Source of the DNA: Verrucomicrobiota bacterium
GTDB taxonomy: Bacteria; Verrucomicrobiota; Verrucomicrobiia; Limisphaerales; UBA1096
Length of the DNA: 43,747 bases
Reading direction: 5' to 3'
NCBI GenBank assembly: GCA_030747605.1
Contig: JASLKL010000003.1
Location: 1 to 43,747, forward strand
Part shown: piece after piece, positions 1 through 43,747 of the stretch
Layout: each line of letters begins with the position of its first letter
How positions within the stretch are numbered: the first letter of the stretch is position 1
Notes under the pieces: model-generated
What the model was told of the DNA's origin: nothing
Seen by the model: only the letters and a program-made list of their open reading frames with translations
Database searches by the model: none
Translations under genes and position numbers: made by a program

Positions 1-1007
1 GGTATTTCAACAAACTCTGAAGCAGCCTGATAAAATGCTTTATCTTGATCGGCAGGAATTGAAACCAAGGAACTAGCTTCAGGGACAATAAACCAATTCT
101 CCAAGTCGAATGACGAAAGCAAATGGGAATTTTCAGATATCGTCAATTCAGTAGAATCTGAACCTCTTTTTATAGAAATTTCTGGCTTAATATCCTCCTT
201 ATTATCATCTCCAGGCATCTCGCCTCCGTATAGGTGGTTTTCTACTAGTTTTCTATCAACAGCATTTAATGCAGAATTGAAAATAACCAATTGTTCAATT
301 TCTCCAACAAAATCGTACCCACTCGAACTATACGCACCGATAACGATATCTGCATTGGCTTTAATATTATTTGTTGGCATTCCACCGAGATTTAAATTCT
401 TTCCATTCGCATAAAAAGAATGACTGTCGGCAGTTAACACCGTGCTCCAAACTGTGGTTTGGTCATCATATTTTGTAATATCATCACCTGAGTACGTCGT
501 GCCATTGTATTGCTCTACAACAAACCCTCCTTTGCCGTCATCCCGTTGGTGAGATGTGTTACTCAAACCAATATTGTAAGCATATGCTCCTGAAGTAGCA
601 AAAGGGGCATCCGCTTTATAGTGCCCAAGCCAAAATACAGTGAATTCTTTGGTTTCAGCATTACTTAGTTTTCCGGTGAGATATCTTCCATCTGCACCAA
701 CACTTGTATCATCAAAACTTAATTTTCCAGCACCATCATATGATATCAACTCTGCGCCTCCATTACCTTTTTGAGCAGATTGAACAATCATGCCATCCAA
801 TAATTGGCCATTGCTATCCACCGGCGTCCAAGAGACGACAGCATTCCCATCTGTCTCAACTCCTATAGAACCATCATAGTGCGCCACCAATGAATCAATA
901 GCTTGCGATGATAAATCGGGAATGGCTGTCAAAAGGCCATTCCCCAATATGCTTAATTTTACAGATAATATAAATACGAATGATATTAAGATAGAATGAG
1001 TTTTCAT
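1..1007 (-). CDS. Secreted LamG/concanavalin A-like domain protein, 3'-truncated by the window edge
   Basis: Not in the ORF track. Reading the reverse strand from ATG at 1005-1007 gives MKTHSILISFVFILSVKLSILGNGLLTAIPDLSSQAIDSLVAHYDGSIG..., with a signal peptide, a LamG-like section (FTVFWLGHYKADAPF...FVGEIEQLVIFNSALNAVDRKLVENHLYGGE) and no stop before position 1. Confidence 0.8.
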   Translation of the reverse strand, partial: MKTHSILISFVFILSVKLSILGNGLLTAIPDLSSQAIDSLVAHYDGSIGVETDGNAVVSWTPVDSNGQLLDGMIVQSAQKGNGGAELISYDGAGKLSFDDTSVGADGRYLTGKLSNAETKEFTVFWLGHYKADAPFATSGAYAYNIGLSNTSHQRDDGKGGFVVEQYNGTTYSGDDITKYDDQTTVWSTVLTADSHSFYANGKNLNLGGMPTNNIKANADIVIGAYSSSGYDFVGEIEQLVIFNSALNAVDRKLVENHLYGGEMPGDDNKEDIKPEISIKRGSDSTELTISENSHLLSSFDLENWFIVPEASSLVSIPADQDKAFYQAASEFVEI

Positions 1008-1149
1008 TAGAATCTGGCCCAGAGTATCATGCCCTGCCGCATCTTAAAAGCGTTTCAAGAAGCATTTAAACAAAATGAAAAACTTCGAATTACGAGTGTT
1101 AAAGCTAAATTTTTGAGAGAACATTCACGATTTTATCTAATTATATATA

Positions 1150-1614
1150 ATGGGATTACCTGATCATTATCTTAAGATGGAAACCTTTGTACCAGGCGAA
1201 ATAGAAGAGATTTTTGCTTTTTTTTCTAATGCACAAAATCTTGAACTAATCACTCCTCCTGAATTGAATTTTAGCATCATAAGCCCTTTGCCAATAATAA
1301 TGCAAAAAGGAACACTCATTGATTATAGAATTCGTTTATTGGGTTTCACTTTCCACTGGAAAACACTCATCTCAAAATGGGAACCTAAAAAAAAATTTAT
1401 AGATGAACAACTGAAGGGCCCTTATTCAAAGTGGATTCATACACATATTTTCGAGCCAAAAGGGAAAGGAGTGTCAATTAAAGATGAGGTTCAATATCGC
1501 CTACCTCTCTTCCCCTTTGGAGAAATCATGTTTCCATTTGTACGCCTACAGCTAAAACGTATCTTTGAATATCGCTCTTTACGAATTACAGAACTATTTA
1601 ATGTTGTTGACTAA
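1150..1614 (+). CDS. SRPBCC family protein (ligand-binding/cyclase-like)
   Basis: ORF 154 aa; ETFVPGEIEEIFAFFSNAQNLELITPPELNFSI...G..IDYRIRLLGFTFHWKTLISKWEP is typical of SRPBCC proteins associated with TIGR01777 epimerases. Confidence 0.75.
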   Translation: MGLPDHYLKMETFVPGEIEEIFAFFSNAQNLELITPPELNFSIISPLPIIMQKGTLIDYRIRLLGFTFHWKTLISKWEPKKKFIDEQLKGPYSKWIHTHIFEPKGKGVSIKDEVQYRLPLFPFGEIMFPFVRLQLKRIFEYRSLRITELFNVVD

Positions 1615-1654
1615 ATTAGTGGTTTTTATCCGCGAAGTACTCACTCATACCCTA

Positions 1655-2080
1655 TCAAGTAACTATTGAATCTCGGATATAACCAACCCTAGTGCTCTTA
1701 AAATACTTGAATGGTATTCCAGCCTCTCCCCATGCCACCGTTAGATATTCAACGGTTTTATCATCTAGTGTTCCATAAATCTCTACCTCAAGGCTTTCTG
1801 CCAACTCGAGATGTTTTGCCACATAATCTTGAACTGGGGGATTATTAAGGTGGTTGATTAGTGATTCATCATCCTTGTAGAGCTCCGTCCATGTAAACTG
1901 CAACGGATCAGTCGGGTCTGAATCAAAGTTGTGTAAAAGCATTCCTGGTTCCGTTTTTTCGACCTCAGCATCTACTAATTCAGCAATTTTGAGGTAATCC
2001 TCCACTTTACCAGACTTGACCCTCACCCTCGCTATAAGAATAAATGGTTTATCTTTTGGGTTCATATTTAATTCTTCCAA
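1655..2080 (-). CDS. Antibiotic biosynthesis monooxygenase (ABM) domain protein
   Basis: ORF 141 aa; FILIARVRVKSGKVEDYLKIAELVDAEVEKTEPGMLLHNF... resembles the ABM dimeric alpha-beta barrel. Start may be the internal ATG at about 2065. Confidence 0.65.
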   Translation of the reverse strand: MEELNMNPKDKPFILIARVRVKSGKVEDYLKIAELVDAEVEKTEPGMLLHNFDSDPTDPLQFTWTELYKDDESLINHLNNPPVQDYVAKHLELAESLEVEIYGTLDDKTVEYLTVAWGEAGIPFKYFKSTRVGYIRDSIVT

Positions 2081-2093
2081 TTATATTTGATGA

Positions 2094-3074
2094 TTATTTG
2101 ACGTCGAACCAAGTGGACTCAATAGCATGAGCCGCTTCCGACCAATTCGGATAATTAAACTTAAAGCCTGACTCAAGAAGTTTACCTGGAATAACTCTGC
2201 GGCTCTTGAGTAACAACTCAGTTTCGGTTCGCATAAAGAATGCTCCTATTTCCAGCATCCACCAAGCGGCAGCCAGGCCAAACTTTGCCCCACATGCCAA
2301 ACGCATAGCTTTAAGGAACTCACGATTTGGCAGTGGGTTCGGCGCACACATGTTAATTGGTCCGTCGATGTTTTTATGCTCGATACACCACTCGACCATT
2401 CGCAAAAAATCTTCCACATGTAGCCAACTCACAAATTGATTGCCTGATCCCTGTGTGCCGCTAAGACCCAAACGAGTAATATTTCTAAAAGCCTCATAAA
2501 CACCACCTCTACCAGTTCCAAACACCATCGAAAGCCTCATGGCAATACGTCGAGTACTAGGAGTATCCGCATTAAATAATGCCGCTTCCCACCTTTTAAC
2601 GACATCAACTGAAAACTCCCATTTATCCCTTGGGCTGCCAGGTTCGACAGATTGAATATCACCAGTGGCCTCGTCCATCGGCCTATCCAGTGAGTGTCTA
2701 TAAATCGTTCCTGAACTAGCATTCAACCAAACACTCGGAGGTTGATCCGCTTGGGCAATCGCCTCTCCAACAACTTGTGTAGAATGCTCGCGAGAGTCGT
2801 ATATTTGCTGCCTATTTTTCTTACTATAACGACAATTTACAGAGCGGCCAGCGAGGTTTACAACCACTTCCGCTCCATCTATTTCATCCGCCCAAGCATC
2901 AAGATTTACACCATCCCACCAGACATAACGCACATGATCAGATAATTCCCCCTCACTACGACTTAAGACCACTACGTTCCAGCCTTTAGCTGCGAAATGC
3001 CGTGATAAATGCCGCCCTATGTAACCGCTACCTCCAGGTAAAACTATTTTTTTATCCTTCAAGCTCACGCTCAA
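2094..3074 (-). CDS. TIGR01777 family NAD(P)-binding oxidoreductase (epimerase, SDR-like)
   Basis: ORF 326 aa; N-terminal GGSGYIGRHLSRHFAAKGWNVVVLSR, VVNLAGRSVNCRYSKKNRQQIYDSRE, FVSWLHVEDFLRMVEWCIE; characteristic of the family. Confidence 0.88.
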   Translation of the reverse strand: MSVSLKDKKIVLPGGSGYIGRHLSRHFAAKGWNVVVLSRSEGELSDHVRYVWWDGVNLDAWADEIDGAEVVVNLAGRSVNCRYSKKNRQQIYDSREHSTQVVGEAIAQADQPPSVWLNASSGTIYRHSLDRPMDEATGDIQSVEPGSPRDKWEFSVDVVKRWEAALFNADTPSTRRIAMRLSMVFGTGRGGVYEAFRNITRLGLSGTQGSGNQFVSWLHVEDFLRMVEWCIEHKNIDGPINMCAPNPLPNREFLKAMRLACGAKFGLAAAWWMLEIGAFFMRTETELLLKSRRVIPGKLLESGFKFNYPNWSEAAHAIESTWFDVK

Positions 3075-3182
3075 GCGAGTTTTTCACGACTTCGATTAAA
3101 GAACGAGAGAGAAACATAAGTAATTATCTAGAATTTAAAATCCCGCTTGGCCAAGTAGCAGTATACCGCTTATCCTTTCCCC

Positions 3183-4220
3183 ATGTTAGACACCCTGACC
3201 AAACATTTGAGCAACGGTGAGTCACTGACGGTTGAACAGGTAAGCGACGCAATTGGAAGCCTAACGAACGAAACCATAACCCCAGAGACCAAAGCTGATT
3301 TTCTTACGGCTCTTGCCTCCAAAGGTGAAACTACGGATGAAATCGCTGCATTCGCAAACGAACTTCGTGATAAGGCTTTACCTGTCCCTATTGATAATGA
3401 AACACGGGACCATGAAATGCTCGATGTTTGCGGCACTGGGGGAGACAAGCTAGGAACGTTCAATATTTCTACCACAGTTGCCATTATTGCTGCTGCTGCT
3501 GGAGTAACAGTTGCTAAGCACGGTAACCGAGCCATCACATCCAAGGCCGGTAGTGCTGATGTTTTAGCCGCGCTAGGCATTCCGACCGACCTAACACCAG
3601 AACAAGTAGCCACCAACCTGAAAGATCACCAGTTCGCATTCATCTTTGCACCTGCCTATCATCCAGCATTCAAGCATATCATGCCGGCACGCAAATTATG
3701 CGCTGAACGAGGCCAGCGGACAGTGTTTAATTTTCTGGGACCACTCCTGAACCCAGCCCGACCTACTGCACAATTAATTGGGGTCCCCAATAGCAAACTT
3801 TGTGATCCAATTGGTCGAGTTCTTCAGTCTATTGGAATTCGGCGAGGAATGGTTGTCAACGGCAGAGTGGGAGATGGCTCCATGGATGAACTATCAACGC
3901 TTGGCAAAAATACCATTGCAGAGTTTTATCAGGATAGAGGCTTTGCTGTTAGTACTGATTTGCCGAAATTATTCCCTCTACAACCAGCCACACTGGACGA
4001 TCTGAAGGGTGGGAATGCAGAGGAGAATGCCGCTACTATTAAGTCGATCCTTTCAGGTGAAGATCGTGGCCCTCGCCGTGATGCAGTGCTACTGAATGCC
4101 GCACATGCCTTGTTTGTTGCCAGCAAGACAGACTCCGCCTTGGAAGGCTGGGACATGGCTGCCTCAGTAATTGAAAACGGGACCGCTATAAGTAAATTAC
4201 AGGATTTGACGGGCAATTAA
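3183..4220 (+). CDS. trpD: Anthranilate phosphoribosyltransferase
   Basis: ORF 345 aa; DVCGTGGDKLGTFNISTTVAIIAAAAGVTVAKHGNRAITSKAGSADVLAALG and FNFLGPLLNPARPTAQLIGV are diagnostic TrpD motifs. Confidence 0.95.
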   Translation: MLDTLTKHLSNGESLTVEQVSDAIGSLTNETITPETKADFLTALASKGETTDEIAAFANELRDKALPVPIDNETRDHEMLDVCGTGGDKLGTFNISTTVAIIAAAAGVTVAKHGNRAITSKAGSADVLAALGIPTDLTPEQVATNLKDHQFAFIFAPAYHPAFKHIMPARKLCAERGQRTVFNFLGPLLNPARPTAQLIGVPNSKLCDPIGRVLQSIGIRRGMVVNGRVGDGSMDELSTLGKNTIAEFYQDRGFAVSTDLPKLFPLQPATLDDLKGGNAEENAATIKSILSGEDRGPRRDAVLLNAAHALFVASKTDSALEGWDMAASVIENGTAISKLQDLTGN

Positions 4221-4237
4221 GTTGCGATATAATTAAT

Positions 4238-4315
4238 ATGACACTTGGTATTATAGGGGGTGTTTTCTTTAGTATCGCATTCATCTTGATGATCGTCTTA
4301 TTTCTAAATAGTTAG
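4238..4315 (+). CDS. Candidate 25-aa single-transmembrane small protein
   Basis: Direct translation: MTLGIIGGVFFSIAFILMIVLFLNS*; about 20 hydrophobic residues, in the trpD-DUF2752 gap. No clear Shine-Dalgarno; too short for the ORF track. Confidence 0.35.
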   Translation: MTLGIIGGVFFSIAFILMIVLFLNS

Positions 4316-4349
4316 ATATTTTTAACACTGATCACCCTTCAAACAATTA

Positions 4350-4754
4350 ATGCTATTTGCACGCGCTATTATTCCTTTTGGTATTCCATTGATTGTAATT
4401 GGCGGAGCCACAACACTTTTTTATCTAAATCCAAGTGATTATTCCTTTTTTCCAAAATGTACATTTTATACAGCAACCGGGTATTCCTGCCCAGGCTGCG
4501 GTTCAACTCGTGCCCTGTTTAATCTAACACATGGAAATATATTGGAAGCACTACGACTAAACCCAGGATTAATTGCGCTAATCGTCCTCTCTTTAACAGA
4601 CTACATTCGATACATGATGACGATAAAACAATCGAAGAAATTTCATTCTCTGTTCGGAAACATGAAACTGGTTTTCACAGTTATAGGGTTAATGATAGTT
4701 TACGGAATCATCCGGAACCTCCCATGGATACCATTCACGAACTTGGCGCCATAA
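4350..4754 (+). CDS. DUF2752 domain membrane protein
   Basis: ORF 134 aa; GYSCPGCGSTRALFNLTHGNILEALRLNPG is the DUF2752 CPxCGxTR signature, flanked by TM segments. Confidence 0.88.
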   Translation: MLFARAIIPFGIPLIVIGGATTLFYLNPSDYSFFPKCTFYTATGYSCPGCGSTRALFNLTHGNILEALRLNPGLIALIVLSLTDYIRYMMTIKQSKKFHSLFGNMKLVFTVIGLMIVYGIIRNLPWIPFTNLAP

Positions 4755-4811
4755 ATTATTGCCAGCCCAAGCAAATTCAATTTTATCTCGCTTGGCAAAG
4801 CACTTGAACGT

Positions 4812-6842
4812 TTGAATGTGCACGTGCCCAAAGAGTACACCATTAAACCGTTCCGTTCACCGATCGATCTGAACATTGATTATGAATCAGAACTGAATGC
4901 TCAGCAACTCGCTGCCGTAACGGCTACGCCGGGACCGGCTTTGGTGTTGGCTGGAGCTGGGGCGGGCAAGACGCGTACTCTGACTTATCGTGTGGCATAT
5001 CTATTAGAGCAAGGCATCCCAATTGACCGCATTCTTCTTTTGACATTCACCAATAAGGCAGCAAAAGAAATGATGGAACGAGTACAAGACCTGATTGGAG
5101 ACGACACATCAGGCCTTTGGGGCGGCACTTTCCATTCAGTGGGTCACCGTATTTTGCGACGCAATGCGGAGACGATTGGCTACCCACAAACATTCACAAT
5201 AATGGATCGCGAGGATGCAAAAGACCTGATGAGCCTTGCTATCACTGACGCTGGTATAGACACCAAAGCAGTACGTTTCCCTAAGCCAGACTTGCTTTGT
5301 GATATTCTTTCAATGTCAATTAATACAGGGCTGGATCTAGAGAAGGTAATGGAGGATCGATATTTCTATTTCGAAAGCTTGTCCGAAGACATTTCCAAAG
5401 TACACGCCGCTTATTCCAAGCGCAAACAATTGAATGGAGTGATGGACTTCGATGATCTACTCAACCAGTGGCTGAGACTGCTACAAGAAAGCGAAGAAGC
5501 TCGAGAATATTTTCAATCTAAATTTCAATTCATTCTTGTCGATGAATATCAAGACACAAATCACGTGCAGTGTGAATTGATCGATCTACTAGGCGATCGA
5601 AACCATAATATTATGGCAGTTGGCGACGATTCACAAAGTATCTATTCATGGCGAGGCGCAAACTTCCGTAATGTACTCGAGTTCCCTGAGCGCCACAAAG
5701 GAACACAAGTCTTCAAGATCGAGACAAACTACCGCAGCACTCCAGAAATTCTCAATTGCGCAAACGCTGTCATAGCGGGCAATGCTAATCAGTTTAAGAA
5801 GAAGCTTACACCGGTACGAAAAAGCGGAATGAAGCCGGCACTAGTATCCTGTAATGACGCCAATCAACAGGCTGAATTCATTGCCCAACGTGCACTTGAG
5901 CTTCGCGATGAAGGCATAGCTCTAGAAAATATGGTTGTATTATACAGATCTCACTTTCACGCGCTTGAATTACAACTGGAATTTACCCGACGTAATATCC
6001 CATTCACAATAACTAGTGGCATTCGTTTTTTTGAACAAGCTCACATCAAGGACGTAGCTGCATACCTCAAACTTATTTCCAATCACCAAGACGAAATAGC
6101 ATTTAAGCGCATTGTACTGATGCTTTCAGGAATCGGATCCAAGTCTGCAGATAAACTTTGGAGATCATACAAAACCCGATTAACTGACGAGATTACTACG
6201 CAACCTAGTTTGGCTAAAGTAATCCGAGAAATTTCCGGATTAGCTCCAAAAAAATCCATAATAGGCTGGGAACAATTTGCAGAAACACTCTCTCAACTAG
6301 AAAGTGAAAAAGGCAAAGGGCCAGGACATCTAATCCGCTTGGTCATAGCTGCAGGCTACGAAGATTATCTGCAAAACAAGTTCCCGAACTACTATTCACG
6401 ACTAGAAGATCTCGAACAGGTCGCTGGCTTTTCAGATCAATATGAAACCACAGAGGAATTCCTTAGCGAACTAGCTCTTCTAAGTAATTTGGACACAGAG
6501 TCGAAGAGGGATGCACAATCAGACCCCGAACAAATTCGACTCTCTACTATTCATCAAGCCAAAGGACTAGAGTTCGAAGTTGTGTTTGTAATGATGCTCT
6601 GCGATGGACTTTTTCCCTCAAGTAGAGCAATCGAAAGCCCTGAAGGGGAAGACGAGGAAAGGCGATTGTTTTACGTAGCCGTCACCCGCGCAAAAACAGA
6701 ACTGTATCTTAGCTATCCACTAATGCGCTTCATGCACGGATCCGGAGGAGAAACATTTCAACAGCCATCCCGCTTTCTTAACGAAATTGGAGATGGTCTC
6801 GTGGAAGAATGGAACCTGCAAAGCTTCGACCCATACGGGTAA
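4812..6842 (+). CDS. UvrD/PcrA-like ATP-dependent DNA helicase (SF1A)
   Basis: ORF 676 aa; AGAGAGKTRTLTYRVAYLL (Walker A), DEYQDTN (motif II), GDDSQSIYSWRGAN, TNYRSTPEIL, STIHQAKGLEFEVVFV, EERRLFYVAVTRAK. The start is TTG 4812 or a nearby GTG. Confidence 0.92.
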   Translation: MNVHVPKEYTIKPFRSPIDLNIDYESELNAQQLAAVTATPGPALVLAGAGAGKTRTLTYRVAYLLEQGIPIDRILLLTFTNKAAKEMMERVQDLIGDDTSGLWGGTFHSVGHRILRRNAETIGYPQTFTIMDREDAKDLMSLAITDAGIDTKAVRFPKPDLLCDILSMSINTGLDLEKVMEDRYFYFESLSEDISKVHAAYSKRKQLNGVMDFDDLLNQWLRLLQESEEAREYFQSKFQFILVDEYQDTNHVQCELIDLLGDRNHNIMAVGDDSQSIYSWRGANFRNVLEFPERHKGTQVFKIETNYRSTPEILNCANAVIAGNANQFKKKLTPVRKSGMKPALVSCNDANQQAEFIAQRALELRDEGIALENMVVLYRSHFHALELQLEFTRRNIPFTITSGIRFFEQAHIKDVAAYLKLISNHQDEIAFKRIVLMLSGIGSKSADKLWRSYKTRLTDEITTQPSLAKVIREISGLAPKKSIIGWEQFAETLSQLESEKGKGPGHLIRLVIAAGYEDYLQNKFPNYYSRLEDLEQVAGFSDQYETTEEFLSELALLSNLDTESKRDAQSDPEQIRLSTIHQAKGLEFEVVFVMMLCDGLFPSSRAIESPEGEDEERRLFYVAVTRAKTELYLSYPLMRFMHGSGGETFQQPSRFLNEIGDGLVEEWNLQSFDPYG

Positions 6843-6869
6843 CTTTTAAATCAAAAGATATCTAATCAA

Positions 6870-8459
6870 TCAAGGCTGACCCTTGGTCTTTTTCTTTGCA
6901 GTCTTTTTGCGCCGGCTATTACTCAAATGTCGATTAACAGCATTGAGATACGCCTTTGCGCTGGCTTCAATTACATCGGTACTAGCACCCTTCCCCGTGA
7001 TAAGCTCACCATCTCCGAAATCTACCTTCAAACTAACTTCACCTAGCGCATCCTTGCCTTGAGACACACCACGTAACGCATAATCCTTCAGCCTACCCTG
7101 AGTCTCAGTAAGACGGTCAATTGCCTTAAGTGCAGCATCAACAGGACCATCACCCACCCCAGCATCCTCTAGAACTATATCTTTCTTAGACCGCCCAGAA
7201 GCTGGCTTCCGTAAGCGAACAGTAGCTGTCGGGACGGTCTGATTTCCACTTGTGACGTTAACATACTCCATCAACCAAGTCTCTGGCACCTTAGTAATCT
7301 GGCCATCAACCAGTGCTCCAAGATCATCATCATAAACAAATTTCTTTTTATCGCCGATTTCCTTAAAACGACTAAAGACATTAATTATTTCATCGTCAGA
7401 AAGCTTAAACCCAAGGTGTTTAAGTCGTAGAGCCATAGCAGCCCGACCGCTATGCTTCGTCAATGGCAACTCAGTCTGCCCCCAGCCAACATCCTGCGGA
7501 TCCATAATCTCGTAAGTTTCACGCTTCTTGATGATTCCATCCTGATGGATTCCACTTGAGTGCGCGAAAGCATTCTCACCAACGATAGACTTATTTCGTT
7601 GCACCACAAAACTACTCATACGCGAAACCAGACGAGAAGATTTCACGATCTCATTGGTTTTAATTCCACACTTAATATTCTTATAGTAATCCTCCCGAGT
7701 TTTTAAAGCCATAACCAATTCCTCAAGAGCAGCATTACCAGCTCGCTCCCCGATACCATTCACAGTGCACTCGATTTGGCGTGCTCCATTCTCAACGGCA
7801 GCTAAGGAGTTAGCCACAGCCATACCAAGATCATTGTGACAGTGAACACTGATGACAGCCTTGCCTGTTTTAAACTCCGGAACAGAAGCGTGAAGATGTC
7901 CGATTAGCTCACCAAACTGCCCAGGGACAGCCCACCCAACCGTATCAGGAATATTAACGGTAGTAGCCCCAGCATCAACCACTGCTTGACAAACCTCCGC
8001 GAGAAAGTCTGGTTCAGTTCTAGATCCATCTTCGGGAGAAAACTCAACATCTGCTGTAAGCTTGCGAGCTCTTTTCACACCCTCAACAGCAAGTTTAATG
8101 ATTTGGCTCTGCGCCTTACCAAGCTTAAATTCACGATGCAATTTCGAGGTGGCAAGAAAAACATGTATACGCCCCTTGCTCCCAGCTGGAGCAACCGCCT
8201 TACCAGCAGCTTCAATATCCCCAGGAACACAACGTGCTAAGCCTGCAATAGTTGGCCCCTTGATTTCTTTAGCGATAGTGTTGACAGCCGTGAAATCTCC
8301 GTCGCTGATCACAGGGAATCCCCCCTCAATCACATCAACTTTAAGTCGGGCCAGTTGACGCGCGACCTCAAGTTTCTCTCGCAACGTCATAGAAGCACCA
8401 GGACACTGTTCGCCGTCGCGAAGTGTCGTATCAAAAATAATGATCCGATTCTTTTTCAT
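6870..8459 (-). CDS. leuA: 2-isopropylmalate synthase
   Basis: [95 protein letters not shown] plus a C-terminal regulatory region. The track start (TTG, 8486) lies in the terminator U-tract; ATG 8457-8459 ([10 protein letters not shown]) is the better start. Confidence 0.93.
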
Positions 8460-8484
8460 ATCTTCATTATATACAAAGGCTAAC

Positions 8485-8518
8485 AAAAAACCCCGAAGCC
8501 TTGCTGGCAGCGGGGTTT
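8485..8518 (-). terminator. Rho-independent terminator/attenuator in the leuA leader
   Basis: Minus-strand RNA AAACCCCG-CU-GCC-AGCAA-GGC-UU-CGGGGUUUUUUG: 8-bp GC-rich outer stem, 3-bp inner stem and U6, located between the leader ORF and the leuA ATG. Confidence 0.85.
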
Positions 8519-8555
8519 ACAAATTTTATGAGCACTAGCTTAAACCTCGGCCACC
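8506..8555 (-). promoter_or_regulatory. Candidate antiterminator of the leuA attenuator
   Basis: GGUGGC (8555-8550) pairs with GCUGCC (8511-8506), and GGUUU (8546-8542) pairs with AAACC (8518-8514). Both 3' partners lie in the 5' half of the terminator hairpin, so the two structures exclude each other. Hand-folded only. Confidence 0.6.
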
Positions 8556-8614
8556 TGAACGCTTCCTAAAAGCGCCAGTTCCAGCAACAAAAGTCGTAGT
8601 CTCACAAATAACAT
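8540..8614 (-). CDS. Leucine-rich leader peptide (leuL-like) of the leuA attenuator
   Basis: Reverse strand: ATG TTA TTT GTG AGA CTA CGA CTT TTG TTG CTG GAA CTG GCG CTT TTA GGA AGC GTT CAG GTG GCC GAG GTT TAA = MLFVRLRLLLLELALLGSVQVAEV*. 9 Leu and 4 Val in 24 codons, stop about 21 nt before the terminator stem. Confidence 0.82.
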   Translation of the reverse strand: MLFVRLRLLLLELALLGSVQVAEV

Positions 8615-8622
8615 CTCGGCGG

Positions 8623-8651
8623 AAAATATCGACGAGCTACCGTCAAGTCAA
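8623..8651 (-). promoter_or_regulatory. Candidate sigma70-type promoter for the leuA leader transcript
   Basis: Minus strand TTGACT (8651-8646), 17-nt spacer, TATTTT (8628-8623). Predicted TSS would fall within a few nt of the leader ATG. Confidence 0.45.
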
Positions 8652-8691
8652 TGGGTTTTTCTTCTTCCAGGAATAGTTCGACTAAATAAGC

Positions 8692-10227
8692 CTATTCGTT
8701 GTCATCTTCAATAGCTTCAGGATCACCAACAAGAATTACTGAGGCTGCCTCACTAGGCTTGGCTTCAAAAAGCACGCTCTCTGGACCCCAACCTGACCAA
8801 CCCTGAATACCTGGAGCATCCAAATCACTATCTATCACCGCAACACCCAAGCCAAATGATACATTTTCTTCAAGAGTCGATACTCCAACTGTTTCCGGCG
8901 CAAACCAAAACTCATAAACGGTCGTGCCAGTAGCAGGATTACCGTTGGCAGGGTCGATCGTTTTTCGGTTTCGGCGTATTACAACATCAAACTCAGCGTC
9001 ACCTTTGATTTGCTCCGCATATCCAATTGGCGGAACAAACCCTGGGGTTGAAAGCATTTTTTTATTATAGGCAAGATCGTTTACCAACTTCCAGTCTGGG
9101 TCTTTCAAGAACACGTCATAAGATAATGCAAAAACAAACTCTCCTAATACTTCATTGCGATCAGCATTAGTAAATAAAATCTTAACAGCGTCACCCTCAT
9201 CAGCAGATTTACCAAAATGGACATGTTGATCATCCTCAACCACCAAAGTAAGCTGTAGCCCTAAAACGTTCCATCCAATCCCTAACTTAATATTGTGATC
9301 CTTTTCTCCCTCCCATTTGCCTTCACCAAATTCGGCAAATTGAGAATATGTAGTCTCACCTGCGATGTAATTAGCCTCACCTCGCTGATCCTCGTCAACT
9401 ATTTCAAAACCAGGATTAGCGACCATTTCGCTTGCCAACCATTCACTAGGAATCCCATCAAGACTGCCATTAACCGGTTTAGCTTCATAATAATCATAAT
9501 GAAGATCAATTCGGTTTATATTTTTGGGTGGCGGCTGTACATAAGGCATCAACCGATAAAACCGTTGTCTGTACTTACTAGTGTTGGTTTCCTTAAAAAC
9601 TAATGTATCAGACGTGAAATCCAAAATCTTTCTCACGCGCCAGTCGATTAAGTTCTCCGAAGAAAGAATTTGAAACTGCCTAGGCTCGATCTTCATTTTC
9701 TTATTTAGAAAGCCATACCAGCCTGGGGCCAAAGCCGTAGCCTCCATTATAAAATGATTGTCCAAATCAAAACGAATGATGCCGTAATAGCTTTTCAGTA
9801 AATCAGCAACATTCGTATGTCCAAAAAATGCTACGCCATCCATGGCAGTCTCGCCTGCTTTGTCTTTTGCATTTATATCCGCGCCGTGAACCAGTAACAA
9901 TTTGACAATGTCAACAAACCCTCCTACGGCGGCATGGTGCAGTGCTGTAGCTTTGTCAAAATCACGATGCCGAACATTCGCCCCAGCATCAACAAGGAGT
10001 TGAGCAATCTCTAGGTTACCATACTCAGCAGCATAGTGCATGGCGGTTTTACCAGTCCAATCATCAATGGTTTCAACATCAGTCCCGGCTGCTATGTGGG
10101 CCTTAACGGTGTTAACATCATTACGCCAACTTGCCGCCGCCCATAGAGGTAGCTCTGGAGCAGCCTGAACAGAAGCTGCCCAAAAAATCAGGAGACTAAT
10201 TAAAATACGACTAAGATTCCCTAACAT
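8692..10227 (-). CDS. Secreted ankyrin-repeat protein with C-terminal CBM9/DOMON-like domain
   Basis: Ankyrin repeats (TGKTAMHYAAEYGNLEIAQLLVDAGANVRHRDFDKATALHHAAVGGFVDIVKLLLVHGADINAKDKAGETAMD), then FYRLMPY motif and a C-terminal beta-rich region ending FGLGVAVIDSDLDAPGIQGWSGWGPESVL. Start chosen at MLGNLSRILISLLIFWAASVQA (signal peptide); the track ORF extends to 10323. Confidence 0.75.
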   Translation of the reverse strand: MLGNLSRILISLLIFWAASVQAAPELPLWAAASWRNDVNTVKAHIAAGTDVETIDDWTGKTAMHYAAEYGNLEIAQLLVDAGANVRHRDFDKATALHHAAVGGFVDIVKLLLVHGADINAKDKAGETAMDGVAFFGHTNVADLLKSYYGIIRFDLDNHFIMEATALAPGWYGFLNKKMKIEPRQFQILSSENLIDWRVRKILDFTSDTLVFKETNTSKYRQRFYRLMPYVQPPPKNINRIDLHYDYYEAKPVNGSLDGIPSEWLASEMVANPGFEIVDEDQRGEANYIAGETTYSQFAEFGEGKWEGEKDHNIKLGIGWNVLGLQLTLVVEDDQHVHFGKSADEGDAVKILFTNADRNEVLGEFVFALSYDVFLKDPDWKLVNDLAYNKKMLSTPGFVPPIGYAEQIKGDAEFDVVIRRNRKTIDPANGNPATGTTVYEFWFAPETVGVSTLEENVSFGLGVAVIDSDLDAPGIQGWSGWGPESVLFEAKPSEAASVILVGDPEAIEDDNE

Positions 10228-10343
10228 TGACCGCGCACCATTTATACAGACTTTAACTACTCGACCAGCGAAATCGCCCAATTCGCAGGCCTTGCACCAG
10301 CTCCAAGCTTGGCTTACGTTCAATCAATTAGATTTTCAATCCC

Positions 10344-10901
10344 ATGAAAAACCCAATACTTTCGAGCATTTTCCTAGGCTTTATTCTTGGCAGTTTCTAT
10401 CCATCTGCATTTGGACAAACAGACAAAAGCATAAATTCCGACGGACTAAACTTAACACCAATACTCAAAAGGCTAGACCAAGTAGTAGAAAGATTAACAA
10501 ACGTTTCCGAGGATTTGGCTAAGTTTCAAAAAAGCAGCAAGAACAATGCTAAGGATCAATCAATTAAGTCGATCTTTAAGCAACTGGAAAAACTTAACGA
10601 GTCTACTAAGGGGCTATCGATTCAGATTTCTAATCAAACAAATTTAACTCGAGAACAGGCCGACGCCTCAACTACTACAACAGAACTTCTAAAGAAATTA
10701 GTGGCCCAACAAACAATCGCTATCGAAAAAAGCAATAAGCCAATAACTCTAATTAAATGGGAGTACAAATCGATTTTTGGCGATAGCCGTGTAGCACTCG
10801 AGGAGGAAATGAACACCTTTGGCAAGACGGGTTGGGAATTTTTCAACATTACTTCGTTCGGTCGTGGCAGCGCAGCCTTCGCCCGTCGCCCAATAAAATA
10901 A
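10344..10901 (+). CDS. Exported coiled-coil protein with C-terminal DUF4177-like domain
   Basis: ORF 185 aa; signal peptide MKNPILSSIFLGFILGSFYPSAFGQ, then Lys/Gln-rich helical region, then IKWEYKSIFGD...EEEMNTFGKTGWEFFNITSFGRGSAAFARRP (WEYK...GWE pattern). Confidence 0.65.
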   Translation: MKNPILSSIFLGFILGSFYPSAFGQTDKSINSDGLNLTPILKRLDQVVERLTNVSEDLAKFQKSSKNNAKDQSIKSIFKQLEKLNESTKGLSIQISNQTNLTREQADASTTTTELLKKLVAQQTIAIEKSNKPITLIKWEYKSIFGDSRVALEEEMNTFGKTGWEFFNITSFGRGSAAFARRPIK

Positions 10902-10980
10902 ATCAGTATCATACTCTAGCTTCACTAATCGGTGATTGACCCAAGCTGCCTAAGATCGTTCACTACCCCTCTTTTCTAAT

Positions 10981-12033
10981 ATGCCAGAACCTACTCCAAT
11001 ATTGGATAGCCAAAAAAACAAAAACACCTCAAGTAAACCGACCGATGATGACGTCGCGGTAATTGATGAATTGCGCTCTACCTACGAGAGCATGAAGGCT
11101 GAAATGGCCAAAGTTATCGTTGGCCAAGATGAAGTTGTTGAAAATCTTCTAATTACAATTCTTTCTCGAGGTCATGCCCTGCTCATGGGCGTGCCGGGCT
11201 TAGCCAAAACACTCATGGTTAACTCACTATCAAAAGTGATGTCACTTGACTTTAACCGGATCCAGTTTACTCCCGACCTTATGCCGTCTGATATCACTGG
11301 CACAGATATCCTGCAGGATACAGCTGAAGGCCGAAGAGAATTCGAATTCGTCAAAGGACCAATCTTCGCCAATATCATTTTGGCTGACGAAATAAACCGC
11401 ACGCCCCCCAAAACACAGTCGGCATTGCTTGAAGCTATGCAGGAACATCACGTAACCGTCTCAGGGCGTATTTTATCACTTCCAGAACCGTTCTTCGTGC
11501 TTGCTACTCAGAATCCAATCGAACAAGAAGGCACCTACTCACTTCCAGAAGCTCAACTCGACAGGTTTATGTTTTTTGTTGAAGTGAAATACCCCAACCG
11601 CAATGAGGAATTGCGAATAGCTCGCGAGACCACTGGAGTCGCCTCTCAAACTATTGAGCCCAAAGTAACCGGCGAACAAATTCTTAAATATCAAAAACTA
11701 GTCGAACGAGTACCTGTTCCCGACCATATATATGATATGGCAGTTGACATAGTTCGAGCCACACGGCCTGCATCTAGTGATGCACCTGATTTTTGTAAAA
11801 AACTTGTATCTTGGGGAGCCGGCCCGCGCGCAGTACAATACCTAATACGCGGTTCCAAAGCTCGTGCCGTCTTACATGGCAGCTACCTTGTAAGGCAGGA
11901 AGATCTAGAGGCTGTCGCTCACCCTGTTTTGAGACATCGTATTATAACAAATTTCCAAGCACAGGCCGAGGGCACCGACAGTACCGTCATTGTCGAAAAG
12001 TTGCTCGATCAATTTCGCAACGCCAGTGCCTGA
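10981..12033 (+). CDS. MoxR family AAA+ ATPase
   Basis: ORF 350 aa; VIVGQDEVVENLLITILSRGHALLMGVPGLAKTLMVNSL, FTPDLMPSDITGTDI, FANIILADEINRTPPKTQSALLEAMQEHHVTV, LATQNPIEQEGTYSLPEAQLDRFMF. Confidence 0.95.
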   Translation: MPEPTPILDSQKNKNTSSKPTDDDVAVIDELRSTYESMKAEMAKVIVGQDEVVENLLITILSRGHALLMGVPGLAKTLMVNSLSKVMSLDFNRIQFTPDLMPSDITGTDILQDTAEGRREFEFVKGPIFANIILADEINRTPPKTQSALLEAMQEHHVTVSGRILSLPEPFFVLATQNPIEQEGTYSLPEAQLDRFMFFVEVKYPNRNEELRIARETTGVASQTIEPKVTGEQILKYQKLVERVPVPDHIYDMAVDIVRATRPASSDAPDFCKKLVSWGAGPRAVQYLIRGSKARAVLHGSYLVRQEDLEAVAHPVLRHRIITNFQAQAEGTDSTVIVEKLLDQFRNASA

Positions 12034-12931
12034 GGAGAAAGAGCAACCACTGATTGAAGCCGACGTTGTCGGTAGACTTATAGGGCAACCACTACTTGCA
12101 CGATTCCCTATGGAAGGAACGGTATCTGGGCATCATCGAAGCCCACACCGTGGATCGAGTGTTGAATTTGCTGAATACCGTAACTACGTACCTGGGGATG
12201 ATATCCGAAGACTTGACTGGCGCGTATTTGCTCGAACAGACCGCTACTATCTGAAAGAGTTCGAAGCTGAAACAAACCTTCGATGTTACATTGTGCTAGA
12301 TTGTAGTGGGTCAATGGGATTTAAAGGCGGTCATGGCATGCGCTTCGATTATGCTAAAAGACTTGCCGCAACACTAAGCTATCTTGTTATAAATCAAGGT
12401 GATGCTGCAGGGTTAGTGCACGTTAATGCAAAAGACAACAACGAAATCCCACCTCGTAGAAATGCATCCCATTTACAGCTAATACTTGACTCACTTAATC
12501 AGGCTCGCCCCAAAGGAGAAACCAAACTCATCCCGTTGCTTCATGAACTAGCAGAGAAAGCTCGTCGACGTGCACTAGTAATCATTCTGTCCGATTGCTT
12601 TTGCGACGGAACTGAACTGCGCGATGCACTCCAGCATCTTCGATTCCAAAAACACGACCTAGCTTTGTTCCATTTACTAGACCCATTGGAATTAGATTTC
12701 ACTTTCGACCGACCAGTGCGTTTTGTGGACATGGAAGGTTCACAATCCATAGTTACTGAACCGGCTACTATTCGTGCAGAATACCAGTTACAGCTCACCC
12801 AGTTTCTCAAAAAACTGCAGGCTGACTGTCATGAGTTCAACGCAGACTACCGTCGAATCACCACTGATCAACCTTACGACAAGGTGCTCGCAGATTTCTT
12901 GAATGAACGTGCTAAACGCAGCAAAAGTTAA
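12026..12931 (+). CDS. DUF58 domain-containing protein
   Basis: HRGSSVEFAEYRNYVPGDDIRRLDWRVFARTDRYYLKEFEAETNLRCYIVLDCSGSMGF is diagnostic of DUF58. The track start (TTG 11990) overlaps moxR by 44 nt; GTG 12026 is an alternative with 8-nt overlap. Confidence 0.92.
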   Translation: MPEEKEQPLIEADVVGRLIGQPLLARFPMEGTVSGHHRSPHRGSSVEFAEYRNYVPGDDIRRLDWRVFARTDRYYLKEFEAETNLRCYIVLDCSGSMGFKGGHGMRFDYAKRLAATLSYLVINQGDAAGLVHVNAKDNNEIPPRRNASHLQLILDSLNQARPKGETKLIPLLHELAEKARRRALVIILSDCFCDGTELRDALQHLRFQKHDLALFHLLDPLELDFTFDRPVRFVDMEGSQSIVTEPATIRAEYQLQLTQFLKKLQADCHEFNADYRRITTDQPYDKVLADFLNERAKRSKS

Positions 12932-12934
12932 ACC

Positions 12935-14920
12935 ATGAGTTTCATTCAAGAGAACATACTTTTGGGGCTGCCACTCATCCTGCTTCCGGTAATTATTCAC
13001 CTGATAAACCGCATGCGGCACAAACCCAGAAAGTGGGCTGCAATGCAGTTCCTTTTTGCAGCAACTCGCAGCTCTACAAGCCATTCTAAAATCAAAAACT
13101 GGCTAATTCTTGCGATGCGTATACTTGCAGTACTAATGCTATTGCTATTCCTCTCTCGCCCACTAGTGGGCGGATGGATGGGGTGGGCATTTGGAGGCGC
13201 TCCTGATGTTATCATGCTGTTGGTTGACCGATCCGCTAGTATGGAATCGCGCATCTCTGGCACCAATAAATCACGACGCGAATACGCAATCGAAATGATT
13301 GTAGATGCCGCCGAAAAATTTGAAAATAAAAGTCACATAGTCCTAATTGACAGCGCGACTCGGAAACCTCAGGACATTGCCAACGCTTCTTCGATACTCG
13401 AACTGCCTGACACACAGCCCTCCGACACCGCAGCAGATATACCTGCTATGCTCCAGAGTGCACTTGCCTGGCTTATCGACAATCAAGCTGGAATAGCAGA
13501 AATCTGGATAGCCTCCGACCTACAAGATACCAACTGGATGCCTGACGACTCACGCTGGGAAACCCTTATAGAATCTCTTAATTCGCTTAAACAAGAAGTT
13601 AGAATTCGCCTACTAGCCACTACACAGGACTCACCAGTGAATGCCTCTATTTCGGTCACTGAACTTGCCCGCATGCAATCCAGTGAAATTGGAGAAGTCC
13701 GTCTTGCAGTCGACATCAAACGCACAAAGATCAACAATGGCATTGAACCTATTAAACAAACAATCAACGGTGTAACCACCGAAATAGAAGCTAAAGTCAA
13801 CGGACAAGCCACACGCTGGCGTCATCGCATTGAAGTAGGCAACCAATCAGGCGGATGGGGAAAACTCGAACTATCTGCTGACGGCAATCCCCAAGACAAT
13901 ATAACCTATTACCGATACAGTGATGATCATCCAATGGAAGGGCTAGTCATAACTGAAAGTCAGCTGAGCCCTCTATGGCAAGCTGCCGCTTCGGCCGTCA
14001 ACAACTCTGGCAGAAATCCTGCCAAGATTTTGTCTCCAATCGAATTCTCCAAGTCGGATCTACGTAATTCCACACTCGTCATCTGGCATGCTCCACTTCC
14101 TGAAGGCGATGCCTCAAGTGCACTTCGTGAGTTTATTAACGAAGGCGGACGACTGGTTTTCTTTCCAACGGGAGAGGCGACTACAGTACGATTTGTTGGG
14201 CTGGGCTGGGGAGAAAAGGAAACTGCTGAAAAAGATCCATTCAAGATCGGACGCTGGGACGAGGATCAAGGCCCTCTTGCTAATACGGATGAAGGTTTGT
14301 TGCTCCCTCTAAACCAACTAACTGTAAAGCAACGACAACAGGTTATTGGCCAAGCAGCAGTGCTCGCAGCTTTTAACGACGGCCAAGCATTTCTGGTACG
14401 CCAAACTATTGGCCAAGGAGAAGTTTATTTTTGCTCTACTCTCCCCCTACTCACTTGGTCAGATCTCGGGGATGGCATGGTGGTAGTACCCATGCTTCAG
14501 CGACTATTAGCCGCTGGTAGTAGCCGATTCCAACGAAACTTCATTAGTGAAACAGGCAGAGTCAGCGCTGGAGATCTGCAACTTGAGTGGACTTCAGTTG
14601 AAACTGGCCAGCGTGGCAATTTGCAGACTGAAGCAGGCGTATATCGATCCGCTGATCGTTGGTTAGTTGTCAATCGACCTGCAAATGAAAATGAGTTTGA
14701 ACGAGTAGAGGACGAGGCAGTCGCTGCGCTATTCAGCGGCCTAACATTTCGACTCTTTCAAGCTCAACGTGACAACACTTCTTTACAAAGTGAAATATGG
14801 GATAAATTCCTTATATTAATGCTAATAGCATTGCTCGTCGAAGCTTGGTTAATATGCCCCAAGGTCAGCCTCGAATCGGATGAAACAACGCCAGAACCCT
14901 TACCGAACACCGCATCATGA
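12935..14920 (+). CDS. BatA-like N-terminal membrane domain protein with vWA-like region
   Basis: ORF 661 aa; MSFIQENILLGLPLILLPVIIHLINRMRHKPRKWAAMQFL (BatA N-terminal domain), LLVDRSASMESR (DxSxS), C-terminal TM. Confidence 0.87.
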   Translation: MSFIQENILLGLPLILLPVIIHLINRMRHKPRKWAAMQFLFAATRSSTSHSKIKNWLILAMRILAVLMLLLFLSRPLVGGWMGWAFGGAPDVIMLLVDRSASMESRISGTNKSRREYAIEMIVDAAEKFENKSHIVLIDSATRKPQDIANASSILELPDTQPSDTAADIPAMLQSALAWLIDNQAGIAEIWIASDLQDTNWMPDDSRWETLIESLNSLKQEVRIRLLATTQDSPVNASISVTELARMQSSEIGEVRLAVDIKRTKINNGIEPIKQTINGVTTEIEAKVNGQATRWRHRIEVGNQSGGWGKLELSADGNPQDNITYYRYSDDHPMEGLVITESQLSPLWQAAASAVNNSGRNPAKILSPIEFSKSDLRNSTLVIWHAPLPEGDASSALREFINEGGRLVFFPTGEATTVRFVGLGWGEKETAEKDPFKIGRWDEDQGPLANTDEGLLLPLNQLTVKQRQQVIGQAAVLAAFNDGQAFLVRQTIGQGEVYFCSTLPLLTWSDLGDGMVVVPMLQRLLAAGSSRFQRNFISETGRVSAGDLQLEWTSVETGQRGNLQTEAGVYRSADRWLVVNRPANENEFERVEDEAVAALFSGLTFRLFQAQRDNTSLQSEIWDKFLILMLIALLVEAWLICPKVSLESDETTPEPLPNTAS

Positions 14921-17127
14921 GTCACTGGTCTTTAACCACCTCAACTTTTGGCATCCTTACATGTATAGGTGTAGTTGTATTGTCGGGTTGGCTTGGCTGG
15001 AGTATATGGAACCGAAACGGCCGCCGTCGCAAAGTAGCAATACTGGAATTACTACGCACCATCGCAGTTATACTGCTAGCGTTCACACTTTTGGAACCAG
15101 AGTTTATCCGCCGTATCATACGAACTGAACAACCACAGATTTCAATCCTAAATGATTATTCTGGGAGTATGTTCACTCGCGATATCGTAAGCACTAATGA
15201 GATTATCAGTCGAAAGAAATGGCTGGATTATCAAAATAAAAGTGAGTATTGGAAACAACTCGAAGACAGTAGTGATGTAAAAGTGGATATTAATTCGTTT
15301 GCATCGCAGACGAACCCTTCCCCTACAAATACATTGGCCAAATCGGAGGAAATCGGCACCGATCTTAACGCCATCCTAAGTTCTGAACTTGATCAGAAAA
15401 AAAACCTGAAGGCTGTGTTGTTACTTTCAGACGGCGACTGGAATCTCGGCCCATCACCAATCAGTGTAGCCACGAGATATCGCGACAGAGAAATTCCTAT
15501 TTATAGCATAGTCACCGGCCAGGACCAACCAATTGCCGATCTCTCTATGGAAGAAGTCACGGCACCTGCTTATGGCTTATTTGGAGAACAGATTTCAATC
15601 CCATATACAATACAAAGTCATCTAGCACGCGATGTTTCAACCGAAGTCCGGCTTATGAACGGGAAAGAAATACTAACCTCAAAAAAAATCACTCTGCCTG
15701 CAAAAAACAGTTTTCGAGATTCGATTATGTGGTACCCCAATGAAGTTGGAGAATTCGATTTAAAACTGGAATTTCCAGTTGAAAAAGATGAGGCATTAAA
15801 AGACAATAATTCAGCAAAATTTAATATCGGTGTACGTGTTGTAAAACTTAACATTTTAGTTGTAGATTCCCAGCCTCGTTGGGAATATCGATTTCTTCGA
15901 AATGCCTTGGCCCGTGATCCTGGAGTAGATCTACACTGCGTTCTGCTTCATCCTAAAATCCCACCTGGAGGTGGGCGAGATTACCTATCTTCCTTTCCCG
16001 GCTCACGAGAAATGCTATCTCGCTACGATGTGATTTTCATGGGCGACGTAGGCGTTGGAGAAAATCAGTTAAGCAAGAAAGACACTGAACTAATAAAAGG
16101 GCTTGTTGAACAACAAGGAAGCGGCCTCATTTTCATGCCAGGCAGACGCGGTAATCATCTCTCGCTCATGAATAGCGAACTTAAGGATCTTATGCCGGTG
16201 GTGCTTAACGAAGACAAACCAAAAGGTATAGGTATGAATAACGAATCAGTGTTGACGCTATCAACCCTTGGCCGCAGGCACCTACTTACTCGATTTGATG
16301 CTGATGAAATAACGAATGACCAAATATGGAAAATGCTCCCAGGTTTTTACTGGTCCGCTGCTGTCACTAAAAGCCGCCCTGGGACTGAAGTACTTGCTGT
16401 TCACTCCGAATTACGCAACCAGTTCGGCCGCATACCACTTCTAGCCATCCGAAATGCTGGCCTAGGCAAAGTTTTGTTCATGGGAACCGACAGCGCATGG
16501 CGTTGGCGTCGAGGCGTAGAGGATAAATTTCACTATCGTTTTTGGAGTCAGGTCGCTCGATGGATGGCACACAAACGGCATCTAGCTGAAAAGGAAGGAA
16601 TTCGACTGAGTTTCTCCCCGGAAACCCCCAAAGTTGGTGATCGTATTTTCCTGCAAGCGACCATTTTAGACGCAGCAGGCTTTCCCCTAGAAGGCGGAGA
16701 TGTTCAAGGGGAGTTCCTCTATCCTCAAGGAGTCGACGAATCGCTAAAGCTAAACGAGATCGACGGGGGCTGGGGTGTTTACATTACTGAATTTTCTGCA
16801 AAAGAAGGCGGTGTTTACGAAATCAAAATTGAAGCTCCTGATCAAGATCGCAAATTAGAAACTAAGATTACAGTCTCCATGCCTAAACGCGAAAAACTTG
16901 GTCGCCCTGTTAACCGCTCCATACTCACTGAAATTGCATCAATCACTGGCGGAGAAAGCGCTAATATAAACGATCTAGAAGAGATAATAGAAAAAATATC
17001 AGTGCTCCCAGAACCCAACCCAGTAGAACTTCGCACACTCCTATGGAGCAACCCATGGTGGGGTGGATTTATCCTCCTCCTTCTCGTCACCTACTGGACA
17101 GGCCGCAAACTTGTTGGTTTGGTATAA
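14917..17127 (+). CDS. Membrane protein with vWA-like and glutamine-amidotransferase-like regions
   Basis: ORF 736 aa, overlapping the previous gene by 4 nt (ATGA). Two N-terminal TMs, ILNDYSGSMFTRD, LNILVVDSQPRWEYRFLRNALARDPGV, LFMGTDSAWRWRRGVEDKFHYRFWSQVARWMA, C-terminal TM. Confidence 0.8.
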   Translation: MSHWSLTTSTFGILTCIGVVVLSGWLGWSIWNRNGRRRKVAILELLRTIAVILLAFTLLEPEFIRRIIRTEQPQISILNDYSGSMFTRDIVSTNEIISRKKWLDYQNKSEYWKQLEDSSDVKVDINSFASQTNPSPTNTLAKSEEIGTDLNAILSSELDQKKNLKAVLLLSDGDWNLGPSPISVATRYRDREIPIYSIVTGQDQPIADLSMEEVTAPAYGLFGEQISIPYTIQSHLARDVSTEVRLMNGKEILTSKKITLPAKNSFRDSIMWYPNEVGEFDLKLEFPVEKDEALKDNNSAKFNIGVRVVKLNILVVDSQPRWEYRFLRNALARDPGVDLHCVLLHPKIPPGGGRDYLSSFPGSREMLSRYDVIFMGDVGVGENQLSKKDTELIKGLVEQQGSGLIFMPGRRGNHLSLMNSELKDLMPVVLNEDKPKGIGMNNESVLTLSTLGRRHLLTRFDADEITNDQIWKMLPGFYWSAAVTKSRPGTEVLAVHSELRNQFGRIPLLAIRNAGLGKVLFMGTDSAWRWRRGVEDKFHYRFWSQVARWMAHKRHLAEKEGIRLSFSPETPKVGDRIFLQATILDAAGFPLEGGDVQGEFLYPQGVDESLKLNEIDGGWGVYITEFSAKEGGVYEIKIEAPDQDRKLETKITVSMPKREKLGRPVNRSILTEIASITGGESANINDLEEIIEKISVLPEPNPVELRTLLWSNPWWGGFILLLLVTYWTGRKLVGLV

Positions 17128-17161
17128 TTAGATATCACTCGCGCCATCACTAACTTAGTTG

Positions 17162-17881
17162 CTACGGCTTGTCTTCTCGAAAGAGATCGATATTTATTTT
17201 ATTACCCGCAAGGAAACCTGCATGACCATCAAGATATACTAAATTAGCACCATTATTATGACGCTTAGCCGCGATACGTCGATCCATACTTAAACGTTTT
17301 CCGTATGGACCAAAAGGCAGATGGCTTGGGCGCCAAACATCATTCAACCAAGTGTTATTATTTGGGTCATTTAAACCAGTTATAACCGGACGCCATGACC
17401 CAGCTGAACTGTCCCCTACATAAATTGAATTGGAAGGCTCCTTAAAATTATTGATCTTGCTAGGACCAATCTGCTGATATCCCACCGTGTCGCGAGTGCT
17501 TCTGAATCGCCAAGCATTAACGGTATAGGTGATTACCTGAGGCTTCTGTCGCTTATTAGGCTTAGGAAAACTTGGACACCTAAAAATCTTAATATTTCGA
17601 TAATCCTTTTTTGTTCCACCTTCAGGCAAATATTTCATTAAAACCAAATACCATCTCTCTGCATCGCCTCGAGGAACCATATCATCATTATCATCTGCAT
17701 GTAGAATAGTCGCTAAGCCAACTTGCTTGAGATTATTCATACACAACGTGGCGCGTCCTTTTTCTTTTGCCTTTGCTAAAGCTGGCAATAAAAGCCCGGC
17801 AAGTATTGCGATTATTGCAATGACCACAAGAAGCTCAATCAGAGTAAAACCTTTAGTTAGTTGTTTACCAAAAAAGACCAT
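17162..17881 (-). CDS. Type II secretion G-like pseudopilin (H-X9-DG family), copy 1
   Basis: ORF 239 aa; [46 protein letters not shown] prepilin signal and [17 protein letters not shown]. Confidence 0.88.
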
Positions 17882-17888
17882 CAGATTT

Positions 17889-18626
17889 TTACGGCTTCTT
17901 TTCTCGGAATAAATTTATATCAATCATCTTTGCCTTACGAAATCCTACATGCCCATCGAGATATAAAATATTAGATCCTTCACTATGCCGATCAGCTGCA
18001 ATACGACGTTCACTACTTAATCGCTTTCCACTAGCGCCATAAGGCAAATGATTAGGCGACCAAACATCGTTCAAATCAGTTCTCATATCTTGGAATCCGG
18101 TGATGATTGGCCGATTGATACCCGGATTTGTGACACCATCCTCATTATCCAATAAATAGGCAGAATCCGAAGGAGAAGTAAAATCTGTAATCTTGCTTAA
18201 CCCAATATGCTCGTAGCCGTAATTATCTTTAGTCGAACGAAATTTCCATGCATTCACAACATAAGTGATTATCTGCCTGCGATTCGGTGTTCGTTTTGGG
18301 ATAGGATAACTAGCGCACATAAAAATCTTTATATTACGAAAATCTCTTTCTGTTCCACCCTCGGGAATGTAAGGCATAAACTCAAACCACCAACGCTTCG
18401 CATTACCTCGAGGGATCATATCGTCCTTGTCATCTGCATGCATCAACATACCCAGCCCTACTTGCTTAAGATTATTCATACAAGAAGTAGCATGCGCTCT
18501 AGCCTTAGCTTTAGCTAAGGCAGGCAACAAAAGTCCAGCAAGGATAGCTATAATAGCAATTACTACCAAAAGCTCAATCAGTGTAAAACCTCGACTAATT
18601 TTTTTCTTATTCACTTCACAAATCAA
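17889..18626 (-). CDS. Type II secretion G-like pseudopilin (H-X9-DG family), copy 2
   Basis: ORF 245 aa; [46 protein letters not shown] and [17 protein letters not shown]; obvious paralog of the adjacent ORF. Start is TTG 18626 or GTG 18614. Confidence 0.88.
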
Positions 18627-18687
18627 TCACGGGTGACAATAAATGCAAACGACCTAATTAAACAAATAAGGGGCCGCTACATAAATC

Positions 18688-18705
18688 AAAAGGGTTAACC
18701 GTTTT
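18688..18705. promoter_or_regulatory. Palindromic candidate operator upstream of the pseudopilin pair
   Basis: AAAAGGGTTAACCGTTTT: perfect GGTTAACC core and symmetric A4/T4 flanks with a single G/G asymmetry, about 60 bp upstream of the pseudopilin start. Confidence 0.3.
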
Positions 18706-18822
18706 TACTCCCACCACTATCAAAAGCAAGCCCCACTTAAACTGAGCAAAATATTAAAGTATTAATCAAATTATTATATAAGATCTTTGAAAATCATACC
18801 ATTTTTCCTAATGGAATTGGGA

Positions 18823-20130
18823 TTATTCGGAAATCCTATACAAAGCTTTTTCAGTTCGAAGGAATATAGAGTTATCACTAACTGCTGCACTGGCATGGTG
18901 CTGACCATCAAGTTTGTTACGTGCCAAAATCCTAAATTCCCGGCCAGGTTTCAATGCAACGGTTTCGCCTTCCTTGCTGTGGAATAAAATTCGTCCCCCG
19001 ACAAATGTCGGGGATGAACCGTGATTACCACCAATACGTTCACGCCACTGTTCCTTACCGGTTTTTGCGTCCAAGCAAGTCACCATTCCTCCTGAATCAC
19101 TAACAAAATAGAGGTCTTCTCCGATTAACAACGGTGATGAAATAGCGGGCACACTTCGCTTACAAGACCACACAATCTCGGGCTGGGGATTAGAAACATC
19201 AATCCCCAACATTTGAGGCCTCATATAGCTAGTACCAATATAAATCATGCCGCTACCAATTACCGGCTTTGGTACAATGGAAAAACCCAAAGACCCATAT
19301 TCAAGCTTCCATAATTCATCGCCTGTCGCTGGCTCATATCCATACACCCAATTAGCAGCAGGTGACACAATTACGTCTCGACCGAGTAATTTGGCTATGA
19401 CTGGAGTTCCATATGCTTTTTTCAATTGTGGATTATCATGCATTTTACCGGATCTTTTAGTCTTCCATATAACTTTTCCTGTATTTTTATCAATTGCAAC
19501 TATGAATTGATTATCACTACCATCCATATGAAAGATTAGTAAATCGTTCCAAATTAGCGGTGATCCGCCAGGTCCATTTTCATGCATTACCCATAAATCC
19601 TGATTACGCCACAACACCTCACCCGACTTCAGATCCAAGCAAGCAGATCCATATGAACCTTTTTGGATATACATCCTTCCATCCTCAATTATGGGGGTTG
19701 GAGACGCATAGCTATTGGTCTTATGAATCCACTGTGGATCCTTTTTCCGCAAAACTTCAACGTCTTTTATAATTTCTCCTGATTCTTTATCGATACAGAT
19801 TGCATGGATTCGCACTTCTGAAAGAACAATCAACGGTTGACCACCAGTATTTGCTTTAAGCCTCTCCTTCGCTTGCTCCTCTGAAGCTTTTGTTTCGTGA
19901 GCTGCTGTAACCCATACTTGATTTCCAACTATCAATGGAGATGACCAGCCACGACCAGGTAATTGTGCTCTCCAAGCAATATTCTTGGTTTCGCTCCATT
20001 CGATAGGCACTTTGGACTGATATGCAATGCCCTGCCCATTTGGACCACGCCATTGGGGCCAGTCAGCCTTAATAGGTGTTAAATCAGCAAAGTGAGTAAA
20101 TAGGATAGTAAAAAAGGTTCTTTTTATCAT
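18823..20130 (-). CDS. PQQ-binding-like beta-propeller repeat protein (BamB-like)
   Basis: ORF 435 aa; WPQWRGPNGQGIAYQSKVPIEWSETKNIAWRAQLPGRGWSSPLIVGNQVWV plus repeated GxVxWxxx / ALDxxTGxxxW blades. Confidence 0.88.
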   Translation of the reverse strand: MIKRTFFTILFTHFADLTPIKADWPQWRGPNGQGIAYQSKVPIEWSETKNIAWRAQLPGRGWSSPLIVGNQVWVTAAHETKASEEQAKERLKANTGGQPLIVLSEVRIHAICIDKESGEIIKDVEVLRKKDPQWIHKTNSYASPTPIIEDGRMYIQKGSYGSACLDLKSGEVLWRNQDLWVMHENGPGGSPLIWNDLLIFHMDGSDNQFIVAIDKNTGKVIWKTKRSGKMHDNPQLKKAYGTPVIAKLLGRDVIVSPAANWVYGYEPATGDELWKLEYGSLGFSIVPKPVIGSGMIYIGTSYMRPQMLGIDVSNPQPEIVWSCKRSVPAISSPLLIGEDLYFVSDSGGMVTCLDAKTGKEQWRERIGGNHGSSPTFVGGRILFHSKEGETVALKPGREFRILARNKLDGQHHASAAVSDNSIFLRTEKALYRISE

Positions 20131-20278
20131 AAAAAATTGAACTAATAGCTATAATCTGGGTAACAAAGTTTAGATGGTCAGAAGAAACGGGCAACCTTTC
20201 TTCTAGTCCAATTTAACATTTGAATGATCAGTTTTGCTTGCTAACCAAGCCATATACCATTAGCCCAAGTCGCGTTAG

Positions 20279-21355
20279 ATGGAGCGAAAATTACTAATAG
20301 AAACCAGCCGGATGGTGGTTAAGTTAGGCACCGGCGTATTGACCGGCCGCAGCAAACAGATTGATCCCCGACAAATTGAACAGTTGGTCGGGCAGGTAGC
20401 TGCACAGCGTAAAGATGGACGAGAAGTTATTGTTGTATCCTCGGGAGCTGTTGGTGCTGGTATGGGTGTTTTAAATATAGACAAGCGACCGACTGACCTA
20501 TCCGATCTTCAAGCTTGTGCAGCTATAGGTCAATCGGCATTGATGTCCACGTACTCAGAACTTTTTGCCAAATACAATTTAAAGGTAGCACAAGTACTGC
20601 TGACCCATGACGACTTAGAGGATAAAGACCGTCATTTAAACGCCCGCAATACCCTAGTGTCTCTACTTGACAAAGGAGTCATCCCAATCGTCAACGAAAA
20701 TGATGCAGTGAGCTACACTGAATTGAAATTTGGAGACAATGACTGGCTGGCTTCCCTAGTAGCCTGCTTGCTCCCTGCAGATTTGCTGGTAATCCTTACA
20801 ACAGTTGACGGCTTGGTAGAAAACTTTGGGGAAAAAAATCCAAATACAATTACTGTAGTTGAAAAAATAGATACTCACATTCAAAAACTCGCTGGCGGCA
20901 CACTCAGCAATATGGCAATTGGAGGGATGGAAGCAAAGATTCGTGCTGCCAAGATGACTGTTAGAACTGGGATCCCTCTCGTAATTGCCTCAGGGAAAAA
21001 GAAGCGAGTGATCAGCAACATCATTAACGGTAAAGATGAAGGAACCTTTTTTGTCCCGCGTGCCAGTAAGCTTAAAGGACGAAAACGCTGGATCGCATTT
21101 TTTCATCATCCAAAAGGATCACTGTGGGTAGATAATGGAGCTCGAAACGCACTTAGGGATAAAGGAAAAAGCCTACTTCCTCCTGGCATATCCCAGTGCA
21201 TTGGAGAATTTAACAAAGGAGACGTTGTAAGAATTTGCGACCTAGAAGGCACAGAGTTTTCACGAGGGATCAGCCGTTACAATGCCGATGAGATTCGGGC
21301 AAGAAAGTTGAAAAGTGTAGAAATCGTCCATCGTAACGACTTAGTTATCCTCTAA
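20279..21355 (+). CDS. proB: Glutamate 5-kinase with PUA domain
   Basis: ORF 358 aa; VVKLGTGVLTGRSKQIDPRQIEQLVGQVA, VVSSGAVGAGMGVL, VPIVNENDAVSYTELKFGDNDWLASLVA-type motif, GTLSNMAIGGMEAKIRAAK, C-terminal PUA-like region. Confidence 0.94.
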   Translation: MERKLLIETSRMVVKLGTGVLTGRSKQIDPRQIEQLVGQVAAQRKDGREVIVVSSGAVGAGMGVLNIDKRPTDLSDLQACAAIGQSALMSTYSELFAKYNLKVAQVLLTHDDLEDKDRHLNARNTLVSLLDKGVIPIVNENDAVSYTELKFGDNDWLASLVACLLPADLLVILTTVDGLVENFGEKNPNTITVVEKIDTHIQKLAGGTLSNMAIGGMEAKIRAAKMTVRTGIPLVIASGKKKRVISNIINGKDEGTFFVPRASKLKGRKRWIAFFHHPKGSLWVDNGARNALRDKGKSLLPPGISQCIGEFNKGDVVRICDLEGTEFSRGISRYNADEIRARKLKSVEIVHRNDLVIL

Positions 21356-21356
21356 A

Positions 21357-22043
21357 ATGGGCACCAAAAGGAAAACTAATAAAAAGAAACCTGCGATTAA
21401 TGATTTAATCGAAGTTATGGCCCGCCTAAGAGCTCCCGGTGGTTGCCCTTGGGATCGTGAACAAAATCACAAGTCGATTAGATTTCATGCCGTTGAGGAA
21501 GTATATGAACTAATTGATGCCATCGAAATGGAGGACGATCACGAAATGCTAGAAGAATGTGGTGACTTGCTTCTCCAAGTTGTATTTCATTGTCAATTAG
21601 CAGAAGAACGCAAAGCATTTGATTTCGAAAAAGCGGCTCGCACGATCACTGATAAATTGATTAGACGCCACCCACATGTCTTCAGCAACTCCAAAGCTGA
21701 TAACGTTGATGCTGTTTGGGCACAGTGGGAAAAAATCAAACGAGAGGAAAAAGATGGTACTCAACACGAACGGTCATCTGTACTTGACGGTATTCCTCGA
21801 CACCTCCCTGCACTACAAAGGGCCGAAAAACTGGTAAAAAAGGCGCGAAAAAATGGCATAACTAGCAAGCCCTTGGCCAAACCAGCAAAACAACGATATA
21901 CCAAGTCAACCCTTAGCAAGGAACTTTTTGCTCTCGCGGAATATGCACAAGATAAAGGCTGGCAACCTGAAGCACTTCTGCGTGCGGAAACTAAAAAACA
22001 AGAAAAAAAACTACGAAAAAAAGAATCGCGATTGTCCAAATAG
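21357..22043 (+). CDS. mazG: MazG family nucleoside triphosphate pyrophosphohydrolase
   Basis: ORF 228 aa; LRAPGGCPWDREQNHKSIRFHAVEEVYELIDAIEMEDDHEMLEECGDLLLQVVFHCQLAEERKAFDFEKAARTITDKLIRRHPHVF. Starts 1 nt after proB. Confidence 0.92.
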   Translation: MGTKRKTNKKKPAINDLIEVMARLRAPGGCPWDREQNHKSIRFHAVEEVYELIDAIEMEDDHEMLEECGDLLLQVVFHCQLAEERKAFDFEKAARTITDKLIRRHPHVFSNSKADNVDAVWAQWEKIKREEKDGTQHERSSVLDGIPRHLPALQRAEKLVKKARKNGITSKPLAKPAKQRYTKSTLSKELFALAEYAQDKGWQPEALLRAETKKQEKKLRKKESRLSK

Positions 22044-22092
22044 ACAGCATTCCAACCACAATAACAAAACGATCGGAAATTGTTTTTTATTT

Positions 22093-24441
22093 TCAATCAT
22101 AAATCAAAAACTCAGCTCGGCGTTTATTAAAATTAACTAAGTCTGACTGCCAAAGTTCCTGAATCTGATCCAAAGTTTTACCTTGTTCAATTGCCCGAAT
22201 AGTCGGGAGATGGCAAAGCAATCGGTTAACCTTAACCAACGGAAAATGCTTCGGATAAATCGCATATAACTCACGTGCAATCGCAGCTCCTAACAAAACC
22301 GGTTTCAGTTTTCTTCGGTTGGTAATAATAATATTTACTCCTCCACATGCTTGGCCCTTATGAATACTTGCACTGGGCGTGAATCGAACTGGCACAAACA
22401 TCACCCCTTCCTGACCAAGAGCATTTAGACGTTTGGCTAAAAGTACATCATTTATATACGGCGCCCCTATCACTTCAAATGGGGTATCTGTTCCTCTTCC
22501 CACCGAGAGCGCTGTCTCAAGCAACCCTATGCCAGGATAGAGCATGGCCTGAGTAATATTACGCATATTAGGTGAAGGATTTGTCCACGGCTGACCGGTC
22601 TCATCAAATGTCTGGCTACGAGACCAATCTTCTATTTTTACTATCTGCAATTTCACATTGTAATCTCGCTCCCGGTTAAACATCCGCGCCAACTCGCCGA
22701 CGGTCATCCCATGCTTCACCGGGATATCATGAAACGCAATAAAGTCAGTAGGCCCTAATCTTACTGGCCCTTCAAAATTGGCAGCGCCAATTGGATTAAC
22801 ACGATCGAGTACAATGAACTTAATGCCAGCCTCGGAAGCTGCCTCCATCGCCAATCCCATGGTTGAAATATAAGTATAAAACCGGCAACCGATGTCTTGA
22901 ATATCAAAAATCAGAGAATCAAGTCCGGCAAGTTGCTCCATTAAAGGCTTACGAGTTTTGCCATAAAGGCTGAAAATCTTTAGACCAGTCTTGGCATCAG
23001 TGGCATCCCCAACTTTTTGGTCCAGATTACCATATAAACCATGCTCAGGGCTAAAAAGGGCCCTTAATTGGACATGCTCTGTTGCCAGCAAAAAATCAAG
23101 CGTTGAGTTTCGGTTACGGTCGTGGCCAGTGTGATTGGTAATCAACCCCACCCGGCTGCCTTTCGGCAATATATCCGGCCTCATCCGTAGCACATCTGCT
23201 CCGTTAATGACGGCTTTATGAGAAGGTAATCGAGCCGAACCACTAGCGCCAAATGAAAATTCTCGTAATGACTCGGCAGCAAGAGTTGCAACTTTACGGC
23301 GGAGAGCAATCACATTCCCACTACCATCAGGATGCACGCGACTGGTCATAAGAATCACGGAAGTTCCAGTGCTTGAATCGATCCAAATTGAGCATCCTGT
23401 CCAACCAGTATGCCCGTAGCTACCCAAATCAAAATGATTACCGCGTGGACTTGAATATGGAGAAGAAATATCCCAGCCTAGCCCTCGACGTATCTTCATG
23501 TCGGGCGCCGTTTGCCGTGTCGTCATCAATTCGATAGTTTCTTTACTAAAAATACTATGACCACCGTAATTACCACCGTTTAGCATCATTGATGCAAATA
23601 TCCCAAGATCTTTAGCAGTAGTAAACAAGCCTGCGTGACCAGCAACGCCTCCCATACGTCTTGCAGTAGGGTCATGCACTTCACCGTGCAAAATAACTTC
23701 ACCTAACTGTTCAGTTGGAGCGATATCGTCTCGCTTATCCGAAGATGGCTGGAAGCCCGAGTTAATCATGCCCAAAGGCTGGAATATATTCTCTGCTGCA
23801 AACTTATCGAGACTTTGACCGGAAGCCAGTCGCACAATTTCACCAAGCAAAATGAAATTTATATCGCTATAAACAAATCGGGTATTGGGCTGGAAAGTAA
23901 TTCGCTCGGCCTTGGCCTGCTCAATAGCTGTTTCAACTCCGCGCCATTCTGGTCGCAATGAAAGACCTGGACGTAGTCCTGAAGTGTGTGTCAATAAATG
24001 ACGGATTGTAATAGCTCCTTTTCCGTTCTTCTTGAATCCTGGAATCCACTGATCCACCTTATCGTTAAGACCTAGTTTGCCTTGCTCAATTAACAAAGCT
24101 ATCGAAGGCGCAGTAGCAATTACCTTTGTAAGAGATGCCGCATCAAAAATCGTTTCATATTTCATGGAAGATCGCTCTGGCTTGATTCTTTTGTCACCAT
24201 ATACCTTTCTGTAAACAAGCCCACTGTTTGCAATGCGCAAGACTGCACCCGGAGCCTTACCGTCATCAATGGCCTGCATAATAGCTGCATCGATCTCCCC
24301 GAGCTTTGACAAACGAAAAACTGTAGACAGCGGCGCTGGCATAACTGATTTCTCATGACTGACATTTTTTTGAGGAGACTCGCATGCGACCACTGCCAGC
24401 CAAATAACCAATCCAAAACAAAATGAAATAAAACGATTCAT
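22093..24441 (-). CDS. Lipoprotein fusion: class C beta-lactamase-fold serine hydrolase + DUF1343 (NamZ-type exo-N-acetylmuramidase)
   Basis: N-terminal lipobox VVAC; SLTK (SxxK) and YSD motifs; HTSGLRPGLSL; C-terminal GSRVGLITNHTGHDRNRNSTLDFLLATEHVQLRALFSPEHGLYGNLDQKVGDATDAKTGLKIFSLYGKTRKP is diagnostic of DUF1343. Track ORF starts at 24453. Confidence 0.88.
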   Translation of the reverse strand: MNRFISFCFGLVIWLAVVACESPQKNVSHEKSVMPAPLSTVFRLSKLGEIDAAIMQAIDDGKAPGAVLRIANSGLVYRKVYGDKRIKPERSSMKYETIFDAASLTKVIATAPSIALLIEQGKLGLNDKVDQWIPGFKKNGKGAITIRHLLTHTSGLRPGLSLRPEWRGVETAIEQAKAERITFQPNTRFVYSDINFILLGEIVRLASGQSLDKFAAENIFQPLGMINSGFQPSSDKRDDIAPTEQLGEVILHGEVHDPTARRMGGVAGHAGLFTTAKDLGIFASMMLNGGNYGGHSIFSKETIELMTTRQTAPDMKIRRGLGWDISSPYSSPRGNHFDLGSYGHTGWTGCSIWIDSSTGTSVILMTSRVHPDGSGNVIALRRKVATLAAESLREFSFGASGSARLPSHKAVINGADVLRMRPDILPKGSRVGLITNHTGHDRNRNSTLDFLLATEHVQLRALFSPEHGLYGNLDQKVGDATDAKTGLKIFSLYGKTRKPLMEQLAGLDSLIFDIQDIGCRFYTYISTMGLAMEAASEAGIKFIVLDRVNPIGAANFEGPVRLGPTDFIAFHDIPVKHGMTVGELARMFNRERDYNVKLQIVKIEDWSRSQTFDETGQPWTNPSPNMRNITQAMLYPGIGLLETALSVGRGTDTPFEVIGAPYINDVLLAKRLNALGQEGVMFVPVRFTPSASIHKGQACGGVNIIITNRRKLKPVLLGAAIARELYAIYPKHFPLVKVNRLLCHLPTIRAIEQGKTLDQIQELWQSDLVNFNKRRAEFLIYD

Positions 24442-24546
24442 ACGCTTGACCAAAAGTAACGCTCTCCAGCAATTTGCCCAAGCGCAACGTTTCGCTCGAC
24501 GAAAACAGCTCTATTATAGTATATTGTTTGAGCTTTTTTGCATCTT

Positions 24547-25338
24547 ATGTCGCTGGCAAGCAACATCTTTAGAACATCACTCGGCCGAAAATACCTAATG
24601 GCACTATCGGGAGCAGGGCTGTTCGGTTTTGTCGTTGTCCACATGTTAGGCAACTTGACAATCTTTGCCGGCCCGGCAGCTATTAACCAATATGCTGCGA
24701 AACTTCATAGCATGGGGCCTCTACTGTGGATCGCCCGGCTAGGCTTACTCATGATGGTTGGAATTCATATTTGGACTGCTATCAAATTAGCCTCTGAAAA
24801 CAAGCGAGCCCGGCAATTTCAATATGAAGGGACAATCGAACCTGTAGATATCCATCGAAAAAATGATATCGTTTCACGCTATGCAGCACGAACGATGATT
24901 TATAGCGGGTTGATCATAGCCGCATTTGCATTTTATCATTTAGCTCACTACACGTGGAAGGTTCCACAGATCAATGGACTTGATGCAGACTTTGAGACCT
25001 TCTACGTGCACGAAGAAGATAACGGAGAAAAACAAATTACCGCATACACCACTGCTATGCCGATTGGGGAAGGCGCAGAAGGTGAAAATGCTGTTGATGT
25101 TTACAGGATGGTAACAACTGGGTTTGGGGTTTGGTGGATATCCATCTTTTATGTTATCTCCATCGGATTGCTCTGCATTCACTTGAGTCACGGCTTAAGT
25201 GCTATGTTTCAATCTCTGGGCTTTAAAACTAAAGCATCCCAGAAACTGATAAACCGCTTCGCCTGCACTGCAGCTTGGCTACTTTTTGCAGGTTACGTTT
25301 CAGTGCCAATTAGTATACTGCTTGGATTCGTAAAATAA
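24547..25338 (+). CDS. sdhC: Succinate dehydrogenase cytochrome b subunit (b558 family)
   Basis: [74 protein letters not shown]; immediately upstream of sdhA. ATG at 24547 preferred over TTG 24538. Confidence 0.9.
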
Positions 25339-25339
25339 G

Positions 25340-27346
25340 ATGGCCACAAAAAAGAAAAAAAATATCCCTAAGGCCAAAGCCGTGAAAAAAACGAGCCGAA
25401 GATCAAAACTTATACTAGATTCCAAAATTCCAGACGGCCCAATAGCTGAAAAATGGGACAAACATCGTTTCAACTTAAAACTGGTCAACCCAGCTAATAA
25501 AAGGAAGTACGAAGTAATTGTAGTAGGCAGCGGCTTGGCAGGCGCCTCAGCTGCAGCATCACTTGGCGAACTAGGCTACAATGTTAAGTGCTTTTGCTAT
25601 CAAGACAGCCCACGTCGCGCACACTCAATAGCAGCTCAAGGCGGAATAAATGCTGCAAAAAATTATCAAAATGATGGCGACTCGGCATATAGGCTTTTTT
25701 ACGACACAGTAAAAGGCGGTGATTACCGTTCAAGGGAGGCAAACGTATATCGCCTAGCTCAGGTGAGCGTAGACATAATTGATCAGTGCGCCGCACAAGG
25801 CGTTCCATTTGCTCGCGAGTATGGAGGCTTACTTGCCAATCGATCATTTGGAGGGGCACAAGTTAGCAGAACTTTCTACGCTCGGGGACAAACCGGACAA
25901 CAATTACTATTAGGCGCCTATTCGTCACTAAATAGGCAAATCAGTCTTGGCAAGGTGGAAATGCATACCCGCTCGGAAATGCTCGATGTAGTGATAGTTG
26001 ACGGCCATGCAAAAGGCATCGTGGTACGTAATATGATAACTGGTGAAATCAGTCGTCACTCTGCTCATGCAGTCGTACTTGCGACCGGGGGATACGGAAA
26101 TGTTTTTTTTCTGTCAACCAATGCAATGGGCTGCAACGTCACAGCAGCTTATCGAGCTTATAAACGTGGAGCCTGCTTTGCTAATCCATGTTTTACACAA
26201 ATTCATCCCACATGTATTCCAGTCAGCGGCGATCATCAAAGCAAGCTAACCCTTATGAGTGAATCGCTCCGAAACGATGGCCGAGTCTGGGTTCCAAAAG
26301 ACAAAAAAATTGCAGAAAAAATTCGTAAAGGAGAAGTAAAGCCGAATGACATTGCAGATAAAGATCGAGATTATTTTCTAGAAAGAAAATATCCCAGCTT
26401 CGGCAACCTTGTCCCTCGCGACGTTGCCTCGAGGAACGCTAAAGAAGTATGCGACGAAGGACGTAGCGTAGTCTCCTCCGGCTTAGGAGTTTATTTGGAT
26501 TTTGCCGATGCCATAAAACGGATGGGAGAAAATACCGTACGCGAACGCTATGGGAATCTTTTCGATATGTATGAGAAGATCACAGGCAGCAATGCTTATC
26601 AAAATCCAATGACTATTTATCCTGCTGTACATTATACAATGGGTGGACTTTGGGTGGACTATAATTTAATGAGCAACCTTCCAGGACTATTCGCTATCGG
26701 CGAAGCCAATTTTTCAGATCATGGTGCTAATCGACTTGGCGCCAGCGCATTGATGCAAGGCTTGGCAGATGGCTATTTCGTTTTACCCTACACAATAGGC
26801 CAATACTTAGCGGAAAATGGAATTGATAATCGTCCAAGTATTGATGACACAGCATTCTCTAATGTACAGGAACAAGTCGAATCCAGAATTGACACTCTAC
26901 TTACAATTAATGGAGAACGTACACCAACCTCGTTTCACCGTGAGCTTGGGAAGGTTATGTGGGATAAATGCGGCATGGCTCGCAACAAAAAAGGATTAGA
27001 AGAAGCATTACGCAAAATCCCTAAACTCCGAAAAGAATTTTGGCAAAACCTCTCGGTTCCTGGAGAGAATGCTGCCCTCAATCAAAGCCTCGAACACGCC
27101 GGACGTGTAGCAGATTTTCTTGAATTCGGAGAATTGATGTGTCGCGACGCATTACAACGTGAGGAATCCTGTGGAGGCCACTTTCGCGAAGAACATCAAA
27201 CACCTGAAGGAGAAGCTAAACGAAATGATGACAACTTTTCCTATGTGTCGGCTTGGGAACACAAAGGAGAAAAGAAGATTCCTCAACTACACAAAGAATC
27301 TCTTGTTTACGACGAAGTAAAGATGACACAAAGGAGCTACAAGTGA
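25340..27346 (+). CDS. sdhA: Succinate dehydrogenase/fumarate reductase flavoprotein subunit
   Basis: ORF 668 aa; [112 protein letters not shown]. Confidence 0.96.
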
Positions 27347-27357
27347 TCGGCGAAACA

Positions 27358-28110
27358 ATGAATTTAAAACTCCGAGTATGGCGTCAGGACAATGCAGAGG
27401 AAGCAGGAGGCTTTGAAGAGTATGAAGCCCTCGACATAAGCCCAGACATGTCTTTTCTGGAAATGCTTGACGTAGTAAATGAGGACATTATTGCAGATGG
27501 AGAGGAGCCCATTGCATTCGACTCTGACTGCCGAGAGGGTATTTGCGGCACATGCTCCATGGTCATTAATGGGGTTCCTCACGGAGGCCAACAAGGCACT
27601 ACAGCGTGCCAACTGCACATGCGACACTTCAGTGACGGCGATACCATTGTTATCGAACCATGGCGAGCTACAGCATTCCCTGTACATCGAGACTTGATTG
27701 TTGACCGCACTTCATTCGAAAGGATTCAACAAGCCGGAGGATTCATTAGTGTTCGGACTGGCAGCGTCCCAGATGCAAACGCAACGCCGGTGCCCAAAGA
27801 AGATTCCGATCTCGCAATGGACGCAGCACAGTGCATTGGTTGTGGGGCCTGCGTAGCCGCCTGTAAAAATGCCAGCGCGATGCTATTCGTGGCTGCAAAA
27901 GTATCACACCTTAGCCTTATGCCTCAGGGCCAACCTGAACGCACACGCCGTGCATTTTCGATGGTAAATCAAATGGATGAAGAAGGCTTTGGCAACTGCA
28001 CTGTCACTGGCTCCTGTGAAGCAGTTTGCCCCAAGGAAATTTCCCTAGACTTTATTGCCCGCATGAACCGTGAATACGGAAGGGCACTACTTAAAAAAGG
28101 TTGCAGCTAA
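27358..28110 (+). CDS. sdhB: Succinate dehydrogenase/fumarate reductase iron-sulfur subunit
   Basis: [67 protein letters not shown] 27358 (or GTG 27343) rather than track start 27253, which overlaps sdhA heavily. Confidence 0.93.
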
Positions 28111-28120
28111 TTGATCTCAA

Positions 28121-28140
28121 TTGAGTTCAAATTAACTCAA
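28121..28140. terminator. Candidate hairpin between convergent sdhB and DUF1501 genes
   Basis: TTGAGTT-CAAATT-AACTCAA: 7-bp AT-rich perfect inverted repeat overlapping the DUF1501 stop; no strong T-tract. Confidence 0.25.
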
Positions 28141-29589
28141 CACATCATGAATCACATTTCCGTGAACATCGGTTAATCTACGTTCGAATCCATTGTGATA
28201 AAAAGTGAGCCGTTCATGGTTTAAGCCAAGTAAATGAAGTATAGTAGCGTGAAGATCATAGACTGAGGAAATATTCTGCTCCGCCTTCCATCCAAAACTG
28301 TCAGTAGAACCATAACTGTATCCTCTTTTAACGCCTGCTCCGGCAAGCCATGCCGTAAACCCATCAGGATTGTGATCTCGACCGCTAGCCCCCTTTTGAA
28401 AGGTGGGCATCCGGCCAAATTCAGTACACCAAACAACCAAAGTATCATCAAGTAAACCGCGCTGTTTCAAATCACGAATAAGTGCAGCGGCAGGTTGATC
28501 CAACACTGGACCATGTTTGGAATATTGCTCCTGCAACACCTTGTGACCATCCCAATTACTAACGCCTTCACCACCTGTTTGGTAAGCCCCATTAAAGAGC
28601 TGAACAAACCGCACTCCTTTTTCAAGAAGGCGTCGGGCAAGAATACAGTTCTTCGCAAAACTAGACTTAATAGGATTACTAACATCGTCAGCACCATACA
28701 TTTTCATGGTAGCGCTATTTTCCGTCGAAAGATCGCTGACTTCAGGAACACTAAGCTGCATACGAGCGGCTAGCTCATAACTGGATATGCGAGCAGCCAG
28801 CTCAGTATCTCCTGGGAATTTTTCCAAATGTTGCTCGTTAAGTCGCTGGAGAAACCTTCTGGTAGCTATATCTGTTTTAGCACTCACGCCAGGAGGACGG
28901 ATGAGATTGCGAAGTGGTTTTGTTGCATTAAAGTCCGTACCCTGAAACGCTGCCGGCAAAAATCCAGGTCCCCAATTATTAACACTACTCTGCGGGGTGC
29001 CCCTAGGGTCAGGAATTGCCACATAGGCAGGTAGCTCTTCATTTTCAGATCCGAGTGCCCAGGTCACCCATGCACCCATACTCGGGAAGCCATCGAGCGT
29101 ATAACCCGTGGACATAAAATTTTCCCCAGGGCCATGCGTATTCGTCTTACCAGTAAGCGAATGAATAAAACATATTTCGTCAGCTAACTCACCCAACTGA
29201 GGAACCAAATCAGAAACCATCTTACCTGTCTGCCCTCGTGGTTTGAAAGCCCAAGGGCTCTTGATAAGATTGCCCTGTTCCCCTTGAAAAGTTTTAAGCT
29301 TCTCTCCTCCAGGCATAGGCTGGCCATGACGCTTAACGAGCTCCGGCTTATAATCAAATGTGTCAAGGTGGCTGCAAGCCCCCGAACAGAAAATCACAAC
29401 TACATTTTTAGCAGCAGGTGAAAAATGTGGATTACGAGCCGAAAAAGGTTTAGTCGACTCGATATTTGGACGTATAGGCTTATCGACAGCTAACAAGCCA
29501 TCCCTAGCCAAGAGACTGGTCAAAGCAATACCACCCAATCCCTTTCCAGAATGCTTTAAAAAGTGACGACGATTAAGGAATGAATTCAT
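28132..29589 (-). CDS. DUF1501 domain-containing protein (sulfatase-like, secreted)
   Basis: ORF 485 aa; [23 protein letters not shown] (Tat-like signal), [102 protein letters not shown]. Confidence 0.94.
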
Positions 29590-29592
29590 TTT

Positions 29593-32028
29593 TCAGGGGA
29601 TAAAAACAAACTCGTTTGTATTCAGTAAAGCTCGAGCGAACTGGGATAACCCTTCGGACTCAATGAAAAGTGACGCATTCTGCACTTCAGCAGGAGTGGG
29701 GAAACGATTAAAACACAATGAAAAAGCACGGTTCACCTGATCAACCGGATTAGAGCCTACATCTTTTTTCAGGCGATCTGAAAAAAGATCAGCTTGTTGC
29801 ATCAAGAATGTACTATTAAGCAGGTTCAATGCTTGCAGAGGAGTAGTCGATCGGCTCCGCTTGGGCACACTTTGACTCGCATCCGGACAGTCAAAGACTC
29901 CGAATACACTCTCCTGCTCTTGCCGGACCTTGGTCATATAAATCATACGGCGCCAATCGGGAAATCCATATGATTTTTTAGGGAAAAAGTGACGAACATT
30001 TTCCATCTGAACCTGAAAGCCATTGAATCCTGGACCACCAGATTTCAGATTCAAGAGACCGCTCACCATAACAACACTATCGCGAATTGATTCTGCCGCC
30101 AACCGGCGAGTAGGATACCGCCAAAGCAGTCGACTAGTCGCATCAAGTTTCATGGCATCAAGTTTAGGCCGACTACTTTGCTGCCAAGTTTTCGAGTTCA
30201 AAATCAACCGATGGATATGCTTGATGGACCAATCATTTTCCATGAACTCTACAGCCAGCCAATCAAGTAATTGTGGATGAGTTGGACTCATTCCATTCAC
30301 ACCAAAATCACTTGGAGTACCTACTATTCCATCTCCAAAATGAAACTGCCAAAGCCGATTAACCAACACCCGCGCAGTCAAAGGATTATCCGGACTGGCT
30401 ATCCAATCTGCCAAAGCTAAACGACGATGCTGTTCCGGCTCTGAGCTAGTAAGTTCAAGAGATGTAAATGCAGAAATTGCATCAGGAGAAACCTGATCGC
30501 GCTTTGCATCGGGATCGCCACGATAGAGTAAATAGGTAGCCTCTGGCTGCGTAAAACTTCCCGCATAAACCTTATTCTGATTTTGCAATGCTACCAACCG
30601 CTTCTCAATTTCCTCAAGTCTAAGAAGCATTTTCTGTCCTTGTTTTGCCTGATTCTGAGGGAACTTTAAAAATTCATATAGTTCCTTTCCTGTTTTGTTT
30701 TTTTGATAAGACTTGCGATCTGACGAGCTTGCAAGCTGAATCCATTTGCTTGAATCCAACGCCACTTCAATTCGATATTTTACTGCAAGTCGGTCATTAA
30801 ATTGACCTTCACGATCTCTGGCCCACTCAATGCGATCAATTAGTTTCACTTTAGGAAATTCAATCTGCACCCAGCCAGTTGCCCCGGCAGCAATCCAACT
30901 TTTAGAATTTCCATAAAGACCATCATTAATATGCTCCAGCTTGTGAAAGGGATGTACGTAATCCCCTGATGAAGTCGCTATCGCCCCAAGACTCGCCAAA
31001 GCAATATTATCTTTACCTGAAAAAATCTCTAACTCATCAATACACGGCTGAGAAGAATTCGTACGCTCGATATTAAACCGCACAATCTTCGCTTCCTGAG
31101 CCTGAAAATTTTCCACATTATATCGAGAGCTCACCGGCTCTCGAAGCGCTTCTAAAGATTTTGGGATAAACTTGGATAAACTAACTTTAAGCCTTGCGAT
31201 CTCTGCTTTGGATTGTTCAATTTCTCGCTTAATTGTTTCACTTAATTCCAAAGGTCTATCTCCATGCGAAACGCCGGCAAATATTGCTTGCAGAGAGTAG
31301 TAGTCCTTCTGTGAAATAGGATCAAACTTGTGGTCATGGCAACGCGCACAGCCTGTCGTAAGCCCAAGGAATGTCGTGCCTGTTGCGTTAATCATATCGT
31401 CGAGCTCATTCATTCGTTGCATTTTTCCAAGCTTGGGATCCTGCCCCTTAACGATATCATTTGGCCCCGCAACCAAAAACCCAGTGCCAATCCCCTCTCC
31501 CAATGCGTCACCAGCAAGTTGTTCCCGAATGAACTGATCATAAGGCTTATCAAAATTAAGCGAATCGATCACCCAATCCCTATAATGCCATGCGTTTGGA
31601 CGCTCACGATTGGTTTCAAAGCCGGTCGTCTCACCAAAACGAACCAAGTCTAGCCAGTGACTAGCCCAGCGCTCTCCGTAACGTTGACTGGCAAGTACCT
31701 TTTCAACTAAACGAGTAAATGCATCCGGCGCGGAATCATTAATGAATTCCTCAACTTGCTCCGGTGTCGGGGGTAAACCATGCATCACAAGGTATAAACG
31801 ACGCACAAGGGTTAATCGATCTGCAACCTGAGAGTGAATCAAACCATTGGCGCGCAGCTTTTTTTCCACAAGGTCATCAATTGGCTTCAAATCACCAATT
31901 ATTAAAGGCCTTTTCACAGGTCCAAATGCCCAATGGTCCTTAGAATCCGATGCTTGGCACAGTGAAGGCGCACTAAAAACGCCAGCAACAAAAAATATTG
32001 CCAAACCACTATGCCAAAAAGAAATCAC
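29593..32028 (-). CDS. DUF1549 and DUF1553 domain-containing protein with internal discoidin-like segment
   Basis: ORF 811 aa; RWASHWLDLVRFGETTGFETNRERPNAWHYRDWVIDSLNFDKPYDQFIREQLAGD, CARCHDHKFDPISQKDYYSL, RRLALADWIASPDNPLTARVLVNRLWQFHFGDGIVGTPSDFG, QALNLLNSTFL. Confidence 0.93.
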   Translation of the reverse strand: MISFWHSGLAIFFVAGVFSAPSLCQASDSKDHWAFGPVKRPLIIGDLKPIDDLVEKKLRANGLIHSQVADRLTLVRRLYLVMHGLPPTPEQVEEFINDSAPDAFTRLVEKVLASQRYGERWASHWLDLVRFGETTGFETNRERPNAWHYRDWVIDSLNFDKPYDQFIREQLAGDALGEGIGTGFLVAGPNDIVKGQDPKLGKMQRMNELDDMINATGTTFLGLTTGCARCHDHKFDPISQKDYYSLQAIFAGVSHGDRPLELSETIKREIEQSKAEIARLKVSLSKFIPKSLEALREPVSSRYNVENFQAQEAKIVRFNIERTNSSQPCIDELEIFSGKDNIALASLGAIATSSGDYVHPFHKLEHINDGLYGNSKSWIAAGATGWVQIEFPKVKLIDRIEWARDREGQFNDRLAVKYRIEVALDSSKWIQLASSSDRKSYQKNKTGKELYEFLKFPQNQAKQGQKMLLRLEEIEKRLVALQNQNKVYAGSFTQPEATYLLYRGDPDAKRDQVSPDAISAFTSLELTSSEPEQHRRLALADWIASPDNPLTARVLVNRLWQFHFGDGIVGTPSDFGVNGMSPTHPQLLDWLAVEFMENDWSIKHIHRLILNSKTWQQSSRPKLDAMKLDATSRLLWRYPTRRLAAESIRDSVVMVSGLLNLKSGGPGFNGFQVQMENVRHFFPKKSYGFPDWRRMIYMTKVRQEQESVFGVFDCPDASQSVPKRSRSTTPLQALNLLNSTFLMQQADLFSDRLKKDVGSNPVDQVNRAFSLCFNRFPTPAEVQNASLFIESEGLSQFARALLNTNEFVFIP

Positions 32029-32105
32029 GGCGAGAGTCTACGATTCCCGCCGCGCCAATCAAGCTGTTTGAAAACAACCATCTGCCCTAATTCAAGCAAA
32101 AGAGT

Positions 32106-33752
32106 CTACATAATTTCCTTAAGTAGAATATTCAGCAATTCATCAACGGCAACTCGCCGTTGTTCCATGCTATCTCGTTCTCGAAGCGTTACAGTACCTT
32201 TGTTCTCCTCACCATTCTCACCAATCGTGTCGAAGTCTATCGTCACTCCAAAAGGAGTTCCAACCTCATCTTGCCTGCGGTAACGACGACCAATCGCACC
32301 AGTTTCATCATAAAACACCGTCATATAAGGCTGGAGCATGGCGCGTACTTCCATTGCTTTGGCTACAAGTTCCGGCTTGTTCTTAAGTAATGGAAACACC
32401 CCAACTTTCACAGGCGCTATACGTGGATGAAAACGCATAACTGTTCTCGTCTCAGTTTTACCCTTCTCATTGGTAACTTCCTCCTCCTCAAAAGCATCAC
32501 AAATAAATGCTAGAACCGTCCGATCCGCTCCAGCAGCCGGCTCAATAACATGTGGTACAAACCGTTCTTTAGACTCATCATCATGATATGTTAAATCCTT
32601 ACCACTTCCAGGATACTTTGGTTTTCCATCCTCATCCTTCTCAACAACAAGCTCATCGCCTTCACGAACAAGTTTGCCTTCCATGTGTGAACGCAAATCA
32701 AAATCTCCGCGATGAGCCACCCCCTCAAGTTCCCCATATTCTCCCTCCTCACAAAATGGGAAAGAGTATTCTACATCAGCCGTTCCAACAGAATAATGAG
32801 CCAATTCTGCCTCTTCATGGTCACGAAGAATTAATCTTTCCTCGCTAATGCCTAGATCTACATACCACTTAAAACGACGATCACGCCAAAACTGATACCA
32901 TTCCCGTGACTCACTGGGGTGACAAAAAAACTCCATTTCCATTTGCTCGAATTCCCGAGTTCGGAAAGTAAAGTTTCGCGGCGTGATTTCGTTTCTAAAA
33001 CTCTTTCCCTGCTGAGCAATACCAAAAGGCACTTTAATGCGACTGCTATCAACAACGTTACGGAAATTAACAAACATACCCTGTGCCGTCTCAGGCCTTA
33101 AGAAAGCCTTATTATCCTCATTCTGCATTGCTCCGATGTGAGTTTCAAACATTAGATTAAACTCGCGCGGTTCAGTCAGTGATCCTAATTCCTTAGCATC
33201 TGGAGCAAGGACTAGATCCGTCGCATTAATAGAAGTAAGATCGACAACCTGACCATGCCACTTCAGTTGTTCCACATACTTGGCCTTTAGCTTAAAATAC
33301 TGAAGTGCGCGTTTGGTAATTTCTCCCCTTGCATCACCGTCGGTAATACAGGAGATGAACACCTTTTGATCACCATGCTCAATCCATGCACCTTTGATAT
33401 GATCATAGCGATACCGTCGCTTACTCTCACGACAGTCAACCATCATATCATGAAATAAGTCGTAATGACCGGATGTCTTCCAAACACGTGGATGCATAAT
33501 AATCGAAGATTCTATACCGGTCATTTGGAATGGGCGGGGGGCTCCCTCCGGCTGAATCCTCTCATTATGCGCAGTCACCATATCCGCCCACCAAGCATTT
33601 TTGATATTACGTTTCAACTCAATGCCAAGAGGCCCATAATCCCACAAACCATTTAGTCCTCCGTAAATTTCTGAAGACTGGAATATAAAACCTCGTCGCT
33701 TACACAGCGACACGATCTTCTCCATCCGTTCATTTTTGTTGCTCTCTTCCAT
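32106..33752 (-). CDS. glyQS: Glycyl-tRNA synthetase, single-chain dimeric type
   Basis: ORF 548 aa; SLCKRRGFIFQSSEIYGGLNGLWDYGPLGIELKRNIKNAWW, LRPETAQGMFVNFRNVVDSSRIKVPFGIAQQGKSFRNEITPRNFTFRTREFEQMEMEFF, GRRYRRQDEVGTPFGVTIDFDT. Confidence 0.96.
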   Translation of the reverse strand: MEESNKNERMEKIVSLCKRRGFIFQSSEIYGGLNGLWDYGPLGIELKRNIKNAWWADMVTAHNERIQPEGAPRPFQMTGIESSIIMHPRVWKTSGHYDLFHDMMVDCRESKRRYRYDHIKGAWIEHGDQKVFISCITDGDARGEITKRALQYFKLKAKYVEQLKWHGQVVDLTSINATDLVLAPDAKELGSLTEPREFNLMFETHIGAMQNEDNKAFLRPETAQGMFVNFRNVVDSSRIKVPFGIAQQGKSFRNEITPRNFTFRTREFEQMEMEFFCHPSESREWYQFWRDRRFKWYVDLGISEERLILRDHEEAELAHYSVGTADVEYSFPFCEEGEYGELEGVAHRGDFDLRSHMEGKLVREGDELVVEKDEDGKPKYPGSGKDLTYHDDESKERFVPHVIEPAAGADRTVLAFICDAFEEEEVTNEKGKTETRTVMRFHPRIAPVKVGVFPLLKNKPELVAKAMEVRAMLQPYMTVFYDETGAIGRRYRRQDEVGTPFGVTIDFDTIGENGEENKGTVTLRERDSMEQRRVAVDELLNILLKEIM

Positions 33753-33860
33753 TTAAAAGGCGCGGCATCTTCGCAGAGGAATAGACTGTGTCAAGGGAGC
33801 GAAAGCCTGAAAATCTTTTATTTCAATTGAAAAAGCAACAAATGTAAGGACAATCGCTGT

Positions 33861-36230
33861 GTGCTGTTTCGTCCTGGAAGAGTTTTAGCGCTTGTGGCCA
33901 TCTTGGTCTTAATCGGTGTATTTGTGATGCAATTCATCCCAAACAAACAGACTGAAACAAATCCATCCTACAAGGAAACTATACGCAAGGGCGGCCTTGT
34001 TGAAGAACAAGTAATGCAGCAATTTTCTGCCATCGAGGCAAAACATCGTCAGTGGGACTCTAGCGTATGGGCAGATGAATTGATCGCGCGGGATCATGGA
34101 GAATCTGTAATCCAAATTTGGGACAGACTCATTGCTGGAGCGGACCCCTTCGAATTACTAACTGCCATGCCTGTAGACGAACTGCAACTTGGCAAAGCGC
34201 AACTAACTGAAAACTGGGAATCAGGCATCCGTTACACTCCATTAGGGAAGGAAGGACCGTCGTTGTCTAAAGAACAATTCAGTCAAGCACTTAACCGATG
34301 GAAAATCGAAGGCTGGAAGCTGGAACAAAGCGAGTGGCGTCATCGACAATTCATCCCCAAAGCCGAAAGCGGAGCTCGTTCGATTTTTTGGATATCACTC
34401 CATCTAGTTAACACACCTTTAAATAAACGTGGAATACTTCGAGGAGACATTGAAATACAGTGGCAGCCGATCGGGATCACACCAGAAATATTAGCCAAAC
34501 CAAAATATATCAACCTCTCTGGATTAGATTGGATTGAACGCGACGGAACCCCAGCATTTAATTCTGCAAGCATTCAAAAAATTAAGCCTAACGAAGGCAA
34601 CGTCTTCATTGATCCAGTAATACTAACTGACTTCAACGGTGACGGAATGGTTGAGATTATTCTCGGTTGCAAAAATCAAGTTTACCGAAACCATGGCAAT
34701 GGACGTTTTAAACCAGAAAAACTCTGCCCTAAATTTAATGAAGTAGTGTTCAACGTTGTCTTGGAGGATTTATCCGGAGATGGCATTACCGATGTCATTA
34801 CAATCGGCCATAAAGGCATTTATCTCATAGAAGGAAAATTAAATGGAACATTTCCGGGTGAAGCACGACTGATTTGGTCTGCTCCAGAAAAAGTGCTCGA
34901 TCCAATGGTAATTACAACAGGCGACATTGATAACGATGGCGATGCTGACCTATGGTTCTCTCAATACAAACTTCCTTACGTAAAAGGACAAATGCCCGCT
35001 CCAATATATGACAGTAATGACGGGTTTCCTGGCTATCTTCTAATAAACGACGGCAGCGGCAATCTTACCGATCAAACAAAAGCATCTGGACTCGCTGCCA
35101 AACGCCATCGACGTTCTTACAGCGCATCATTTGTCGATCTTGACGACGATCATGATTTAGATCTGGTAGTCATAAGTGATTTTTCAGGGGCTGACCTTTA
35201 CCTAAACAACGGTTCAGGAAATTTCAACGATGTCACTGCAACGTTGATAGATAATCCTTACGGCTTTGGCATGGCTCATAATTTTGGCGACTACGATGCC
35301 AACGGCAAGATAGACCTTATCATGATTGGAATGAACTCATGGACAACAGAACGGTTACGCTCCATGAAACTCAAACCACCTACACACCGTCATTACTATG
35401 ACATGCTTGACGATCTAACTTTTGGAAATCGACTTTACTTCGGTGGTATTGACAAATTTGAACAACGGCCAATGGGTGATAACGCAGCCAACACCGGCTG
35501 GTCGTGGGGTGCAACTTCTTTCGATGCCGATAACGATGGAGACACCGACATCTTTATCGCAAACGGACATAAAAGCCGCAAATCGGTTAAAGACTATGAA
35601 AGGCAATTCTGGTGTCATGACATTTACCATGCCAACTCTAATTCCAATCCAGCAATGGAGGTTTATTTTCAAAGTATCTCAAGTCGATTATATGGAGCGG
35701 GCTATTCTTACGGAGGGTATGAGAAAAATCGGTTATTACTAAACCGTGAAAATAAATATCTAGACGACGTAGCTTTCTTGATGAACGCATCACACGAAAT
35801 CGACTCGCGAAACGTAGTTAGTGGCGATATCGATGGCGATGGACGTCTTGACTTAATTTTCACTCACTTCTCTGTTTGGCCTGAGCCAACAACACAAGGA
35901 CTTTTGATAGCCCGAAACCTTTGGCCAGGAGAAAATAAATGGATAGGTTTTTGTTTAGCTCAAAGCGCAATCTGCCCATCACTAAACGGCACCAAGGTGC
36001 GACTCCGGGCCAATGGACAGGACCAATGGCGATTTATTGTCAACGGGGACTCATATCGATCCCAGCATGCTCCAATCGCACACTTCGGACTTAAGCAAAC
36101 AAAGTCCGTTGAAGAAGTCGAAGTATATTGGCCTGACGGAAAACGCACTAAGCTAAAAAACCCAGCAATTGGGGAATATCATAATATACAACATAGCCAA
36201 TCTCCCGGCCTCACAAATCCGGCCGAATGA
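33861..36230 (+). CDS. FG-GAP/VCBS repeat protein with C-terminal ASPIC/UnbV-like domain
   Basis: ORF 789 aa (GTG start), N-terminal TM anchor, repeats such as DFNGDGMVEIILG, DIDNDGDADLWFSQ, DLDDDHDLDLVVISD, DYDANGKIDLIMIG, DADNDGDTDIFIANG, DIDGDGRLDLIFTHF, then VRLRANGQDQWRFIVNGDSYRSQHAPIAHFGL...VEVYWPDGKR. Confidence 0.93.
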   Translation: MLFRPGRVLALVAILVLIGVFVMQFIPNKQTETNPSYKETIRKGGLVEEQVMQQFSAIEAKHRQWDSSVWADELIARDHGESVIQIWDRLIAGADPFELLTAMPVDELQLGKAQLTENWESGIRYTPLGKEGPSLSKEQFSQALNRWKIEGWKLEQSEWRHRQFIPKAESGARSIFWISLHLVNTPLNKRGILRGDIEIQWQPIGITPEILAKPKYINLSGLDWIERDGTPAFNSASIQKIKPNEGNVFIDPVILTDFNGDGMVEIILGCKNQVYRNHGNGRFKPEKLCPKFNEVVFNVVLEDLSGDGITDVITIGHKGIYLIEGKLNGTFPGEARLIWSAPEKVLDPMVITTGDIDNDGDADLWFSQYKLPYVKGQMPAPIYDSNDGFPGYLLINDGSGNLTDQTKASGLAAKRHRRSYSASFVDLDDDHDLDLVVISDFSGADLYLNNGSGNFNDVTATLIDNPYGFGMAHNFGDYDANGKIDLIMIGMNSWTTERLRSMKLKPPTHRHYYDMLDDLTFGNRLYFGGIDKFEQRPMGDNAANTGWSWGATSFDADNDGDTDIFIANGHKSRKSVKDYERQFWCHDIYHANSNSNPAMEVYFQSISSRLYGAGYSYGGYEKNRLLLNRENKYLDDVAFLMNASHEIDSRNVVSGDIDGDGRLDLIFTHFSVWPEPTTQGLLIARNLWPGENKWIGFCLAQSAICPSLNGTKVRLRANGQDQWRFIVNGDSYRSQHAPIAHFGLKQTKSVEEVEVYWPDGKRTKLKNPAIGEYHNIQHSQSPGLTNPAE

Positions 36231-37392
36231 ACCACTCTGCTACCAAATCTGCGAATCTAAGACCTTCCCGGGTAAGCCGAAAACTTTCTTCTGATTTCAC
36301 AGCCCAATTGGAATCAACCGAACGTTGCATATCATCCACCCACTCAGTTCGAAGATCATAACCAGTAACATCCATAAAACAATCGAACTCCCAACCAGAA
36401 TTCATGCGCAAACCAAATGCAGCAGTCTCCCCAGCTAGAGCTAAAGGTGAAAGTTGTTCAACCGTCTCGTGAGCACGATGCCCAAGCTCAAGTTGTTGGC
36501 AATATCGCTCAGTATTAGCAATATTGCGAATTCGACGGCCATCTACAAACCCACTTGCACTCGGACCTAACGCTTGGCATTCGCCTCCTCGCCAGTAATT
36601 AACATTATGCCTACAAGCGTAGGAAGGTAATTTAGGAGTGTCAGTTCCTCCATGTTTTGCAAAGTTAGCTACCTCATATTGGACGTATCCAGCTGAAGCA
36701 GCGGTGGCAATAAGCTCATCATACATCTCACATGAGAGCTCTTCTTCTACGTCAAACTCTCCGGCCTGCAATTGCTCAAAAAGCGGAGTATCCTCCTCAT
36801 AAATAACCTCGTAACAGGATAAGTGTTCACTACCAAGAGCAATAGCCTCTTCCATTGTAGCTTTCCAGATTTCCATTGTTTGACCAGGGATAGCAAACAT
36901 CAGATCAAGATTGATATTATCAAATCCTGCATCTCTTAATCGTTTGAATGATTTCATCACCATCTCCCGCGTATGAATCCTCCCTAGACGCAACAAAAGA
37001 TCTTCATCAAGCGACTGAACACCCATTGAGATACGATTGACGCCAAACTGCCGAAAGAGATTGGCTTTCTCTGTAGAAACAGTGGCCGGATTACACTCCA
37101 CGGTCCACTCCTCTGCCCCAAGCAAATCGAGCCGCTCCATCGCATTCATAATGCGCCGCCAATTATCAAGGCTCAGCAGCGAAGGAGTGCCACCACCAAA
37201 GAAAACTGTCTTTGGACTAAAAGAAGTAGCAACCAGTTCCATCTCCCGAATAAGTGCATCGACATATCTGGATATTTGTTCGCCATTAGAAGCTTCAGAG
37301 TAAAAAGCACAGTACTCGCACTTGGTAGCACAAAACGGCACATGCACGTATAGACTTGAATCAGAAGAAGATACTTTGCTAAAGGAATTCAC
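36211..37392 (-). CDS. hemW: Radical SAM heme chaperone HemW
   Basis: ORF 393 aa; LYVHVPFCATKCEYCAFYSE (CxxxCxxC), VFFGGGTPSLLS, EWTVECNPATVS, GVNRISMGVQSLDEDLLLRLGRIH, NINLDLMFAIPGQTMEIWKATMEEAIALGSEHLSCYEVIYEEDTPL. Confidence 0.94.
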   Translation of the reverse strand: MNSFSKVSSSDSSLYVHVPFCATKCEYCAFYSEASNGEQISRYVDALIREMELVATSFSPKTVFFGGGTPSLLSLDNWRRIMNAMERLDLLGAEEWTVECNPATVSTEKANLFRQFGVNRISMGVQSLDEDLLLRLGRIHTREMVMKSFKRLRDAGFDNINLDLMFAIPGQTMEIWKATMEEAIALGSEHLSCYEVIYEEDTPLFEQLQAGEFDVEEELSCEMYDELIATAASAGYVQYEVANFAKHGGTDTPKLPSYACRHNVNYWRGGECQALGPSASGFVDGRRIRNIANTERYCQQLELGHRAHETVEQLSPLALAGETAAFGLRMNSGWEFDCFMDVTGYDLRTEWVDDMQRSVDSNWAVKSEESFRLTREGLRFADLVAEWFIRPDL

Positions 37393-37418
37393 GGGAATAA
37401 TGCACCCATGCGAAAAAG

Positions 37419-37913
37419 CTAATCCTTTAACGAGCCCAATTTACACATTAGCCCACCCGTGCCAATAATAGGGACCCCGATGTATGGCAAAGCGGGGACT
37501 TCTTCTGCAGTAGGAAGAAACGTCAAAACCGTTCTCAACTCGGGCCAATACATAATACAAGCTAATCCAAGCAATATTGTGAAAACACCTATTACCAACA
37601 ATACTTTTCTGCCATTGGCTGAAGACATTCCATAAACCAAACCCGCAACATAAACAAAAACGGCAAGCCCTACTGCAACTCCTAAGGCACCTCCAAACCC
37701 CATCTGAAGAAAGGACTCGGCCACAAATCCCTCGCCTACATCAAAAATCATTGATCCGACAAAGACACCACCCGCCAAAAGAATTATGAGAAAGCCCCAA
37801 AGCATTGATAAAACGGCAAAGCCGGCTGAGGAAAGTACTCGGACTGGTCTACTTGGCCAAGAGATTTTTAGCTTAATTTTTTCACAAAAATGGCTTTCTC
37901 TCTCTGAATGCAT
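37419..37913 (-). CDS. Hypothetical multi-pass membrane protein
   Basis: ORF 164 aa with about four hydrophobic segments; no family recognised. Confidence 0.6.
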   Translation of the reverse strand: MHSERESHFCEKIKLKISWPSRPVRVLSSAGFAVLSMLWGFLIILLAGGVFVGSMIFDVGEGFVAESFLQMGFGGALGVAVGLAVFVYVAGLVYGMSSANGRKVLLVIGVFTILLGLACIMYWPELRTVLTFLPTAEEVPALPYIGVPIIGTGGLMCKLGSLKD

Positions 37914-38801
37914 AACGCAGCAAGAAACGCGCTGTTGGCGGTCGCTCTCATAGTAAACAGTCTAGGAAGCGGTTATGCCGCCAATAAAAAAATCCTCCTA
38001 ATCGCAGGAAAGCCAAGCCACGGCCCAGGAGACCATGAATTTAGAGCTGGCACCTTGCTCCTTCAAAAATGCCTTAATAAGGCACAAAACATACAAGCAG
38101 AAGTACACGATTTCGGTTGGCCTAAAGATGACTCTGCATTTGATGGGATTGATGCAGTTTTAATTTATGCTGATGGCGGAGGCGGTCATCCAGCCATCCA
38201 AAAAAACCGAGCGAAACTAATTGATGGCTTAGCCCATAAGGGTATTGGCATTGGCTGTGCTCACTACGGAGTCGAGGTGCCTAAAGGAGATCCAGGTAAG
38301 CACATGCAAAACTGGATCGGAGGCTATTATGAACACGCCTTTTCTGTAAACCCTATGTGGGCACCGGATTTTAAGACTTTTCCTAAGCATCCAATTACTC
38401 GCGGAGTAAAACCATTTAAGGTAGTTGACGAATGGTACTTTAACATGCGATTCCGCAATGACAACGTGGGGAAAATCACTCCGCTACTAGTCGCAACTCC
38501 AAACGATAAGGTTCGAAATGGCCCCTATGTCTGGCCAAAAGGTCCCTACAAACATATACAAACCAACAAGGGGCGAGCAGAAACTATGATGTGGTCCTAC
38601 GTTCGCGAGAATGGTGGCCGAGGATTCGGATTCACTGGAGGCCATAAGCACACGAACTGGGGAAACAAAAATTTTCGCAAGGCCGTACTAAACGGACTTC
38701 TATGGATCGCCAAGGCCAAGGTGCCAGCAAACGGCGTTAAATCCACCGTCACCACCGAAGAATTAAAGCAAAATCTGGATCCGAAAGGCCAACGCAAATA
38801 G
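37908..38801 (+). CDS. Secreted ThuA domain protein
   Basis: ORF 297 aa; signal peptide, ILLIAGKPSHGPGDHEFRAGTLLLQKCL, GIGIGCAHYGVEVPKG, GGYYEHAFSVNPMWAPDFKTFPKHPITRGVKPFKVVDEWYFNMRF, RGFGFTGGHKHTNWGNKNFRKAVLNGLLWIA. Confidence 0.88.
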   Translation: MHNAARNALLAVALIVNSLGSGYAANKKILLIAGKPSHGPGDHEFRAGTLLLQKCLNKAQNIQAEVHDFGWPKDDSAFDGIDAVLIYADGGGGHPAIQKNRAKLIDGLAHKGIGIGCAHYGVEVPKGDPGKHMQNWIGGYYEHAFSVNPMWAPDFKTFPKHPITRGVKPFKVVDEWYFNMRFRNDNVGKITPLLVATPNDKVRNGPYVWPKGPYKHIQTNKGRAETMMWSYVRENGGRGFGFTGGHKHTNWGNKNFRKAVLNGLLWIAKAKVPANGVKSTVTTEELKQNLDPKGQRK

Positions 38802-38838
38802 CGGCGATTTAACTAAACATAATTCATACAAATACACT

Positions 38839-39984
38839 ATGAACCAAAGGGAATTTCCCCCGTTTAGTTTGTCGCGACTTTTGAGAAATACCTTTCACCC
38901 AAAACAAGGTGAACGGGTATGCATCTTAATTGATCTCCCTGATGTTTCTTTAGCCAAAGATTGGGCATTTCTAGAGAACCAACAACTCTCCATCCAAAGA
39001 CATGCATATGAATCTTTTTATAAGACACTTCATGACAATGTCATGACTGAATTGCAACTTACTGGTGGTGATTTTTTTGCTTACAAAGAAACAGGCGGCA
39101 GTAATCTTGACCTTCCAGATTTAGCGACATCTCCAGATGGCTCGGAATTAAGCCTCAAACACGATGTATATCCTAATTATAATATAATTCTATGTATCTC
39201 GACATACTCCGCCACAGCTCCCCTGACTGCGTTCGCAAAACAATTTGGCTTTCGAGGGGCCACATTGCATGGAGTAAACGACATCATTCTTAATAGCGGC
39301 TTAGCGGTAGATTACAACGAGGTCAGCAAGGATGCTGAAAAATTACGTTTAGCCCTTACACGGGCAGATCATTTCGAAATCGATTTCCAGTTCGAAGATA
39401 AAATTCACTCACTCAAACTCGAATGCGGTCAACAAGAAGCTCAAAAAAGCCACGGGATTTGTCTAGCAGACGAACCAGATGTAGCCAACCTGCCAGCAGG
39501 AGAAGTCTACTTTGTTCCTACTGGCGGGAAAGGGGAGTTTATTATGCAATATGAGAATGGCACCCTTGGCCTTCAAACTGTCGAGAAAGGAAAAATAATT
39601 CGTTCTTCACTTATACGCGGAGATCAATCAACCATTGATGATCATAACAAAAAACTTAAAAGTGATCCCGTAACCGGCGAACTTGGGGAGCTCGGTTTTG
39701 GCACTCAGAACTTGCCGGTCTCAGGCCGGGACATACAAGATGAAAAAATTCTAGGCACAATGCATGTAGCCACTGGCCGAAGTGACCATCTCGGAGGCTC
39801 ACTTACACCTGATAAATTTGCTAAACCTATAAACGCGACCCATGATGACATTCTATTTTCACCCAGCAAAACTCCTGACATAAAAATTCGCGAGGTTAGA
39901 ATGCAGCGTAATAACGATACAATTGTTGTGCTTGAAAATTATCAGCCTGCCGCGCACCTTCGTGAGGCACTAAACCACTCTTAA
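38839..39984 (+). CDS. Putative M29/AmpS-like aminopeptidase family protein
   Basis: ORF 381 aa; NLPAGEVYFVPTGGKGEF, GELGELGFGTQNLPVSGRDIQDEKILGTMHVATGRSDHLGG, THDDILFSP resemble the C-terminal half of AmpS/PepS (COG2309) proteins. Confidence 0.6.
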   Translation: MNQREFPPFSLSRLLRNTFHPKQGERVCILIDLPDVSLAKDWAFLENQQLSIQRHAYESFYKTLHDNVMTELQLTGGDFFAYKETGGSNLDLPDLATSPDGSELSLKHDVYPNYNIILCISTYSATAPLTAFAKQFGFRGATLHGVNDIILNSGLAVDYNEVSKDAEKLRLALTRADHFEIDFQFEDKIHSLKLECGQQEAQKSHGICLADEPDVANLPAGEVYFVPTGGKGEFIMQYENGTLGLQTVEKGKIIRSSLIRGDQSTIDDHNKKLKSDPVTGELGELGFGTQNLPVSGRDIQDEKILGTMHVATGRSDHLGGSLTPDKFAKPINATHDDILFSPSKTPDIKIREVRMQRNNDTIVVLENYQPAAHLREALNHS

Positions 39985-39997
39985 AACAATTCAAAGC

Positions 39998-40837
39998 ATG
40001 CGAAGTCTTATATTCATTCTAACATTCTTAAATGTTATGGCTTGGAATCTCCAAGCTTATGACAAGCCATTACGCGCATTACTAGTCACAGGGGGCTGCT
40101 GCCACGACTATGCCAAACAAAAGGACATTCTTAAGCAAGGCCTTGAACGTCGACTGAATATTACCATTGATCATGCTCATTCGGACGACAAAAGCACCAA
40201 ACCTCCCCTTCCAATCTTTGGAAAACCCAATTATTCAAAAGGATACGATGTCATTATTCATGATGAATGTGCCGCTGACATGAAAAATCCAGAAATCATT
40301 GCCGGGGTTCTGACACCACATAATAAAGGTGTGCCAGGAGTGAACTTGCATTGCGCAATGCACTCTTATCGCTTCGGAGATTATCGCAAGCCGATAAAAC
40401 CGGGCGCTGAAAATGCAAAATGGTTTGAATATATTGGGCTGCAATCAACTGGCCATGGACCACAACAACCGATAGAAATCAAATTTGAAAACAACGTACC
40501 ATTTATAACTAAAGGCATTCAAAATTGGACTACCAAGCGAGAGGAACTTTACAACAACATAAAAATACTCCCATCAGCTAAGATCGTGGCTCGCGGTGTT
40601 CAAGGGAATCGTAAGGCAGTTGTTGCTTGGACCAACAATTTCAAAGGCACTCGAGTCTTTAGCACTTCGATCGGGCACAACAACGTTACCGTAGCTGATT
40701 CTCGCTATCTCAACCTAGTCGCTAGAGGCCTACTCTGGGCTGTCAAGCGGGAGGATATGAAAGTTGCCAATCCAAAAAACGAAACGTTTGATTTGAATAG
40801 CAAACCAAAAGCTAAATCAGCTAAAAAAAAAGTTTAA
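39998..40837 (+). CDS. Secreted ThuA domain protein, second copy; possibly the N-terminal part of a frameshifted larger gene
   Basis: ORF 279 aa; signal peptide, LRALLVTGGCCHDYAKQKDILKQGLE, GVNLHCAMHSYR, GHGPQQPIEIKF, RVFSTSIGHNNVTVADSRYLNLVARGLLWAVKR; ends KSAKKKV* in an A9 run. Confidence 0.85.
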   Translation: MRSLIFILTFLNVMAWNLQAYDKPLRALLVTGGCCHDYAKQKDILKQGLERRLNITIDHAHSDDKSTKPPLPIFGKPNYSKGYDVIIHDECAADMKNPEIIAGVLTPHNKGVPGVNLHCAMHSYRFGDYRKPIKPGAENAKWFEYIGLQSTGHGPQQPIEIKFENNVPFITKGIQNWTTKREELYNNIKILPSAKIVARGVQGNRKAVVAWTNNFKGTRVFSTSIGHNNVTVADSRYLNLVARGLLWAVKREDMKVANPKNETFDLNSKPKAKSAKKKV

Positions 40838-43747
40838 ACTCTAAAGTTAGTGTTCCTAAAAATGCCGCTACTGGTAAAAAAGTAACAGCTAGTTCAGAGG
40901 AAAAGAACAAGGGCAACCTTTCAAAATACGCAACCGACGGAAATCCAGCCACCCGCTGGTGTGCAGCTAACGGAGCCGCCGGATCTTGGTTACAGGTGGA
41001 CCTTGGCCGCATACAAGATATTCAAAATGTTCGTATTATTTGGGAAAAAACTAACAGCGCTTATAAATACAAGATCGAAGGCTCTATTGATAAAAAACAA
41101 TGGAAACTTCTCGTCGACCAGTCGGAAAATAAAGAGGTCCGACAGATCACACCTCACAAGGTAAACGCAAAAAAAACGCGTTATTTTAAAATCACTTATT
41201 TGGGCTCTAAACCCGCATACTGGGGAAGCTTTTGGGAGTTTGAGGCTTATCCCGGAGAACTCCCGAATCTCCCTCGCAAGGTCGTAAAAGCCTCTCAAAA
41301 ATCTGCTAATGCCACACCAAAAACCAATGATCCTCGAATTTCTGCTCCAGAAGGCTTTAGTCTAACAGTTTTCGCAAAACCACCTCTGGTCAATTATCCA
41401 GTCTGCCTGACAGCTGCTTCGACTGGAGAATTATTTGTCGGGATCGACGAGCAAGGCTCTCTCGGGAAGCAAAAAGGAAGAGGGAGAGTAGTTCGTTGTC
41501 TGGATTCCGACGGTGACGGCAAAGCTGATCAGGTTAATACCTTTGCCAAGATGGACCATCCGCGTGGCTTAATATACGACAACGGCCAACTATGGGTACT
41601 CCATCCCCCTTATCTAACCCTTTACGAGGATACTGATCGTGATGGCATTGCAGATAAGGAGGATCGGTTAATTAGTGGAATCAGCACCGATTACGTTGGC
41701 AAACGTGGGGCAGACCACACCACTAACGGTATTCGAATGGGTATCGATGGCTGGATTTATATTGCAGTTGGAGATTTCGGATTTAACAAAGCAATCGGTA
41801 AAGACGGTCGTATACTCAGCCGAAGAGGTGGAGGCATTGTGCGAGTCCGCCCCGACGGTACCGAGATGGAAATCTACAACTGGGGTCAGCGTAACATTCT
41901 CGATGCCTGTATCGATCCGTACTTAAACATTTTCACTCGCGACAATACCAACGATGGAGGAGGCTGGGACATAAGGTTTTCGCATATCATTCAAACCGCC
42001 GAATACGGATACCCATCTTGGTACAAGAATTTCTCAGATGAAATCATGCCAACACTTGCTGACTATGGAGGCGGATCGGGATGTGGCGGCATGTTCTATC
42101 ACGACACCCGGTGGCCGAAACCATTCAGTCATGCTGTTTACACCTGTGACTGGGGACGGAGTGCAGTATTTCTGCATAATCCCACACCAAATGGAGCTAC
42201 CTTTGATTCTCACCAAGAAACATTTCTCGCTATTAATAGGCCAACCGACATCGATGTTGACGGTAGCGGGAGAATGTACGTGTCGAGTTGGCAAGGAGGA
42301 GGATTCAGCTACAGTCATCCAAATGTAGGTTACGTTGCTCAAATTATACCTAAAAATTACAAACCAGAACCTTTCCCAGATGTGAGCCAACTCAATGACA
42401 CTATCCTTTACCAAATGCTTACGGGCCCTAGTCAGGTTCAAAATCTGCATGCACAACGCGAGATACTCCGCAGGGGGCGAAATTCAAATCGCACCGTATC
42501 ACTAGTAAATATTGCCTCGAATAAAAACAAACCACTTGCGGGTCGAGTCGCAGCTATATTCACACTTAAACAGCTCGATAGAGGACAAGCTAGGACCAAC
42601 TTACTGAAGCTTAGCGAACAAGCCGAAATCACAGAATTTGCTTTGCGAGCTCTTACAGATCGTCAAAGCGAACTGGATAATCTCGACTCAGCGCCCTTTG
42701 TCCGTGCCTTAGAAAGCAAAAATCAGCGTGTTCTCGCACAAGCATTGATCAGCCTAGGGCGCCTCGGTGACGTCTCAGCTGCTCAATCAATTCTCCCTTA
42801 TGCCACTGCCCCTCAATTGGCCAAGAAACACCTACAAAATCAACCTAACCCGACTGCTGTTATCCCTCACTTGGCTACGCGTGCGCTCGTAGCACTAAAA
42901 CCAATAGACACATTGTTGACAGCGTTGGATACCGAATACAAATCTACTGCATTGAGCGTGTTGAAATATATTCACGACAGTAGCGTTGTAGACACGCTAG
43001 TCAGTCGTGTAAAAGCTCAGCCAGACTTAAAAACATTTACCACACTGATACGACTCTACCACCGTGAAGGAAAGTATAATGAAGGCTGGTGGGGCACTCG
43101 ACCAGATACCAGTGGGCCTTACTTCGATCGCATCAAGTGGATAGGTAGTGACAAAATAGAATCTGGAATAAAGAGCGCTCTTAACCGAGCGCCAAAAGAA
43201 ATGGTCAACTTGGTCAAACAATCTCTGGCTAAGCATAAAGTAAACATCAGCGGGCTACCTAAGGGCCAGTCTTTGATCGAAGAAGATATTAATAATAACC
43301 CTATTCGTATCCCTCGACCTACCGGGGACCCTAAAAACTGGATTGCTTCCATTGGTGAAAAAGAGACTATCGAACGCAGCTCCAAAGCAAAAGGTAATGC
43401 AAAGGCAGGCAAAAAACTATTCACTAGCCAAGGGTGCATCGCTTGCCATACCACCCTTAATGGCCAAACCCCTAAAGGCCCTCACTTAGTCGACATTAGC
43501 AAAAGATACAAAACTTCTGAACTAATTGAATCCATACTCAACCCAAACGCCGTAGTAGCCCAAGGCTTCGACACATACTTATTCACCTTAAGTGATAAGT
43601 CGGCACACCTAGGTTTTGTTACATTAGAGAGTGCGGACACCATTAGTATTAGAAATACAGCCGGCGTGCTTTCTCAGCTCTCTTCCAAACAAATTAGAAA
43701 ACGCGAAAAAATTCCGGGTTCATCAATGCCTCCTGGCCTCGTTGCCG
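40825..43747 (+). CDS. F5/8 type C (discoidin) + PVC-type membrane-bound dehydrogenase + HEAT-like + c-type cytochrome frame; no own start, truncated at window end
   Basis: Not in the ORF track. Frame starting at 40840/40861 is open to the window end: KVTASSEEKNKGNLSKYATDGNPATRWCAANGAAGSWLQVDLG (F5/8C), APEGFSLTVFAKPPLVNYPVCLTAASTGELFVGIDEQGSLG...RGRVVRCLDSDGDGKAD (PVC dehydrogenase-like), KAGKKLFTSQGCIACHTT (CxxCH, 43435-43449). Upstream in-frame stop at 40822; first in-frame start-like codon (GTG 40996) is inside the F5/8C domain. Confidence 0.85.

Follow-up and report, generated by a model that had tools for sequence, protein, structure and literature searches.

The leader upstream of leuA in this member of the Verrucomicrobiota is very probably a ribosome-mediated transcription attenuator that senses charged leucyl-tRNA, and leuA is the gene it is proposed to regulate. 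Its parts lie on the minus strand of the window, that is the whole stretch of 43,747 nucleotides that was analysed, within the 232 nt separating the ankyrin-repeat gene from the leuA ATG at 8459 (Table 1). The original prediction had put this gap at about 230 nt and had placed within it a 24-codon ORF with nine Leu codons, four of them in tandem, a GC-rich terminator with a U6 tract 21 nt past the leader stop, and a competing antiterminator between the last leader codons and the 5' half of the terminator. The ORF is there, with 9 of its 24 codons for Leu (in order TTA CTA CTT TTG TTG CTG CTG CTT TTA), the terminator and both antiterminator arms have exactly the coordinates proposed, and the distance of 21 nt is correct. 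The terminator hairpin is composed of AAACCCCGCTGCC-AGCAA-GGCTTCGGGGTTTTTT and was overlooked by a simple terminator scan because of its internal loop. Beyond what had been predicted there are the promoter (8651-8623), a probable leaderless start, a hairpin nested in the ORF (8575-8559), inside which the last two Leu codons fall, and a wider distribution of the leader.

The gene proposed to be regulated is assigned as a type I 2-isopropylmalate synthase from scores of 734 bits with NF002086 (cut-off 532) and 678 bits with TIGR00973 (cut-off 598.7). A citramalate synthase identity was rejected, the score with that model being far below the curated cut-off. On the other side of the gap, the C-terminal two thirds of the ankyrin-repeat protein are without any Pfam family match.

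Table 1. Features of the leuA leader and its flanking genes in the window
Feature	Position	Strand	Remark
−35 hexamer, TTGACT	8646-8651	minus	TTGAC kept in 61 of 62 aligned relatives
−10 hexamer, TATTTT	8623-8628	minus	17-nt spacer to −35; same spacer in 47 of 62 relatives
Leader ORF, 24 aa, MLFVRLRLLLLELALLGSVQVAEV*, 9 Leu	8540-8614	minus	start codon 8 nt past −10
Four tandem Leu codons, CTT TTG TTG CTG	8582-8593	minus	conserved Leu columns
Hairpin nested in ORF, GCGCTT TTAGG AAGCGT	8559-8575	minus	window fold and covariation
Region 2, antiterminator 5' arm, GGTGGCCGAGGTTT, encoded by final leader codons	8542-8555	minus	pairing and covariation, 62 relatives
Region 3, AAACCCCGCTGCC, common to antiterminator and terminator	8506-8518	minus	pairing and covariation
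Intrinsic terminator hairpin with U6	8485-8518	minus	−18.0 kcal/mol; conserved in 62 relatives
leuA, 2-isopropylmalate synthase (type I)	6870-8459	minus	NF002086 and TIGR00973 above cut-off
Ankyrin-repeat gene, upstream neighbour	8692-10323	minus	Pfam Ank_2

The Leu-rich ORF is out of the ordinary, but it does not settle the matter by itself: when the gap was shuffled 2000 times with its dinucleotides preserved, 26 of the shuffles (1.3%) gave an ORF of 12-40 codons containing nine or more Leu. What is decisive is conservation across relatives, and this comparative evidence indicates that the leader package is not due to chance. A leuA of the window's type was found in 97 of 98 relatives searched, 80 leuA loci were drawn from the genome collection, and of the 86 distinct regions lying ahead of leuA in relatives 68 have the complete package, made up of TTGAC, a spacer mostly of 17 nt, a −10 starting with TA, 5-11 nt, an ORF with ATG or GTG, its stop codon and a terminator. 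Leader ORFs of relatives have 22-25 codons with 5-9 Leu and a consensus peptide of approximately MNRNLNLRLLLxxALLLSRAAVGF*, and their terminators, of −17 to −30 kcal/mol, lie 3-26 nt past the ORF stop. A covariance model trained on 46 leaders, none from the window's genus (model R2), had its best match in the window at 8614-8486 (46.3 bits, E of 8.5e-12), followed by one with an E of 2.7.

These observations bear on an extremely improbable reading, in which the hairpin is merely the terminator of the ankyrin-repeat gene and the Leu-rich ORF a chance reading of the sequence. The hairpin does stand some 175 nt behind that same-strand gene, which is an expected place for its terminator, and the shuffles do on occasion yield such an ORF. 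However a promoter sits between the ankyrin-repeat gene and the hairpin, and relatives have the leader in front of leuA whichever gene lies upstream (an aspartokinase-like one at L113, L115 and L116), and so assignment of the hairpin to the upstream gene is refuted by conservation. A chance origin of the ORF is opposed by conservation of its Leu codons together with the antiterminator.

Selection acting on the Leu codons is evident in seven mostly-Leu columns of the alignment, where 153 of the 158 codons one base off the consensus are synonymous, still encoding Leu (44% expected), although numbers of this p-like kind are optimistic, as Leu content had some part in the choice of ORFs and loci and the sequences are related; the trend itself is nonetheless clear. 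When 40 further model matches were fetched regardless of any ORF, all 25 of those upstream of leuA had a properly placed Leu-rich ORF, and the three upstream of ilvB all had a Val-rich one. In 61 of 62 relatives the start codon follows the −10 at 5-11 nt, too short a distance to accommodate a Shine-Dalgarno site, and so the leader ORF is probably leaderless. As judged from this promoter spacing, transcription would begin at the leader start codon or within a few bases of it.

Covariation of the helices was scored over 62 aligned leaders with 500 shuffles per helix. In the terminator 96.5% of the pairs are retained, with a covariation of 0.262 against 0.159 when shuffled, the antiterminator is 88.3% paired (0.209 against 0.157) and the ORF-nested hairpin 73.9% paired (0.298 against 0.199); for each of the three none of the 500 shuffles reached the score, and shifted pairings score far worse. 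Column 119, in region 3, is common to the terminator and antiterminator, and both of its pairs are intact in 52 of the 62 leaders, the column and its two partners being TAT in 26, CGC in 14, TGC in 8 and TGT in 4. This column has changed at least 13 times on the LeuA tree, and among the supported independent pairs, which are too few for significance, its terminator partner changed in the same direction or not at all and never in the opposite direction. Antiterminator arms of leuA leaders pair better with their own partner than with those of other loci (−17.9 against −17.2; 8 of 2000 permutations), and the duplex of regions 2 and 3 in the window, at −15.0 kcal/mol, is weaker than the mean of −17.9 kcal/mol. 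A classical 1:2 protector stem forms in the window fold; over the 62 leaders it has no covariation beyond chance (408 of 500 shuffles reach its score), and so it is not claimed. The checks that the original prediction had proposed were a covariance search of relatives' leuA upstream regions, conservation of the Leu-rich uORF, covariation of the terminator and antiterminator pairs and a comparison with the Rfam leader families, and as each of them, here and below, had the expected outcome, its attenuator interpretation is supported, with premature termination and a leucine response as the predicted behaviour.

In the proposed switch, scarcity of leucine would cause the ribosome to stall on Leu codons, either at 8593-8582, proposed as the main stall site and also as the core of a putative region 1, or at 8572-8567. 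Region 2 would then stay free and pair with region 3 once region 3 has been made, and RNA polymerase would continue into leuA. With leucine plentiful the ribosome would reach the stop codon and cover region 2, region 3 would pair with region 4, and transcription would stop in the U6 tract. Transcript start, termination and the leucine response with its direction are thus what the layout of the leader predicts.

The effect of ribosome position was modelled by folding each of the 62 leaders with a ribosome at every codon, the footprint being assumed to extend 12 nt from the first A-site base. When the terminator 3' arm is absent, the antiterminator has a mean probability of 0.64-0.85 with the A site at any position as far as the final conserved Leu; with the A site at that Leu, eight codons before the stop, the probability is 0.71, at the next codon it is 0.15 and beyond this it is 0, and so the last of the Leu codons marks the point past which the ribosome starts to mask region 2. 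This masking profile agrees with the earlier proposal, in which a ribosome that has finished the leader sits over the antiterminator and one stalled at Leu codons leaves it free. For the full leader at thermodynamic equilibrium the terminator is favoured even with a stalled ribosome (mean probability 0.77-0.95). Equilibrium folding, predicting the terminator in every state, was rejected as a model of the switch, and it follows that the decision must be kinetic and made during transcription. The features of the attenuator class found in this leader are a cluster of end-product codons, an intrinsic terminator between the leader ORF and the gene, and a mutually exclusive antiterminator blocked by a ribosome at the stop but not at the regulatory codons.

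It seems quite improbable that the uORF controls leuA mainly by another route, be it translation, the stability of the mRNA or a trans-acting peptide, and that the terminator plays a minor part. There are precedents for such routes, in that leader mutations at the Streptomyces leuA do not fit classical attenuation (PMC1262725) and a leader peptide with trans activity is known, peTrpL of Sinorhizobium (PMC7298713). However, unlike the actinobacterial LEU element, the leader studied here has a U-tract terminator and a covarying antiterminator in nearly all of its copies, which favours transcription attenuation.

Three weak model matches upstream of ilvB with Val-rich leaders prompted a survey of ilvB in the order, and of the 30 loci taken (L166-L195) 28 have the same architecture, with the same promoter spacing, an ORF of 22-28 codons and a terminator with a 5' side complementary to the final ORF codons. 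The Val-rich ORFs are probably leaderless as well. An example is MLVNTRQVVLAVVVVTDDAVGACRG* (L178), which comes with a terminator and a long antiterminator. Codons of ilvB leaders are 26% Val and 8% Leu, and those of leuA leaders 29% Leu and 10% Val. Pairing of ilvB arms with their own partner gives −21.3 against −18.5 with the partners of other loci (0 of 2000 permutations). The window's own assembly, which is 74% complete, gave no ilvB match; nine ilvB loci of the same genus carry the Val leader. Codon identity across these loci tracks the pathway, and no other indirect evidence speaks as strongly for the codons being the sensor as this swap does.

The swap also counts against a leader that works through a ligand or tRNA, in the manner of a riboswitch or T-box, or through a protein, with the ORF incidental. 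This is highly improbable: riboswitches and T-boxes also employ terminator/antiterminator pairs, but no Rfam family matched, T-boxes and riboswitches included, the conserved sequence ahead of the terminator is a frame of 22-25 codons with selected Leu codons, and at ilvB Leu is replaced by Val. A Val-rich leader ORF, MNQYAMIKVSVAVVAVSDPAVVDYCA*, with a promoter and terminator was also seen in another order of the class (L138 / L197, G372:C9:283257-283386), where the target is a lone methyltransferase-like gene, a misfit with branched-chain amino acid synthesis.

When the order was searched with a covariance model (R1), the leader turned up in 199 of the 245 genomes examined, including 114 of 128 high-quality ones, and in 104 of 115 genera. 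Outside the order but within the class it precedes leuA in four families (f65, f67, f73 and f75), and a search of another 240 genomes from the phylum did not find it at E 1e-4. Weak out-of-order matches (L139, L140, L142, L143, L145, L146, L149, L151, L152, L156 and L157) consist of a terminator lacking any Leu or Val ORF and were dismissed as chance matches. Seven leuA loci (L064, L066, L086, L088, L094, L097 and L099) gave no match to the leader model and appear to have lost the attenuator or replaced it.

The gene behind the leader is, in many genomes of the order, not a type I but a type II leuA (NF002991 and TIGR00970 above cut-off), the two types being about 30% identical and non-orthologous. 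Both types occur together in the genomes G081 and G140, where each gene has a leader to itself. Since the leader is found before both leuA types, it tracks function and not gene family. Type II genes (TIGR00970/PRK03739) behind a Leu leader were recorded at L114, L116, L117, L120, L121, L147, L153 and L154, and further ones at L159-L162, L164 and L165. It is possible, though somewhat short of probable, that control of branched-chain amino acid synthesis across the order comes from one leaderless attenuator design, with Leu codons at leuA and Val codons at ilvB, and that the leader was kept or re-used when type II leuA displaced type I, the regulator following the function and not the gene.

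Many marine and soil lineages of the Verrucomicrobiota are uncultured, and genetic tools for the phylum are few. To this phylum the leader adds a clear and deeply conserved case of probable attenuation, and it would give a function to small unannotated genes across hundreds of genomes. The paired Leu leaders of leuA and Val leaders of ilvB, built on one layout, amount to a natural codon-swap experiment, and regulation that outlives gene replacement can be studied with this leader, which occurs ahead of two unrelated leuA types. The leader also predicts leaderless translation in the phylum.

Leader-peptide attenuation by amino acids is reported for Proteobacteria, Actinobacteria and some Firmicutes, and in the enterobacterial leuL attenuator a Leu-rich leader ORF, an intrinsic terminator and an alternative antiterminator control leuA of leuABCD. 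The window leader shares with leuL the Leu-rich ORF, the terminator, the antiterminator and the leuA target, but a sequence relation is undetectable, with no Rfam match, and it differs in being probably leaderless, in having an antiterminator arm inside the last ORF codons and in a terminator placed 3-26 nt past the stop. For the window and 10 relatives no Rfam family, the leader families among them, matched at the gathering threshold, and matches at E up to 10 were at chance level only; the motifs of a structured-RNA survey (PMC5737381) were compared via Rfam only. As of 2010 leader peptide systems were unknown outside Proteobacteria and Actinobacteria (PMC2965389). The original prediction knew of no description in this type of bacterium, and neither Rfam nor the literature searched yielded a leader-peptide attenuator in Verrucomicrobiota, most subscription journals lying outside that search, so that absence is not proof. 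Overall the mechanism is known, and the lineage and variant are new.

The actinobacterial LEU element likewise has a uORF with a Leu run upstream of leuA, but it is described as a pseudoknot in which a base stem pairs the Leu codons with the leuA Shine-Dalgarno box, whereas the conserved parts in the order are an intrinsic terminator and an antiterminator (PMC1262725). Sinorhizobium trpL shares an attenuator leader peptide before a biosynthetic gene, for another amino acid, other genes and another phylum (PMC7298713). The closest mechanistic match, especially for the ilvB leaders of the order, is the Corynebacterium ilvBNC attenuator (ilvB-II motif), a leaderless three-hairpin system that has in common a uORF rich in branched-chain codons, an antiterminator, a terminator and, probably, the leaderless start (PMC10272879, PMC11857589). 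It belongs to another phylum and, as regards the copy in the window, to another gene, with no sequence relation shown, and in contrast to it the leader at leuA carries a pure Leu signal.
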